Origin: Ariolimax columbianus
Lineage: Eukaryota > Mollusca > Gastropoda > Stylommatophora > Arionidae
NCBI GenBank assembly: GCA_036924085.1
Contig: JAVGWX010000011.1
Location: forward strand, 39,022,970-39,086,969
Direction of reading: 5' to 3'
DNA: 64,000 nt
Below are positions 1 to 64,000 of this stretch, one piece after another (the first letter of the stretch is position 1; each line of letters begins with the position of its first letter). The notes beneath the pieces were generated by a model, which saw nothing but the letters and a program-made list of their open reading frames with translations, did not search any database and was not told the DNA's origin. The position numbers and the translations under genes were made by a program.

Positions 1-199
1 TTGCTTTTCATCACTTATTCATTCTCTCTAATTACCTCTCGGCTCTCTGCGACTCTCCATCTCTTCTGCCTTCCTGTTTCATTTGCGTAATATTCCGATC
101 GATACACAGAGGAGACATAAAATGGAGGGCTGGTGTCTCAGTGTCCCGCGGTTTTAAATACACGCAAAGAGACGTACCATACTCGTACATCACCATTTG

Positions 200-547
200 G
201 CTTGGCTTGGCTTGCCTTCGTTCGTTCTCAATCTCCCGCTACCAAACCCTGAAAGGGCGTAAGTGCAGAATGTAGTCCAGAGAACGGAATGCGTTGTGTC
301 GTAGTTTACAGCTTGACTGAGATATTTGTACCTTTCGGTCCAACACAGCAAGCATTTTTTGAGTACCGGGTTAGCATTCCCTCTTCGATCTCTTCTCCTT
401 AGCCAGTCTGCCCTGCTGCAGCCTATTATCCAGGATCACCGCGTGGAGGTGTAGAAGGATCTTGGCAGCTCTGGTTCGCTGGCCCTGACGCTAGCAGTCA
501 GTTATGGTTCGCTGACCACTGCAGCTCATGCGCTTCTCAGCATATTG
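200..547 (-). repeat. Interspersed repeat family A, minus copy
   Basis: This stretch is the reverse complement of the sequence at 9986-10345 and 52893-53398, with only scattered mismatches. In the plus orientation the element begins near GATGCTGAGCAGCGC and ends near GAGAACGAACGA, usually followed by a GAA- or CAA-rich tail. It has no open reading frame and no clear tRNA-like head. Three near-full copies and several fragments in 64 kb make it an interspersed non-autonomous repeat; a SINE-like element is my inference. Confidence 0.8.
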
Positions 548-880
548 ATCCCTTACATAGCCATTTGTCAGGCCATTTGTATAGCTGACTCACATCTCAT
601 GTATCAATTTAAGATAGAGGAACCTCTTTGCGTCACTAAAGCAGTATATACTAAGTCACGGTGTCGTGTGCGGTCCACTGTCGAGAAGGTAAGATGGTTT
701 GATATTGAAACAGGTGTGTCATGCCCCCTCTGATATTCAGAGTGTTGATATTGGTTGTAATCTGTCCAGCGACCTGGTATCTCTATACTTCGCGTTCATC
801 TGGAGAGACATATAGATAATGTCACGAATATCAATTGGCGGATAGAACATAAATAATCTGCTATATACAGTTGAAATTGT
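548..880. other. No recognised feature
   Basis: The stretch between the family A repeat and the LINE fragment holds only short chance reading frames of about 60 codons. I see no motif or repeat here. Confidence 0.5.
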
Positions 881-1650
881 ATTGATAGTCCATAATGAAA
901 CCGACTTGCAGGAAATGGTACACAAGGTAGTTCAGCATTGTGAAAACAATGGCCTCAGCTTAAATAAAACGAAATGGAAAGTGATGATAGTGACGAAGAA
1001 ACCGGACACTCTAAAATAAAATGTCAAATCGAAAGGGGCCGATGTGAGACAAATTAACACGTTTAAAATGCCTTGACACACACATAACATCAGATGGAAG
1101 ATTCAATTACGAAATGAAATCCAGAGATAGCCTAAGAAAAATTGGTTTTCTAAACCATGACATGAATATTGTGCAACAAAACCTTGTCCATTGAACTGAG
1201 AAAGAGAGTCATTTGATGCTACGTGGAACAAGTACTGACATATGGCAGTGAATCATGGACAATTAGCAAGCAAGCGCTTAGATCTTTAGAAACAGCGGAG
1301 ATGTGGTTTTACAGAACATTGCGGCGGATCCCACGGAATACAAAGAAGACTTATGAACCAGTACTCGAAGAGGCACAAACACAAAGACAACTTATTGCGA
1401 GGATCAGAATAAAACAGTCATTCTTTTGCGGGTATGTTATGAGAAGAGGCGGCTAGGAGCATGCCGTGGCAACGGAAAAGATAGCAGAAAAGAGAAAGAG
1501 GGGAAGGCCGAGAGAGAAGATGCTAGACAGCCTGGAAGAATGGCATGGGCGACAATCAATAACAGATTTGGTGAACGACTAACGTGATAGAAGAAGATGG
1601 AGGTCCATGATCGCCAACTCCAACTGGCACGGCACCTGATGATGATGATA
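881..1650 (+). pseudogene. LINE fragment, reverse transcriptase C-terminal part
   Basis: A broken reading frame encodes the thumb-like GLSLNKTK motif near 945-970, the YGSESWT block near 1241-1262, a FYRTLRRIP block, a basic GRPREKM segment near 1500, and a final DRRRWRSMIAN motif near 1585. This order is the usual C-terminal end of reverse transcriptases of non-LTR retrotransposons. The copy lacks the endonuclease and the catalytic palm and has frameshifts and stops. It ends in a short (GATGAT) run, a typical LINE 3' tail. It is 5'-truncated and dead. Confidence 0.85.
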
Positions 1651-1711
1651 TTCGTAAGGCAAATTCCAACCACAATATGCAGTCTGACATTCGGTGGACA
1701 AATGGCTATCT

Positions 1712-2170
1712 GGTCAATGCATGATCTATTCTGTCTGAAGACCGCTTGCTCATCCCTTATCTTGTTAACTAGTCAATGCATGATCTATTCTGTCTGAAGA
1801 CCGCTTGCTCATCCCTTATCTTGTTAACTAGTCAATGCATGATCTATTCTGTCTGAAGACCGCTTGCTCATCCCTTATCTTGTTAACTAGTCAATGCATG
1901 ATCTATTCTGTCTCAAGACCGCTTGCTCATCCCTTATCTTGTTAACTAGTCAATGCATGATCTATTCTGTCTGAAGACCGCTTGCTCATCCCTTATCTTG
2001 TTAACTAGTCAATGCATGATCTATTCTGTCTGAAGACCGCTTGCTCATCCCTTATCTTGTTAACTAGTCAATGCATGATCTATTCTGTCTGAAGACCGCT
2101 TGCTCATCCCTTATCTTGTTAACTAGTCAATGCATGATCTATTCTGTCTGAAGACCGCTTGCTCATCCCG
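1712..2170. repeat. Minisatellite, 59-bp unit, about 7.8 copies
   Basis: The unit begins AGTCAATGCATGATCTATTC and contains AAGACCGCTTGCTCATCCC. Copies start at 1771, 1830 and every 59 bp after that. The copies are almost identical, so the array is young or homogenised. It separates two LINE fragments of opposite orientation. Confidence 0.95.
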
Positions 2171-2171
2171 G

Positions 2172-2785
2172 CCCTGATAATAACATTAGTCTTCTATGGT
2201 TTTTCCATTCCTTTAAATTGCCCTTCGTAGGCAATTTCAGCAGGTAGCCTTCTCTCCAATATTTTTGTAAGCTTTCTTGCTCCGAGATGGCGCTTATCAA
2301 TTTGTGGAGCATGTTAGTAGATGTTTCAACATCTACTTTTATGACTTCCGGTGGTATCCCATCAGGTCCGGCTGCTTTTATGACTTCCGGTGGTATCCCA
2401 TCAGGTCCTGCTGCTTTTATGACTTCCGGTGGTATCCCATCAGGTCCGGCTGCTTTTCCGTTCCTTAGAAACTATTGCTCTTCTAATCTTTTCTTTACTT
2501 GGATTATCATAGTTGATGGACAGGTACTCCTGGTGAAATGTGTGCTGAGTTGTCTGGTGCTAGTCTGATTAAAAGCTCTTCAAAGTATTATTCCCATCTT
2601 TTCTTCTGTTCTTCAAGGTTAGTTATGTTTTCCCCAAGTTTATTTTTGATTTGTCTACCTTGTTGATAATCTCCCGAAAGTTTCTTGGTAGCCTCACATA
2701 GACCTTTCTTATGTCCATTTCCTGCAGCCTCTTCCGCTTCCTCAGCCAGATCATCCATGTAACGTCTTCTGTCTCTGCAAGAGAG
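2172..2785 (-). pseudogene. LINE fragment, endonuclease-RT linker and RT N-terminus
   Basis: Read on the minus strand, the segment encodes a linker with the motif AEEAEEAAGNG, then a KLSGDYQQGR-like block, a KKRWEYFEELL-like block, and the GPDGIPPEVIK motif at the start of the reverse transcriptase domain. A YWREGYLLKLPTKG block follows near 2230. This order is well known in non-LTR elements. The GPDG motif is present three times in tandem. Stops and frameshifts make it non-functional. It is bounded at 2785 by a GA-rich microsatellite. Confidence 0.85.
2337..2453. repeat. In-frame 39-bp triplication inside a LINE RT motif
   Basis: Three exact or near-exact copies of a 39-bp unit (TTTTATGACTTCCGGTGGTA and following) lie end to end. 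On the minus strand each unit encodes the 13-residue segment that carries the GPDGIP motif of the LINE at 2172-2785. The length is a multiple of three, so the frame is kept. Confidence 0.95.
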
Positions 2786-2835
2786 AAAGAATGAGAGAGA
2801 GAGAAAGAGAGAGAGAGAACGAGGGAGAGAGACAT
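2775..2835. repeat. (GA)n microsatellite
   Basis: Imperfect GAGA repeats flank the LINE fragment. Confidence 0.9.
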
Positions 2836-3280
2836 CCCAGACAAAACTGTGCGTTAAAATATGTGTTTCTTTATAAACTATTCCGATCGTACAGCATGCT
2901 AGGCATTCAGTGAAATGTATCAGATTGCAGCAATCAACTCAGTGTCAATTTTGACAAGCTGTCAGAAGAAAGCAACGCCTACCTAAAGCAAGTTTAACTC
3001 ACTACGAGATCAATAATATTGTTATGGGCGTATCTATCAAAGTTGAATACAGGGTTTCTTGGACAAAGTCACTTATTCCTACCGTGTGTGCCTGACAGTG
3101 GCATAGCAGTATCTGTTCGCGACAGTAACTTAAGACTTGTGGCATTCTCCTGATATCACTTTTGGGAGTGCTCAATATTAGATAGGCAATCATCACATTT
3201 CCTTCTTTCCACGGGTCACATACGATAACAATGGCATTTATTAATTATATAAACGGTTTGAACTAACGCTACATGTACGT
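2836..3280. other. No recognised feature
   Basis: AT-rich sequence with short chance frames only. Nothing recognisable before the TGACC-type tail of the next LINE. Confidence 0.5.
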
Positions 3281-3780
3281 TGCCAGGTCAGGTCAGGTCA
3301 TGCCGTAACTGGTGAGATGATTGGGGCACCCATGAAGACATCCTCACAACCCCACGCCACCCTTCTCTATCAGCGGCCGATCCCTGTGCCTATTCTGGTT
3401 GGAGATTGGTCCATTCTTTTATGTTGTCCTCCCATCTCTTTTTCGGCCGGCCTCTTTGTCGTCTGCCTTGCACCATTCCGCGGAGAATTGTATTTGCAAG
3501 ACCATTTGATCTCGATATGTGACCGTACCAAGCGAGTTTCCTTCTTTTGACAGTTGCCAAGAGGTCTTCAAAAGAGCTTATTGCTGTTGTATTTATATCT
3601 CGTATTTTCCTCATTTGTAATGTTCTTTGTCAATGACGTTTCAAAGTTGTCTGGTAAAATCTCATCTACAAGCCCTGCATCCTTCGCTGAAGGTCAGCTG
3701 TAACTGTCCATATCTCACGAGCACAGAGGAATTGTATTACTGATATAATGTCTGAATTACATTTCCTCCAAATGTGCCCA
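3281..3780 (-). pseudogene. LINE family G 3' end with (TGACC)n tail
   Basis: The minus strand encodes the motifs KRRKLAWYGHISR, GLANTILRGMVQG, RGRPKKRWEDNIKEW, and upstream a degenerate REIWTVTADLQRR block. These are the last segments of a non-LTR retrotransposon reverse transcriptase. The element ends in tandem TGACC repeats at 3281-3300, which act as its 3' tail. Two further copies lie at 4670-5105 and 15655-16180. Frameshifts are present upstream of 3614. Confidence 0.9.
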
Positions 3781-3843
3781 ATATTTGAGGAACAGAGACA
3801 TCACATCTTGCCTTGACCAGTGTCATATTTAAACAAGCTCTTT

Positions 3844-4665
3844 GTACGAAGGCGCATTGAAAAGATTTACCTCAAACGTCATAGCTATAACAACAGTGTC
3901 CAGAGTCATGTGCCACGTATGTAAAAGTAAACTCGGGTGAAATGGCTTTAGGGGCATGTGGTGGCATGCGCCTGAAGCGTGATGCATGCGCACAGCGATT
4001 AGTAAAATGGCGTATTAACATGGAAATACGATTTAAACAGCGTGTTGACAGCGGGAAGATGCTTACCCATCGTCATGCATCGAAGATTGACAGCGGTATA
4101 TGGTTACTTCTGTGTAGATGTCATTACTGTCAGGGGGTGGACACGGACTGTAACAGTCGACAGATCAGCAAACGAAGAACCTGCGTGACAAGGCTCGCAG
4201 TGGGCGACCGAGCACACCTGTGGAAGCAAGCGGGCCACCATTCACACATGTGAAAGCAAGCGGGCCACCGATCACACCTGGGGATTCACAACAACACACT
4301 CCGGGGACGAACTGATTCATACAATCGCCATGACAAGCAGACATATATCCCAGCAATGCGCGTATGATTTCGGTTGAGCGAGTCCATACCCAGCTTGTGT
4401 GTAGGAAAGTGAGCGCGAGATGGGTCCCTCCACATGGCGACGCACGCAATTCTTCATCACGACAATGCTCGCCCACACACGAGTCGACAAACATTTCACG
4501 GCACCAATCGTACATCCCCGATCTTGCACCTTTCACTTTTGTCTCTGCCTGAGGCTGAAGAAACACGTCAAGGATCACCGTTAGGCATGTAGACCAGGAA
4601 TAATTAAGCTGAGCGTAAATGTTTTCGGGAAAGGCGTCTGATTTTTTGTTATTTTTATCCATGTG
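3844..4665 (+). pseudogene. Degenerate mariner-like transposase copy
   Basis: Three frames together show mariner landmarks in the right order: KARSGRPS near 4190, ISVERVH and RKVSARWVP near 4360-4430, the HHDNARPHT motif carrying the second catalytic aspartate near 4455-4485, and a C-terminal LKKHVK-like segment near 4555. A 5' terminal motif TACGAAGGCGCATTG starts at 3844. Mariner transposases cut and paste DNA using a DDD catalytic triad. Many indels and stops show this copy is inactive. It directly abuts LINE family G downstream. Confidence 0.8.
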
Positions 4666-4669
4666 ATTG

Positions 4670-5105
4670 TTGTCGCTTGCTATGACCTTCGGCGAAGGAT
4701 ACAGGCCTTGGAGATGAGATGTTTCCGAAGACTTTTAAAAGGCACGTACAAAGATCGAGTTACAAATGAGGAAATGCGAGATAGAATTACAACAGCAATA
4801 GGCCCTTTTGAAGACCTCTTGGCAACTGCCAAAAGAAGGAAACTCGCTTGGTGCGCGTCATATATCGAGATTAATAGGTCTTGCTAATACGATCCTCCAC
4901 GGAAAGGTGCAAGGCCAACGACGAAGAAGCCGTCCCAAAAAGAGGTGGGAGGACAACATAAAAGAATGGACCAATCTCCGACCAGAAGAGGCTCAGGCAG
5001 CGGCTGCTGACAGAGAAGTGTGATGTGGTGTTGTGAGGACGTCTTCATGTGTGCCCCAACGACCTCACCGGTTACGGGATGACCTGACCTAACCTGACCC
5101 ATGTG
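4670..5105 (+). pseudogene. LINE family G 3' end, plus copy
   Basis: The plus strand encodes RRRIQALEMRCFRRLLKGTY, FEDLLATAKRRKLAW, then after a frameshift near 4855 GLANTILHGKVQG, PKKRWEDNIKEWTNLRPEE and ADREV. The 3' end is CCTGACCTAACCTGACCC, the same pentamer tail as the copy at 3281-3780. It is a 5'-truncated insertion placed right after a mariner remnant. Confidence 0.9.
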
Positions 5106-6040
5106 ATGAAAGGTCTTCTCCGACATTTCGCATATGTTTTGACCTGGATGGTGATTACGTAGACACTTAATGTCTCACTACCTAAATGACATTTCAATCT
5201 TTAAGAAAATGTATATACTGCATATTAATGACATTATCTTCTGAAAGACAAAACTTAACAAATCGCTTTCGTATATATCCATAGCCAACCCCATTAACTA
5301 GTACGGTATTTGTCAGTTACCGAAGCAAGACGTAAACAAGTCGGAACTCCCGCGATACGCCAATACGACCTTCACCTTTGTCCTGGCGTAGTCACTGCAC
5401 ACTTAGCTATATACTTTCCTATCGACCGTTGGCCTCCAGTAACCGCTGCGGATTCGATTTATTTATTTATGGAGATAACAATAATCGTAGGCTTACCTTG
5501 GATATATTAAAGTAGACGCATGACAGCGTACGATCAAGAAGCATCTTCCAACGGATGATCTAGTATTGATACGGGAAATGCGAGGGGGGGGGGGGGGGGT
5601 TTCCTCCATTTACACTGTCTCTTGACAAGGGACATGAGCCACAATACATCTGTGCTGTGTGTTGGCAGCACGTTCATTTCTTGAGGTGTCTAGCCTCGAG
5701 CACAGCGTTACGTCGTGGGGCCTGGTATTATATGCATGGGATGGTTCAGTGTTCAAGTTCTTTGTAATCCTGACAATTATTTCACATATCTATAGTGTGC
5801 CGTTGGTTCCACAAAATGTAGGCCCACAATGCCCACAAATATGCCCCGGTTGTGTGAAATATAGATCTTTATTGTACTTAGACGAAATGTACATTGGGTT
5901 TTTGGGACTCTTTGACTGTATCCCGCGGGTAAAAAATGATTTATCTAGTTTGGGGTTGAAGCTGTAGTACAGGGAATTGGTGGAGCGTGAAGCCTAATCT
6001 ACAATGAGCTGGCTTGCTAGACTGGCATTACAGCGTGTTA
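5106..6040. other. No recognised gene; poly-G run
   Basis: The stretch has no recognisable motif. A 102-codon plus-strand frame at 5659-5967 has no similarity that I recognise and no supporting signals. A run of 16 G residues lies at 5584-5599. Confidence 0.5.
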
Positions 6041-6044
6041 GAGG

Positions 6045-6215
6045 TACGAGTTCACGGACATACAGAAAAACATCAGGGCCGTGCCTTGAACACGGCTTCC
6101 CCAGTCGACCCAGCTGTACATGAGTACATGATGTTTGCGTTGGGGAAGGTAAACTCAGCAAATAAAGGAACTGGTTATCCTACCCACATACACTGCGGCG
6201 TATTACATGAAGTGT
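6045..6215 (+). repeat. SINE family F body fragment
   Basis: The sequence around CCCAGTCGACCCAGCTGTAC and the following TTGGGGAAGGTAAA matches, in reverse complement, the bodies at 17735-17927, 21375-21600 and 38596-38867. The copy is diverged and lacks the tRNA-like head. Confidence 0.6.
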
Positions 6216-6367
6216 TATCTTTTTTCCCGGCGGCAATTCTTACCATGGGACTGACCTTTACCTTAACAGTGAATGACCTGACATCAGTCATGGACTCATA
6301 GCTGGCTGCTTGCATCACGATTACCGGACCACACCTGGCCAATAGCCTTTTCTATCTCCAAATGGGA

Positions 6368-6560
6368 GCCCCGGAAACAGGCTGCAGTAGAGTCGTCTGG
6401 CTAAGAGAATATGGATGACAAAATGGAACACAAACCTGGTACTCAAAAATGGCAGCTGGAAGTATGAGATTTCGCGCCGAAAGGTGCAGATGTCACAGCC
6501 TCGCTATAAACCACAACACAACGTTTTGTTCAGGACGAACTCCGACAAAGACAAAAAAAA
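6368..6560 (+). repeat. Family A-related fragment
   Basis: The stretch carries AACAGGCTGCAGTAGAG, CTGGTACTCAAAAATGG and CGAAAGGTGCAGATGTC. These are the central and 3' parts of family A, with higher similarity to the 13390-13830 copy. Confidence 0.65.
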
Positions 6561-6740
6561 ACCAATCTAGACACGCTCAAAGTTACCTAACCATAAACGG
6601 GTACATGCTTTAGGGCTGGGGTCGAAAAGGAATGAACTAGTCTCTCCGCTCTTGAACTAACAGAGACCTAGTAGTATAAAGTCCCCAACACATTATCCCC
6701 GACGGCAAAGTCTGATAACAAGGAATGGGTGAATACCTTT

Positions 6741-6999
6741 TTTTTTCTTTTTTCCCTGCGTTCACCTTATTTCTCTATTCCCCAAGGCGGTGTGCGTTAC
6801 GCTGTGGTTTTTATTTTTGCGCCTGTCGGCCCAGTGCATCCGACTTCATCATGCATTTTTATGTAATGGTCTGCTTCCTCCTGCATTTTCTAAGGGTTTG
6901 CTTCCCCGGGGTAACGGCCGGTGCTGTGATGTGGATCGAACCTAGCACCTCCTGGATGTGAGCCGTGTCACTTAACCTCTAGCCCGCGCCGTCCACCAA
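6741..6999 (-). mobile_element. tRNA-derived SINE family T1, minus copy with TSD
   Basis: On the minus strand the element begins at 6999 with a tRNA-like head and a B-box-like GGTTCGATCC, followed by a unique body and a tail that appears as poly-T on the plus strand. It is flanked by a perfect 13-bp target site duplication GGTGAATACCTTT at 6728-6740 and 7000-7012. The copy is therefore a full-length retroposed insertion. Relatives lie at 17928-18183, 50152-50391 and 55759-56010. Confidence 0.9.
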
Positions 7000-7251
7000 G
7001 GTGAATACCTTTGTTTTTTTAATAAATTATTCTCTGCATATCACATAATTCAAGTATTGTTTCTAGAGCTTTCTTTTCAAACCATGTGCCTGCTCTATAC
7101 TCGCCAGACGCTTTGCTTGTGATAAATGCGAGTCTGGCTGTGGTTATCTGCTCTGAAGGCATCCATATTCAGCTCCTGGAAAAAACTATGAGGCGGGTTG
7201 TTTGTTGTGATAATAGCTCGAATCTGGTAGCTAATTCCCGCTGCATTCTAA

Positions 7252-7354
7252 GTTGTTCAAATGAGGTAAGTTGTTCAAGTGAGGTAAGTTGTTCAAGTGA
7301 GGTAAGTTGTTCAAGAGAGGTACGTTGTTCAAGTGAGGTAAGCTGTTCAAGTAA
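7252..7354. repeat. Minisatellite, 18-bp unit, about 6 copies
   Basis: The unit is AGTTGTTCAAGTGAGGTA. It lies in a 178-codon open frame (7086-7622, plus) that reads the unit as SCSSEV. I recognise no family for that frame, and a chance frame across a multiple-of-three repeat is the simplest explanation. Confidence 0.9.
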
Positions 7355-7359
7355 TATAG

Positions 7360-8285
7360 TAGTGAACTCACGTTTTATTTCTGAGGCCAGTTACCTAGAA
7401 CTGATAGTTTTGAGCACCTGTGTCAGAAGTGGGACATCAGAAATATTGTGGGAACAATGTCCTTCCAAAAATGCTTGCATAAACAGAAAGTTGTGGTTAT
7501 GTAAAATAGTTGTTAATTTGTTTGCTTGTGAGATAATGCATGTGTTTACATGTATGTCGTATCATAATCTTACACTTAATCGGTGTTTTTTTCTGTCTGC
7601 GTTTCATAATGTTTCTTTTTAAATTATTTTTTTCCATGTCTTTCATCTGTCGCTCACAATAATTTGATTAGCTTATCGAACCACACGATAAAAAAAATCG
7701 CAGGGTTCAAATTCCGGACGTGTTCTACGTTTTTCTCTCTCATTATTTATTGAAAAAATAATCATGAATGCCAATTCTGTTATGACATAAATAAATAAAT
7801 AAATAGCTGGGATCTGGAGACAGATGCGGTTTGTTTATTTTCCGGCCGCTTGCACCACTTAGTTTACATGATCGTATAGCGAGCACATTTGTTTTAACCA
7901 ATTAAGCCAGATCATTTGTGTACGAAACGAAAAGCGTTGCTGTCTGCCTACGTAGTCATAACAAACCAGCATTACTTCCTTTTGCGAATCGTTATATTTT
8001 ATCTTCTGTGTGGTCTCGGAGTGTGATCCTCACCAAATCTGTTCCAAGTCCGTGGTTCAAATCCTAGTCGAGCCTCTTCATCATTATTATTATAATTGTA
8101 TGTGTACAAAAATATCACTTCAACTTTTGTAAATAACACGATATCACTGTCGGGCAGATGCTGAGCCACCGTCTTCTATTCTACATTAACTATATTATTG
8201 TCTAATGTTTTTATAGGAACGTCTGATTCTACTAACGTTTAGGGTCACAGGGATAGACTCATCATGACACATGTTGGCCCGGGTC
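7360..8285. other. No recognised feature
   Basis: AT-rich sequence with a short (AAAT)n run near 7785-7805 and a weak B-box-like GGTTCAAATCC near 8055. Nothing else stands out. Confidence 0.45.
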
Positions 8286-8289
8286 ACCC

Positions 8290-8994
8290 GTTAGAAAATT
8301 CTTAGATAGAGTAATCATCATGCAACATGCCCTTTATAGAACGTCTTGTCGTCATGTAACATGTCCTTTATAGAACGTTATGTCGTCATGTAGCATGTCC
8401 TTTATAGAACCTCTTGTCATAGTGGATTAAGTCATTTATAGAACGTCTTGTCATAGTGTACTAAGTCATTTATAGAACGTCTTGGCATAGTGTACTAAGT
8501 CATTTATAGAACGTCTTGTCGTCATGTAGCATGTCCTTTATAAAACGTCTTGTCGTCATGTAGCATGTCCTTTATAGAAAGTCATGTCATAGTGTACTAA
8601 GTCATTTATAGAACGTCTTGTCATCATGTAGCATGTCCTTTATAGAACGTCTTGTCGTCATGTAGCATGCCAATTATATAACGTCTTGTCATCATGTAGC
8701 ATGCCCTTTATAGAACGTCTTGTCGTCATGCAGTATGGTCTTTATAGAACGTCTGGTCATCATGTAGCATATCATTTATAGAACGTCTTGTCGTCATTTA
8801 GCATGCCCTTTATAGAACGTCATGAAGCATGCCCTTTATAGAACGTCTTGTCATCATGTAGCATGTCCTTTATAGAACGTCTTGTCATCATGTAGCATGC
8901 CCTTTATAGAACGTTTTGTCGTCATGTAGCATGCCCTTTATAGAACGTCTTGTCGTCATGTAACATATCATTTATAGAACGTCTTGTCGTCATG
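8290..8994. repeat. Minisatellite, about 34-bp unit, about 20 copies
   Basis: The core of the unit is GTAGCATGTCCTTTATAGA followed by ACGTCTTGTCGTCAT. Variants with TGTACTAAGTCATTTATAG are interspersed. The core is identical over 19 nt to the 3' end of the LINE at 63823-64000, which points to its origin. The array ends exactly where a truncated SINE begins. Confidence 0.9.
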
Positions 8995-9082
8995 CACCCG
9001 TGAAAAAGACGGCGGAGTCCGGAGAACCCACACCGCCTGATCACAAGTCCGACGGCTTAACAGCATCGCCACAGAATCCCAC
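8995..9082 (-). mobile_element. SINE family T2, truncated tRNA-like head
   Basis: In reverse complement this matches the first 85-90 bp of the SINEs at 18386 and 62140: GGGATTCTGTGGCGATG, AGCCGTCGG, CTCCGCCGTCTTTTTCACGG. The body is missing. The cut end is fused to the 34-bp minisatellite. Confidence 0.85.
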
Positions 9083-9183
9083 GATCTTACCAAATATATA
9101 AATGGTCTTCTACACATAAATCAAGAGAATACATAAATCACAGCCAAGACTAAGGCTATAGTCTACAATGGCTGTGTCGTCAG

Positions 9184-9925
9184 TACGCTTCCACAAGGCA
9201 CGTTCTAATCAAACCGGGACTTTCTGTTCTAGTTCTACCTGAATGGGGTATAGCGTGCTGGAACTACTATTATTAGTTAGGGGCACTTGTGTCCTATTAC
9301 TGCTAGGGGGCTCACTTGTCATAGTCCAGTCACGTAACAGATAAATACAAATGGCAGACAACACTGTTAGTGCTTGGATGCTACAGCGTGTTGGGATGAA
9401 GTGTCTTGTGAAAGAAGGCGGGAAACCACTGGACATTTACAGACTGCAATCACAATACGGCGATGAGACAGCCGCAATACGACATTTAAATGGTGTAAAC
9501 GTTTTAGAGAAGCCTTAGATCCGCGTGTGAGGATCACATCCATGGTGGCTATCAAACCCACCACAGTCATTCCTCTGAACATTCAGATTGTGGAACGCCT
9601 TATCCTGTGAAATTGTCACATCCACATTACAGTCCAGACCTTCTTCCAAGTGATCTCCCCCTGTTTGGATCCCTACAAAAACTCCTGGGAGCTCAGCATT
9701 TCAGCACTGATGACGCAGTGAAACGGGCTGTCCTGGATTGGTTTAGACATACTGATAAATCTTTCTACTCTGAAGCTAATCAAGCATTTCATAAACGACG
9801 GGATTAAGTATATAAACGTTGCAGGAGATTATATCGAAAAATAAATGCCATTTCGACTACTTGAGAGAAAAACAAATTTTCTTTACCAAAAAAGTCCTGG
9901 TTTGACTTGAACGCGCGTCGCATAT
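9184..9925 (+). mobile_element. Internally deleted mariner element with TIRs
   Basis: A degenerate inverted terminal repeat lies at each end: GGCACGTTCTAATCAAACC near 9198 and the complement of GACTTGAACGCGCGTCGCAT near 9906. Between them, 9405-9515 encodes part of the N-terminal helix-turn-helix (KPLDIYR, SQYGDET, FKWCKRFREA) and 9600-9843 encodes the C-terminal end (HPHYSPDLLPSDLPLFGSL with the third catalytic D, then AVLDWFRHTDK and a VAGDYIEK terminus). The middle, with the first two catalytic aspartates, is missing. Two frames are needed. The length is about 740 bp against about 1.3 kb for intact mariners. Confidence 0.88.
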
Positions 9926-9985
9926 AGCAGCGAACCGTTGACAACGAATGTCAAACAAGAGCATAGGCTCAACGCCTTTCAAATT

Positions 9986-10345
9986 CAGCGCCTCAGATCC
10001 ATCTGGGATCAAGATGCTGAGCAGCGCAAGAGCTGCAGTGGTCAGCGACCCATAGCTGACTGCTAGCGTCAGGACCAGCTAACCGTAGCTGCCAAGACCC
10101 TTCTACACCTCCACGCGGTGATCCTGGATAACAGGCTGCAGCAGGGCAGACTGGCTAAGGAGAAGGGATCGAAGAGGGAATGCTAACCCGGTACTAAAAA
10201 AATGCTTGCTGAAGTCGGATGTGTTGGACCGAAAGGTGCAAATATCGCAACCAAGCTGTAAACTACGACACAACGCATTCCGTTCTCTGGACTACATTCT
10301 GCTACTTAAGTCCTTTCAGGGTTTGGCAGTGGGAGATTGAGAACG
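9986..10345 (+). repeat. Interspersed repeat family A, plus copy
   Basis: This is a near-full copy of the repeat also seen at 200-547 (inverted) and 52893-53398. It contains GATGCTGAGCAGCGC, CCACGCGGTGATCCTGG and GTAAACTACGACACAACGC and ends in GAACGAACGAAGAAGAAG. Confidence 0.88.
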
Positions 10346-10349
10346 AACG

Positions 10350-10815
10350 AAGAAGAAGAAGAAGATCCATCTTTGGAGACTAATAGAGAGACATGGCGAC
10401 AAACACGGATGTGCATTCACGCAACGGCAGGCAAGTATGCACACCCTCCTTTGCCAACAAAGACTGCGAACGATTGGTCATGTTCGTCGTATGGTAGACG
10501 GTCGCATTCCCAAAGATATTCTCTAAGAGCAGCTGGAGTGTGGTAAAAGAAGGGTTGGTCGACCACAATTACAGTTCAAAGACGCATGCAAGCTTGACAT
10601 TAATGCTCTGGATATGGAAATGAGATCTTGCGTAGAAATAGCTGCAGACCGATTGAAATGGAGATACAAACTAAAGAGTCACCCCAGGCTGGGCGACAAT
10701 AAACTCACGGAGAAGGGAAAAGGCAACGCCCACGTGGTCAGGAAAACCAACAACTCAGTCGAGAGTTGCTACCTCAAGGTTGCATCAACTTAAAGTCAGA
10801 CATGACTGTGAAGGG
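10350..10815 (+). pseudogene. LINE RT C-terminal fragment
   Basis: A broken plus-strand frame encodes QRLRTIGHVRRMVDGRIPKD, a frameshift, then GKRRVGRPQLQFKDACKLD and ALDMEMRSCVEIAADRLKWR. This is the familiar GHVxRM / GRPxLRxKDxCKRD / ADRxxWR end of a non-LTR element. A homologous piece lies at 36185-36480, minus. The 3' region runs into a CTATA-rich array, which I infer to be an expanded tail. Confidence 0.85.
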
Positions 10816-11217
10816 GCTACTATACTATACTGTACTGTATTGTAATGTGCTGTGATGTGCTGCGCTGCGCTGCGCTGCCTTCTCTGCACTGGACTGTACT
10901 GTACAGTACTGTACTATAATTTACTATACTATACTGCACTATACTATACTGCACTATACTATACTGCACTATACTATATGTAATTTACTATACTATACTA
11001 TACTGTACTGTACTATACTGTATTATACTATACTATACTTATTATACTATACTAGACTAGACTAGACTGTACTGAAATATACTGTGCTGCACTGCACTGC
11101 ACTGCACTTTACTCTACTCTACTCTACTCTACTCTACTCTACTCTACTCTACTCTACTCTACTCTACTCTACTCTACTCTACTCTACTCTACTATACTAT
11201 ACTATACTATAAATATA
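10816..11217. repeat. (CTATA)n / (CTACT)n pentanucleotide array
   Basis: Pentamer repeats dominate: CTATA variants at 10816-11100 and CTACT at about 11108-11195. The array starts at the end of a LINE fragment and ends in a short TATA run. Confidence 0.9.
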
Positions 11218-11254
11218 TATATATGTGTATACATGCCTGTCTGTCTAACTGGAT

Positions 11255-11345
11255 GGCTGATTATCTACATGTCTGTCGGTCTTTCTGTCTGTCTGTATGT
11301 CGGTTGGTCTGTCTGTCTGTCTATCCGACTGTCTGCCTGTCTGCG
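11255..11345. repeat. (GTCT)n microsatellite
   Basis: Imperfect GTCT repeats. Confidence 0.85.
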
Positions 11346-11925
11346 ATTGCCATGCATTGACATCGCTCAGGTATAATCAAATCAGGAAACAGTGTTAGTA
11401 TATGCATTGACACCTCCTGCTGCGCGGCTATCCATTCTCTGTACAATGTATCCTGACTGTGAATGGTAGGTTATGTACTGCCACCGAACTCGCCAGCAGA
11501 CGTTAATTAAGGTCTACGGGATAGTTCATATAAGGCGTCACCCAGTGAAACGGTTAAGGAGGGTCTAACATTTTGAGGTCAAGAAGGGAATCGCAATACA
11601 TGTGACGTCACACAATCAATGTTACTAGTGGTTTGCTTGCCTGTCAGATTAATAATTCCCCCATCTGATATTTGCTGTACAAGTGTCAACTATCGGTGTC
11701 ATTTATGGTGTATGTATAACCACACTGTCAATGTCAACGTAGACACATTTGCAATTGGTCATGTGTGAACAGGGACTGTCACAATTGGGAAGATGCGATG
11801 CATATTTGGGCTTCGAGGATGCACGTTTAACAACTTAATGTAACTTCTTTTTACTGTTTCAATTGTGGTACCAATTCAGAAGAGGATCCGCCAGTGGGAT
11901 CATATCTCACTGAACTTCTTCTCAG
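11346..11925. other. No recognised feature
   Basis: Unique-looking sequence of average composition with no long reading frame and no match to the repeats named here. Confidence 0.45.
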
Positions 11926-11929
11926 CCGA

Positions 11930-12790
11930 TGGAACTGGGCCAACTTTCGTATACTTTTTGATGGCACGACGCCTCAATCACCTTCGATTTGCCGATAGCA
12001 TAGTGCTCATCGCAGAGCCAGCTGCAGGAGCCAACTAAATGATGCAGCTACTTGATGGAGAGGGCAGGACTGAAGATGAGTGTCTCGAAGATCAAAGTGT
12101 TGCGCAATCGCTTCGCCACTTGTGGGCCAGTCTTCCTTGGCGAGGTACGATTAGAGGATGTCAACGAGTACATTTGTCTTGGGCGCCTTTTCAATATGGA
12201 GAATAACCTGGAACCTGAACTGACAAGAGGTCGCCGCTCGGGTTGGGCAGCCGTCTCGTCTATTAACACGGTTCTGGATAGCTGCCATGACCAATACCTA
12301 CGAGTCTCCCTCTTCAATTCCTCTGTACTCCCTGCCATGTGCTACGGTGCTGAGAAGTGGATAATAATAAAATCAGTAGAGGACAAATTGAGTTACCTAG
12401 GCCTCCCTTGAATGACGCATGGTCTGAATCACTCTCTGGAACCAACGTATGCAAGGTCTCCACAATTCTGACATAAGGGGATTGTCCCTGGGGAAGGATG
12501 CGGTAATTCATGCAGACAAGGCAAAACATAGATGGACAGGTCACATGTTCCGGCGAAACGATGGCCGGTGGAGCACAGCGACAGCAGTCTGGTATCCCCG
12601 ATGCAAAAAGAAACCGCGGGAAATGAGTTGGTCAGACTCCCTTGCTGCACGCTGCAACATTCGAGATGCCTCTAGAAACGTACTTACTACGCAATGAACG
12701 TCCGTGGCCAGGGTCAGGTTCAAGACAGGGTCCATTGGAGACGAAGTTGGGACGCACCTACGCTGATGAACGGGTCATCAAGATCAAGAT
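11930..12790 (+). pseudogene. LINE RT palm-to-C-terminus fragment
   Basis: The plus strand encodes HLRFADSIVLIAEP near 11975, a mutated form of the FADD catalytic box in which the second D is replaced by S. It continues with GLKMSVSKIKV, EYICLGRLF, VLPAMCYGAEKW, and after frameshifts KHRWTGHMFRRNDGRWSTA. This is a non-LTR element of a different family from those with GHVxRM ends. Loss of the catalytic residue and the frame breaks show it is inactive. Confidence 0.85.
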
Positions 12791-12859
12791 ACTGGTTCAG
12801 AAAACTCTCCAAAATATCCATACAGCCAACTTCTCTACTCCGCTTGATCTAAAAATAAC

Positions 12860-12985
12860 AATGTGCACCCAATCTATTCTTGATTGCATTAACTGACTTT
12901 GCCTCCACCCTTTCCCGTTTGCAGCTGGTTACCACGCATTGACGACTGTGTGACTAAATACAATATTTCCACACAAACGGAGGAA
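12860..12985 (-). repeat. CR1-like 3' untranslated fragment
   Basis: GCATTAACTGACTTTGCCTCC and GTGTGACTAAATACAATATTTCC match the CR1-like copy at 43754-44568 in the same orientation. The fragment is about 125 bp and lacks the coding part. Confidence 0.6.
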
Positions 12986-13385
12986 TGGGCATGACCACGC
13001 TCGGCAGGAGCATCACAGAGTGGTGCAATGGAAAGTAGAGCTAGGCGTTGAAGTTGGCATATACCCTGGATGATGATGTTCAGCATCAATGCTAAAGTAC
13101 AAGTATGCTGGCTATGTGGTCCATACACTGACGATAGACGGGCAAGGAGGGTGGCTTTCTGGTGGCCAGATAACTGCGAGGGTTTTTCAAGTCGAGTGCA
13201 GGTTCTTCTTTGACATCCATCCAACCTTCACCATTCTTTTGTCGCTACATCTATATGTGGTTTCTCTCGGGGCTCTGTTCTGTGGGCTGTACAGTCGATA
13301 ATGTTAGTGATCTCCAAACTACGGTCTGCGGGCTACATCTGACAAGCTGGAACTTGAAATTGGCCGAACGATGCGGCGCTGAATA
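12986..13385. other. No recognised feature
   Basis: No motif, RNA or repeat recognised. Confidence 0.4.
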
Positions 13386-13389
13386 AGCT

Positions 13390-13830
13390 GACAACAGTCA
13401 GCGACGCATAGCTGGGGGGCTGCACCAGAGCCAGCTAACCAGAGTCGGCTAACTAGAGCCGGCTAATCAGAGCCGGCTAATCAGAGCCGGCTAACCAGGG
13501 CCGGCTAACCAGAGCTAGCGAACCAGAGCCGGCTAACCAGAGCCAGCTAACCAGAGCCGGCTAACCAGAGCCAGCTAACCAGAGCCAGTTAACCAGAGCT
13601 TACCAAGACCGTATTCTGCCTGTAAGCGGTGGGTCTAGAAACCCTTTCCACCAGCACAGCCTGGTTAAGAGAATATTGATCGCAGTGGGAAGGCAAACCC
13701 GTTCCCGACACATCCAGATGAAAACGGATGTCTGGCTGAATGGTACATATATCGCAGCCTCGCTGTAAACTAGGACACACTGTCAATTTCAGGACTAACG
13801 CCAAAGACGAAAGTGTCAAGGTCAATCTAC
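13390..13830 (+). repeat. Diverged family A copy with internal expansion
   Basis: The flanks match family A: GACAACAGTCAGCGACGCATAG at the left, and TACCAAGACCG, AATATTGATCGCAGTGGG and CTGTAAACTAGGACACAC at the right. Between them a short motif has expanded into a 14-bp array. Confidence 0.75.
13424..13600. repeat. Minisatellite, 14-bp unit, about 12 copies
   Basis: The unit is ACCAGAGCCGGCTA with AGCCAGCTA variants. It corresponds to the single CCAGCTAACCGTAGCT region of the family A copy at 10068. Confidence 0.9.
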
Positions 13831-14129
13831 GTTTGTTAGCAATGCTTAATGCGAACACTTATCTCCATCTGCTAGCTGAATGAACGAACAGTCACTTCAT
13901 TCGGCGCATGAGATTACCACACAATTTTATCTGTTAGGTCGAGGTCTGCATCAAAATATGTATGATTTTACTTAGCGATTCGAAGTTTCTTACAGTCAAC
14001 ACATCACCTTCAGACTATTCCCGCAAAATGAAATCATTCAGATTGCCTAGATCAAGCCGCAGAAGGAACCTGCGCATGCACACCACTTTCCTTACGCGAC
14101 TTAGAAGTTACTAAATAGACTCCGGACTG

Positions 14130-14270
14130 ATATATCACGATGCATGAACAACGTTGCGAGATGGGGATATATGGCTGATGAGACATGCTTCTGTGGAGCA
14201 GCACACGACCCCGACCACCTGATCATCTGCCCAAACATTATGTAAATTTGTTACAATCGACGATGACGAC
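14130..14270 (+). pseudogene. LINE C-terminal zinc-knuckle fragment
   Basis: A short frame encodes CFCGAAHDPDHLIICPN, matching the CxCG...DHLxxCP motif found after the RNase H domain of some non-LTR retrotransposons. Nothing else of the element is clear. Confidence 0.55.
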
Positions 14271-14314
14271 ATTATAAGACGGTTCTGTCTTGATGATGTA
14301 ACATGCGCTGTATA

Positions 14315-14520
14315 TAGATTATAGGGAGGTATAAACTACGTTGGTCATCAACCTCACTCTCTGGTCCCGAGCTACATTGGGACAGTGGCAAGACATAAGT
14401 CAAGACGACTGGAGGTAACTGGTGATTCAGACGCTCTAGTTTCACCTCCCTTGAGAATACAGTCGCTTGAAACTTACAGGATTCGATCACCAACCGCTTC
14501 CGTTCATCGCTAAGAGAGGC
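14315..14520 (-). mobile_element. SINE family T3, minus copy
   Basis: In reverse complement it matches 17120-17350: AGCGATGAACGGAAG, a B-box-like GTGATCGAATCC, and the central domain TTATGTCTTGCCACTG with GGGACCAGAGAGTGAGG. The head abuts a family C SINE in opposite orientation. Confidence 0.8.
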
Positions 14521-14830
14521 GAGAGGGCACGAGGTATAGTGTTTGCCTCGAGTGCTGGATGTCTTGGGTTAAAAACCACGGTTGGAACCGATATTTTCTT
14601 AAATCTCCTCCGATCTGTGGGTAGTAGAGATCGGACGCCGGTGTGCAGTGCCGCGCTCGTTAAAAATCCATCTTCAGTTAGAAAAAAGCAGGCTAAACGA
14701 CCGCTGCCCGAACAAAATTCAAAATTATGTTAAAAATCTACCCAATTTATTAGGGGATCCTGATCAGTGCTACGGAGTTCGTGCATTGTGCTGAGATTCT
14801 CAAACCGTCTGGAGAAGAACAGAGCACGTA
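14521..14830 (+). mobile_element. SINE family C, plus copy
   Basis: The stretch matches 37085-37414 (inverted) and, for most of its length, 19762-20015. Shared blocks include GGTGTGCAGTG, TTAAAAATCCATC, AACAAAATTCAAAATTATG and GTGCTACGGAG. The tRNA-like head is diverged. Confidence 0.8.
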
Positions 14831-15480
14831 TGGGTTAAACCGCGTGCATTGACTGTGATTCTTCGACTAAACTAAAACTAAGAGGCGAGTGACTTGTCTC
14901 TTCATCACAGCGACCATTACAGCCTCTGTAACATGTAATATGGATGAAATGCTGAGCAGGAATAACAAGACAATATACGTGGTTGAGACTAGGAAACAAT
15001 GAATGACGTCTTGCCAACGAGGGGTGGGGGTGGTTAGTAAGTGTTGAATCGATGATTGTTTGGGTTATTACTTATTGATAACATGCTTTGCTAGCTTCGT
15101 GTACAATCCGGTATTGATTTTGATATTGATTGAAATTGATTTGTCAGAAACACATTGTACGAACCAATTGGTCCAATCGTTTCGTTTTAGTAAGAGGCCG
15201 CTATACTATTCTGAGACAAAATGTTAATATCCTTTTTGTTAGTTACATCGTTCATACAAATGTATTATTTCTCCTGTGATGGAGTATGCCGGAGGATGCA
15301 CATGGCTAACAAATAAAGGCCGCTTGTCCCTGAAGCACTATGCAGAGTTCAGGCTCATCATTGTCATTAATAAATACGTGTAATGCATTACCACAATAAA
15401 TAATTGAGGCAGGGTAATTTAATGCATTCAAGAATAAATTGGATACGCATAGTGTTTAGATAAACTAAAGTAGAAGAAGC
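14831..15480. other. No recognised feature
   Basis: AT-rich sequence with chance frames only. Confidence 0.45.
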
Positions 15481-15482
15481 GG

Positions 15483-15535
15483 GCTCTATACAGACTCGAC
15501 AGAGTCTTCTAAACCAGTATGAAGATGTTACGTTA
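15483..15535 (+). repeat. CR1-like 3' tail fragment
   Basis: The words ACAGACTCGACAGAGTC and TCTAAACCAGTATGAAGATG match the reverse complement of the CR1-like 3' end at about 43755-43810. Confidence 0.65.
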
Positions 15536-15654
15536 GGTTGAGGTCAGTCAGTCCAAGGACTGGTGTTGAAGTTGTCTGATTATGTCTTACCACTGTTCCC
15601 AGCAGATTTCTTCCGCTCATTCTGTCTGCACCTCAGTTTTTGTTTGCACGGACA

Positions 15655-16180
15655 TATCAATTCAGTTCAGTTAAGCCCGTAACCCATCAGGTCGTTGGGG
15701 CACACTTGAAGACACTCCCACAATCCAATGCCATCTCTCTGTCCGCTGTCGCCAGCGTGCCTCACCAGGACGAAGGTTTGACCACTCAGTGATGTTGTCT
15801 GCCCTTCTCTTCATTGGACGTCCCCGCCCTCTCTTTCCTGGTACGGAACCATGCAGTATCGAATTTGTAATTCCGCTGAAGCTCGTGACGTGTCTATACC
15901 AAGCCATCATTCACCATTTGCTAACTGTGAACAGATCATCAAAAGGCCCAATTTGTTTTTCCACTCTTGGTCGTATTTCTACGTTCGTGTCACGATCCTT
16001 AAATGTAACATGTAGGAGTCTTCTAAAGCACCTCATTTCCATTGCATGTATTCTGCACTGGATATCCGCAGTAATGGTCCAAAGTCTCATAGGCATACAC
16101 AAATATTAAGAGCACCAATGAGCGCATTAGTCCAACATGCGATGTAGTAGTGAGTTTCCGGTCTTGCGTCCTACGCTTCC
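15655..16180 (-). pseudogene. LINE family G 3' end, third copy
   Basis: The minus strand encodes SLVLLIFVYAYETL, ADIQCRIHAMEMRCFRRLL, FDDLFTVSKW, then GITNSILHGSVPGKRGRGRP and DNITEWSNLRPGEA. Two frameshifts separate the blocks. The 3' noncoding end shares GGTCGTTGGGGCACAC with the other two copies. Confidence 0.88.
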
Positions 16181-16780
16181 GGCTTTCGTCCGGTTGTTTG
16201 TCTGATTTCATCTGCTTCCGACATCTGATGTAGATTCTCATTGCTATATCTATGGTGGGCCGTCTATGGTTGATCCTATTTGGATAAGTTGCGGGCAGCA
16301 TATCTTTTATTGTGCTATGTTTTCACGTCCACGGAATCAAATGCATATTTCGCTTCCTTGTATCAACAATAACAGCCATGCAGTCATTGATGTCAGAATC
16401 GTTCCTTCATCATGTTTTCAACTCTCGCGCGGGTTCGCACAATACTTTATGTCATAACATCAATCAATATCAATTTCAGAAATAAATTTGAGCATCGGAA
16501 TCATTGTGTTAATTATTCAGTGTGTTATATATTTATTACGTTACTTTTCTCCCTGCCCAAAATCATCCTTTAAAGCCGGTTTTTGTTGCCTAAGTCGTTG
16601 ACTGATGCAGATCACTGAGACCTAGTCAACTATCGTCTTTCCGTCAATATTACAAGCATTTTCTCTAGACAACCCGTTCTCATGCAGATATCACGAGGGA
16701 AATCTATGAAAATCACGTACCAGCATTCTCATTAGTACACATCTCAAGGGGCAGTGAATTTCCAAGTAAACAACATAGGG
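16181..16780. other. No recognised feature
   Basis: No motif recognised. The piece next to the LINE could be more of its upstream part, but I cannot align it. Confidence 0.4.
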
Positions 16781-16784
16781 TGGA

Positions 16785-16960
16785 GGCAGACGGAGTGGTA
16801 TGCATACGGAGTACGGAGTTGTATATATACGGAGTGGTATGCAGACAGAGTGGTATGCAGACGGAGTGGTAAGCAGACGGAGTGGTATACAGACGGAGTA
16901 CGGAGTGGTATACAGACGGAGTGGTATGCAGACGGAGTGGTATGCGGCCGGCCGGAAGTA
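16785..16960. repeat. Minisatellite, 16-bp unit, about 10 copies
   Basis: The unit is AGACGGAGTGGTATGC with point variants and short insertions. Confidence 0.9.
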
Positions 16961-17119
16961 GTGAAACCATCATCCCTGATCAGTACTTGCCCTAAGATCA
17001 CGAAAGAGCTGGCCAATGACAACCCCAGATCCATCAGCCCAGACCCCTACAGCGCCAGCAAGACGGCGCGTGGGGATTTCGGGGAGCACGAACATTTCAA
17101 CCGTCCACTGGTCCCTTTA

Positions 17120-17350
17120 TGACGAAACTACACGACTGTGGTCGAGAGGTTAGGCGCTCGTCTCCCAAAGCGATGAACAGAAATGGTGGGCGATCGAGTC
17201 TCACAAGTTTGAAAGTGACCCCTGGTCTTACGGGAGATAGAACCAGAGTGTCTGCATCCTGAATTTCCTCCAGTTGTCTTGACGTATGTCTTGCCACTGG
17301 TCCAAGGTATCTCGGGACCAGAGAGTGAGGTCGATGACCAGCGCAGTTAC
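17120..17350 (+). mobile_element. tRNA-derived SINE family T3, plus copy
   Basis: The head has an A-box-like TGTGGTCGAGAGGTTAGG and a B-box-like CGATCGAGTCTC at tRNA spacing, as in a tRNA-Ser/Leu-type promoter. A central domain (GTCTTGCCACTGG to AGCGCAGTTA) is shared with SINE family T2, although the heads differ. RNA polymerase III transcription is inferred from the boxes. Confidence 0.82.
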
Positions 17351-17734
17351 TTCCTCGTTATAATCAAAATACAGCGCAAGTTACATCATTAATACAAAAT
17401 ACTCTGTTGATGTCGCCATTATTGCTTGGGGTTGGCAACTAATGTAATTGTTTCTTGGACGTCCTCTTCTTTATACCCACTGCATTTTTCCTTCTAGTAT
17501 TCTCAATAATACGCTTCCGTGTTTCATGGTATGTCCAAGCCAAGCTCATCTATGTATTCCCGCCTATGTAGCCCTGTATCTTTAAGCACTTGTTGATTTT
17601 ACCTTTTTTCTGTCCAGCTCATTCGTTGCATCCTGCGATAGCACCACAACTCCAAAGACTATATATGTTTATGTCGTCCATGTTTCAGAACCGCACAATG
17701 CGACAGGACAGATAGGTGTAAAAAGAAAATAGGT
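17351..17734. other. No recognised feature
   Basis: No clear motif. Confidence 0.4.
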
Positions 17735-17927
17735 AAAGATCCCGTCACGCCATGCGGCGCATAAGGAAATATGGTGTTAGACCAGTATTATTTTGTAACC
17801 CATAGCACTTAGTGAATGATGTGGTCAGCATCGCGTTGGTCGCCTTTACTTCCCGGACTGAACCGGTACTCATTTAAGCCTGATCGACCCGGGAGTCATT
17901 GGGATAGGTGTACTTGTTCTTATAGCA
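17735..17927 (-). repeat. SINE family F body, minus copy
   Basis: CATGCGGCGCATAAGG, GTAACCCATAGCACTTAG, TTTACTTCCCGGACTGAA and CGACCCGGGAG match the family F bodies at 21375 and 38596. The tRNA-like head is missing. It directly precedes a T1 SINE. Confidence 0.8.
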
Positions 17928-18183
17928 GGGGACGGCGTGGCCTAGTGGTTACATAACATCGCTCACATTCCGAAGGTGCTGGGTTCGCTCCTGAATAATA
18001 ACACCAGCATTAACCCCGCCCGATAAAAGCAAACACTTAGAAAAAGCACGGGGAAGCAGACATTAACATAAAATGAATGCCGAAGTCGGATGTGCTGTGT
18101 CAACGGGGGCAAAATAAAAAAATAGTGCAGCAAACACCGACATCGGGAATAAGGAAAACGCAAACAATAAAAATAATAATTCC
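17928..18183 (+). mobile_element. tRNA-derived SINE family T1, plus copy
   Basis: The head GGGGACGGCGTGGCCTAGTG carries an A box and GCTGGGTTCGCTCC carries a B box. The body (AAGTCGGATGTGCTG, GGGGCAAAATAAA) matches the minus copies at 6741 and 50152. The tail is AT-rich. Confidence 0.88.
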
Positions 18184-18385
18184 GAAGCTGATGTTTTTTG
18201 TTGTTAGATGTCGTTCTCCACAGATTAGACTTGTATATCACCAGTAATAGAGATCGATGTATGTTTGACCTTATCGCGATTGGAAACCGTGTTTTCTAAG
18301 CTTAAAATATCGTAATCCTGACTGCTAGAACGTATTCAGCTTGATGAGGTAGTCTAGTATCAAGAAAAGTGGCCAGTGTCTTCTT
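18184..18385. other. No recognised feature
   Basis: Short gap between two SINEs without a recognisable motif. Confidence 0.4.
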
Positions 18386-18690
18386 GGGGATTCCGTGGCG
18401 AGGTCGTTAAGCCGTCAGCCTCGTGATCAGGTGGTGTGGGCTCTGCTCCAGACTCCGCCGTCTTTTTCACGGATGCTCCATACGGAGTCCCCTGCATCTC
18501 GTAGTCGCCCCCTAGTTGTCTTGTCCTTGACTTGCCACTGGGGTCGGGCGGTTCGAGACGAGAGAGAAGAGAGAGAGATATAGAGATAATAAAACGTAGC
18601 GCAGTTAATCTTTACTAAAAATAGCGCTAGCAAAATAAATCATGCCATCATCGTCTACGATGGACGGCGGCCTTTGCCTTTGCCGTCTTG
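18386..18690 (+). mobile_element. tRNA-derived SINE family T2, plus copy
   Basis: The element matches 62140-62410 along its length. The head GGGGATTCCGTGGCGAGG contains an A-box-like stretch, followed by GGCTCTGCTCCAGACTCCG in the B-box position. The central domain is TTGACTTGCCACTGGGG. The 3' part is AAAAATAGCGCTAGCAAAAT. It ends beside a 34-bp minisatellite. Confidence 0.9.
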
Positions 18691-18694
18691 GCTT

Positions 18695-19125
18695 CAAACT
18701 AGCACGCATTGATGGCTAGCACGTGTCCATGGCTAGCACGCATTGATGGTTAGCACGTGTCCATGGCTAGCACGCATTGATGGTTAGCACGTGTTGATGG
18801 CTAGCACGCATTGATGGCTAGCACGTGTTCATGGCTAGCATGCATTGATGGTTAGCACGTGTTCATGGCTAGCACGCATTGATGGTTAGCACGTGTTCAT
18901 GGCTAGCACGCATTGATGGTTAGCACGTGTTCATGGCTAGCACGCATTGATGATTAACACGCCTTCATGGCTAGCACGCATTGATGGTTAGTACGTGTTC
19001 ATGGCTAGCACGCATTGATGATTAACACGCCTTCATGGCTATCACGCATTGATGGTTAGCACGGTTTCATTGCTATCATGCATTGATGGTTAGCACGGTT
19101 TCATTGCTAGCATGCATTCATGGCC
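18695..19125. repeat. Minisatellite, 34-bp unit of two 17-bp halves
   Basis: Alternating halves ATGGCTAGCACGCATTG and ATGGTTAGCACGTGTTC give about 12-13 double units. Decayed units lie at the right end. The GCTAGC core resembles a word in the SINE 3' end just upstream, but that may be chance. Confidence 0.92.
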
Positions 19126-19129
19126 AGCA

Positions 19130-19755
19130 CTTTTAAATGACATCTGAGCAATATTTTTACAAGACAACCCTTATCTTTTCTCGTGCTTGCTCGTTAAAGT
19201 AAGAGCTTCCAAAAACAATGAACAGATTTCCAGCAATCCCATTTCAGTTTGCGAGCATTGTATTTAGGACAAAACCGTAAAAATGCTCACGAGAACTTGA
19301 TGTAGAAAACTTCTTACAATCATTAGCTCTCTTCCAGGCCATCAGGTTCAATTGTGTCCATTCTAACTGTTTCTCCTGTGTTAGGGATTTGTAAAGAGTA
19401 ATAATGTCGAAGTGTTTTCTCCCTTAAAGTGCATCGTTGTTAGCAGTTTAAAACACACATGTAAACAACTACACATAAGGTAAAGAAACGGCAAAGATAG
19501 CATCAGGGATTCGGAAGTTAGTAGATGTTAACAGACTAATAACAATAATAGCAAAGACATGTATTTTCATATCCAGGAACTTTTATGTTTGACGCTGGAC
19601 CGTCCAGGGAATATAAACGTTGCTCAAGTTATTTCTTAAGCTAAGGAATGCAGATGTGTATATGTGTATTACATTTAGAAGTGTCTATCATTCGCAAGCG
19701 ATGATAACACTATATGTGAGGCTGACATTTCTATAATCTGCGATTCGAAGGTTGA
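19130..19755. other. No recognised feature
   Basis: Unique-looking sequence with no gene signals. Confidence 0.45.
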
Positions 19756-19761
19756 TTGTCG

Positions 19762-20015
19762 GGGGAACTCAGTGGTCTCGAGGTAAGGTGTTCTCCACAG
19801 GTGCCGAGGTCGCGAGTTCAAATCCAGGTGGGGGGATCGGGATTTTTGCACGTGAATCTTCTGGTAAAAAGTTACATCATCTACAGGTAGTGAGATCCGA
19901 CTTTCGTGTTCAGTGTCGATCACATTAAAAATCCCTTAGAGATTGAAAAGAGTTGGCTCATCGGTCGCTTCCCAGACAAAATTCAAATTAACGATCTACC
20001 CAAGTTATGTGTACC
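19762..20015 (+). mobile_element. tRNA-derived SINE family C, plus copy
   Basis: The head GGGGAACTCAGTGGTCTCG is tRNA-like and CGCGAGTTCAAATCC is a good B box. The body includes TTTGCACGTGAATCTTCTGG and GACAAAATTCAAATTAACG, shared with 14521 and 37085. Confidence 0.85.
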
Positions 20016-20033
20016 TTTCTTCGGGTGTTTTGT

Positions 20034-20135
20034 TCAAAGCAGCTATACATAGCGGCTAACTGATTGCGGGTCTAATCACCTCTAGTGTTTGAGTTTATTA
20101 AGATGGATTCGCACATCGGTAAAAACCGCTTTTCA
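20034..20135 (+). repeat. Interspersed repeat family D, fragment
   Basis: GTGTTTGAGTTTATTAAGATGG and TCGCACATCGGT match the middle of the family D copies at 30029 and 47526. Confidence 0.7.
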
Positions 20136-20159
20136 AGAAACGTATTGTACACAGATTAT

Positions 20160-21095
20160 TAATAATAATAATAGCTGTCCATCGTTGTCGATGAGGACCG
20201 CCGACATCATCGTTGTCGATGAGGACCGCCGACATCATCCTTGTCACATATTTCCCTGTTGGGTGTGGGGGCGTATGTGGCTGAACAAGCCAATGCGAGC
20301 ACGAAAACATCTGCTACATAGCGGGCACACGAGGTTTGTAGAAGGGCATGGTGTTCCCGCTGCTCGGGATTTCCACGTCTCGCGTCTGCTCTGGGCTTTC
20401 ACAACACGGTCGTCTTCACCGGCAGCTACACTCGATTTGACTGCGCTACTCCAGTCAGATCTGTTTTGCGCAAGACATTCCCAGGTGTCGATGTCTATCT
20501 GGCAACTTTTTAGTGAGTCTTTCAGACCGTCTTTAAAACGTTTCTTTGGTCGTCCTCTCTCGCGCCACCCCTCTCTCAGCTAGCCGTAGAGAAGCTTCTT
20601 TGGGAGTCGCTCGTCTGACATACGAACGAGGTGTCCGGCCCATACTAGTCGTGCTTTTTCTAGCAGTGCATGGATGTTGGGCATGTTAGCCCTCGAGAGA
20701 ACCTCGATGTCAGTGACACGATCTTGCCATCGGATGTGGAATATTCGCCTCAGGCAACCTGTGTGGAAGTGGTTTAACCTCCTTGCATGTCCAGAGTATG
20801 CAGTCCAGCTTTCGCAAGCGTATAGTAGGGTTGGAATGATGGTTGCACGGTAGACTTTGAGTTTGGTCTTGACGCTGATGCCACGACGTGCCCAGACCAT
20901 CGAGCGCATTCTACCAAAGGCTGTGCTGGCCTTTGCTATTCTGCTTGCCACCTCATCGTCTAGGCTGACAGATCTCGACAGCGTGCTGCCCAGATATATA
21001 AATTTGTCTACGGCATTTAACCTCTGCCCGCTGACTGTAGTCTCTGGTTTTGTGTACGGCATGCCTGGTGCTGGTTGGTAGATTATGTAGTGTCT
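20160..21095 (-). pseudogene. LINE RT C-terminus with zinc finger, well preserved
   Basis: This is the best-preserved LINE end in the window. The minus strand reads about 270 codons in one frame from 21085, with a single internal TAG at about 20580. Motifs in order: YQPAPGM, DKFIYLGSTLS, IAKASTAFGRM, YACESWT, LRRIFHIRWQDRVTD, VWAGHLVRMSDERLPK, then after the stop GRPKKRFKDGLKDSL, WECLAQNRSDWSSAV, and a CxxC...H finger (CPLCSRCFRARIGLFSH). These belong to the reverse transcriptase end of a non-LTR retrotransposon. The 3' end carries a 28-bp direct duplication (20181-20236) and an ATT-rich tail. It is 5'-truncated and so inactive alone. Confidence 0.9.
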
Positions 21096-21374
21096 TATTA
21101 ACCAGTATAAAGACGTTATTATCTGGATGCGGTCATTTCGCTCTGGACTACCTGAGTCCAGTGGCACTTTACTATACCTGCTAGAGATAGCCATGCGATG
21201 GAAGAGATAACCTGGCGATCTAGTATATCTGTTGTCAGTGTGTTCATAATAAGTGTCCGTAATAACGTCATGGCTCGAGTATTGTGTTGTCCCACTAAGG
21301 CTGCATCATGATTCAGTGTGGGACGGGAGATGACTACAGCTTACTACCAAACTTAAGGTTTATGCGGCAGTTGT
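21096..21374. other. Short CR1-tail match, otherwise unassigned
   Basis: AACCAGTATAAAGACGTTA at 21100 is identical to the CR1-like 3' tail but only 19 bp long. The rest is unassigned. Confidence 0.35.
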
Positions 21375-21600
21375 ACTAAACAGATCCCATTACGCAATGC
21401 GGCGCATAGGCAATATTGTGTTGGGTCCATATTATTTGGTAACCCACGGTAATTAGTGGATGATGTGTTCAGCATCATGCCGGCCACCTTTACTTCCCAG
21501 ACTGAATGGTACCCATTTACGGCTGGGTCGACCTGGGAGCCATTGATGTCTGAAAGAAACAAACACATTTCCGCTTCAACTGGGGAACTCACGGCTCTCA
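21375..21600 (-). repeat. SINE family F body, minus copy
   Basis: ATGCGGCGCATAGGCAATA, GGTAACCCACGGTAATTAG, CTTTACTTCCCAGACTGAA and GTCGACCTGGGAGCC match the bodies at 17735 and 38596. The tRNA-like head is lost. Confidence 0.82.
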
Positions 21601-21639
21601 TATGCAGTTGTACTACCAACTGTTATATCCGTTTGTATC

Positions 21640-22271
21640 TGGGGTAGTTGTCTCGCCGCAGCGACTCAATTTCAACCAGTGTTCGTAAAGCGATCTCAGT
21701 CCCGCCAGGCGGAGCGATAGCGCGGGCTTGCGGAAAACGCTCGCCTGCCTTTCCCCGTAGAGCGAATTGGGTGCGGTTTGTGGTAGTGGCTCCTCCACCG
21801 AGGTGCGCTCGTCTGGTCCGTATCAGGAAACGTGGTCCGTCCGTGGTGATTTATCTAAGGCTTATAGCAGAGCTCGACAGTACGTCTCGCTGGTGGTCCG
21901 ACTCTCGCAAAGAGCTTGTGACCGGCAAATGGAAAGCAGGAATCGTTGCCTCGAGGCCCTGCGTTCTCCTACGGAGAAGAGCAGGCCGGCAAGCCAAATT
22001 GTCTCTAGTCCCAGTGAAATTCATCGACGAGGTCGTTGGGATCCGTTCTGCACAGAGCGCTGCCATCCCTCCTCGAGCGAGCCCGGTCGGTCGGTCGTCT
22101 GGTGCGTGTGGGAGGCCCCGTCAGGCGGTCCTAGGTCGACGGAGTGAGGGACGGGTGGAACAACCGTCCGTCCGTCCCGTCAGTCGGTCCCTGCGGCCGT
22201 CGTCCCAGTGAGGCTTTTTACACACCCTTCCTCCGCCGACCGGTGTTTGCTGTACGTACGTCTCCGACAGA
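21640..22271 (+). other. Probable 5' ETS remnant of an rDNA unit
   Basis: This GC-rich stretch contains CGGTCGGTCGGTCG-type runs and lies immediately upstream of the 18S start without a break in composition. External transcribed spacers have this character. It contrasts with the AT-richer surroundings. The identification is by position and composition only. If correct, the 18S copy came from the rDNA locus or from unprocessed pre-rRNA, not from mature 18S rRNA. A 187-codon open frame here (21648-22211) is likely a GC-rich chance frame. Confidence 0.55.
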
Positions 22272-23438
22272 TATCTGGTTGATCCTGCCAGTAGTCATAT
22301 GCTTGTCTCAAAGATTAAGCCATGCATGTCTAAGTTCACACTGTCTCACGGTGAAACCGCGAATGGCTCATTAAATCAGTCGATGTTCCTTAGATGACAC
22401 GATCCTACTTGGATAACTGTGGCAATTCTAGAGCTAATACATGCTTACCAAGCTCCGACCCTCGCGGAAAGAGCGCTTTTATTAGTTCAAAACCAATCGT
22501 CGTTTCCCCTCGCGGGGTTGCGGCGTCCCCACTGGTGACTCTGGATAACTTTGTGCTGATCGCATGGCCTCATGTGCCGGCGACGCATCTTTCAAATGTC
22601 TGCCCTATCAAATGTCGATGGTACGTGACATGCCTACCATGTTTGTAACGGGTAACGGGGAATCAGGGTTCGATTCCGGAAAGGGAGCATGAGAAACGGC
22701 TACCACATCCAAGGAAGGCAGCAGGCGCGCAACTTACCCACTCCCGGCACGGGGAGGTAGTGACGAAAAATAACAATACGGGACTCTTTCGAGGCCCCGT
22801 AATTGGAATGAGTACACTTTAAACCCTTTAACGAGGATTTTTTGTAGGGCAAGTCTGGTGCCAGCAGCCGCGGTAATTCCAGCTCCAATAGCGTATATTA
22901 AAGTTGTTGCAGTTAAAAAGCTCCAAGTTGGATCTCAGGCGCAGGCGGGCGGTCCGGCTCGCGCCGGTTCACTGCCCGTTGTCTCCTGCCCTACCGTCTG
23001 CCGGCTCTCTCCCACGGGTGCTCTTCGCTGAGCGTCCTGGGTGGCCGGCGCGTTTACTTTGAAAAAATTAGAGTGTTCAAAGCAGGCCTCGGCTGCCTGA
23101 ATAATGGTGCATGGAATAATGGAATAGGACCTCGGTTCTATTTTGTTGGTTTTCGGAACTGGAGGTAATGATTAACAGGGACAAACGGGGGCATTCGTAT
23201 TGCGGCGTTAGAGGTGAAATTCTTGGATCGCCGCAAGACGAGCTACTGCGAAAGCATTTGTCAAGAATGTTTTCATTAATCAAGAACGAAAGTCAGAGGC
23301 GCGAAGACGATCAGATACCGTCGTAGTTCTGACCATAAACGATGCCGGCTAGTGATCCGCAGGAGTTGCTTCGATGACTCTGCGGGCAGCTTCCGGGAAA
23401 CCAAAGTGTTTGGGTTCCGGGGGAAGTATGGTTGCCAA

Positions 23439-23487
<49 letters not shown>

Positions 23488-23511
23488 GCGGCTTAATTTG
23501 ACTCAACACGG
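22272..23511 (+). rRNA. 18S rRNA: 18S (SSU) rRNA, 3'-truncated, probable pseudogene
   Basis: The start TATCTGGTTGATCCTGCCAG is the conserved SSU 5' end with one change. Further landmarks include AAGCCATGCATGTCTAAG, GTGCCAGCAGCCGCGGTAAT (530 loop, about 22859), GTGAAATTCTTGGAT (23214) and AAACTTAAAGGAATTGACGG (about 23444). About 1,240 nt of a usual 1,850 nt are present. The match stops abruptly after ACTCAACACGG, so the last third (decoding site, 3' minor domain) is missing. Departures at normally invariant places, such as GCTCCAAG for the expected GCTCGTAG after the 530 loop and a small insertion near 22570, support a pseudogene. The V4 region is gastropod-like. The real rDNA array must be elsewhere. 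Confidence 0.93.
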
Positions 23512-23548
23512 CCAACACTGAAATGACTGACATGCCGAGACCACTTTC

Positions 23549-23640
23549 CTTGGGTCTAATATGGAACTGGTGCTGGATTTAGACCCTCAGAAATCTGGGG
23601 TTATGCCTCCTGTGGCTCGGTTGGTCTGCATCCAGTGTTT
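23549..23640 (+). rRNA. 28S rRNA: 28S rRNA 3'-domain fragment, module 1
   Basis: GTCTAATATGGAACTGGTGC and TGGATTTAGACCCTCAG correspond to the 28S stretch shortly upstream of the sarcin-ricin loop (CTAATAGGGAACGTGAGCTGG type). The piece follows the broken 18S end after about 40 unassigned bases. Confidence 0.7.
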
Positions 23641-23642
23641 GA

Positions 23643-23705
23643 TAAAGGAATTGACGGAAGAGCACTATCAGGAGTGGAGCCTGAGGCTAAAATTGACTAA
23701 ACACG
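23643..23705 (+). rRNA. 18S rRNA: Second, diverged 18S fragment
   Basis: AAAGGAATTGACGGAAGAGC followed by GGAGTGGAGCCTGAGG repeats the end of the main 18S copy (23447-23511) with about ten differences and breaks off at the same place. Confidence 0.85.
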
Positions 23706-23745
23706 CCAATAGTGTAGAATGACTGTCAAAAGAGAGCACCTTCGA

Positions 23746-23880
23746 TGGGTCTAATAGTGAACTTGTGCTGGTAATAGACCCACGGAAGACAGGTCAGTCT
23801 CTAAACCCCCAAATGAAAGAGCGCCTGCTACGGTAATCTGGTCTTCACCCTGCAGAAATCGCAGGCTCCAGAAACTGGGC
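23746..23880 (+). rRNA. 28S rRNA: 28S rRNA 3'-domain fragment, module 2
   Basis: CTAATAGTGAACTTGTGCTGG and GACCCACGGAAGACAGGTCAG match the 28S stretch before the sarcin-ricin loop. A degenerate form of the following region (CTACGGTAATCTGGTC, ATCGCAGGCTCCAGA) continues to about 23876. Confidence 0.72.
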
Positions 23881-23925
23881 CATTGACAAACTAAAAGCCC
23901 TCTATTGATACGGTCTGGCTAATAT

Positions 23926-24125
23926 TGAACTGGTGCTGGAAATAGACCCTCTGAAGACAGGTCAGCTTTACCCTACTAAAGACAATGCTTTGCTACGGTA
24001 ATCCTGCTAAGCCCGAGAGGAGCCGCAGACATTTTGGTTCACGTACTAGGCGGATAAGCCAACGGTTCGAGGTGAGGGATTACGGCCGAACGCCTCTAAG
24101 CCAAAAATCCCGCCCAAAAGCAGCC
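23926..24125 (+). rRNA. 28S rRNA: 28S rRNA 3'-end fragment, module 3
   Basis: This is the longest 28S piece. It holds ACAGGTCAGCTTTACCCTAC, TACGGTAATCCTGCTAAGC, a degenerate sarcin-ricin loop CCCGAGAGGAGCCGCAG, and CGAACGCCTCTAAGCC with ATCCCGCCC near the 28S 3' end. The sarcin-ricin loop would be AGTACGAGAGGAAC in a working gene, so this copy is defective. Confidence 0.85.
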
Positions 24126-24437
24126 CAGCACGAATGCAAAGGAAGGCTTCGACATGGTGGGGATATCGGGGTCACGCTCCAGCCCCGCCCGATCAAGCCG
24201 CAGAATGAGGTCTCTGCCGTCCGCTGATAAAAGCGGGTGGGAAGCTGCTCGATATTCACCCCATACGGCGATGAGGAATGAAATCATTTGTAGAAGACTT
24301 AGTTCTCGGGCGGGTGCCCTAAGCAGTAGATCAGCTACCTCACTGCGAACTGCTGAGACTCAACCCTTGACCATGTCCGCTCCCTAGGCGGACAATATCT
24401 CCGTGCAAGACTAGGCTTGTCACCTGGTCAAATGCAC
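24126..24437. other. Spacer between 28S fragments
   Basis: The stretch carries TTCGACATGGTGGGGATAT and GCCCGATCAAGCCGCAG, echoed after module 4 as TACGACATGGCTGGGCCG and GCCCGATCGAGCCGCAGG. It is therefore part of the repeated rRNA-derived module, perhaps the last bases of 28S or the spacer beyond it. Confidence 0.5.
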
Positions 24438-24565
24438 TATTTCGAGAGGAATCACAGGTCGCTGACATTTGGTCCACGTGCTTGGCTGATAAGCTACCAT
24501 CTGAGGGATTACGGCCGAACGCCTCTAAGCCAGAATCCCGCCCAAAATCTCAGCACCGCTGAGAT
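24438..24565 (+). rRNA. 28S rRNA: 28S rRNA 3'-end fragment, module 4
   Basis: CGAGAGGAATCACAGG, GACATTTGGTCCACGTGCTT, GGCTGATAAGCTACCATCTG and CGCCTCTAAGCCAGAATCCC again match the 28S 3' end. About 15 bases between GGCTGA and AAGCTACC of a normal 28S are deleted. Confidence 0.85.
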
Positions 24566-24985
24566 GGGAGGCTACGACATGGCTGGGCCGTGTGTCCCGG
24601 CCCGATCGAGCCGCAGGAATGCACCTGGTAAAATGCACTCCTTCCTTGCTCTTTGCATCTGTCTGCTATCAGTCATTCCAATGGACGCAGAAGAGATGCA
24701 GTCCAGCGGACACTGCACCTCCTGTCCTATGGTGACAAGCTCCCTGGTGGCGGGGAATGCTAGGCGTACCATCACTGCAGATGAGCCGAGAAAATAGAGC
24801 GAGCAAAAAGATACCTCACTCATATGCATATGCTACGTTTCTGGCAGGACGTGACGATCCTGGGAAAAAGTCACACTGGACTGCCTCTCTTCCGGGATAG
24901 TACAAACTAGTACATAGTCCATCATATCATTGCCAAACGCTATAGACACGAGTAGGGAAGACTCGATAGTCCTGCAAGACAACTT
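24566..24985. other. End of rRNA-derived block, then unassigned
   Basis: The first 60 bases repeat the 24145-24200 spacer. Beyond 24625 nothing is recognised. A small frame near 24632 starting MHSFLALCICLLSV resembles a signal peptide but lacks any other support. Confidence 0.4.
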
Positions 24986-24989
24986 CCCA

Positions 24990-25180
24990 AGAGAGACAAC
25001 TCTGACCAAAAACAACTGCTGCCTTGCAGTTAGGCTGGGGACAGCCAAAGGCTAAGGAGGGCAACCCTACAGAAACGCCTGTTGAAATCGGATGCACTGA
25101 GCCACTGGCTAACAAATTAAATCAGTGCAACGTAAATATCGCTGTAAACAGCGTACGATGAAGAAGAAGATATCCGTTTG
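24990..25180 (+). repeat. Family A-like fragment with GAA tail
   Basis: GGCTAAGGAGGGCAACCC, GAAATCGGATGCACTGAG and TAAATATCGCTGTAAAC are diverged family A words in the right order. The fragment ends in GATGAAGAAGAAGA. Confidence 0.55.
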
Positions 25181-25184
25181 TGAA

Positions 25185-25915
25185 CCTTAACTGCGTGCAG
25201 TTAAGGAGCCAAGAAACTTGACCCACTTCCATCTGGCCTGACTAAGAAAACTGCTGAACATAAAATGGCAAGATAGGATCGCAGATGTAGAAGTTTACTC
25301 GCGGGCTGGCACGGCAAACATCCACACATCTTTGAGCAAATCGCAGCTTAGATGGACTGGCCATGTTCTCCGCATGTCAGATGGACTGGCCATGTTGTCC
25401 GCATGTCAGATGGACTGGCCATGTTGTCCGCATGTCAGATAGACTGGCCATGTTGTCCGCATGTCAGATGGACTGGCCATGTTGTCCGTATGTCAGATGG
25501 ACTGGCCATGTTTTCCGCATGTCAGATGGACTGGCCATGTTGTCCGCATGTCAGATGGACTGGCCATGTTGTCCGCATGTCAGATGGACTGGCCATGTTG
25601 TCCGCATGTCAGATGGACTGGCCATGTTGTCCGCATGTTAGATGAGTGACTTTCAAAGAGAATATTCTATGGCGAGCTTGAGTCAGACAAGCTAGCTCGC
25701 GGCGACCAACTGCAGCGTTACAGAAACAGTCGGTAAACCTCAATGAAGAACTGTGACATTGCCCTTGAAACTGGTAGAAAATTTCTGCTGATCGCTCTGC
25801 CGGGCGTAGAAAAATGTCAGATGACACGGTGCATATGGAGCAGATACGATTCGTGGAAGCTGCACGGATATATGCCACACAAAAGACAAGAGACGAGTTA
25901 CCTCCGTCTGACGGT
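25185..25915 (+). pseudogene. LINE RT C-terminal fragment with internal array
   Basis: The plus strand encodes LRKLLNIKWQDRIADVEVYS and LSKSQLRWTGHVLRMSDG, then a tandem array of that last motif, then after frame changes FYGELESDKLARGDQLQRY. It is related to the LINE at 20160-21095, where the same GHxVRMSDE and YG blocks occur once. Here the YGEL codon is GAG, where the 20580 copy has TAG. Confidence 0.85.
25350..25639. repeat. Minisatellite, 29-bp unit, 10 copies, LINE-derived
   Basis: The unit AGATGGACTGGCCATGTTGT plus CCGCATGTC repeats ten times with very few changes. It encodes the RWTGHVxRMSD motif of the host LINE. Because 29 is not a multiple of three, all frames rotate through it and long artefactual open frames result. 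Confidence 0.95.
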
Positions 25916-26204
25916 CATACAGTGCTTCTCTGCCCTCAGTGCTTTCGGACTCGGATTGGTTTGATCAGCCACCTCTGAACCCACTCCATGATTGACAGAT
26001 GACAATGTGGTCCTCTTCGGAAACTATTAACAAACAATATAACAACAACACGACTCACTTTTCGTGCTTTGTATTGCGTGAAGTTGTGTTTCTAACCCAC
26101 TGTGACTACACCAAAACACGTCATATCTATTCTCGCCCCTACGTTTTTCTGCTGCGCCATGTACTGGTTCCTCGCACAGTCTTCTGCACACAACTCATTA
26201 GTCC

Positions 26205-26700
26205 TTGTCGGCGACTCACTGGTACTGATCTCGTCTACGCCGATACCGTCCTCATACCGGACCACGATTCTCAGGCTCTTGTAGGCTCCCGGCAGGCACT
26301 GGATCGGTCGGCTCTCCACCTAGGCTTGTACATCTCCAAGCCAAAGACGAAATTATGAAACATCAGCAACTGCCCCTCTGTGTTGAGCATCACCGTAAAC
26401 GACAAACGTGGTGCAGCTATTGAAGACTTTGTCTGCCTGTGTAGTAGGCAGTCCTATGACGCACGCGGCAGTTACATCAGCCGTAGGATTCGCCTGGCGT
26501 CTTCAACAATGCCCTTGCTCCGCGGAGTCTGTTTCCAATGTAGGATATCTCTGGAGACCGTGCTTCGTATATACTCATCCTGAATCGTTCTAATCATCCC
26601 TTGCGGCTCCGAGAGCTGACAATATCACAGCCGACCCGGTAGCGTTCTGAGACATTCCACGAGCGCAACCAGAGGCGTATCTGCAACATGATTTCCAATC
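26205..26700 (+). pseudogene. LINE RT palm and thumb fragment
   Basis: The plus strand encodes GTDLVYADTVLIPDH (a mutated YADD catalytic box), LGLYISKPKTKL, a frameshift, IEDFVCLCSRQSYDARG, RRIRLASSTMPLLRGV, SLETVLRIYSS and a degenerate FHERNQRRI block. This is a non-LTR element of a family seen once here. The catalytic box is damaged. Confidence 0.82.
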
Positions 26701-27400
26701 TAACCCTAACCCTAGACTTCCTAAGATGGCAGGATTATGCAGGAAATTCGCCTTTATTCTCGCAGAATGTTTTGACACTCTCAAGGGATCACTCTGCGAG
26801 ATCACTGTCTCAAATCCTGTTCTAAAAATATATTTTGTTTTGTTTGGGGTGAATTAAGACGCAAGTACCCGGAACTTTTTGTGTGTAACGACCATTGATT
26901 GCTCGCTGCTGAATCTCAGAATCACCTTTCATTGCTATTCAGAATATCTTCACCGCGTCTCACAATAATTCAGTCATGTATGCAAGAATCATTCCCGACT
27001 CTCGGGTCTCAACATAAAATTCGAAATTCTTTGCAATTTTTGTGTCTGCGGATTTCATGTTCTCTTAATTGTTTAACATTTTATAAAAATGAAATATAGC
27101 CATTATCATAAAACTAGCTCGTCTTTTCCCTGAGGTAGAACGGAAGACCAGGAGTCTAATTGTTAGCAGACAATGTTTCCGTACAGTCGCCAGTGATCAT
27201 TTCTATTCTGTATTGGGGGAGGGGAGGTCAAAACAAAGAGTGCATAGAATATATCACTTGAGAGCGACCCAGGACAGATGGGGGCTCACGTAGATAGAAC
27301 AAAGAGTCAATCCTTGGGGAGGTGTGTCGGAAAATATCCTCTCAGTGGCATGTGCCCCCAAGAGGTCCTAAATGTCAGTTATTAATTTGATAAATCTATA
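26701..27400. other. No recognised feature
   Basis: AT-rich sequence. Two tandem CTAACC words near 26700 resemble telomere repeats but are too few to matter. Confidence 0.45.
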
Positions 27401-27402
27401 TC

Positions 27403-27612
27403 TTGCTCTCTCACTCGTTGTCTCTCTGCCTCTCTCGCTCGTTGTCTCTCTGCCTCTCTCGCTCGTTGTCTCTCTGCCTCTTTCGCTCGTTGTCTCTCTG
27501 CCTCTCTCGCTCGTTGTCTCTCTGCCTCTCTCGCTCGTTGTCTCTCTGCCTCTCTCGCTCGTTGTCTCTCTGCCTCTCTCGCTCGTTGTCTCTCTGCCTC
27601 TCTCGCTCGTTA
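27403..27612. repeat. Minisatellite, 24-bp unit, about 9 copies
   Basis: The unit is GTCTCTCTGCCTCTCTCGCT plus CGTT, nearly invariant. Confidence 0.95.
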
Positions 27613-27873
27613 TGTCAGTTCATTTCCTGTTCTCTCCAGAGCTCTAACTTTACTTCTATTCAATATCACGTTAGCTTCTTGATTGAAACATGATTTTTTC
27701 ATTGCTGGGGATTACATATTTTGTTTGTTTGTTAATATCGCTGCGGATGCTCACACATTTTAAAAAGATTGTTCATCATCATTTCGTGGTTTTGTTGTTT
27801 ACAAGGACCAGGCTACCGTGCAACGAAACTCCTGTCATCTTCTAATCTTACGTTGCCCTTTTTTGTGTTTCCA

Positions 27874-28343
27874 TTTGCCGTCTCCATTTACCGTCCCGAT
27901 TTGCCTTCTCCATTTGCCGTCTCCATTTGCCGTCCCGATTTCCCTTCTCCATTTGCCGTCTCCATTTTCCGTCTCCATTTGCCGTCTCCATTTCCCGTCT
28001 CCATTTCCCGTTTCCATTTCCCGTCTCCATTTGCCGTCTCCATTTTCCGTCTCCATTTCCCGTCTCCATTTCCCGTCTCCATTTCCCGTCTCCATTGCCC
28101 GTCTCCATTTGCCGTCTCCATTTGCCGTCTCCATTTGCCGTCTCCATTTGCTGTCCCGATTTCCCGTCTCCATTTCCGTCTCTATCTGCCGTCTCCATTT
28201 GCCGTCTCCATTTGCTGTCCCGATTTCCCGTCTCCATTTCCGTCTCTATCTGCCGTCTCCATTTGCCGTCTCCATTTGCCGTCTCTATTTGCTGTCCCGA
28301 TTTCCCGTCTCCATTTGCCGTCTCCATTTGCCGTCTCCATTTG
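27874..28343. repeat. Minisatellite, 13-bp unit, about 36 copies
   Basis: The unit is GTCTCCATTTGCC with CCC, TTC and CCGATTT variants. A 13-bp period leaves both strands open over long stretches (up to about 200 codons). These frames are artefacts of periodicity. Confidence 0.95.
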
Positions 28344-28345
28344 CA

Positions 28346-28555
28346 AATGTATTCCATCCAATATGGGGGTGTAAAGCCTTGCCCACTGCAGACTAATATA
28401 CAAAAGACAAGTCATTAAGTAATAACAATCTTATAATAAAGTGCATGAAAGATTATGTTCAACAGACAATTTTATTTCAGGCCGCAGACCGGCTCTTTCG
28501 CATTACTCCATCTAGGGATCTTGATGATCGCACCACAGTCGCCTTGCACCGGGGA
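28346..28555. other. No recognised feature
   Basis: Short unassigned gap before a mariner remnant. Confidence 0.4.
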
Positions 28556-28559
28556 AGAA

Positions 28560-29050
28560 CAGCGAGGCGTTACTCATGTCTAATGGTCAGAGAGTGGGAA
28601 ACCGTCTGAAATCTGCAGGAGATTAAACGTCCAGTATGAGGACGTTTGAGTCAGAGGAGAGTGGGTGCATGGGTAGACATTTTCAAACGGAAGGTAGACT
28701 GTCTTTGATGTTCGGCGACGTGGGAGACCAACAAGCAGGGCAACTGGCACAGTGAAACAGAAGATCGACCAGCTAATCCGTGGCAATTTGTGAGTCACTA
28801 TTGATGAAATAACTGTAGATTTCAACACGAGTTACGGCACAGAAAATTGACCATGATGACCTCGGTTATATGAAAGTGTGAAGCAGATGGGTCCCAATAT
28901 AACTGACAACAAGGTAATAGAGGCCGTCGAAAATTGGTCGAAGCTTACAACAGTTTTCTTTTCCAAATTTCTAGAGGACATCCACAAGTTAGTGGATATA
29001 GTATATTTCCAGACACCGTGAATATGTAGAAAAACAAGACACACACAATG
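28560..29050 (+). pseudogene. Degenerate mariner-like transposase, N-terminal half
   Basis: Several frames read in order VDIFKRKVDCL, KIDQLIRGN, VTIDEITVDFNTSYGT, DLGYMKV and SRWVP. This is the helix-turn-helix region and the KVxxRWVP linker before the catalytic domain in mariner transposases. The catalytic part is not seen. Stops occur in all frames. Confidence 0.72.
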
Positions 29051-29333
29051 TCGTGTTCGCACTATTGTAAGAATAATATTAATACAATTGATGCTTCTTA
29101 AGTTATTTCTGTGTGTTTAGGAAATGCGCAGAGGAAAGACAGAAACATCGACAGGGTGCAAATACTATGAGAACATGATAATACAGTATGATATGATACC
29201 ATAATGCTCTTTGAGGTTAGCTTTACGGAGAATTCGAAACAAAAACATTTACTAGTATTTCTAACATTTCTATCATCACCCCGGCCGCCGCCGTCTTCGA
29301 CGCTACCACCACCAAGAACACAACCACCACCGT

Positions 29334-29700
29334 GTGTATGTATGTATGTATGTATGTATGTATGTATGTATGTATGTATGTATGTATGTATGTATGTATG
29401 TGGGTATGTATGTATGTATGTATGTATGTATGTATGTATGTATGTATGAATGTATGTATGTATGTATGTATACATGTATGTATGCATGCACGCACGCACG
29501 TACATACGTACGGTCGGACAGACGGATGGATGGATGGATCAATGGGTAGGGTAGAATGGGTGTGTTGGTGGGTTTTTTGATGGATGGATGCATGCATGCA
29601 TGCATGTCTGTGTTTTGTATATGATTGAATGTGTACGTGGGTAGGTAATATGTGGGTATTTGGGTGGGTAATATGTGGGTGTGTATGTGTACACACATAT
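29334..29700. repeat. (TATG)n microsatellite with GT-rich flank
   Basis: About 40 TATG units at 29334-29490 are followed by GCATGCATGC, GGATGGATGG and GTGGGTA variants. Long open frames on both strands (MYVC or YIHT repeats) are artefacts. Confidence 0.95.
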
Positions 29701-30025
29701 ACTCTCCCTCACACACACGCACACAAAGATACACTCACAAACGTTGTTTTAACAACATACACACAAACACAACGATGATAACAATACACACAGTTAACAC
29801 ATATATTTGCCAACGGATAATGCATTTCCGTTGATTACAATTTCTTAGACATTAAACCCCCAAAAGTCCATCGATTGCTTGCTGTCTGCTACAGGTGTTC
29901 CATAGTCAAATCATCAAGAGGACACATTCCATAAAGTTAATGAACTTAGTAAAGACAATTTATTTTTGCCTCAGGTCTTCGCCAAACAAATGTACGTGTG
30001 TTTGTAATATTTATAAGGGTTAGGC
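29701..30025. other. No recognised feature
   Basis: A CA-rich start, then AT-rich unassigned sequence. Confidence 0.4.
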
Positions 30026-30028
30026 ATT

Positions 30029-30405
30029 GCCGAGTGATTTGTCAGGGTCTGTGCGTATGACTATGACAAGAATAGCACCACTGCCCCACAGAGAGCATGT
30101 CGTAAGAGGCGACTAACTTTGTGGCATGGCATAACGCCGGCTATAGTTAGGTGGTTTGTTAAGAGCAGAATATATGACGTCTAACAGGCGGGTCTACTTT
30201 GCTGTAATGTTTGAGTCTGTTAATATGCACTCACACATCAGTTAATCACACTCTATAGTGCGGTAATAAGCTGCACCAGCCTATCCCGCTAAGCAGGAAA
30301 TCCTTTCCTGGCTACATCCAAGTCACACCAGAGACGGGACATTGCACAGGGGATTATGCCTCTGTAGAAGTATAGGTCAACTAAGACTTTAGACTAAGAA
30401 AGATT
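30029..30405 (+). repeat. Interspersed repeat family D, plus copy
   Basis: The copy matches 47526-47902 for about 375 bp. Shared words include TAGCACCACTGCC, GGCATGGCATAAC, TGGCTACATCCA and CCTCTGTAGAAGTA. No coding potential and no tRNA boxes are evident. A non-autonomous element is likely. Confidence 0.85.
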
Positions 30406-30738
30406 AAGGCTAGGCATTCGTCATGTCCGTTCATGTTCTATCAAGCACACAACAAGCGTGTCAACTTAATCAGGGGCTAATTGAGCTCATGAAGAGGACC
30501 CTACTCGACTTGTAGATGGACAGTACTTATCATTAATACTAGATGACTTCTCTTATTCTTTGTCTTTTTCCTCTCCTTCTGCATCTTCTGCTAGAGAAGC
30601 ATCCCCATAAACGAACCTGAGCATCATATATAATGAGGTCAAGATCATCGTTAAATACAACTTCAGGTGAAAATAGGATGATTCACACCTCGACATGCGA
30701 AAAGATTTATAATAAATAATTTAAATAGAGAAGAGCAA
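30406..30738. other. No recognised feature
   Basis: Unassigned. Confidence 0.4.
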
Positions 30739-30739
30739 G

Positions 30740-31000
30740 TCATCATCTGTAGTCTGAGAACTGGGCATACCAGACTCAAGGGCCATTTTCACAACAAACG
30801 AGGATTGCGACAGATGACATGTGTCCATGTGGGGAGCATACCATGACCGTGGAACACATCCTACAAAGCTGAATGTTCACGCAAGAAGAGAGAACAATAC
30901 TGGTCTCGCGAATCAGATATGAGACAAAAAGCTGTATGGAACTAAAACAGCATTACAACAACGGTGACCTTCGTAAGAGATACCAGGGACCTATATCTGA
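30740..31000 (+). pseudogene. LINE C-terminal fragment with zinc knuckle
   Basis: The plus strand encodes VIICSLRTGHTRLKGHFHNK, then CPCGEHTMTVEHILQ, then ELKQHYNNGDLRKRY. The LRTGHxRL...CxCG...EHILQ order is the end of non-LTR elements that carry an RNase H domain. The element ends in a (GAA)n tail. Confidence 0.78.
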
Positions 31001-31007
31001 TGATGGA

Positions 31008-31080
31008 AAAAGAAGAAGAGAAAAGAAGAAGAAGAAGAAGAAGAAGAAGAAGGAAAAGAAGAAGAAGAAGAAAAAGACAA
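31008..31080. repeat. (GAA)n tract, probable LINE tail
   Basis: AAGAAG repeats directly follow the LINE end at 31000. The same tail type is seen at 36695, 42305 and 60520. Confidence 0.85.
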
Positions 31081-31084
31081 AATT

Positions 31085-31198
31085 ATGTCAGGCCGAAAGG
31101 TGCAGTACAACGAATTTTGTTCTCTGGAAAACACCCTGCTACTTGCACATTCTTTTCCCGGCTTAGTAGTGGGAGTTTAATAACGAACGCCGGCGAAA
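31085..31198 (+). repeat. Family A 3' fragment
   Basis: GGCCGAAAGGTGCAGTACAAC, TGTTCTCTGGAAAACACCCTGC and TAATAACGAACGCC are the family A 3' end, diverged. Confidence 0.6.
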
Positions 31199-31437
31199 GA
31201 AGACGATTGATAAAAAGTTGTTTTCCTGTTAACTAGCAAAGCATACATGGGTCTAAGCTGAATCGTCACGATGTGACCTTGACATATAATCATTTTTATG
31301 AGTTCATGTTATTCGCCACGTATATTAATATTGTGTTTCCTTTGATTGTACTTCGTCTTATTACACAGTTTCTGTTGGAAGATATTTGTGGTCGGTAGAT
31401 TTCGCGGGGAACATTAATGTATATGTTCGATCGAAAT

Positions 31438-32075
31438 GTCGTCATCTTCTTCTACTTCTTCTTATTCTTCTTCTTCTTCTTCTTTTTCTTCTTCGTCTTC
31501 TGCGTCTTCTTCTTGTTCTTGGTCTTCTTCTTCTTCGTCTTCTTCTTCTTCTTCTTCTTCGTCTTCTTTTGTTCGTGTTCTTCGTCTTCTTTTTCTTCTT
31601 TTTCGTCTTCGTCTTCTTCTTGTTATGCTTCTATTCCATCACCATCATTATCATCTACTTCGTCTTCTACTTTTTCTTCTTCGTCATCATTTTCTATTTC
31701 ATCTGCTTCATCATCATCTTATTTTCCATCATGTACGTTTTGACCATGGTCTTCTTCATCATCAATTTCTTCATCGTGTGTTTTTGTATCCACAACGTTT
31801 ACATCTTCTCCAGCATCAATTTCTTCATCGTGTTTTTCTGTATCACCAACGTCTACATCTTCTTCATCATCTTCTTCTTCATCATGTTTGTCTTTTTCAT
31901 AGTCTTCATCATCATCATGATCATCTTGTTTGTCATCACCCTCAATTTGTTCTTCTTCATCTTCTCTCTTTTTTTTCTTTTTTTTCTTTTCTTCTTCATT
32001 ACATTTGTTTCTTCATCTTTTATCTTCTTGTTATTTTTCTTCAACTTCTTCATCTTTACCTGCTTCTTACTTCTC
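31438..32075. repeat. Degenerate (TTC)n / (CAT)n trinucleotide array
   Basis: CTT and CAT trimers alternate for over 600 bp. Long open frames (S-, F- or L-rich, up to 285 codons) are artefacts. Confidence 0.92.
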
Positions 32076-32595
32076 CGATATTCTCTATGTTCTTTCTTGT
32101 TATCTTCCAATCCCCAAAGAAACATGTCATCTTCTCTTCTATATCAAGTACCTCTTATTATTAATTTAGTTTTTATACATTTCTATCAAACCAATGTGAC
32201 TACACCATACTCGACACACCTTCGTACCAGAGTCAATTACTAGGTTTTCACATCCTAATGTTGGAGAGTATTCTGCCCTACCTGTATCATACACAACATA
32301 TGATAAACCATTAAGCGTTCACCTAACATCATTTAAATTTCTGCTTTTATTTCTTTAGTCTTATCTACTTGTATGCGTTGTGCTAATTAATTTATAAATG
32401 GATCTCACCAAATACACGCCACATCGTTAAATCGTGACCTGCCCTGAAATATTTACAATTTGTGTGGCAGGATAGGACAACCAATCCCATTCACAACCTT
32501 CCTGAATTATTTCTTGCAAAATCCCTAGCATGTACAGTGCTACCAATCCTTGCTCCCCTTTTGGGAGTTTGAAGTTTATTATTGTTCGCGTATTG
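32076..32595. other. No recognised feature
   Basis: AT-rich unassigned sequence. Confidence 0.4.
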
Positions 32596-32599
32596 GATT

Positions 32600-32943
32600 A
32601 TGACATCCTAGTATGTCTTTATTGCAGAATTCCTCAGTTTGGGCCCAACCACGTCTCGGATTCAGTAGTGGCGTTCTGGAGGTCAGAAAATATATGGGTC
32701 AATAAAATGATGTCCGATCCACCATGCTCGCATGACTTGGCATCAATTGTCATCTCCCTGTCCCCAAACATTAGAATCCGCTTTGTGGACTTGGTTTTAT
32801 CTGACGTCCTGGACCTGATTCTTGAACTGAGGGCGTGGTTCCAGGCTCAGGCGAAGGATGTCTACAATCAAGGCATCAGGTCGGCAAATAAAAGATGGAA
32901 GAAGTGTTTCGTCTTGCTGCGTGACTGCATAGGGAGTTACTAA
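32600..32943 (+). pseudogene. Mariner-like transposase C-terminal fragment
   Basis: The end of a 137-codon frame encodes HVSDSVVAFWRSENIWV, MSDPPCSHDLAS, RFVDLVLSDVLD and SANKRWKKC, then stops at 32941-32943. The DPPxSxDLA segment carries the third catalytic acidic residue in mariner transposases (here SHD for the usual SPD). The CDFFLFP block that should follow is garbled by indels. The 5' half of the frame has no clear match. A 24-bp satellite starts a few bases after the stop. Confidence 0.65.
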
Positions 32944-32947
32944 AGTT

Positions 32948-34390
32948 CACTCAGCTAAGTGCCTTGACTCTTTCATGCTAAAGTGACTTGACTCTTTAAT
33001 GCTAGTGCCTTGACTGTTTCATGCTAAAGTGACTTGACTCTTTAATGCTAAAGTGACTTGACTCTTTAATGCTAAAGTGACTTGACTCTTTAATGATAAA
33101 GTGCCGTGACTCTTTCATGCTAAAGTGACTTGACTCTTCCATGCTAAAGTGTCTTGAATCTATAATGCTAAAGTTTCGTGACTCTTTCATGCTAAAGGGC
33201 TTTGACTCTTTCATGCTAAAGTGCCTTGACTCTTTCGTGCTAAAGTGCCTTGACTCTTTAATGGTAAAGTGCCTTGACTCTTTCATGCTAAAGTGCCTTG
33301 ACCCTTTAATGCTAAAGTGCCTTGACTCTTTAATGGTAAAGTTTCGTGACTCTTTAATGGTAAAGTGCCTTGACTCTTTCATGCTAAAGTGCCTTGACTC
33401 TTTCATGCTAAAGTGCCTTGACTCTTTAATGATAAAGTGCCTTGACTCTTTCATGCTAAAGTGACTTGACTCTTCCATGCTAAAGTGTCTTGAATCTTTA
33501 ATGCTAAAGTTTCGTGACTCTTTCATGCTAAAGTGCCTTGACTCTTTCATGCTAAAGTGTCTTGAATCTTTAATTCTAAAGTTCCTTTACTCTTTCATGC
33601 TAAAGTGCCTTGACTCTTTAATGGTAAAGTGCCTTGACGCTTTCATGCTAAAGTGCCTTGACTCTTTAATGATAAAGTGCCTTGACTCTTTAATGCTAAA
33701 GTTTCGTGACTCTTTCGTGCTAAAGGGTTTTGACTCTCTCATGCTAAAGTGTCGTGACTTTCCTACTAAAGTGCCTTGACTCTTTCCTGCTAAAGTGCCT
33801 TGACTTATCATGCTAAAATGCATTGCCTCTTTCATGATAAAGTGCCGTTCATGCTAAAGTGCATTGACTCGTTCATGCTATAATTCCTTGACTCTTTCAT
33901 ACTAAAGTACATCGACTCTTTTATACTAAAGGGCTTTGAGTCTTTCATATTAATGTACATTGCATCTTTCATACTAAAGTGCCTTGACGCTTTCATACTA
34001 AAGTACATTGGATCCTTCATACTAAAGTGCCTTCATTCCTTCATACTAAAGTTCCTTGACTCTTTCATACTAAAGTACCTTGACTCATGCATAATATAGT
34101 GCCTTAATTCCTTCATACTAAAGTGCATTCATGCTTTCTTACTAAAGTGATTTTATTCCTTCATACCAACTTGGCGTAACTCCTTCATACTAATGTGCCT
34201 TCGTTCATTTATTCTAAAGTACCTTGACTACTTCATACTAAAAGCCTTCATTTCTTCATACTAAAGTGCCTCCAGTCCTTCATTCTAAACTGCCTGTATT
34301 CCTTCATACTAAAGTGCCTATATTCCTTCATACTAAACTGCCTGTATTCCTTCATTCTAAAGTGCTTTTATTTCTTGATTCTAAAGTCCA
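32948..34390. repeat. Satellite-like array, 24-bp unit, about 60 copies
   Basis: The unit is TGACTCTTTCATGCTAAAGT plus GCCT. The left part is homogeneous; the right part (from about 33840) diverges steadily to variants with CATACTAAAG. Because 24 is a multiple of three, frames stay open on both strands (MKESRHFS on minus, LDSFMLKC on plus, up to 182 codons). I regard these as non-coding. Confidence 0.95.
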
Positions 34391-34750
34391 AAATGTTTCG
34401 ACAATCCCACCCGTGTACAGCCAACAAGCAAGAGCAGCCATTAACGCCTACACTTTGGCCATTTACCGAGAACCCCTGAGCACATGATAGTACACCCAGA
34501 GCGCAGTGAAGTCGAATCTTAGAAACAGAAAGAAGCATAACAAAACCACTGCCATGACAGTGCTTCAATGGCACCCTGCCGTTTACCCGAATGTGAATGA
34601 TTGGTTGGCTAAGTTCTGAATTAATGAAGACAAGGTAGGGCTGCATTGACTCAGTAACATAATGAGCCAGATCATTAGCAGATTATCGTCCAACACGATA
34701 TATTGAGGATCATTTCATCATTTGCATACATACATATGTATATGAGTATG
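34391..34750. other. No recognised feature
   Basis: Unassigned. Confidence 0.4.
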
Positions 34751-34756
34751 TGTATG

Positions 34757-34828
<72 letters not shown>

Positions 34829-34848
34829 TACATTTACACACAAACACA

Positions 34849-34883
<35 letters not shown>

Positions 34884-34885
34884 AA
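34757..34885. repeat. (TA)n followed by (CT)n microsatellite
   Basis: About 34 TA units, then a short CA-rich link, then CT repeats to 34883. Confidence 0.95.
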
Positions 34886-34887
34886 AT

Positions 34888-35262
34888 AGGGAAGGAAGAC
34901 TAACGTCTGGTCAGGCAAGATATACTGATAAGACATGTTAGTCAGGGTCAGGCAAAATATACTGATAACACATGTTAGTCAGAGTCAGGCAAAATTTACT
35001 GGTCAAGACTCTCGTCTTGGCTTCCTAGTTTTTCATGGCAGCCTGGCTAACAAGTGTGAGGAATCGACGTGATCCCCGTAGTAGTTAGTGACACGCAGAC
35101 GAAGCCCATCATAGCACAACTGCCTGGAGGACCCAGTTCCACCTTCTTCAGTTCACTTGGGATGTGAGGAAAGCTACTGCAATACGCCACGTAACGTGCT
35201 TTTCAGGGCGCACGCAAGAGAAAACCTACTCATTGTGAGCATTCGAAACAACAACAACTCTC
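34888..35262 (+). repeat. Interspersed repeat family E, full copy
   Basis: The copy begins GGAAGGAAGACTAACGTCTGG and has two or three direct repeats of a 37-bp unit (ATATACTGATAAGACATG). It continues with GGCAGCCTGGCTAAC and GATGTGAGGAAAGCTACTGC and ends in a (CAA)n tail. Other copies lie at 38298, 41590 and 46493. Confidence 0.88.
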
Positions 35263-35269
35263 TCTCTCA

Positions 35270-35357
35270 CACACACGGACACACAAAATGCACACACACA
35301 CCTACACACACACACACACACACACACACTGCATATACATTAACCACTATGAGTAGC

Positions 35358-35414
<57 letters not shown>
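35270..35414. repeat. (CA)n and (GTTA)n microsatellites
   Basis: CA repeats lie at 35270-35332. GTTA repeats at 35355-35412 directly adjoin the 3' end of the minus-strand LINE at 35415 and are probably its tail. Confidence 0.9.
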
Positions 35415-35700
35415 GTCCATCGCAAGCGAAGATGGTGACAGCGTCAGACATGTTTATTCAGATGTGACCGCATTTGACTGTACAGTTCGATCTGAGCGTT
35501 AATAACTTTACTGCACGTAGGGCACACCTGAACAGCATTTGTAGTTGGGCAGTCTTGCATTCTTTCCTTTCGTCCAGCTCGCCTTTCCTGCGCTTCCGTG
35601 TTGGTCCTCTACCCAGTGGTGCAAACACGATGTGTGACGGCAGTGCGAGAGGCTGAGCGGTTCGGAGCAAGCAGCTCCCAGTCAGCAACATCAACGGAAA
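35415..35700 (-). pseudogene. LINE 3' end with CCHH-like finger
   Basis: The minus strand encodes WELLAPNRSASRTAV, a stop, then VCPTCSKVINAQIELYSQ with a following MRSHLNKH. The layout (WExLAxxRSxxRxAV then CxxC...H...H) is the same as the LINE at 20160-21095, and both end in a GATGGACA word before the tail. It is short, 5'-truncated and has a stop. Confidence 0.8.
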
Positions 35701-36180
35701 GACTTTTCAAAGAAACTTTTAGAGTATTTTAGTATCGGTTCTTTTTCAGCAGCTACTACCAACACCTCTGACATGAATGTTCTTTCGTCAGAAAGACTGA
35801 TCATTTCATGTTCTTTCTCGTGTATAATTCATGATTGCTTTACTCAATGATACTGCTTGCGTTAAATATGCATACACGCAATGTATTTGTACCGTTCTAA
35901 GGATCAGTTCTACCCATCTTATGTGGACTCTGCTGTTTGTCTCTACGAAATATCTATTCATTATTTAATTGTTTGTCTGTTTCATTCCATCATTGGCTCT
36001 TTTCGTCTTGCCAGACGATATTAATTGTGCTTTGAAAAAATGATATGTAACTACAGTCCATGACGGTAACGAATGTGACTCGTAAGATCATTCAGTACAG
36101 AGACGCGTCTTCCACTGTGTGTGCAAGGTAAGCCAGGACCGTTTGCGGCATCGCATAGTGTGGCGTGTCTTCTCAAACGC
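35701..36180. other. No recognised feature
   Basis: Unassigned AT-rich sequence. Confidence 0.4.
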
Positions 36181-36184
36181 TAAG

Positions 36185-36480
36185 TCTTCAGCCTATCAGC
36201 AATCAGTATCTCCTTTGTCTGTATCCCATTCTTACTCCTGCCCCTCCATGTAACACGATTCATGGCGTCCTGCTCCCATGATTCCAAATCGATGCCAGCA
36301 TCATTCATGTCCCGCTTGCATACATCTTTGTACCGAAGTAGTGCCCGGCCCCGAGACATTTTCCCCAACTGTAATTCCTCATACAGAAGATATTTTGGTT
36401 GTCTGTTTACACTATGTTTTATTATACGCCTTTTGTAGTTCCAGAAAATCATGTATGCGTATGACCGAAATGGAATGTCC
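36185..36480 (-). pseudogene. LINE RT C-terminal fragment
   Basis: The minus strand encodes RQPKYLLYEELQLGKMSRGR, LRYKDVCKRDMNDAGID and SWEQDAMNRVTWR. It corresponds to the LINE piece at 10350-10815. The GHVxRM block is missing. Confidence 0.85.
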
Positions 36481-36694
36481 GAAAGTGTAGGGTGGAAGCG
36501 ATCAACGGGGACTGACTACCAAAACAAAGACAATGATTATGGTGATAATAAGTCAGCTCAATTCGCTTGTTGAATGTTAGTTATTAACTTTATGAAGTAA
36601 TTTGGTTTCTCCAGACATTCAAACTGTGCGCAGTGATCATTTTAGTCTATACATACGCAATGAATGCATGAGACGATATCTCTTAATTTAGTTT
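36481..36694. other. No recognised feature
   Basis: Unassigned. Confidence 0.4.
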
Positions 36695-37005
36695 CTTCTT
36701 CTTCTTCTGCGTACACAGTCAGACAGCAACCATTATTTTTTCGAAAAAAGCGGCGGTCGTCCTGAGACTCTCGCCACTACCATAGAGCTTGTCTTGCAGT
36801 TCCACTGGCAATGGCCACATCTGCTCTCTCTGATCCCCGTATGTCGGGCAGTTCTGCAGCAGATGTTCAGTGGTCATTTTACCAGTACCGCACGGGCATT
36901 CGTCGGTACACCCTATCTTCAATTTGTTGAATAGGTGGTACCTCAGTCTATTGTGGCCAGTGCGAAGTCTGAAGACAACGACCTGCTATCTTCGGTTCAA
37001 CTGGT
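36695..37005 (-). pseudogene. RNase H-type LINE 3' end with (GAA)n tail
   Basis: The minus strand encodes QVVVFRLRTGHNRLRYHLF, KIGCTDECPCGTGKMTTEHL, LQDKLYGSGESLRTTAAFF. It is about 80 percent identical by eye to the end of the copy at 42305-42835. One stop precedes the QVVV block. The 3' end is a GAAGAAGAAG tail at 36695-36712. Confidence 0.9.
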
Positions 37006-37084
37006 AATAGGCATCGTTTTTGGTTAATTTAGTTTAATTAGTTTAGTTCAATAATCAACGTCGTTGCATACGGTGTAACCAATA

Positions 37085-37414
37085 AGTGCTCTGTTATAAT
37101 CCTTATTTTTGGAGATCTCAGAACATTGCACGATCTCCGTAGCATCGGTGATGATCGAGTAATAGATTGGGTATTTTTAACATAATATTCAATAATGCCC
37201 GGACAGCGGCCGCTAAGCTTACTCTTTTCGATTTCCAACTGCCGATGGATTTTTAACGTGTACGACCACTGCACACGGGGGTCCGCTCTTCTGTCTAGAG
37301 ATCCGTGGAAATACCAGAACGTCCACGTGAATAAATCCCGGTCTTCATCGTGATTTGAACCTGCGACTTCCAGCACACGAGGCCGATGTCTTACCTCGAG
37401 ACCACTCAGTTCCC
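37085..37414 (-). mobile_element. tRNA-derived SINE family C, minus copy
   Basis: On the minus strand it starts GGGAACTGAGTGGTCTCGAGG, has a B box CAGGTTCAAATCACG, and continues with GACCCCCGTGTGCAGTGG and AACGCGTTAAAA-like words also found at 14521. This is the fullest copy of the family. Confidence 0.86.
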
Positions 37415-37439
37415 ATATCCCATTTATACATCAGCCATA

Positions 37440-37705
37440 ACCAAACCTAGTAGACACACATTCCTTGACATCTTCGTACCATCACCTCCTTGATCTACCT
37501 CTACCTCTCGTATCATTCGCCATACCTTCCATCCCCGCTCTCGCAAGACCGTTGCGTCTTTTAATATGATCAAAGTATTTACATTTTTTGCAATTTGTGA
37601 TTCAGTTCTCCATTACAATGCGCATCTCTTGTCGAATGTCTGCACTCTTTTTTTTCGATCCGTGGTATTTTGAGGACCTTTCTATAACATTTCGACTCGA
37701 AGGAC
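37440..37705 (-). pseudogene. LINE RT C-terminal fragment
   Basis: The minus strand encodes NLESFESKCYRKVLKIPRI and, in another frame, KYFDHIKRRNGLARAGMEGM, then RGRGRSRR and WYEDVKE. This is the KYFxHIKRxNGLxRxxMEGM type of non-LTR element end. Two frameshifts and several stops are present. Confidence 0.78.
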
Positions 37706-37851
37706 TCCAGGTTGGGTAGCTGTCCATTCTTTGCATTCTAATGTTGCCGATAGAAAAACACAGGTTCTGAAAATGTTTACTTGTCTCGGTTTGCTGGTAT
37801 TCTGTGATAATTTCCTCAGGTTGTGTTTTTATGCAGAAAGTAACTATTTGC

Positions 37852-38228
37852 CCACCTGAAAGCTAAAATCGCCCACCTGAATCGCCCACATGAAAGCTAA
37901 AATCGCCCACATGAAAGCTAAAATCGCCCACCTGAAAGCTAAAATCTCCCACCTGAAAACTAAAATCGCCCACCTGATAGCTAACATCGCTCACCTGAAA
38001 GCTAAAACCGCCCACCTGAAAGCTAGAATCGCTCATCTGAAAGCTAAAATCGCCCACCTGATAGCTAAAATCGCCCATCTGAAAGCTAAAATCGCTCATC
38101 TGAAAGCTAAAATCGCCCACCTGAAAGCTAAAATCGCCCATCTGAAAGCTAAAATCGCTCATCTGAAAGCTAAAATCGCCCACCTGAAAGCTAAAATCGC
38201 CCACCTGAAAGCTAAAATCGTCCACTTG
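37852..38228. repeat. Minisatellite, 21-bp unit, about 18 copies
   Basis: The unit is GCCCACCTGAAAGCTAAAAT plus C. Since 21 is a multiple of seven codons, the plus strand reads KAKIAHL heptads (141 codons, 37890-38315) and the minus strand FSFQVGD heptads (156 codons). I see no promoter, splice or homology support for a gene. Confidence 0.95.
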
Positions 38229-38297
38229 TGGGCTGTAGCATCCATCTTGGAGAGCACTGACAGAAATGTATATACTGCGATTACAGGCCCTGCAACT

Positions 38298-38935
38298 GGG
38301 GAACAGAGACGTTAGTCCGGTCAGGCACAACATACTGACCAGGACGTCACGGTAGGGTCAGGCACACAATATACTGACCAAGAACACAATCTCTCCTTCA
38401 TGTAGGAATCCTTAAACAAAACAGCTGTTGCAAGGCAGTCTGGCTGACGAGATGTGGATCGACTATAATTCCCGTAGTAATGAGCGTCACGCAAATGAAG
38501 CCAAGCATAGCACAAACAACAGTCTGAAGGACCACGATCCACCTTCATCAGCACGCTCGGGATGTGAGGAAAGCTACTACAACCTCCTTAACTTATTAAA
38601 TTAAAGTAAAGTAAAGTAACCCATAGCATTACTGACGTAGGTGTGTGAGGTGTAAGCGATCTCACATTTCAAAGGCTCGGCTATATGAGGGCGGTAGCCA
38701 TCTCCTCTCCCTCGCCGCTTTTACTTCCCGGGCTGAATCGATACCCATTTAAGACCGGGTCGACCCGGGAACCATTGTGGTCTGGAAAAACATTACCGCC
38801 TCAACTTGGGAATGAACCCAGGACCAATCAGATGCGAAGCCAGCACGCTAACCACTGCGCTACGCGGCTCCTTAACTTACGCACACAAAAAAGTGAACTT
38901 ACGCTTTGTGGGCATTAAACAACAACAACAACAAC
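38298..38935 (+). repeat. Family E copy split by a SINE
   Basis: The left part (38298-38595) matches family E up to GATGTGAGGAAAGCTACTAC. The right part (38868-38935) resumes with GAACTTACGCTTTGTGGGC and a (CAA)n tail. The gap is filled by a family F SINE. Confidence 0.88.
38596..38867 (-). mobile_element. tRNA-derived SINE family F, inserted in family E
   Basis: On the minus strand the head GCCGCGTAGCGCAGTGGTTA has a clear A box, and CCTGGGTTCATTCCC has a B box. The body (GTCGACCCGGTCTTAAATGG) defines family F. The tail is an (ACTTT)-type run. A perfect 12-bp target duplication CTCCTTAACTTA lies at 38584-38595 and 38868-38879. Insertion was into an existing family E copy, so F was active after E here. 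Confidence 0.93.
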
Positions 38936-39355
38936 AACATAACCTGTGCATTGTTGAAAATTATAATATATATATTATGATAGTTGCCCCCATTTTTTCA
39001 AGTGTTCCCTCCTGTCGTTTCTTTCATCATAGCTACCTCACTAATATTGTCGATATCCCATGCAGTATTCGCCATTGTCAGTTCTTTATAAGTGGCGCTT
39101 ACATGATGGGCATGTCGTTAGCGACAATCGTTTGCCTGACAGCGCCTCCGGCTGTCTACAAGTGTGGTATTAGCTCTGTCTTGTCTGTCCTGTTGCTAGC
39201 CAAGTCACCTGCTTCCTTCCCTCTCTCATCTTCCTAGCAGGAACTTAACATTTGAGCTTGATCGATGGCAGGCGATTACTGCCAACGAACGGACTGAAAT
39301 TATAGCACCCATTGCTGCTGGTTTCGTGTGCTTGTTCAATCGGGAGCACATGTCT
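38936..39355. other. No recognised feature
   Basis: A 143-codon frame crosses the SINE end and this stretch but has no recognisable motif. Confidence 0.4.
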
Positions 39356-39357
39356 AA

Positions 39358-39862
39358 ATCATCATCATCATCTTCATGATCATCGCAATCATTAACAGCA
39401 GCAGCATCGACAGCAGCATCATCTCCATCATCATCAACATCACCATCATTATCATCACCATCATCAGCACCATCACCATAATCAACGTCATCATCATCAG
39501 CAGCAGCATCTCCATCATCATCACCATTATCATGATCATCATCAGCGTCATCATCGTCACCATCATGTCATCATTACCATGATCAGCACCATCATCATCA
39601 GCAGCAGCATCTGCATCATCATCACCATTATCATGATAATCATCATCATCATCGTCATCATCGTTACCACCAACATAATCGACATCATTACTATATCACC
39701 ATCATCAATATAATCATAATCGTCATCATCATTATCATCATCGTCATAACCGCCATCATCATCATCACCATCACCATCATCACAATCATCATCGCCATCA
39801 CCAGTACATCCGCCGTGCCCACCGTCACCACCACCACCATCATCATCATCATCAAATACAAC
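39358..39862. repeat. Degenerate (CAT)n array
   Basis: CAT trimers with CAG and CGT variants for 500 bp. Reading frames in it (I/T/S- or M-rich) are artefacts. Confidence 0.95.
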
Positions 39863-39879
39863 AACAACATTGTTCTTCA

Positions 39880-40415
39880 TTCTTAAAGCATTCCATAATC
39901 ACCTCTTTTAAACCACCCCCACCCGTCCCCTAACAATATCAGCAATTTACTACCGTTTACACGTCATAATATAACCAACCTCCTTGCCCCAGCTCAAGTG
40001 TATACCTCATATTACCGTTAGTAGCCTCTCCAAATGACTAATACTAAAGCAAAAATCGCCTGTCAGCTGTTTAAAATACTGCTACTTCGATATATTTAAT
40101 CTTAATGACTAATACTAAACATATAATTTTTTTCAGTAAAACATAACTTATATTCCTGATTAATATTTTTCTTCTTCATAAAATCCCCCAAAAATAAAGA
40201 AAAAAAATGGTAATGTATTTTTGTTTGTTTTGTAAACCAAATCCAGGACGTTGGCTTTCTCAGGGGACTTAACACAATAGATTACATTCTTAAGCTGACC
40301 TTCGATGGCCTTACATTTAGACAGATCGATATTCCAACGGAGTGAATATATTGGGTTTCAAAGTCACTTTCTGGTATAAGAATTATAGTGTGTTGTTCCT
40401 CGGGTTGTTTGTTAG
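39880..40415. other. No recognised feature
   Basis: AT-rich unassigned sequence. Confidence 0.4.
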
Positions 40416-40416
40416 G

Positions 40417-41028
40417 CTAGTGCATAGCATTATCTACAGATGACTTGTGCACAGGGTGATGTGCAAACATGATTATCTACAGCTGACTTGTGCACAGGGT
40501 GATGTGCAAACATGATTATCTACAGCTGACTTGTGCACAGGGTGATGTGCAAACATGATAATCTACAGCTGACTTGTGCACAGGGTGATGTGCAAACATG
40601 ATTATCTACAGCTGACGTGCACAGGGTGATGTGCAAACATGATTATCTACATTATACTAATGCATAGGATGATACGTTCAAAGAATTATCTACATTCTAC
40701 TAGTGCATAGAGTGATACGTTCAAAGAATTATTTGCATTCTGCTAGTGCATAGAGTGATACGTTCAAAGAATTATCTACATTCTGCTAGTGCTTAGAGTG
40801 ATACGTTCAAAGAATTATCTACATTTCGCTAGTGCATAGGGTGATACGTTCAAAGAATTATCTGCATTCTACTAGTGCATAGAGTGATACGTTCAAAGAA
40901 TTATCTACATTTGACTAGTGCATAGGACGAAACGATCATAATAGTATCTACATTTTGCGAATTCCTATAGTGACACGTTCATATAATTATCTACATTATT
41001 CGAGTGGCTAGAGTGATATTTGTCATAT
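40417..41028. repeat. Satellite-like array, 43-bp unit in two subfamilies
   Basis: Five near-identical units with GACTTGTGCACAGGGTGATG (40430-40650) are followed by about eight units with GTGCATAGAGTGATACGTTC. Both share the frame ATTATCTACA. The right edge meets a mariner terminal repeat. Confidence 0.92.
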
Positions 41029-41090
41029 ACGAGGCGTGTTCAAATGAAACCGGACCTAATTGCACCAAGTGAACATAACGAACAATGGGC
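41029..41090 (+). mobile_element. Mariner 5' terminal inverted repeat fragment
   Basis: TACGAGGCGTGTTCAAATGA and AACCGGACCT are typical mariner terminal sequence and match the termini of the deleted mariner at 9184-9925. The coding part is not recognisable downstream. Confidence 0.75.
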
Positions 41091-41284
41091 ATGATAACGT
41101 CAATTTCGGTGTAAACATTGAAATGTATTCAACGAAATGGATAGTTTCAACCATTTTTCCCCCAAGATCTTTTCATCTGTTGTCTATCTCATCTGGTGAC
41201 ACTGATGACCTTTCTTGGATATTTTATCTGGAGAAAACGAGGCAGCAGTGCATGAGATTACGTCAAATATAAATTGAGCAAGAT

Positions 41285-41535
41285 CATATTTTGCTGGCCC
41301 TGGAAACAGACTGCAATCATGCAGCCTGACTAAGAGATTAGTGATCGAAGCTGGAAGGCAAAGTCAGTCCCTAGGAACGACGTTCCGGAATCGGTTATGT
41401 TGGGCCAACAAGCGGGCATGTCGCAGTCCAGTTTTAAACAGATATAACACTCAACGCCATTTTCAGAGCGCACACAAAGGAGATCTTACTTATGGTGAGC
41501 ATTCAATAACAACAACAACAATAACAACAACAATA
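41285..41535 (+). repeat. Family A/E-like element with (CAA)n tail
   Basis: CCTGGAAACAGACTGCAATC and CTAAGAGATTAGTGATCGAAG follow the family A layout. The end, GCGCACACAAAGGAG, TGGTGAGCATTC and (AACAAC)n, is that of family E. A and E may therefore share ancestry. Confidence 0.65.
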
Positions 41536-41589
41536 ACAACTGCAACAAACTAATGTTCTGTCACGGATCGTTTTCTTTATTTTCTAACT

Positions 41590-42018
41590 ACATGTGTGGT
41601 GAACCGTGAAGCTAGTCCAGTAGGGCACAACATACTGACCAAGACGTCGCGTCAGGGCCCAGCACAATACACTTTGCGTCAGGGCCCAGCACAATACACT
41701 GACCGAAACAATAATATTTCTTCCTTATAGATTTCCCTGGAAACAGGCTGTTTTCAAGGCAGCCTGGCTGAAGAGGTGTAGATCAATGTGATCCCTGTAG
41801 TAGTGAGCGCTACGCAGGTGAAACCAAGCATAGCACAGCCGCCTGAAGGATCACAGGTGCACCTTCATCAGCAAGCTCGGGATGTGAGGAAAGCTGCTAC
41901 AACCCGTCACTTAATATCCTTTTCAGGGCGTGCAAAAGAGTAAACTTACTCATTGTGGGCCTTAAACAACAACAACAACAACAACAACTACTACAACTAC
42001 AACAACAACAACAACACA
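41590..42018 (+). repeat. Family E copy
   Basis: AGGGCACAACATACTGACC, GGCAGCCTGGCTGAAGAGG, CAAGCTCGGGATGTGAGG and a long (CAA)n tail identify the copy. A 33-bp direct duplication with GCGTCAGGGCCCAGC lies near 41645-41705. Confidence 0.85.
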
Positions 42019-42304
42019 TTTCCATAATTCTCGTTCCATTTCAATCCTCATTCTTCTGTTATATCTCTCACTCTGTCTGCTCTATCCATCTTCTTTCAAG
42101 CATCCTTTCAAATCTACACTTTACCTACTCTTTCAGATTCAATGTAAACTTCACTCAAGTCGACATATCAAATCCCTCCATCATGCACTGCTTCCTGCCT
42201 TCTTTCCAACTAATACCCAACCCATAATATTATTTATGTGTCTCTGTCTCTCACACCTTCCCATTCTCCCTGTCAGCCTCTATGTTATGTCTTCTTACTC
42301 TTGT
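42019..42304. other. Pyrimidine-rich sequence
   Basis: T- and C-rich plus strand with no recognised motif. Confidence 0.4.
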
Positions 42305-42835
42305 GTATCTTCTTCTTCTTCTTCGTACGCTGTCAGATGTCAACTTGAATTTGTTCGAAGAAAGCAGCTGTCATCCTGAGGCTGTCGACACTGCCATAGA
42401 GCTTGTCTAGTGCTGGCACTTGTGATGGCCACATGTGCTTTCTCTGGTCCTCGTATGTCGGGCAATTTTGCAGCAGATGCTCAGGGGTCATTTTCCCTGT
42501 ACCACATGTGCATTCGTCAGTGCCACCTATCTTCAGTTTATTGAATAGATGGTACCTCAGTCTGTTGTGGCCTGTGCGGAGTCTGAAGACCACGACCTGC
42601 TCTCTTCTGTTTAACTGGTAGTAGGCATCATTCTTTGTGTAGCCAGTATGTTCTGTTTCCCATTTGGCCACGTATCTGTCCCTAATAAACCTGTTGGACT
42701 CTTCGTATGTCACAGTAGTTTCTGGTTGTGGTAGTCTTGCACCTTCTTTTGCCAGTCTGTCTGCCTCCTCGTTGCCTTGAATGTTACAGTGGGATGGAAC
42801 CCACTGTACCACTACTCTTTTTGGTGCGGACTGCT
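42305..42835 (-). pseudogene. RNase H-type LINE 3' end, second copy
   Basis: A 159-codon minus-strand frame encodes WVPSHCNIQGNEEADRLAKE (end of the RNase H domain, with its conserved H and D), then VVVFRLRTGHNRLRYHLF, KIGGTDECTCGTGKMTPEHL, and DKLYGSVDSLRMTAAFF. RNase H in these elements degrades the RNA template after first-strand synthesis. The tail is (GAA)n at 42309-42326. It is an open but 5'-truncated copy; RNase H residues upstream of WVPSH are missing. Confidence 0.92.
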
Positions 42836-43180
42836 GGCATAGTTGACAGTTAATCTTGTGTATAATATCAGTATTAATATTTAGAAAATCCTTTATTCCT
42901 AATGGTAGAATCCGGAAAGCACAATTCCCAGATTCAACACAAACATCAGTTCCAGAGTTAGTTTAGCAGTTGTTTCCCTTGCGAGCTCTCTTGTTTTACG
43001 CAAGGAGTGCCAAACATTGGCGTAAATATAGCAGTCTTAATGATGAGTGATTTCCCTATGGATCCCAGGAGACTTTACTGGGAAGGACAGAAAAATTACC
43101 AGCACCTACTATTCATATATGAAAAGACGACTGGATTGCATTGCATAGGACTAGCAGTCCCATGTATAACATCCTCACCA
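42836..43180. other. No recognised feature
   Basis: Possible diverged upstream part of the RNase H LINE, not alignable by eye. Confidence 0.4.
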
Positions 43181-43184
43181 TCAC

Positions 43185-43278
43185 TTCTTCTTCTTCGTTC
43201 TCAATCTCCCGCTACCAAGCCCTGAACAAGACTTTGCAAGTAGCAGGTTGTAGTCCGGGGAACGGAATGCGTTGGTAT
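43185..43278 (-). repeat. Family A 3' fragment, minus
   Basis: CGTTCTCAATCTCCCGCTACC and GTAGTCCGGGGAACGGAATG match the start of 200-547 in the same orientation. Confidence 0.75.
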
Positions 43279-43324
43279 CACTATCATCATCATCATTAAC
43301 ATAAACATCATCAGCATGATCAGT

Positions 43325-43753
43325 ACCTTACTTACTTACTTAGTCGCTCCCCTTCTACCGTGAGGTGTAGAGGTTTGCCAAAGAGAACGCCACACTGCTC
43401 TATCCGCCGTCTTTTTCCTGGCCTCTTTCCAATTCAGACCTCGATCACTTAGGGACTGTCGTATGTTGTCTTCCCAACGTACTTTGGGACGTCCTCGGGG
43501 TCTGCGTCCTTGACTTGTTATCTCCCATGACCGCTTTGGTATCCGATCTTCTTCCATTCTACAGACATGGCCAAACCACTGTAGTTGGGACTGCTCCACT
43601 CGTGTCTGCAAGGGTTGAACTTCAAGATTGCTACGTATTATCTGGTTACGGATCTTGTCCCTTTTCGTCACCTGAACCGCCTTTCTTAGGTACCTCATTT
43701 CTGAAGTTTGTAATTGCCTTTCTTGGGCTGTAGTCATTGCCCATGACTCATAT
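43325..43753 (-). pseudogene. LINE (host of nested CR1), 3' part
   Basis: The minus strand encodes ESWAMTTAQERQLQTSEMRY, QLQWFGHVCRMEEDRIPKRS, RPRGRPKVRWEDNIRQSL, ADRAVWRSLWQ and TPHGRRG. The 3' end is GCGACTAAGTAAGTAAGTAA, a TAAG-repeat tail. Its 5' neighbour across the insertion is the fragment at 44570-45315. Confidence 0.92.
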
Positions 43754-44568
43754 ACTTAACTTAACTTAACGTCTTTATACTGGTTTAGAAGACCCTGTAG
43801 AGTCTGTATACAACCAGTTACATTTACATCACCTTGCTCTAAAAGCTATGCGCATCCAGTTTATTCTTAAATGCATTAACTGTCCCTGCCTCCACTACCT
43901 CCCCTGGCAATGCATTCCAAGCAGACACCACTCTCTGACTAAAAAAATATTTCCTAATATCTAACCTGGACCTCTCTTTAGTCAGCTTGTAGCTATGCCC
44001 TCGTGTTATTGTAGGTGGCTGTATTTAAAAAAAACTTGTTATAGTCTAATTTATCGATTCCTCTGATCATCTTATAAACCTGTATTAAGTCACCACGAAT
44101 TCTTCTCTCTTCGAGACACTGTAGGCCGGTTTTTCTGAGTCGTTCCTCATAACTGTAATTCTGGAATCCCACTATCATCTTTGTCGCTCTTTTTTGTATT
44201 CTTTCTAGCATGTTTATGCCCCCTCTATGATAAGGACTCCACACCTGTACACAGTACTCCAACCTAGGTCTAACTAAAGCTTTATACAATTTGACGATCA
44301 CTTCCTTGCTCCTATGTTTAATATTTCTTTTTATCATACCTACCATTGCATTTGCCTTTTTCACTGCTACCTTAACTTGCTCACTCACCTTTCCTGTATG
44401 ATCTATTATAACCCCTAGGTCCCTTTCCTTATCTATCTTTCTAATATTGTTTTCTCCCATTCTGTAATTATGTTCCATATTGGATCTACCCATGTGGATG
44501 ACTGTATATTTATCTACATTAAACTCCATTTGCCAGTTTACAGACCATTCTCGAATTTTATCTAAATA
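43754..44568 (-). mobile_element. CR1-like LINE 3' end nested in another LINE
   Basis: A 192-codon minus-strand frame encodes WQMEFNVDKYTVIHMGR, DLGVIIDHTGKVSEQVKVAV, KANAMVGMIKRNIKHRSKEV, LYKALVRPRLEYCVQVWSP, GINMLERIQKRATKMI and LEERRIRGDLIQVYKMIRG. These are diagnostic of the CR1 group. The 3' end is a TTAAG pentamer run, as expected for CR1. A CATAT duplication flanks the insertion at 43749-43753 and 44569-44573. The copy is 5'-truncated, with one frameshift near the end. Confidence 0.92.
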
Positions 44569-45315
44569 CATATGTCAGGATAGGCACATAGGTCGAGCGG
44601 TATACATCCATCTTTATTTTCCTGCTTATTTCTCTTCTACTGAGGAAACCTCTGTTTATTGCATGGAAAAGTCTACCAGCTGTTGCCCTTCATGCAGTTA
44701 ACTCCTCTTTGATTCCTCCCCTGCTGTCTATTACCACTCCTATATATTTAAAGTTGCTGACCTGCTCCAGTGCTCGTGTTCCCAGGGCTATCTGATGTCT
44801 CTTTTCATCTCTGGTGATCACCATGGTTTTTGTTTTGGAGTTGCTGATGTGCATTCCTCTCTTCTTCAACTCTTCTTCCCAGACCTGCAAGTTGATCTGG
44901 AGATGTGCTTTGGTTTTCGTGATCAGGGCCACATCATCTGCAAATGCTAGTTCCGCTATGTAACTTGGTCTCATCTTCCAGTACCCTACTTCATACTTTT
45001 TTGTCCGTTCCTTGCAGGTTTTGATGACTTCATCCATGAGGAGTATGAAAAGGTACGGCAATAGAATGTCCCCCTGTCTTACTCCACTAGTGGTCTTGAA
45101 CTCTCCTGACTTTTGATTTGTTGTCCGCACATAATTTCTGCATGTTTTATAGAAACTCTGTATGGCAGAGATCAGGGGTCCTGGGATGTTCTTCCTTGTC
45201 AGGCACTCCCAGAGCTTGTTCCAAAGAACTTTATCAAATGCTTTCTCCAAATCCAAAAAGCAGAGATGCATCTCTTTATCATATTCAAGAGCCTTTTCAC
45301 TTAGCTGTCTGAGTG
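44569..45315 (-). pseudogene. LINE (host of nested CR1), reverse transcriptase part
   Basis: The minus strand encodes FLDLEKAFDKVLWNKLW, a QSFYKTCRNYVRTT block, GVRQGDILLPYLFILLMDEV, ELAFADDVALITKT (intact FADD catalytic box), SNSKTKTMVIT and NFKYIGVVIDSRGG. One stop follows EELTA near 44690, then RLFHAINRGFLSRREISRK and VPILTY run to the insertion point. Palm and thumb are well preserved. The 5' edge disappears into a trinucleotide array. Confidence 0.92.
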
Positions 45316-45329
45316 TAAAGATAAGGATC

Positions 45330-46335
45330 AGTACCACCGACACCATTATCACCATCATTTTCATCACGACCACCATCAACTCCAGTACCACCAACACCAT
45401 CACCACCACTATCATCACCACCACCATCAACGCCAGTACCACCAACACCATCATCACCACCACCATCAACGCCAGTACCACAAACACCATCATCACCACC
45501 ACCATCCACGCCAGTACCAACGACACCATCATCACCACCATCATCACCACCACCATCAACGCCAGTACCACCAACACCATCACCACCACCATCATCATCA
45601 CCACCATCATCACCAACACCATCATCACCACCACCATCAACACCAGTACCACCAACACCATCATCACCACCACCATCATCACCACCACCATCAACACCAG
45701 TACCACCAACACCATCATCACCACCACCATCAACGCCAGTACCACCATTACTACCATCATCAGCACCATCATCGACACTTTCACCATTAATACCAGCATC
45801 AGCATCACTACACAAACAGCATGATCAGCATCATTCCTATGACCTCCATCAGCAGCATCATCATTCAAACACCATCATCGTCTACACAAACATCGCTATC
45901 AAGATCAGTACCACAGACACCATTATTGCAAACACCACCATCACCAGCATCGACATCGCCATCATCCTCAACATCATTATCATTACCATCATCATCAGCA
46001 GCAGAAACACCACCATCAACATCACCAGCATCAACATCACCATCATCGTCAACATCATTATCATCACCATCATCATCAGCAGCAGAAACAAAACCATCAA
46101 CATCGCCAGCATCAACATCACCATCCTCGTCAACATCATTATCATCACCGCCACCAACATCATCATCACCATCAACTAAATCTTTGCCATCATTTCCGCA
46201 AATATCATCAGTATCCTCAACAGCATCATCAACGCCGTTACAACATCACGATTATTACCATCATCATTATTACCACCAACACTAAAATCAGACGCATCAC
46301 CACCAACATCATCTCCATTATTGCCATTTTCACTA
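45330..46335. repeat. Degenerate (ACC)n / (CAT)n array, about 1 kb
   Basis: ACCACCATCATC-type trimers with a super-period of about 33-45 bp (ATCAACGCCAGTACCACC recurs). Frames on both strands, including the long M/V-rich minus frame fused to the LINE RT, are artefacts. Confidence 0.93.
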
Positions 46336-46490
46336 TCGGTATAACCATCGTCATTAAATGCCGAACTCTCTAGGTTACGGTGTGAAAGCTCAGCACGGCA
46401 CATGTTTTATCCTGACCATCTTTTATCGAATCATCAATCCATAATTCTGTCGTCTGGCTTCAGTGGCAGCACGTTTTACATGATGAGGTT
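46336..46490. other. No recognised feature
   Basis: Short unassigned gap. Confidence 0.4.
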
Positions 46491-46492
46491 GT

Positions 46493-47190
46493 GAACGGAA
46501 ACTAACGTCTGGTCAGGCAAAATATACTGATCAGATATGTTAGTCAGGGTCAGGCAAACTATACTGATCAGACATGTTAGTCAGGGTCAGTCGAAATATA
46601 TTGATCAGACATGTTAGTCAGGGTCAGGCAAGCTATACTGATCAGACATGTTAGTCAGGGTCAGGCAAACTATACTGATCAGACATGTTAGTCAGGGTCA
46701 GGGAAACTATACTGATCAGACATGTTAGTCAGGATCAGGCAAACTATAACGATCAGACATGTTGGTCAGGTTCAGGCAAGCTATACTGATCAGACATGTT
46801 AGTCAGGGTCAGACAAACTATACTGATCAGACATGTTAGTCAGGTTCAGACAAGCTATACTGATCAGACATTTTAGTCAGCTACAGGCAAACTATATTGA
46901 TCAGACATGTTAGTCAGGTTATGCAAACTATATTTATCAGACATGTTAGTCAGGTTCAAGCAAACTATATTGATCAGACATGTTAGTCAGGTTCAGGCAA
47001 ACTATATTGATCAGACATGTTAGTCAGGGTCAGGCAAACTATACTGATCAGACATGTTAGCCAGGGTCAGGTAAAATATACTGATGAGACATGTTAGTCA
47101 GGGTCAGGCAAAATATAATGGCCAAAACTATCGACGTGGCTTCCTCGTAGTCCTTCCTGGAAACGGGTAGTTTTCATGGCACGTGGGAAA
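46493..47190 (+). repeat. Family E 5' part with expanded 37-bp array
   Basis: The start GAACGGAAACTAACGTCTGG and the end AAACTATCGACGTGGCTTCC with TTTTCATGGCA are family E sequence. Between them (46511-47122) a 37-bp unit, ATACTGATCAGACATGTTAG plus TCAGGGTCAGGCAAACT, repeats about 16.5 times. Normal family E copies have two or three. The 3' half with the CAA tail is absent. Confidence 0.92.
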
Positions 47191-47524
47191 CCGCGTTAAT
47201 GGAGATGTCCAGAGAACGAGTCTACGGCACCATAGAGAGAAGTAGAAGTGAAGACAACAGAGAAATGACCGCGAAAAGAGAACAGGCAAGAATAAAAGAA
47301 AATAGAGAAGTGAAGAATTTAGAAAACACTGAAGTAGAGTGAACATTGACGTGACCGTGGTTCCAAGTGAATGGATCATCACGAAAAATATGCGGAATCG
47401 TCACTTCCGTTTCATTCTCTCTCCTTACTACAAGAATCGCTCATAGAGCTACACAGCAACCAAAGTAACTTTCAGTCAAGAAAAACACATTTTTCGGGGG
47501 ATAATGAGTACAATATATAAAATA
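47191..47524. other. No recognised feature
   Basis: Purine-rich unassigned sequence. Confidence 0.4.
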
Positions 47525-47525
47525 T

Positions 47526-47902
47526 TGTTGAGTAGTTTGCCGGGGTCTATGTATATGACAAGGACAAGATTAGCACCACTGCCTCGCAGAGAGCATATCG
47601 TAACAGGCGACTAACTGTGTGACATGGCATAACACCGGTCATGGTTAGGTCGTCTGTTTAGAGCAGCATAGATGGCACCTAACAAGCTGCGGGTTTACTT
47701 TGCTCTAGTGTTTGAGTCTATTAAGATGGACTCGCACATTGGTTAACCACCCTCCATAGTGGGGTACTAAGCTGCTCGAGTCTAGCCCTCTAAGCAGAAT
47801 ATCCTCCTCTTGGCTACATCCAGATCAGATCAGAGATGGGACCTGCACCGGGGCTTACACCTCTGTAGAAGTACAGGTCGACTAAGGCTAAGACTAAGAT
47901 AT
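47526..47902 (+). repeat. Interspersed repeat family D, plus copy
   Basis: The copy matches 30029-30405 over its length, and its middle matches 20034-20135. Words: ATTAGCACCACTGCCTC, TGACATGGCATAACACCGG, AGTGTTTGAGTCTATTAAG, GGACTCGCACATTGG. Confidence 0.87.
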
Positions 47903-47954
47903 AAAATATATCCACAGTTTTAAGAACAAGTAAAATTGTTTTTCTTGATATTTC

Positions 47955-48329
47955 TTACTTCACATTAATGAGAATCCAGGAGCAAAGTGATGATTTCATT
48001 GCCAGAATAGGCGTGTGCTTTAAATACATCAGAAATGATACATTCCCCTGACTCATGAAGTAATCACAAAGGCCGTTTAAAAAAAGGTGGGTCCTCGTGT
48101 ACACCACAGTTGTATTTCGTGAGAAACAACTTACAAATGGTTCAGGGTAAATGAGCCAGTTTTGTAAAGAAACGTCATCGGCTTGATTCGTGACTTCCTT
48201 GAACTGACGCCAGACAATACTTTCTTTTAAATATACGCGAATGGCACCAAATGATTGACAAAGTATAAATGTCAAACAAAAAACCCAATACCGATTCACT
48301 GGTTTCTGTTTCCGAGAAATCCACGTCAC
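47955..48329 (-). CDS. Unidentified 124-codon ORF with hydrophobic segment
   Basis: The frame starts at an ATG at 48329 and ends at 47955. It has a hydrophobic segment, YWVFCLTFILCQSFGAI, near residues 14-30, then a polar stretch with WRQFKEVTNQADD and NWLIYPEPFVSCF. It does not overlap any repeat recognised here and has mixed, non-repetitive composition. The layout (one membrane helix then a YPxPFVxC-like element) faintly recalls the N-terminus of DEG/ENaC channel subunits, but I cannot show this. It could be an exon, a gene relic or chance. Confidence 0.25.
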   Translation of the reverse strand: MTWISRKQKPVNRYWVFCLTFILCQSFGAIRVYLKESIVWRQFKEVTNQADDVSLQNWLIYPEPFVSCFSRNTTVVYTRTHLFLNGLCDYFMSQGNVSFLMYLKHTPILAMKSSLCSWILINVK

Positions 48330-48504
48330 TGTACTCCTGACATACCCATAGGTGTTCAGTCTCTCTCTGGAATCTGATGGTCCCTGTAGCTCGCTGGTTG
48401 TACACTCTTGCTTCGTCCTCTCATACGCCCCACTCCGCTTGAACCTCGTGTGATGTCGAAACTTGTAAGCATGTTGATTGCTGTTACATCTTTTACGGTG
48501 TCCT

Positions 48505-48960
48505 CATTTAACAGACGGACTTTGATTGATTTGATTTCAAAATGTCACTTCTATCCATCACTAATGTGCCCATAATGGCAGCTTGTGAAGCCATGATGTC
48601 AGCTCTTTCATTTCCCTGAACCCCGGCATGAGCAGAAGAGTAGATCCGTATCAACCCCTGTAGGTTTGAGGCCTTAACAGCTGCTATCATCCCTTCTGTA
48701 ACTTCTGAAGTACGACTTGCACATCTGCCACGTTCACTGCCCTTGTTATAGAAGTCTCAGATATACATCTCAGTGCTGAGGTCACTGCTTCCTTCTCCAT
48801 TCTCAAACTGGAGGTTGTTATTATGTATGCTCAGCAACGACCTGTCCTCTCATTCTACCTGTCCTCTCACTCTATCCGAGAAGCCCCATCCTGATGTCCT
48901 ACTGCGCAGCACTGATCCGTCGGTGTGTATGACGGCATTACTATCCTGCGTGTTCTCAAT
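48505..48960 (-). pseudogene. LINE RNase H domain fragment
   Basis: The minus strand encodes AVIHTDGSVLRS near 48930 (first catalytic D in a TDGS motif) and, after frame changes, SSAHAGVQGNERADIMASQA near 48600 (conserved H, N and D). Both lie at RNase H spacing. This is a different family from 42305. Several stops lie between. Confidence 0.78.
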
Positions 48961-49084
48961 GATCAGTTTATTCACCTCGTGCTCTGCTCTACTGTTGCTC
49001 CATAATCTGCACTCCTTGCCTAAGGTTATGTCACTGGTATATCTGTAAGTTATATTTGATTAATTAAACCATTACTAGACTGGT

Positions 49085-49425
49085 TTTGCTTGCATAATAG
49101 AATGAATGCGTATAGTAACAATAATGGATAGAATCAGGAACGAATATATAAGGAGACAAGTAGGTATAACATCAGTGCTAGACCTCAACAAGAGACAGGA
49201 AACCAAAATGGTTCGGCCACGTGACACGTCAAACACCAAATAGTATCCCTCAGAAAGCAATGCTATACAGATGCAATGGATACAAAGCCAAAGGCCGACC
49301 ACACAAACAATGGATAGTAGAAATAACAGAAGCAGTAAAGCTTCCCGTGTACCAAGCACACATTAGTGCCGGGTCAAGAAATCTCTCTATAACCTGACAA
49401 TGAAAGGTACAAACAGGACAAACCC
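49085..49425 (+). pseudogene. LINE RT C-terminal fragment
   Basis: The plus strand encodes TRDRKPKWFGHVTRQTPNS, PQKAMLYRCNGYKAKGRPHK and QWIVEITEAVKLPV. The KWFGHVxR ... KGRPxKxW order is a LINE C-terminus. Confidence 0.72.
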
Positions 49426-50139
49426 GAAAAGAAGAAAGAATGGATAACTTGATACCATGTCGGCTCATTATCCGCGGTCTAGACTATGTTGAGCCTATTC
49501 ATGCACGTGGTATGGCAGATTGTAAGCCCCTGTCCTAAAATTTCTTCTTTGATTTTACCATTCGACTTTGCTATCTAATTTCCCTGAAATCAAACTGAGT
49601 TTTCATCTACTCTCTATAAAGTTCCGTGGCATATGATGAGAAAGAAGGAGAAAAAGAAGTATTTTCCTGCCCACCGATTGTGGCAAATAGTTAGTTTTGT
49701 TTTCTTCAGTTTCTTCATTTAAATGATGAACTCACTTTATGCACCCCTCAGATTTATTATTTTCGTGTATATGTGCCCATGCTGTCAATTAGCCAGAGAA
49801 TAGGCTGGTCTGATTGAATTTTTGCCTGCTACCCGCTGAGTTTCAAAGACACATTCTTAATCCTCATGTACGATAATGCACGAATGGCTCCCCATGAGCA
49901 TTGTAACGTCGACTTGCTCAGCTTTGCTACATCCATCCCATAATCGGAGGAGGGGCGCGCTGACCTGACACATAACCTCATACCTCTGTGGAATGCAATG
50001 AAACCCGATCACGCAATTAAGTGTTTGTGTGTCTTGTCTAGGTGATGAAGTGGATGTGTTTGCAATGATCACGAAAACAAGCATTGTCTGCTTGGAAAAC
50101 ATATATAAAGAACAAACAGAAGAGCAAGTGATGTTATAT
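49426..50139. other. No recognised feature
   Basis: AT-rich unassigned sequence; a minus-strand 125-codon frame reaching into the next SINE has no recognisable motif. Confidence 0.4.
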
Positions 50140-50151
50140 TCATCCAGGATT

Positions 50152-50391
50152 TTTTGATTTTTTTGCGTTCGCCTTATTTCTCTAATCCCCAAGGCGATGT
50201 GCGTTTTTATTTTGCGCCTGAAGGCCCAGTGCATCCGACTTCAGCATCAATTTTATGTAAGGGTCTGCTTCCTCCTGCATTTTCTAAGGGTTTGCTTCCC
50301 CGGGGTAACGGCAGGTGCTGTGATGGGGATCGAACCCAACACCTTCTGGTTGTGAGCCGTGTCACTTAACCACTAGGCTACGCCGTCCCCC
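50152..50391 (-). mobile_element. tRNA-derived SINE family T1, minus copy with TSD
   Basis: The minus strand starts GGGGGACGGCGTAGCCTAG with an A box, then TTGGGTTCGATCCCC as B box, then the T1 body and an A-rich tail. A perfect 12-bp target duplication TCATCCAGGATT lies at 50140-50151 and 50392-50403. The copy is full length and little diverged. Confidence 0.93.
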
Positions 50392-50464
50392 TCATCCAGG
50401 ATTCGAACAACGACCCTCTATGTGACTAATGCGCCTTGTCAAAGGTGAGACGAAAGTGTTTTGA

Positions 50465-50730
50465 ATAGGGAAAAGAATGCGATCTAGGGGTAATAATAGA
50501 TCATGCAGGTAATGTGTGTGAGCGAGTCCAGGTAGCAGTGATAAAGACAAATGCAATGTTAAGTATAATCAAAGGAAATATTAAACAAAGCAGCCATGGA
50601 AGTGATAGTCTATCTATATATCTGTCTGTCTGTGTATGTGTGTATATGCGTCTGTGCGTATGTGTGTATGCCTGTCTGTCTGCGTGCGTGCCTGCCTGCC
50701 TAAATACATATCTATCAATCTATCTATCTG

Positions 50731-50797
<67 letters not shown>

Positions 50798-50851
50798 ATC
50801 TGTATCTCTCTGTCTCTTTCTTTCTATCTATCTATCTGTATCTCTCTATAA

Positions 50852-50928
<77 letters not shown>

Positions 50929-51025
50929 TCTCTGCCTGCCATCCGCCCGCCCATCCATCTATTCATCCACCCATCCATCCATCCATCCATCCATCTATAT
51001 ATCTATCTATCTATCTATCTATCTT

Positions 51026-51079
<54 letters not shown>

Positions 51080-51330
51080 GTCAGTCCACTTATGTCGTTA
51101 GGCGTTGTGGGGAGGTGTTACCTCCTTTGTTTCATATTTGTTGGCAGGTGAAAATCAACTGGTGACTTGCCAAGTGAATCCCAACATTAGTGTTAGCCCC
51201 TGCATACTGGTCTGAGTCCTTATCGCAGAGGGGATATAAACATGCTGGAAAAGATACAAAGAAGAGCGACATAACTTATAGTGGAATTACATAATTATGG
51301 TTATGAGGAAATACTCCCCACGCTGTTTAG
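50465..51330 (+). pseudogene. CR1-like fragment interrupted by microsatellites
   Basis: The left piece (50480-50610) encodes DLGVIIDHAGNVCERVQVAV and NAMLSIIKGNIKQSSHGSD. The right piece (51235-51320) encodes INMLEKIQRRAT and a YGYEE-like block. Both align with the CR1-like copy at 43754-44568. The 60 or so codons expected between them are gone and replaced by TCTA and TA repeats. Confidence 0.85.
50615..51080. repeat. (TCTA)n and (TA)n microsatellite complex
   Basis: TCTA repeats at about 50720-50835 and 50995-51080, TA repeats at 50848-50925, TCCA repeats at 50945-50990, TGTC/TGCC variants at the left. Confidence 0.95.
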
Positions 51331-51334
51331 AAAA

Positions 51335-51745
51335 GAGAAGAATTATAGATGATAAAATGCAGACTATCGTTAACAGATGCCTACGAAGGATAATGGGCAT
51401 AAAGTGGCAGGACATGGTGAGGAATTAAGACGTGTGGGAAAGGAGCCAACAACAGCCATTGGAACAACAAATTAAGCACAAAAAATAGGGCTGGATAGAA
51501 CATACGCTTCGGAAGGCATAGTCTAACGTTTCCAGACATGCTCTTACATGGAATCCTCAGGGGAAAAGAGAGAGACATGTAGACCCAGCAATACGTGGAG
51601 AAGATAATGGGAGAAGCAGCTAAAATTAATGAATTACTCCTGGAGAGAGGCAGAAAAAGCAGCCCAGGACCGTGCAAGCTGACGAGATGTTGTCGATGGC
51701 CTATGCACCGAAAGAAGCGACGGGCTTTGATTGATTGATTGACTG
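51335..51745 (+). pseudogene. LINE RT C-terminal fragment with (TTGA)n tail
   Basis: A frame with stops encodes VNRCLRRIMGIKWQDMV, GWIEHTLRKA, ALTWNPQGKRER, RQKKQPRTVQADEMLSMAYA and PKEATGFD. The HTLRK...ALTWNPQGKR pattern is a widely known animal LINE C-terminus. The 3' tail is TTGATTGATTGATTGA. Confidence 0.85.
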
Positions 51746-51994
51746 AATTCGGAAACATATGCAATTGATCAAAATGTGCTGTACAATAAAGTGAAGAAAA
51801 TTGTTAAATGGTAAATTCGCTGATGTCCAAATCGGTTATGGTATCAGTTCATCGTGCCAGTAATTGCCGGTAAACACTATTCTTCATCAAACCATATAGT
51901 CATACTCCCATAACTCGTGAAGGGAACGACATAAACATTCAACCACACCAAGTTGGTAGCCCTTATGCCTTTTTAAGAGACAACCCACGTATTT
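51746..51994. other. No recognised feature
   Basis: Unassigned. Confidence 0.4.
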
Positions 51995-52285
51995 TTAAAA
52001 TGTTTTTGCCGTGTTTCATGCTAGGCTAAATAAATAATAGAATCCATGCATATGACGACATAATCGTATTATCATAACACATGATAGAAACAGGAATATG
52101 TATGTTCTGAGGATCTTCAATGATAATTCTGTGTTAGTATTGTGACACATATTTTGCATACTGTTCAGTTTCTGCATCACTATGGATAATCGTCTCCTCA
52201 TTTCCCTTGCATAGTCCCCGTCTTTTGTTATCAAAGCAACAAAGTATTCAAAGTAATCCAGGTGATCAGTTTCTTCATTACCAAT
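51995..52285 (-). pseudogene. LINE RT thumb fragment
   Basis: The minus strand encodes DHLDYFEYFVALITKDGDYA, REMRRRLSIVMQKLNSM and LSLKILRTYIF. The LITxDGxxxxEMRRRL block is typical of the LINE RT thumb. Confidence 0.8.
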
Positions 52286-52804
52286 AGTGATCTTGGGTTG
52301 GGGGGTCTATGTGTGCCGATGGGTATTATCATGTTGTTGTTTTTTTTTGTGGTTTATTTTACATATAGGAAAAGATTCAGATCAGGATATTTTGTTTACT
52401 GTAACAGAGTATGTTTCTAAATATATCATAATCTTTTCCTTAATATATCTTCGGACTGCATCTTTCTTATTTGTAACGCCCGTTCTGCCTTTTCAGTTTT
52501 CTTTAGTAGAAGAGTGAAAAGTGTGGACACGATGTTAGGGGTACGTTAGATGGTAGCCACGCATCTCAGTTGTGTCAGTATTTAATGCACATGTGTGTAA
52601 TCAAACGAAAGGAGTGATTCCTACGTAAAATAAGTTTAGTCCATAAACAATACGAGGCCGGACGCAATTGTTTGCCCCATCTCTGGCGCCTATATTGAAG
52701 TCCCCTATCAGGGAGAAACGAATAGCACCACTGTACACTTCTATATACCCAGGAAAAGTTGACTTAGGAATTGGGTAAATAACTGGCAACGATATCGTGT
52801 CAAG

Positions 52805-52805
<1 letters not shown>
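52286..52805. other. Mostly unassigned
   Basis: Near 52690 the minus strand reads SLIGDFNIGARDG, which resembles the GDFN motif of AP-endonucleases of LINEs, but the surrounding residues do not support it well. Confidence 0.35.

Positions 52806-52807
<2 letters not shown>

Positions 52808-52880
<73 letters not shown>
52808..52880. repeat. (TA)n microsatellite
   Basis: About 36 TA units. Confidence 0.97.
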
Positions 52881-52884
<4 letters not shown>

Positions 52885-52892
52885 GGCTCGGG

Positions 52893-53398
52893 ATCAAGAT
52901 GCTGAGCAGCGCATTAGCTGCAGTGGTCAGCGACCCATAGATGACTGCTAGCGTCAGGGCCAGCAAACCAGAGCTGAGCAGCGCATTAGCTGCAGTGGCC
53001 AGCGACTCATAGCTGACTGCTAGCGTCAGGGCCAGCGAACCAGAGCTGAGCAGCGCATTAGCTGCAGTGGTCAGCGACCCATAGCTGACTGCTAGCGTCA
53101 GAGCCAGCGAAACAGAGCTGCCAAGACCCTTCTACACCTCCACGCGGTGATCCTGGATAACAGGCTGCAGTAGGGCAGGCTGGCTAAGGAGAAGTGATCG
53201 AAGCGGGAATACTAACCCGGTACTCAAAAATGGTTGCTGAAGTCGGATGTGTTGGACGGAAAAGTGCAAAATCGCAGTCAAGCTGTAAACTACGACACAA
53301 CGCATTCCGTTCCCTGGACTACATTCTGCTACTTAAGCCCTTTAAGGGATTGGTGGCGGGAGATTGAGAACGAACGAAGCCAAGCCAAGGCAAACAGG
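52893..53398 (+). repeat. Family A copy with 72-bp triplication
   Basis: The 3' part (53117-53390) is near-identical to 10080-10345. The 5' part is a 72-bp unit starting GCTGAGCAGCGCATTAGCTG, present three times at 52901, 52973 and 53045. Confidence 0.92.
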
Positions 53399-53715
53399 GC
53401 TTGACAAATTGTAGGGATGCTGACCAGTCCGGCAAGAATGTCAGCATAGACGGTCTACAGTCATAGAATGGATGTTTAGAAATGTTCACTTGGCACTAAA
53501 TCACTTTTAATTCTCGATAACAATGCGTACGAAACCAAAATATATTGTATATGTTACACAGTATTAGGCTATTTCTTCTAAAGAAAAAATGCACTGCTAT
53601 CAGAGGCATGCGTTGTGTTTAAATTGTTGCAGTGGAGGTCTGTTTAGATTCACCATCATAAACTAGCTAATGTACAATCTATTCGAACTGTAATAGCATT
53701 AATAATTGTACCAGA
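53399..53715. other. No recognised gene; possible MITE left arm
   Basis: AGGGCTTGACAAA at 53395 has its complement at 54793-54805, on the other side of the LTR. Confidence 0.4.
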
Positions 53716-54090
53716 TGTAACAGTTCCCGCCGGAGCAAGGGGAGTTTAGGACAGGGGTGATGTGGTTGCTGATAACAAAGGTACCTGAAGGCGTGTCAAG
53801 GTCACTCACCGTCTCAACAAAGGAGAAAAGAGTTGGGGCAAAGAATGTGGACAGGTAGGAGCTGACCACTGGCCTTCCGATTTGGGTAGGGAGAAAATGA
53901 TTGACAGACGGATTGGCAGCGGGGCTTGCTGCGAGAGAATGAGTGACAGGTGTGCAAAGTGTTTCGTTCCAATAAGACTGAATATAGCCATCCCCGGAGA
54001 TCCATTGGTCAAGCTCTGACTCTGATTGAGTATATATAACTGGAGAAAGTTTAGCTCAGGAGGCTGGATGAAGAGGGATAGAGAGATGAG

Positions 54091-54126
<36 letters not shown>

Positions 54127-54688
54127 AATTTAGATAGTATGTTTAACTCACCGACTTAGCTAGAGGAGCGATTGATAGACTGTTGCACGAATGTTAGTGA
54201 TAGAACAGGATCGCTCAAGTAGGTGTGTGAGTTTTGTATTAAGTGATAATCTGAACTTTGTGTTGTAAGCAGGACACAGTGTGAACGAGGTATGTCCAGG
54301 TCGCCCGCCTGAGGGGATTTGAGTGAGGAAGAGTATTTGATAAGGTGTGTTGAGGACGCAGTTAAGGCGAGGTGTGTGAAATGTAATTGCAAGGCAAAAG
54401 AACTGGGTTTAGATAGTTGGGAATTCCATCAATAGCTCATGTTTAAAATTTCCGCTTTATTTAATATTTATATTAACTTATATATAACAGGAATAGTTAG
54501 TTAAGATGATATGTATGGAATTGTGTTTGTAATTCCACTACTCATTTTTATGATTTGAATATTATGTAATAAATATGCCATCTGATGTGTGCTATATTAT
54601 TTGAAGTGTGTGGTCATGATGATGTGGATGAGTGTGAGAATGTTCTAAGTTAGAATAACGGCCAGGGCAAACAGTTGGGTCTGTTACA
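53716..54688 (+). mobile_element. Candidate solo LTR of an LTR retrotransposon
   Basis: The segment begins TGTAACA and ends TGTTACA, a perfect 7-bp inverted pair with the canonical TG...CA. It is flanked by a 4-bp duplication CAGA (53712-53715 and 54689-54692). Inside are a TATA box (TATATATAAC at 54031) and a polyadenylation signal AATAAA at 54568, spaced as U3, R and U5 would require. The length is 973 bp. No coding region adjoins it, so it would be a solo LTR left by recombination between two LTRs. Which superfamily is unknown; a 4-5-bp duplication fits Gypsy or Pao/BEL. Confidence 0.65.
54086..54123. repeat. (GA)n microsatellite within the LTR
   Basis: GA repeats downstream of the TATA box. 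Confidence 0.95.
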
Positions 54689-54806
54689 CAGAGTCGTTAT
54701 GTAGTAACGATTAAAAACGTAATTAACGATTAAAAGCAGATTGTGTGTAACTTGTCAAGCTAATAGTATTACTCATCACAGACGAGCGCTTTTGTCAAGC
54801 CCTATA

Positions 54807-55318
54807 TATATATACACACGTTATCTCTGCCTGTGTATTGTATATATGCATGTTTTTCTGTCCGTCTATCTATCGATCCCATTCTGCTCTTTCCTTCCGT
54901 GGTGTTTAATCAGTTCTACTCTAACGCGTAAACGTTAAACATTCATGAACGGCTGTGCCAGGTACCAGTGGCTGCGAGCTTCCAATCATGCGATCTTGAT
55001 TAGCCGAAGCTCTGCTTCAGTGCTGTTCAACCTTTGCCTAACCGCGAGCCACTTAAAACGAAAAGGCAACATTTAAAAAAATGTATTTTTTAATTTTGTT
55101 TTAAATTACAGTTTTTTTTCTTTTTAAGCCGAGGGCCACATCGATGTTTCAAATGTAGACTACCAAATTGACTACTAATATCATTGTTTAGGCACTTTCC
55201 CCCAACAGTCATCAGTTTTTCGATGCAGGTGGCCAGACCTGCCATGTTTTGCCTTGCATGCGTTGGCAACTGTATCCTTCACAAAAGATCGATATTATGC
55301 ACTACGCTGTTTTCTTAA
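54807..55318. other. No recognised feature
   Basis: A homopolymer-rich stretch near 55075-55130. Nothing else. Confidence 0.4.
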
Positions 55319-55319
55319 A

Positions 55320-55515
55320 TATCTTCTTCTTCTTCTTCCTCTTCTTCTTCTTCTTCGTCTTTTTCTTCTTTTTTTGTTCTCATTCCTCCGCTACAAAGCC
55401 TTGAACACGACTGTGCAAGTAACAGGGTGTAGTCCGGAGAACGGCTTGCGATGTGTCGTTAGTTTACAGTATGACTGGGATGTTTGCACCTAACGACTCA
55501 GCACATCCCTCGTCC
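55320..55515 (-). repeat. (CTT)n tail and family A 3' fragment, minus
   Basis: TTCTTCTTC repeats at 55320-55370 are followed by TGTTCTCATTCCTCCGCTAC, GTAGTCCGGAGAACGG and GTCGTTAGTTTACAG. This is the 3' end of family A in reverse with its GAA tail. Confidence 0.8.
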
Positions 55516-55757
55516 GCAGCAGATATTGTGCATTGTCACTTACCCGTGTTTATTGACTGTGTTATCGGACTTAAAATGTGTGTAAGTGTGAATGAATATG
55601 TTTATATGTTCCAACCCAACTTGTGTCGCCTCTAGGAAGTAATTGCTGTCCGTGCATCTCATTATGTACTACATACAATAACATTATTCAGTCCATCCAG
55701 CCATCAATTGGTACATGGCTAACAGATATCGGATCTAAATTATGAATTGACGACCCT
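55516..55757. other. No recognised feature
   Basis: Unassigned. Confidence 0.4.
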
Positions 55758-55758
55758 A

Positions 55759-56010
55759 ATGACAGCACGATGTGGACTAGTGATTAAGTGACACAGCCCA
55801 CAAGCCGAAGGTGCTGGGTTTGCTCCCGAATCACAGCACCGGCCGATACCCAGAGGAAGCAAACCCTTAGAACACTCAGGAGGAAGCAGTTCTTTACATA
55901 AAATGCTTGACGAAGTCGGATGCACTGGACTGGCGGGCGCAAAATAGAAACATAGTGCAACGCACTTCGTCTTGTGAAACAAAGAAATAAGGCGAACGCT
56001 TTTTTTTTTC
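55759..56010 (+). mobile_element. tRNA-derived SINE family T1, plus copy
   Basis: The head ATGTGGACTAGTGATTAAG and B-box-like GCTGGGTTTGCTCCC are diverged. The body (GAAGTCGGATGCACTGG, GGGCGCAAAATAGAAAC, AAATAAGGCGAACGC) matches T1. A short CTAATG repeat flanks it, a possible target duplication. Confidence 0.82.
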
Positions 56011-56510
56011 TCTAATGGCAGCATTTTAAAATCAAAATTGGCTTGACCAAAGACGGGCATAGAAGTGCGTATAAACAGTGAGCTACATGGACAATCAGTA
56101 TTCATTTCACCATTCCCCGAGAGAGACTCGTCTGCCTCGCCTGGAACGTCTGTATGCCTCTTCATGTTAAAAATCGATCCCAATATCATTGATCTGAACG
56201 TAGTTAAGGGACTCCCTCAACTGTACATATTTCTTTTTGAACAGGCGGGCGATCGCTAAGAGCAGTTTCAGCCATACTAATTATCTCCACCCAAGCCATG
56301 CTGAGTGTGGCGGCTTTAAGAAGAAGGAGCTACGGTCTCACGTGGACTGGACGGTTAGTTATCTGTGGTCTTGTCAATACGTTGTATTCAGCAGCCTCAA
56401 ATTATGTTCACATGTCAATCCGTTCCAATTGCTGGTCTCTCTCTCTCTCTCTCTCTCTCTATCTCACTCTCTCTTTCTTTCTTTCTCTCGTTATCTCACT
56501 ATCTCTGTCA
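56011..56510. other. No recognised gene; (CT)n at its end
   Basis: Unassigned, with (TC)n at 56438-56460. Confidence 0.4.
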
Positions 56511-56524
56511 CTGCCTGCCTGTCT

Positions 56525-59105
56525 TGTTCCTGCTATATACCTCTATATCTTGCCTCGCTCTTGCTATATTTCTTTCTCTTGCCTCGCTCTTACTATATGA
56601 ATCTGCCTCGCTCTTGCTATATTTCTTTCTCTTGCCTCGCTCTTACTATATGAATCTGCCTCGCTCTTGCTATATTTCTTTCTCTTGCCTCGCTCTTACT
56701 ATATGAATCTGCCTCGCTTTTGCTATATTTCTTTCTCTTGCCTCGCTCTTGCTATATATCTTTCTCTTGCCTCGCTCTTACTATATGAATCTGCCTCGCT
56801 CTTGCTATATTTCTTTCTCTTGCCTCGCTCTTGCTATATTTATTTCTCTTGCCTCGCTCTTACTATATGAATCTGCCTCGCTCTTGCTATATTTCTTTCT
56901 CTTGCCTCGCTCTTACTATATGAATCTGCCTCGCTCTTGCTATATTTCTTTCTCTTGCCTCGCTCTTGCTATATTTCTTTCTCTTGCCTCGCTCTTACTA
57001 TATGAATCTGCCTCGCTCTTGCTATATTTCTTTCTCTTGCCTCGCTCTTGCTATATTTCTTTCTCTTGCCTCGCTCTTGCTAAATTTATCTGCCTCGCAC
57101 TTGCTATATTTCTTTCTCTTGCCTCGCTCTTGCTAAATTTATCTGCCTCGCACTTGCTATATTTCTTTCTCTTGCCTCGCTCTTGCTATATTTATTTCTC
57201 TTGCCTCGCTCTTGCTAAATGTATCTGCCTCGCTCTTGCTATATTTCTTTCTCATGCCTCGCTCGTACTATATGTCTCTGACTCGCTCTTGCTATATTTC
57301 CTTCTCTTGCCTCGCTCTTGCTATATTTATTTCTCTTGCCTCGCTCTTGCTAAATGTATCTGCCTCGCTCTTGCTAAATTTCTTTCTCTTCCCTCGCTCG
57401 TACTATATGTCTCTGCCTCGCTCTTGCTATATTTCTTTCTCTTGCCTCGCTCTTGCTATATTTATTTCTCTTGCCTCGCTCTTGCTAAATGTATCTGCCT
57501 CGCTCTTGCTAAATTTCTTTCTCTTGCCTCGCTCGTACTATATGTCTCTGCCTCGCTCTTGCTATATTTCTTTCTCTTCCAGCAATATGTCGTTATCTCT
57601 GTCACTGCCTGTCTGTCTTGTTCCTGCTATGTACCTCTCTATCTTGCCTCGCTCTTGCTATATTTCTTTCTCTTGCCTCGCCATTACTATATGTCTCTGC
57701 CTCGCTCTTGCTATAAAATTCTTTCTCATGCCTCGCCATTACTATATGTCTCTGCCTCGCTCTTGCTATATTTCTTTCTCTTGCCTCGCCATTACTATAT
57801 GTCTCTGCCTCGCTCTTGCTATATTTCTTTCTCTTACCTCGCCATTACTATATGTCTCTGCCTCGCTCTTGCTATATTTCTTTCTCTTGCCTCGCCATTA
57901 CCATATGTCTCTGCCTCGCTCTTGCTATATTTCTTTCTCTTGCCTCGCCATTACTATATGTCTCTGCCTCGCTTTTGCTATATTTCTTTCTCTTGCCTCG
58001 CCATTACTATATGTCTCTGCCTCGCTCTTGCTATATTTCTTTCTCTTGCCTCGCCATTACTATATGCCTCTGCCTCGCTCTTGATATATTTCTTTCTCAT
58101 GCCTCGCCATTATTATATGTCTCTGCCTCGCTCTTGATATATTTCTTTCTCATGCCTCGCCATTACTATATGTCTCTGCCTCGCTCTTGCTATATTTCTT
58201 TCTCTTGCCTCGCCATTACTATATGTCTCTGCCTCGCTCTTGCTATATTTCTTTCTCATGCCTCGCCATTACTATATGTCTCTGCCTCGCTCTTGCTATA
58301 TTTCTTTCTCTTGCCTCGCCATTACTATATGTCTCTGCCTCGCTCTTGCTATATTTCTTTCTCATGCCTCGCCATTACTATATGTCTCTGCCTCGCTCTT
58401 GCTATATTTCTTTCTCTTGCCTCGCCATTACTATATGTCTCTGCCTCGCTCTTGATATATTTCTTTCCCACAAGCCTCGCCATTATTATATGTCTCTGCC
58501 TCGCTCTTGATATATTTCTTTCTCATGCCTCGCCATTACTATATGTCTCTGCCTCGCTCTTGCTATATTTCTTTCTCTTGCCTCGCCATTACTATATGTC
58601 TCTGCCTCGCTCTTGCTATATTTCTTTCTCATGCCTCGCCATTACTATATGTCTCTGCCTCGCTCTTGCTATATTTCTTTCTCTTGCCTCGCCATTACTA
58701 TATGTCTCTGCCTCCCTCTTGCTATATTTCTTTCTCATGCCTCGCCATTACTATATGTCTCTGCCTCGCTCTTGCTATATTTCTTTCTCTTGCCTCGCCA
58801 TTACTATATGTCTCTGCCTCGCTCTTGCTATATTTCTTTCTCTTGCCTCGCCATTACTATATGTCTCTGCCTCGCTCTTGCTATATTTCTTTCTCATGCC
58901 TCGCCATTACTATATGTCTCTGCCTCGCTCTTGCTATATTTCTTTCTCTTGCCTCGCCATTACTATATGTCTCTGCCTCGCTCTTGCTATATTTCTTTCT
59001 CTTGCCTCGCCATTACTATATGTCTCTGCCTCGCTCTTGCTATATTTCTTTCTCTTGCCTCGCCATTACTATATGTCTCTGCCTCGCTCTTGCTATATGT
59101 ATCTC
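56525..59105. repeat. Satellite-like array, 53-bp unit, about 49 copies
   Basis: The unit is CTCTTGCTATATTTCTTTCT then CTTGCCTCGCCATTACTATA then TGTCTCTGCCTCG. The left third (to 57560) uses a CTCTTACTATATGAATCTG variant with half-unit insertions. An interruption at 57575-57650 repeats the words found just before the array (CAGCAATATGTCG, CACTGCCTGTCTGTCTTG). The right two thirds are highly uniform. Frames of up to 510 codons exist because the period has no in-frame stop in any phase; I do not consider them genes. Confidence 0.97.
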
Positions 59106-59125
59106 TCTTCCAGCAATATGTCTGT

Positions 59126-59215
59126 ACCTTGCCACGCTTTACCTTGCCACGCTTTACCTTGCCACGCTTTACCTTGCCACGCTTTACCTTGCCACGCTTT
59201 ACCTTGCCACGCTTT
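59126..59215. repeat. Minisatellite, 15-bp unit, 6 copies
   Basis: ACCTTGCCACGCTTT repeated six times without change. It follows a second CAGCAATATGTC word, which also occurs at 57580 inside the big array. Confidence 0.95.
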
Positions 59216-59224
59216 ACTTATAAT

Positions 59225-59995
59225 AATATATATATCATTTTTAATTTCCCCTCACAATTGCTGTATTTCTTTCTGTTGCTTCTTTATTGCTTTGTGTATT
59301 TATATTGCCCCTTTCTTGCTATATTTCTCTCTATTACCTCACACTTGATATATTTCTCTCTCTTGCCTCGCACTTGCAAGAATCCATTATCTTGCCTCTT
59401 TTATGGTATATTTCTCTCACTTGCCTCTGTCTTGCTATATTTCTCGTCCGTGTCTCTTTCTTGCCATATTTCTTACTTGTGTCTCTTTATTGCTATATTT
59501 CTCTCAAATGCCATTCTTTTCTTTGCTAAATTTCTCTTTTGTATCTCTTTCTTGCTATATTTCTCTCGCCATCTTTCCTGCTATCTTTCTCGTTCGTGTC
59601 TCTTTCTTGATGTTTCCCTTCTTGCCTCTTTTTTTGCAATATTTGTCTTCTTGCTATATTTCTCTCTATTGCCTCTTTCTTTATATATTTCTCTCTCTTG
59701 CCTCTTTCTTACTATGTGTATTTCTCTTGCCTCTTTCTTAATATAATTATCTCTCATGCCTCTTTCTTGCTTTGTATCTTTCTATTGCCTCTTTCTTTAT
59801 ACATTTCTCTCTTGCCTCTTTCTTGCAATGTTTCTTTCTCTTGTCTCTTCATTTGTATATGTTTCTCTTTTGCCCCGCACTTGTTATATTTCTTTCTCAT
59901 GCCTCTGTCTTGCTATATTTTTCTCTCAGTTTTTTACTTCCCCCCCCCCCCCACATCTCTCTCCCTCTCTCTTTCTCTCCCTCTCTCCTCTCATG
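59225..59995. repeat. Decayed flank of the 53-bp array
   Basis: CTTGCTATATTTCTCTC and TTGCCTCTTTCTT words continue with heavy divergence, ending in a poly-C run at 59940-59952. Confidence 0.8.
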
Positions 59996-59999
59996 TTCC

Positions 60000-60518
60000 T
60001 CCCAGATAAAAGTTGCATACATTTATGATGAATGAGTATTGTATACCATGTTTACGATATTTTCTTTACCAATTTCGTCAACCAGTGTTTTGGTCGTTGG
60101 AATCCGTCTACATTGTTTCCAACATCTCCATTAATGTTTCCCTCCTTTCCGTCGGTACACAAATATCATTCTCCCACATGAGATCCATAAATGAGTAAAT
60201 AGAAAACATGAATATAAAAACCAATTTCTCAAATTGTAACCCTGATACAACGTTTACATGTTCGCTTTCGGGAGGTGAAATAAAAAGGTCTGACCTGCAC
60301 ACTGCGTGCGATCACTGGGAGAAACGACGATATTCATCAACACCTATAAATCGTCTACATTGTATGAACGTTATCAATAATAAGATACCGTCAAATTGTT
60401 TTTTTAACGCATTTATTAATCTTGACGTGACAATTGTCCGTTTGCATGGACTTCTTTTTCTCCAATTTTAACAAATTTCTCCATAACCTAGAGACCTTAC
60501 GTTATGCGTACATCCTCT
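60000..60518. other. No recognised feature
   Basis: AT-rich unassigned sequence. Confidence 0.4.
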
Positions 60519-60519
60519 A

Positions 60520-60725
60520 CTTATGCGACTTCTTCTTCTTTCTCTTCGTCTTCTTCTTCCTCTTCTTCGTTTTATTCTTCCTTCTTCTTCTTCCTTCTTC
60601 TTCCTTCTTCCTGCTCCTCCTCCTCCTCCTCCCTCCTCCTCCCCTTCTTCCCTTCTCCTCCCCTTCCTCTCGTCCCCCTCCCCTTCCTCCTCTCCCTCCT
60701 CCTCCTCCTTCTTCTTCTTTTTTCG
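60520..60725. repeat. (TTC)n / (TCC)n tract, LINE tail on the minus strand
   Basis: Pure pyrimidine trimers. Frames inside are artefacts. Confidence 0.9.
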
Positions 60726-60972
60726 TTCGCTTGGAGTATGTCTACATCTGCAAAGTTGTCTCTTGTATGAACCTCACTGTCTTGTTTCGTTCGCTTTGAG
60801 TATGTCTACATCTGCAAAGTTGTCTCTTGTATGAGCCTCACTGTCTTCTGCCACTTGGAGTATGTCTACATCTGCAAAGTTGTCTCTTGTATGAACCTCA
60901 CTGTCTTCTGCCGCTTTGAGTATGTCTACATCTGCAAAGTTGTCTCTTGTATGAACCTCACTGTCTTCTGCA
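60726..60972. repeat. Minisatellite, about 60-bp unit, 4 copies, LINE-derived
   Basis: The unit contains TGAGTATGTCTACATCTGCA and TGTCTCTTGTATGAACCTCA. On the minus strand it encodes the RFIQETTLQM end of the LINE. Confidence 0.93.
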
Positions 60973-61205
60973 ACTCATATAAAAGTCCATATAGTTTCCC
61001 TTCCAGTGTTATTTCTCTTCACCAGTATGTCCGCCTCAGTATCTCATACTCTGGACAGTCCTGCTCCGCAGTCTGGGGGGGGCCTGTCCACATGTACACA
61101 TACTTGAGCTGCCAATCCTAAATTTTGTATACATGTGGCTGCGGAGTCGGTTGTACCCCGTTCTGTGGCGTATGACAATCTGCTATTGCCTACTTATATT
61201 ATAAT

Positions 61206-61778
61206 AGTCATCTTGTAATTGTGCTAGGAGTTCTCTGATTGGAAGCTTTCTAATGCGACTAGTTAATCCATCAAATTGTAACGGACTCCCGAAGAATAAG
61301 AAAATTGTACACTCCTGTAGTCACCACCAACAAAAAAAGTCCCAGTGTAAATAAAAGTTGTCTTTTATTTTAACCGTAAAACGTTTTTAAAAAAAAAGTA
61401 TGTGTTTTCACAACGTTTTACGCTAATCTGTATGTCACGGCCTCTATATAAAATGCAGTGTCAGTCAAGTGTTGTTGCGGTTGTTCGAAGCTAATTGTGC
61501 TTAGTTGAAATAATTCTTATCAAGATTTTTATTTTTATGTAGTAGATGACAGTGGCTTAATCTTTCATCCAAAGGCATACTTGAGTAGGTGGACACAAAG
61601 CGAACGAATTAACCAGTCCAAATGGAAAACAACACCACGTCTGCTAGACACAGACATAAGTAGTCGACCAGAGTCAATTCCCGGGAAAGCCATGGTCTGG
61701 CGGCATCTATAATGAACTAAACCAGAAGAGCAATGTAGACCTTCAGCCAGTTATGGCGCCATCTTTACTGTTCTCATT
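61206..61778. other. No recognised feature
   Basis: AT-rich sequence with no motif that I recognise. Confidence 0.4.
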
Positions 61779-61779
61779 G

Positions 61780-62101
61780 ATTGAGATGGATGGAGATAGA
61801 GGGAGAAAGAGGGTGATAGATGGAGATAGGGGGGGGGGGGTAGATGGAGATAGATATAGATGGAGTTGGATGGAGATGAAGATAGAGCGGAATAGATGTA
61901 GAAAGATTGGGAAAGTAGTCAATAGAATTAAATGGTTTGACACAGGTGGTCGTAGTTGTATGTACATTTACTTAGATGTCTATGTGGACGGTCATATATG
62001 TACATATATTGATGCATACGAATTTAGTTGGACATATATGGATACATATGAATATAGATGGGTATAGATTTGCGGAGATAGACATTTATGGATATAGATG
62101 G

Positions 62102-62139
<38 letters not shown>

Positions 62140-63245
62140 GGGGATTCCGTGGCGAAGTGGTTGAGCCGTCGGCGTTCCTATCAGGTGGTCTGGGTTCGAC
62201 TCCGGACTCCGCCGTCTTTTTCACGGGTGCTTGATGCGGAGTCCCCTGCATGTCGTAGTCGCCCCTTAGTCATCTTGTCCTTGACTTGCCACTCTGGTCG
62301 GGCGGCTCGAGACGAGAGAGTGCGGATAAAAAGTAGCGTAGTTAATCTTTACTAAAAATAGCGCTAGCAAAATAAATTATGCCATCAACGAATGACGGTG
62401 ACCTTTGCTTTATATATATATATATATATATGAAGATAGATGGAAATGTATGGACAAAAATGTACATTTATGAATATAGATGGATACAGATGGATGCAGA
62501 TGGGCGAAGATGGACATATGGATAACAATGATTTAGAAGAAACATGTGGACGTATATGAAACAGATGTACGTTGACGAAAAATATGGACATATATGGATA
62601 TAGATTTATACATATGGACATAGATGGATACATGTTAATACAAATGGGTACACGTGGACATAGACGGATACATAATGACATAGATGGATACATGTTGATA
62701 TAGGCGGATACATATGGACATGAACTAACACATATGGACATAGATGATACAGGTGGGCGTAGATGATACAATTGAGCGTAAATAATGCAGATGGAAATAG
62801 ACGGATACATATGAACATAGATGGACATAGACGCATATATATTGTCATAGACGGATACATATTGACAAAGACGGATATATATGGACATATATGGATGCAT
62901 ATGGACATAGATGAATATATATGTAGACGGATATATGGATATGGGCGGTGTAGACATATAGACATAGACCGATATAGATGGATGCATATGGACATAGACA
63001 TATATAGATGGACATAGAGGGATACAGATGGACATAGATTGAAATAGATGGACATAGACGGATACAGATGAACATAGACGGATACAGATGGACATAGATG
63101 GATACAGATGGACATATATTGATATAGATTGACATAGACGGATACAGATAGACATAGAGGGATACAGATGGACATATGTTGATATAGATGGACATAGACG
63201 GATACAGATGTACGAAGATGAACATATATGGACTTATATTTAGCA
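61780..63245. repeat. GATA/GACA-like degenerate array
   Basis: GGATACAGATGGACATAGA-type words recur from 61780 to 62138 and from 62430 to 63245. Periods near 6, 12 and 18 bp mix. Long minus-strand frames (MSICIRLCPS type, up to 256 codons) are artefacts. The array is split by a T2 SINE. Confidence 0.9.
62140..62410 (+). mobile_element. tRNA-derived SINE family T2, plus copy
   Basis: The head GGGGATTCCGTGGCGAAGTG has an A box, and CTGGGTTCGACTCC has a near-perfect B box. The body and 3' end match 18386-18690. It lies between a (CA)n(TA)n tract and a (TA)n tract, so it probably inserted into a TA microsatellite. It is the least diverged T2 copy. Confidence 0.93.
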
Positions 63246-63822
63246 TACATTCCTGTCAGAATGAGCCATCACATCAAAAGATGGACGACACTGATGATCT
63301 GATGTTGCCGATGTTCGATCTGGAAATGGCGGCTGAATAACCCAATCACCTTTTGCTAACTTCATTCTCCCCATCATCCCAACGTAAACACGTTGTGCGC
63401 TGTCTTGAAAAATGTCTTGTGCTCGTTGCTAATGAGATGCGTGCTGCGAGACATTTACGCGTGTGATCTCGGGCAAATGCTAAATTATTTGCCCATTTTG
63501 TATCACGAAAGTGTCCGATCCTGGAGATGTGTCTGACACTTTTAGCCATGACGTTTTAGCACTCTTTAAAGTCGTCCTCATGAATTCGTCTTTACTTTTT
63601 TGCTAAGACAGCTCTCGGTTCATCGCCGTCGATGTAGCATTATTTTATATATATATATTTATGGTGTTCCGTAATAATGTTCACATTTCCACTTTTTATA
63701 CGACGGATATTTACATTGACCGACGCAACGCACTTGGCGCAGGATAGACGACTCAAGCTCCCCACGACGCTAAACGGCACAAGTGGAAAGAAAACTAACT
63801 AACTAATATATATATATATATT
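63246..63822. other. No recognised gene; short TA tracts
   Basis: TA tracts at 63645 and 63806 and unassigned sequence between. Confidence 0.4.
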
Positions 63823-64000
63823 TTATCATCATCATCGTGTAGCATGTCCTTTATAGAGAACGTCGCTTCCATCACAGTCTGTCTGAAAGAAACTCGTTCC
63901 CTTGCCAAAACTCCAGCCTCCGCCACAGCCATACCCAGGCATTCCTGGATATCTTGATGCCATCGTCTTCTTGGTCTACCCCTTCCTCTTTTGCTTGACA
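63823..64000 (-). pseudogene. LINE 3' end, runs off the window
   Basis: The minus strand encodes KRGRGRPRRRWHQDIQECLG, AEAGVLARERVSFRQTVMEA and FSIKDMLHDDDD, and then a (GAT)n and (TA)n tail. This is a LINE C-terminus of a family not seen elsewhere in the window except as the 34-bp minisatellite at 8290. Confidence 0.85.

Follow-up and report, generated by a model that had tools for sequence, protein, structure and literature searches.

What does a patchwork of 18S and 28S rRNA pieces represent when it lies outside an intact rRNA gene: a local rearrangement of rDNA, or one copy of a repeat? We addressed this for a stretch of 64,000 nt of Ariolimax columbianus DNA, here called the window (C11:39022970-39086969, within a 2.29-Gb assembly of 401 contigs). 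An initial annotation, made from the sequence alone, had described an 18S/28S chimera at 22272..24620 and had offered as origins an rRNA-derived repeat, a recombination product of rDNA, or template-switched reverse transcription. We found that the patchwork is one copy of a very abundant retroelement family and not a local rearrangement.

Structure of the patchwork and extent of the element

Rfam searches identified eukaryotic SSU rRNA at 22275-23419 (914 bits) and the LSU rRNA 3' end at 23984-24376 (58 bits), both on the + strand; the latter is part of 28S piece C and covers positions 3005-3399 of 3401 in RF02543. The four 28S pieces (A to D) and second 18S piece of the initial annotation were also recovered, with internal repeats and alignment to contaminant eukaryotic rDNA in agreement. 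Pieces A to D are 60 to 71% identical to two contaminant eukaryotic 28S ends (L001 and L004), and direct repeats connect 23448-23510 with 23643-23705 (89%), the positions 23556, 23751, and 23919 with one another (78 to 89%), and 24073 with 24502 (87%). Thus, the patchwork is real, based on the Rfam matches, the internal repeats, and the reference alignments. All of its pieces have the same orientation (+), as had been described, and the 18S-28S join does occur twice.

The unit itself is larger than 22272-24620. The stretch common to 20 loci of 9 kb runs from 21637 to 25169, and it is bounded in the window by a 12-nt target-site duplication; an equally long repeat was found at 1 of 300 random-position controls. 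The features of this copy, all on the + strand, are as follows.

21625..21636 (+): target-site duplication, 5' copy (ATATCCGTTTGT), an exact 12-nt repeat of 25170-25181
21637..25169 (+): complete insertion of a non-autonomous retroelement copy, 3,533 nt, with ends common to other copies
21637..22271 (+): 5'ETS leader from the presumptive Pol I start (host context TATATT followed by ATCTGGGG; host rDNA L060 from 5570)
22272..23511 (+): fresh 18S, nt 1-1240 (1-1236 counting from TGGTTG), Rfam RF01960, 10 substitutions in 1,236 versus host 18S
23512..23555 (+): degenerate 18S remnant (layer A) after a gap of about 15 nt; score reached by 0 of 2,000 shuffles
23556..23625, to 23640 (+): 28S piece A, 65% to L001
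23643..23705 (+): second, older 18S piece (layer B), 88.9% to host 18S
23751..23837, to 23899 (+): 28S piece B, 71% to L001
23919..24376 (+): 28S piece C, reaching the 28S 3' end, 60-62% to 28S references (aligned 23919-24372)
24443..24565 (+): 28S piece D, 65-67% to references
24620..25149 (+): element tail region, leading into a LINE ORF in autonomous copies
25153..25169 (+): 3' terminal GTACGATGAAGAAGAAG tail, GAA-type; similar tail in other copies
25170..25181 (+): target-site duplication, 3' copy, 12 nt, matching 21625-21636

The stretch ahead of the 18S, annotated as 5' ETS-like, proved to be the host's real 5'ETS: window 21637-23511 corresponds to 5570-7444 of L060, a host rDNA unit taken from contig C222 (where units are about 12.28 kb apart), and the two are 98.4% identical across the 5'ETS and 18S nt 1-1240. 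The reported break of the 18S at CAACACG holds for the fresh, host-like 18S, which stops at 23511, but degenerate 18S continues to about 23555 after the gap of about 15 nt. The fresh 18S ends exactly where this old gap starts. All layers behind 23511 (18S remnant, 28S A, older 18S, 28S B, C, and D) are degenerate. In our reading, the element has carried them along as older rRNA sequence, which may have arrived in successive rounds. The same 18S remnant was not significant in layer B, where 253 of 2,000 shuffles reach its score. Scans of viral contigs gave no match for 18S and one for 28S, and a phage search gave none.

The tail region is present in 27 of 30 copies searched and is 85% alike between two subfamilies; it had no match to the host intergenic spacer within the part of L060 read. 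ARAGORN found no tRNA in the window. LINE fragments adjoining the element were rejected as parts of it, as they lie outside the shared ends and the target duplications.

Copy number, insertion hallmarks, and coding capacity

The initial annotation had proposed a genome-wide search for the junction, with many copies pointing to a repeat family, and the search bore out the repeat. A 30-base pattern across the 18S/28S junction occurs at 4,823 places in the whole genome (at most 1 mismatch; reversed-pattern control, 0), although these include a regular array on C1 and are not all separate insertions. A 201-base junction probe returned 1,146 candidates, the best 40 of which are 99 to 100% identical to it and lie on many contigs. 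The copies analyzed are these 40 best-scoring ones; they lean young and close to the window copy, and they share the junction by selection. They were read as 20 stretches of 9 kb, 9 more of 3.2 kb, and 10 of 601 bases around the expected start, with the window copy as the 40th.

Target-site duplications of 8 to 16 nt flank 14 of the 17 copies with both ends read, the exceptions being L046, L054, and L055. Equally long repeats were found in 0 to 15 of 300 controls per copy (15 for L042, 9 for L051, and 6 for L048), and some of the matches include 1 to 3 element bases. The duplications are unrelated between copies, rather than marking insertion at one rDNA site. Copies have a common 3' end, a GAA-type tail, and scattered 5' truncation, which together form the pattern of target-primed reverse transcription. 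At 3.5 kb and with a 5'ETS-18S head, the element differs from a SINE, which is short and headed by a Pol III promoter.

A plain rRNA pseudogene, a local rDNA rearrangement, or an assembly artefact would fit the odd order of the rRNA pieces and the presence of dispersed 18S-like sequences on chromosomes. This explanation, which includes the recombination product and assembly error considered in the initial annotation, is refuted by the 4,823 junction places, the differing flanks of dispersed copies with their target duplications, and the shared 3' end and ORF, and we consider it extremely improbable.

Of the 20 long loci, 10 were examined for LINE ORF frames, and 8 have them behind the block (L039 to L041, L044, L046, L049, L050, and L055). 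The ORF of L055 contains the Pfam domains Exo_endo_phos_2 (7.9e-18), RVT_1 (1.1e-39), and RNase_H (PF00075; 3.1e-14). By the features tested, the family is an APE-type non-LTR retrotransposon (LINE), and its RNase H would place it in what we take to be the I-like clade. The RT-RNase H part resembles RNase H-bearing gastropod LINEs, matching proteins of Littorina saxatilis and Batillaria at 44 to 47%, and P0001 at 66%; among the 120 matches listed, the only organism-named relatives were from Littorina saxatilis and Batillaria attramentaria. One copy, L041, measures 7,157 nt from first base to tail end and has a target duplication; its frames are broken, and ahead of its ORF this one degraded copy has only short open frames. 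The window copy and its close relatives have no ORF and are non-autonomous. A similarity between the host 5'ETS and the start of the LINE ORF was dismissed as chance, as 31 of 300 shuffles reach it. The interpretation in the initial annotation thus stood in part; it had missed the element ends, the GAA tail, and the LINE ORF behind the block elsewhere, and it had noted neither that the element begins at the presumptive rRNA start nor how a fresh 18S leader contrasts with old rRNA layers.

The 5' ends and the fresh leader

Of the 40 junction copies, 18 have their first base no more than 3 nt from the presumptive Pol I start; the other 22 start downstream and are 5' truncated, 5 of them judged so by absence of the leader in a 601-base stretch. 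Fifteen start at +1 by alignment, L052 at +3, L068 one base before, and L069 three bases before; a flank with a terminal T makes +1 indistinguishable from the preceding base. In host rDNA, the element's first base directly follows TATATT, a context resembling that of a Pol I promoter. This promoter-like context, together with the element 5' ends, suggests that the base called +1 is the Pol I start. Host spacer upstream of it (L060 3202-5569) had no match in the stretches of the 40 junction copies.

The first 20 bases from +1 occur at 4,551 places in the genome (control, 1). The promoter 23-mer occurs at 123, and 98 of the 100 listed are on small rDNA-holding contigs (C50 to C253). On C1, 21 of 100 listed +1 places have the junction 1.6 to 2.6 kb downstream, and 79 do not, so other fusions or diverged junctions exist; in the same C1 stretch, 21 of 44 junctions reach +1. 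Patterns from the start and the middle of the 18S occur at 6,321 and 6,923 places, counts that include rDNA units and any pseudogenes. Dispersed 18S-like sequences are found on chromosomes. The fresh part ends at 23511 (L060 7444) in all 30 copies aligned to the host unit, a common break that partly reflects the choice of the 40 copies by means of the junction probe.

To compare leader and body, copies were assigned to two subfamilies (sub1 and sub2) by tail similarity to the window; the tail match of L055 comes from a second, adjoining copy. Between subfamilies, the tail is 85.0% alike, the old rRNA 87.0%, and the 18S 98.1%, the last equal to the 18S identity within subfamilies (98.3 and 98.0%). 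At a threshold of at least 80%, columns diagnostic of subfamily number 0 of 1,242 in the 18S, 29 of 668 in the 5'ETS, 50 of 957 in the old rRNA, and 74 of 556 in the tail; strictly fixed ones number 0, 18, 0, and 28, respectively. These comparisons use copies covering 90% of a segment (17 versus 10 for the tail, 16 versus 9 for the old rRNA, 9 versus 3 for the 18S, and 6 versus 3 for the 5'ETS). Relative to host rDNA, any given 18S site differs in at most 3 of 30 copies, whereas 5'ETS differences recur in many copies, at some sites in every copy with coverage. Since the 18S has no diagnostic columns while its old rRNA and tail neighbors do, the 18S leader seems to be supplied afresh by the host, with the body evolving separately. 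One copy, L037, combines a sub1 body with sub2-like 5'ETS variants, pointing to exchange.

Origin of the leader and relation to known elements

We consider it likely that LINE masters reside in rDNA, that their transcription begins at the rRNA start, and that they give rise to copies throughout the genome that bear the leader but lack a promoter. The element appears to use rDNA as home and promoter. Under this model, masters encoding APE endonuclease, RT, and RNase H and ending in a GAA-type tail would sit in the rDNA array behind the rRNA promoter. Pol I would start at the rRNA start and read the 5'ETS and 18S nt 1-1240 into the element, and the RNA would be copied into non-specific sites by target-primed reverse transcription. 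Full-length daughters would begin at rRNA +1 with the host 5'ETS-18S leader and without a promoter, and truncated daughters would lose part of the leader. Concerted evolution would keep the 5'ETS and 18S in the array like those of working rDNA, so that each new insertion would receive a fresh leader, whereas the sequence specific to the element (ORF, tail, and older 18S/28S layers) would diverge. The window copy would be a daughter of a non-autonomous lineage that kept leader, old layers, tail, and 3' end; having no ORF, this lineage must use the LINE's enzymes. To the observed structure, copy number, target duplications, 5' ends, leader/body contrast, ORF domains, and promoter-bearing copy on an rDNA contig, the model adds Pol I as the probable polymerase, a putative set of active copies, and concerted evolution as the presumptive refresher. 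An rDNA-resident LINE would account for the 5' ends, the missing promoters, the fresh 18S, the drifting 5'ETS, and the diverging body.

The promoter-bearing copy lies on C67, a small rDNA contig. The exact promoter motif is at 99039-99061(-), the element junction follows 1,849 nt after +1 by coordinates, and all 60 bases ahead of the junction are host 18S. Downstream, 95590-95520 matches the L041 ORF start region (90%) and 93900-93830 its RT region (96%). Promoter, junction, and ORF matches thus indicate an ORF-bearing copy behind the promoter. Eleven rDNA sites were sampled, picked for irregular spacing rather than at random; among the three of them that were read, this is the only resident copy, and the other two have an intact 18S. 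The join on C67 could be a misassembly or a real ectopic recombination of a dispersed copy with rDNA; the near-identical 1.85-kb leader could allow such joining, and positions 99046 to 97270 are linked by coordinates only. On a chromosome, the promoter-bearing locus C10:58993495 has a LINE ORF (83% to L041) at a distance of 1.84 kb from the start, so arrays need not house every master.

The main rival to rDNA-resident masters is template switching at a fixed site, in which RT stalls near 18S nt ~1230, switches by homology to host pre-rRNA, and copies to its 5' end. The leader would then be added at the RNA level, without an rDNA-resident master, and this would explain the fresh 18S and the 5' end at +1 equally. 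The break is 8 nt from what we take to be the hypermodified, RT-blocking m1acp3-pseudouridine of 18S, which counts in its favor. That rRNA jumps or transductions do occur is seen at L074, where the junction is preceded by a fused stretch of host 18S (nt 1221 to the 3' end) and the beginning of ITS1, the latter partly confirmed against L075; this fusion is single copy in the genome and was rejected as a subfamily. Most of the listed +1 copies on C1 lack the junction, which variable jumps could also explain. Template jumps are described for R2 (PMC3414825) and chimeras for L1 (PMC13174262). However, jumps usually vary, and here the break is identical to the nucleotide at 4,823 places; nor does switching explain the promoter-18S-element copy on C67. 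We regard it as unlikely. Less probable still is a single recent capture of the 5'ETS-18S, followed by self-spread from an internal promoter in the leader. Thousands of copies and a leader close to the host (18S divergence of about 1%) would fit, but no diagnostic 18S changes separate the two subfamilies, whose old rRNA and tail differ by 13 to 15%, and L037 points to exchange. Recombination may have swapped leaders between subfamilies.

There is about an even chance that the LINE has a germ-line/soma division, in which only rDNA copies reproduce, the host supplies promoter, start, 5'ETS, and 18S anew, and the dispersed thousands are sterile. On that reading, a quarter (autonomous) to a half (non-autonomous) of a full-length daughter would be non-hereditary. 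As pure speculation, the 18S leader may serve the RNA, e.g., through pre-ribosome binding that replaces a cap.

LINEs resident in rRNA genes are known. R2 sits in 28S genes, and its own ribozyme frees it from a 28S cotranscript; template jumps and internally deleted derivatives, termed SIDEs, are also described for it (PMC3414825). R8 sits in hydra 18S, and R8 and R9 are among the rDNA R elements (PMC5035012). The present family resembles R1, R2, R8, and R9 in its one rDNA-resident copy (C67) and resembles R2 in having non-autonomous relatives. It differs in being non-site-specific, with thousands of dispersed copies that keep the upstream 5'ETS-18S; it is thus no site-specific R element, but its way of life may be similar. 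For L1, 18 chimeras with 28S are reported, together with two insertions that co-opted the RAP1GDS1 promoter (PMC13174262). Such 5' transduction, promoter co-option, and ncRNA chimeras likewise join upstream host sequence or rRNA to a LINE, but the L1 cases are few and separately formed, whereas here the members of a family have a single leader in common, break at the same point, and carry a host-like 18S. The same source names 5S-derived and 28S-derived SINEs (PMC13174262), which are also non-autonomous retroelements with an rRNA head; the element here is 3.5 kb, its head begins at the presumptive Pol I start, and autonomous partners share that head. We found no description of a LINE family with a 5'ETS-18S leader in the literature searched, mostly without subscription papers.

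If the model is true, this would be a high-copy, non-site-specific LINE that uses the host rRNA promoter and start and keeps a pre-rRNA leader, with rDNA as its reservoir. It would make testable the translation and retrotransposition of an uncapped Pol I-type transcript. The host-like 18S leader would serve as a clock for each insertion, as changes private to one copy stand out from an 18S that hardly varies, and full-length copies would locate the rRNA start with near single-base precision. Counts of rDNA copies and 18S barcoding call for caution in a genome of this kind, where element copies may make up many of the 18S-like sequences.

One further chromosomal promoter site, on C12, has 28S 3'-end-like sequence at about 1.84 kb from the start and is perhaps an internally deleted rDNA unit.

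Copies of the element on contig C1

On contig C1, at about 103.6-105.0 Mb, copies of the element's junction, where fresh host-like 18S meets older rRNA layers, follow one another, among the matches listed, at mostly regular intervals of about 57 kb, all on the plus strand. This region is a tandem array whose large repeat unit contains one copy of the element. Among the matches listed for the first 65.8 Mb of the same contig, 79 of 100 places that begin at the presumptive rRNA start (+1) lack the junction; the genome probably holds additional rRNA-led element types beyond the one with this junction. One sequence, L074 (C1:102334400-102337300), joins the 3' part of host 18S and the start of ITS1 upstream of the element junction, a fusion found as a single copy in the genome.

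LINE sequence and tandem repeats in the window

The LINE ORF pieces adjoining the element lie in opposite orientations, and further LINE and repeat sequence occurs in the window.

LINE sequence (identified by eye) and tandem arrays, window coordinates
20580-21194, minus strand: 3'-end piece of a LINE ORF, flanking the element
25200-25850, plus strand: 3'-end piece of a LINE ORF, flanking the element
25350-25644: 29-bp tandem array within the coding remnant of the plus-strand piece
42333-42812, minus strand: RNase H-end ORF, similar to the element's LINE family
56734-59109: long tandem array with 44.6 copies of a 53-bp repeat

Promoter motifs and 18S sequence elsewhere

Two host rRNA promoter motifs occur beyond the small rDNA contigs, at C12:62836862 and C10:58993495; within 1.9 kb, one leads to 28S 3'-end-like sequence and the other to a LINE ORF. 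On the small rDNA contig C67, promoter-to-promoter distances are irregular (11.2, 16.3, 17.0, 18.6 kb and longer, alongside 12.15 kb), and one promoter is inverted.

Two PLSDB "plasmid" records contain 18S or 18S-like sequence. NZ_CP050525.1 (Acinetobacter baumannii) is a eukaryotic 18S gene, whose terminal sequence we take to be a sequencing adapter, and one stretch of NZ_CP082873.1 (Campylobacter hominis) is 80% similar to the 18S start region.
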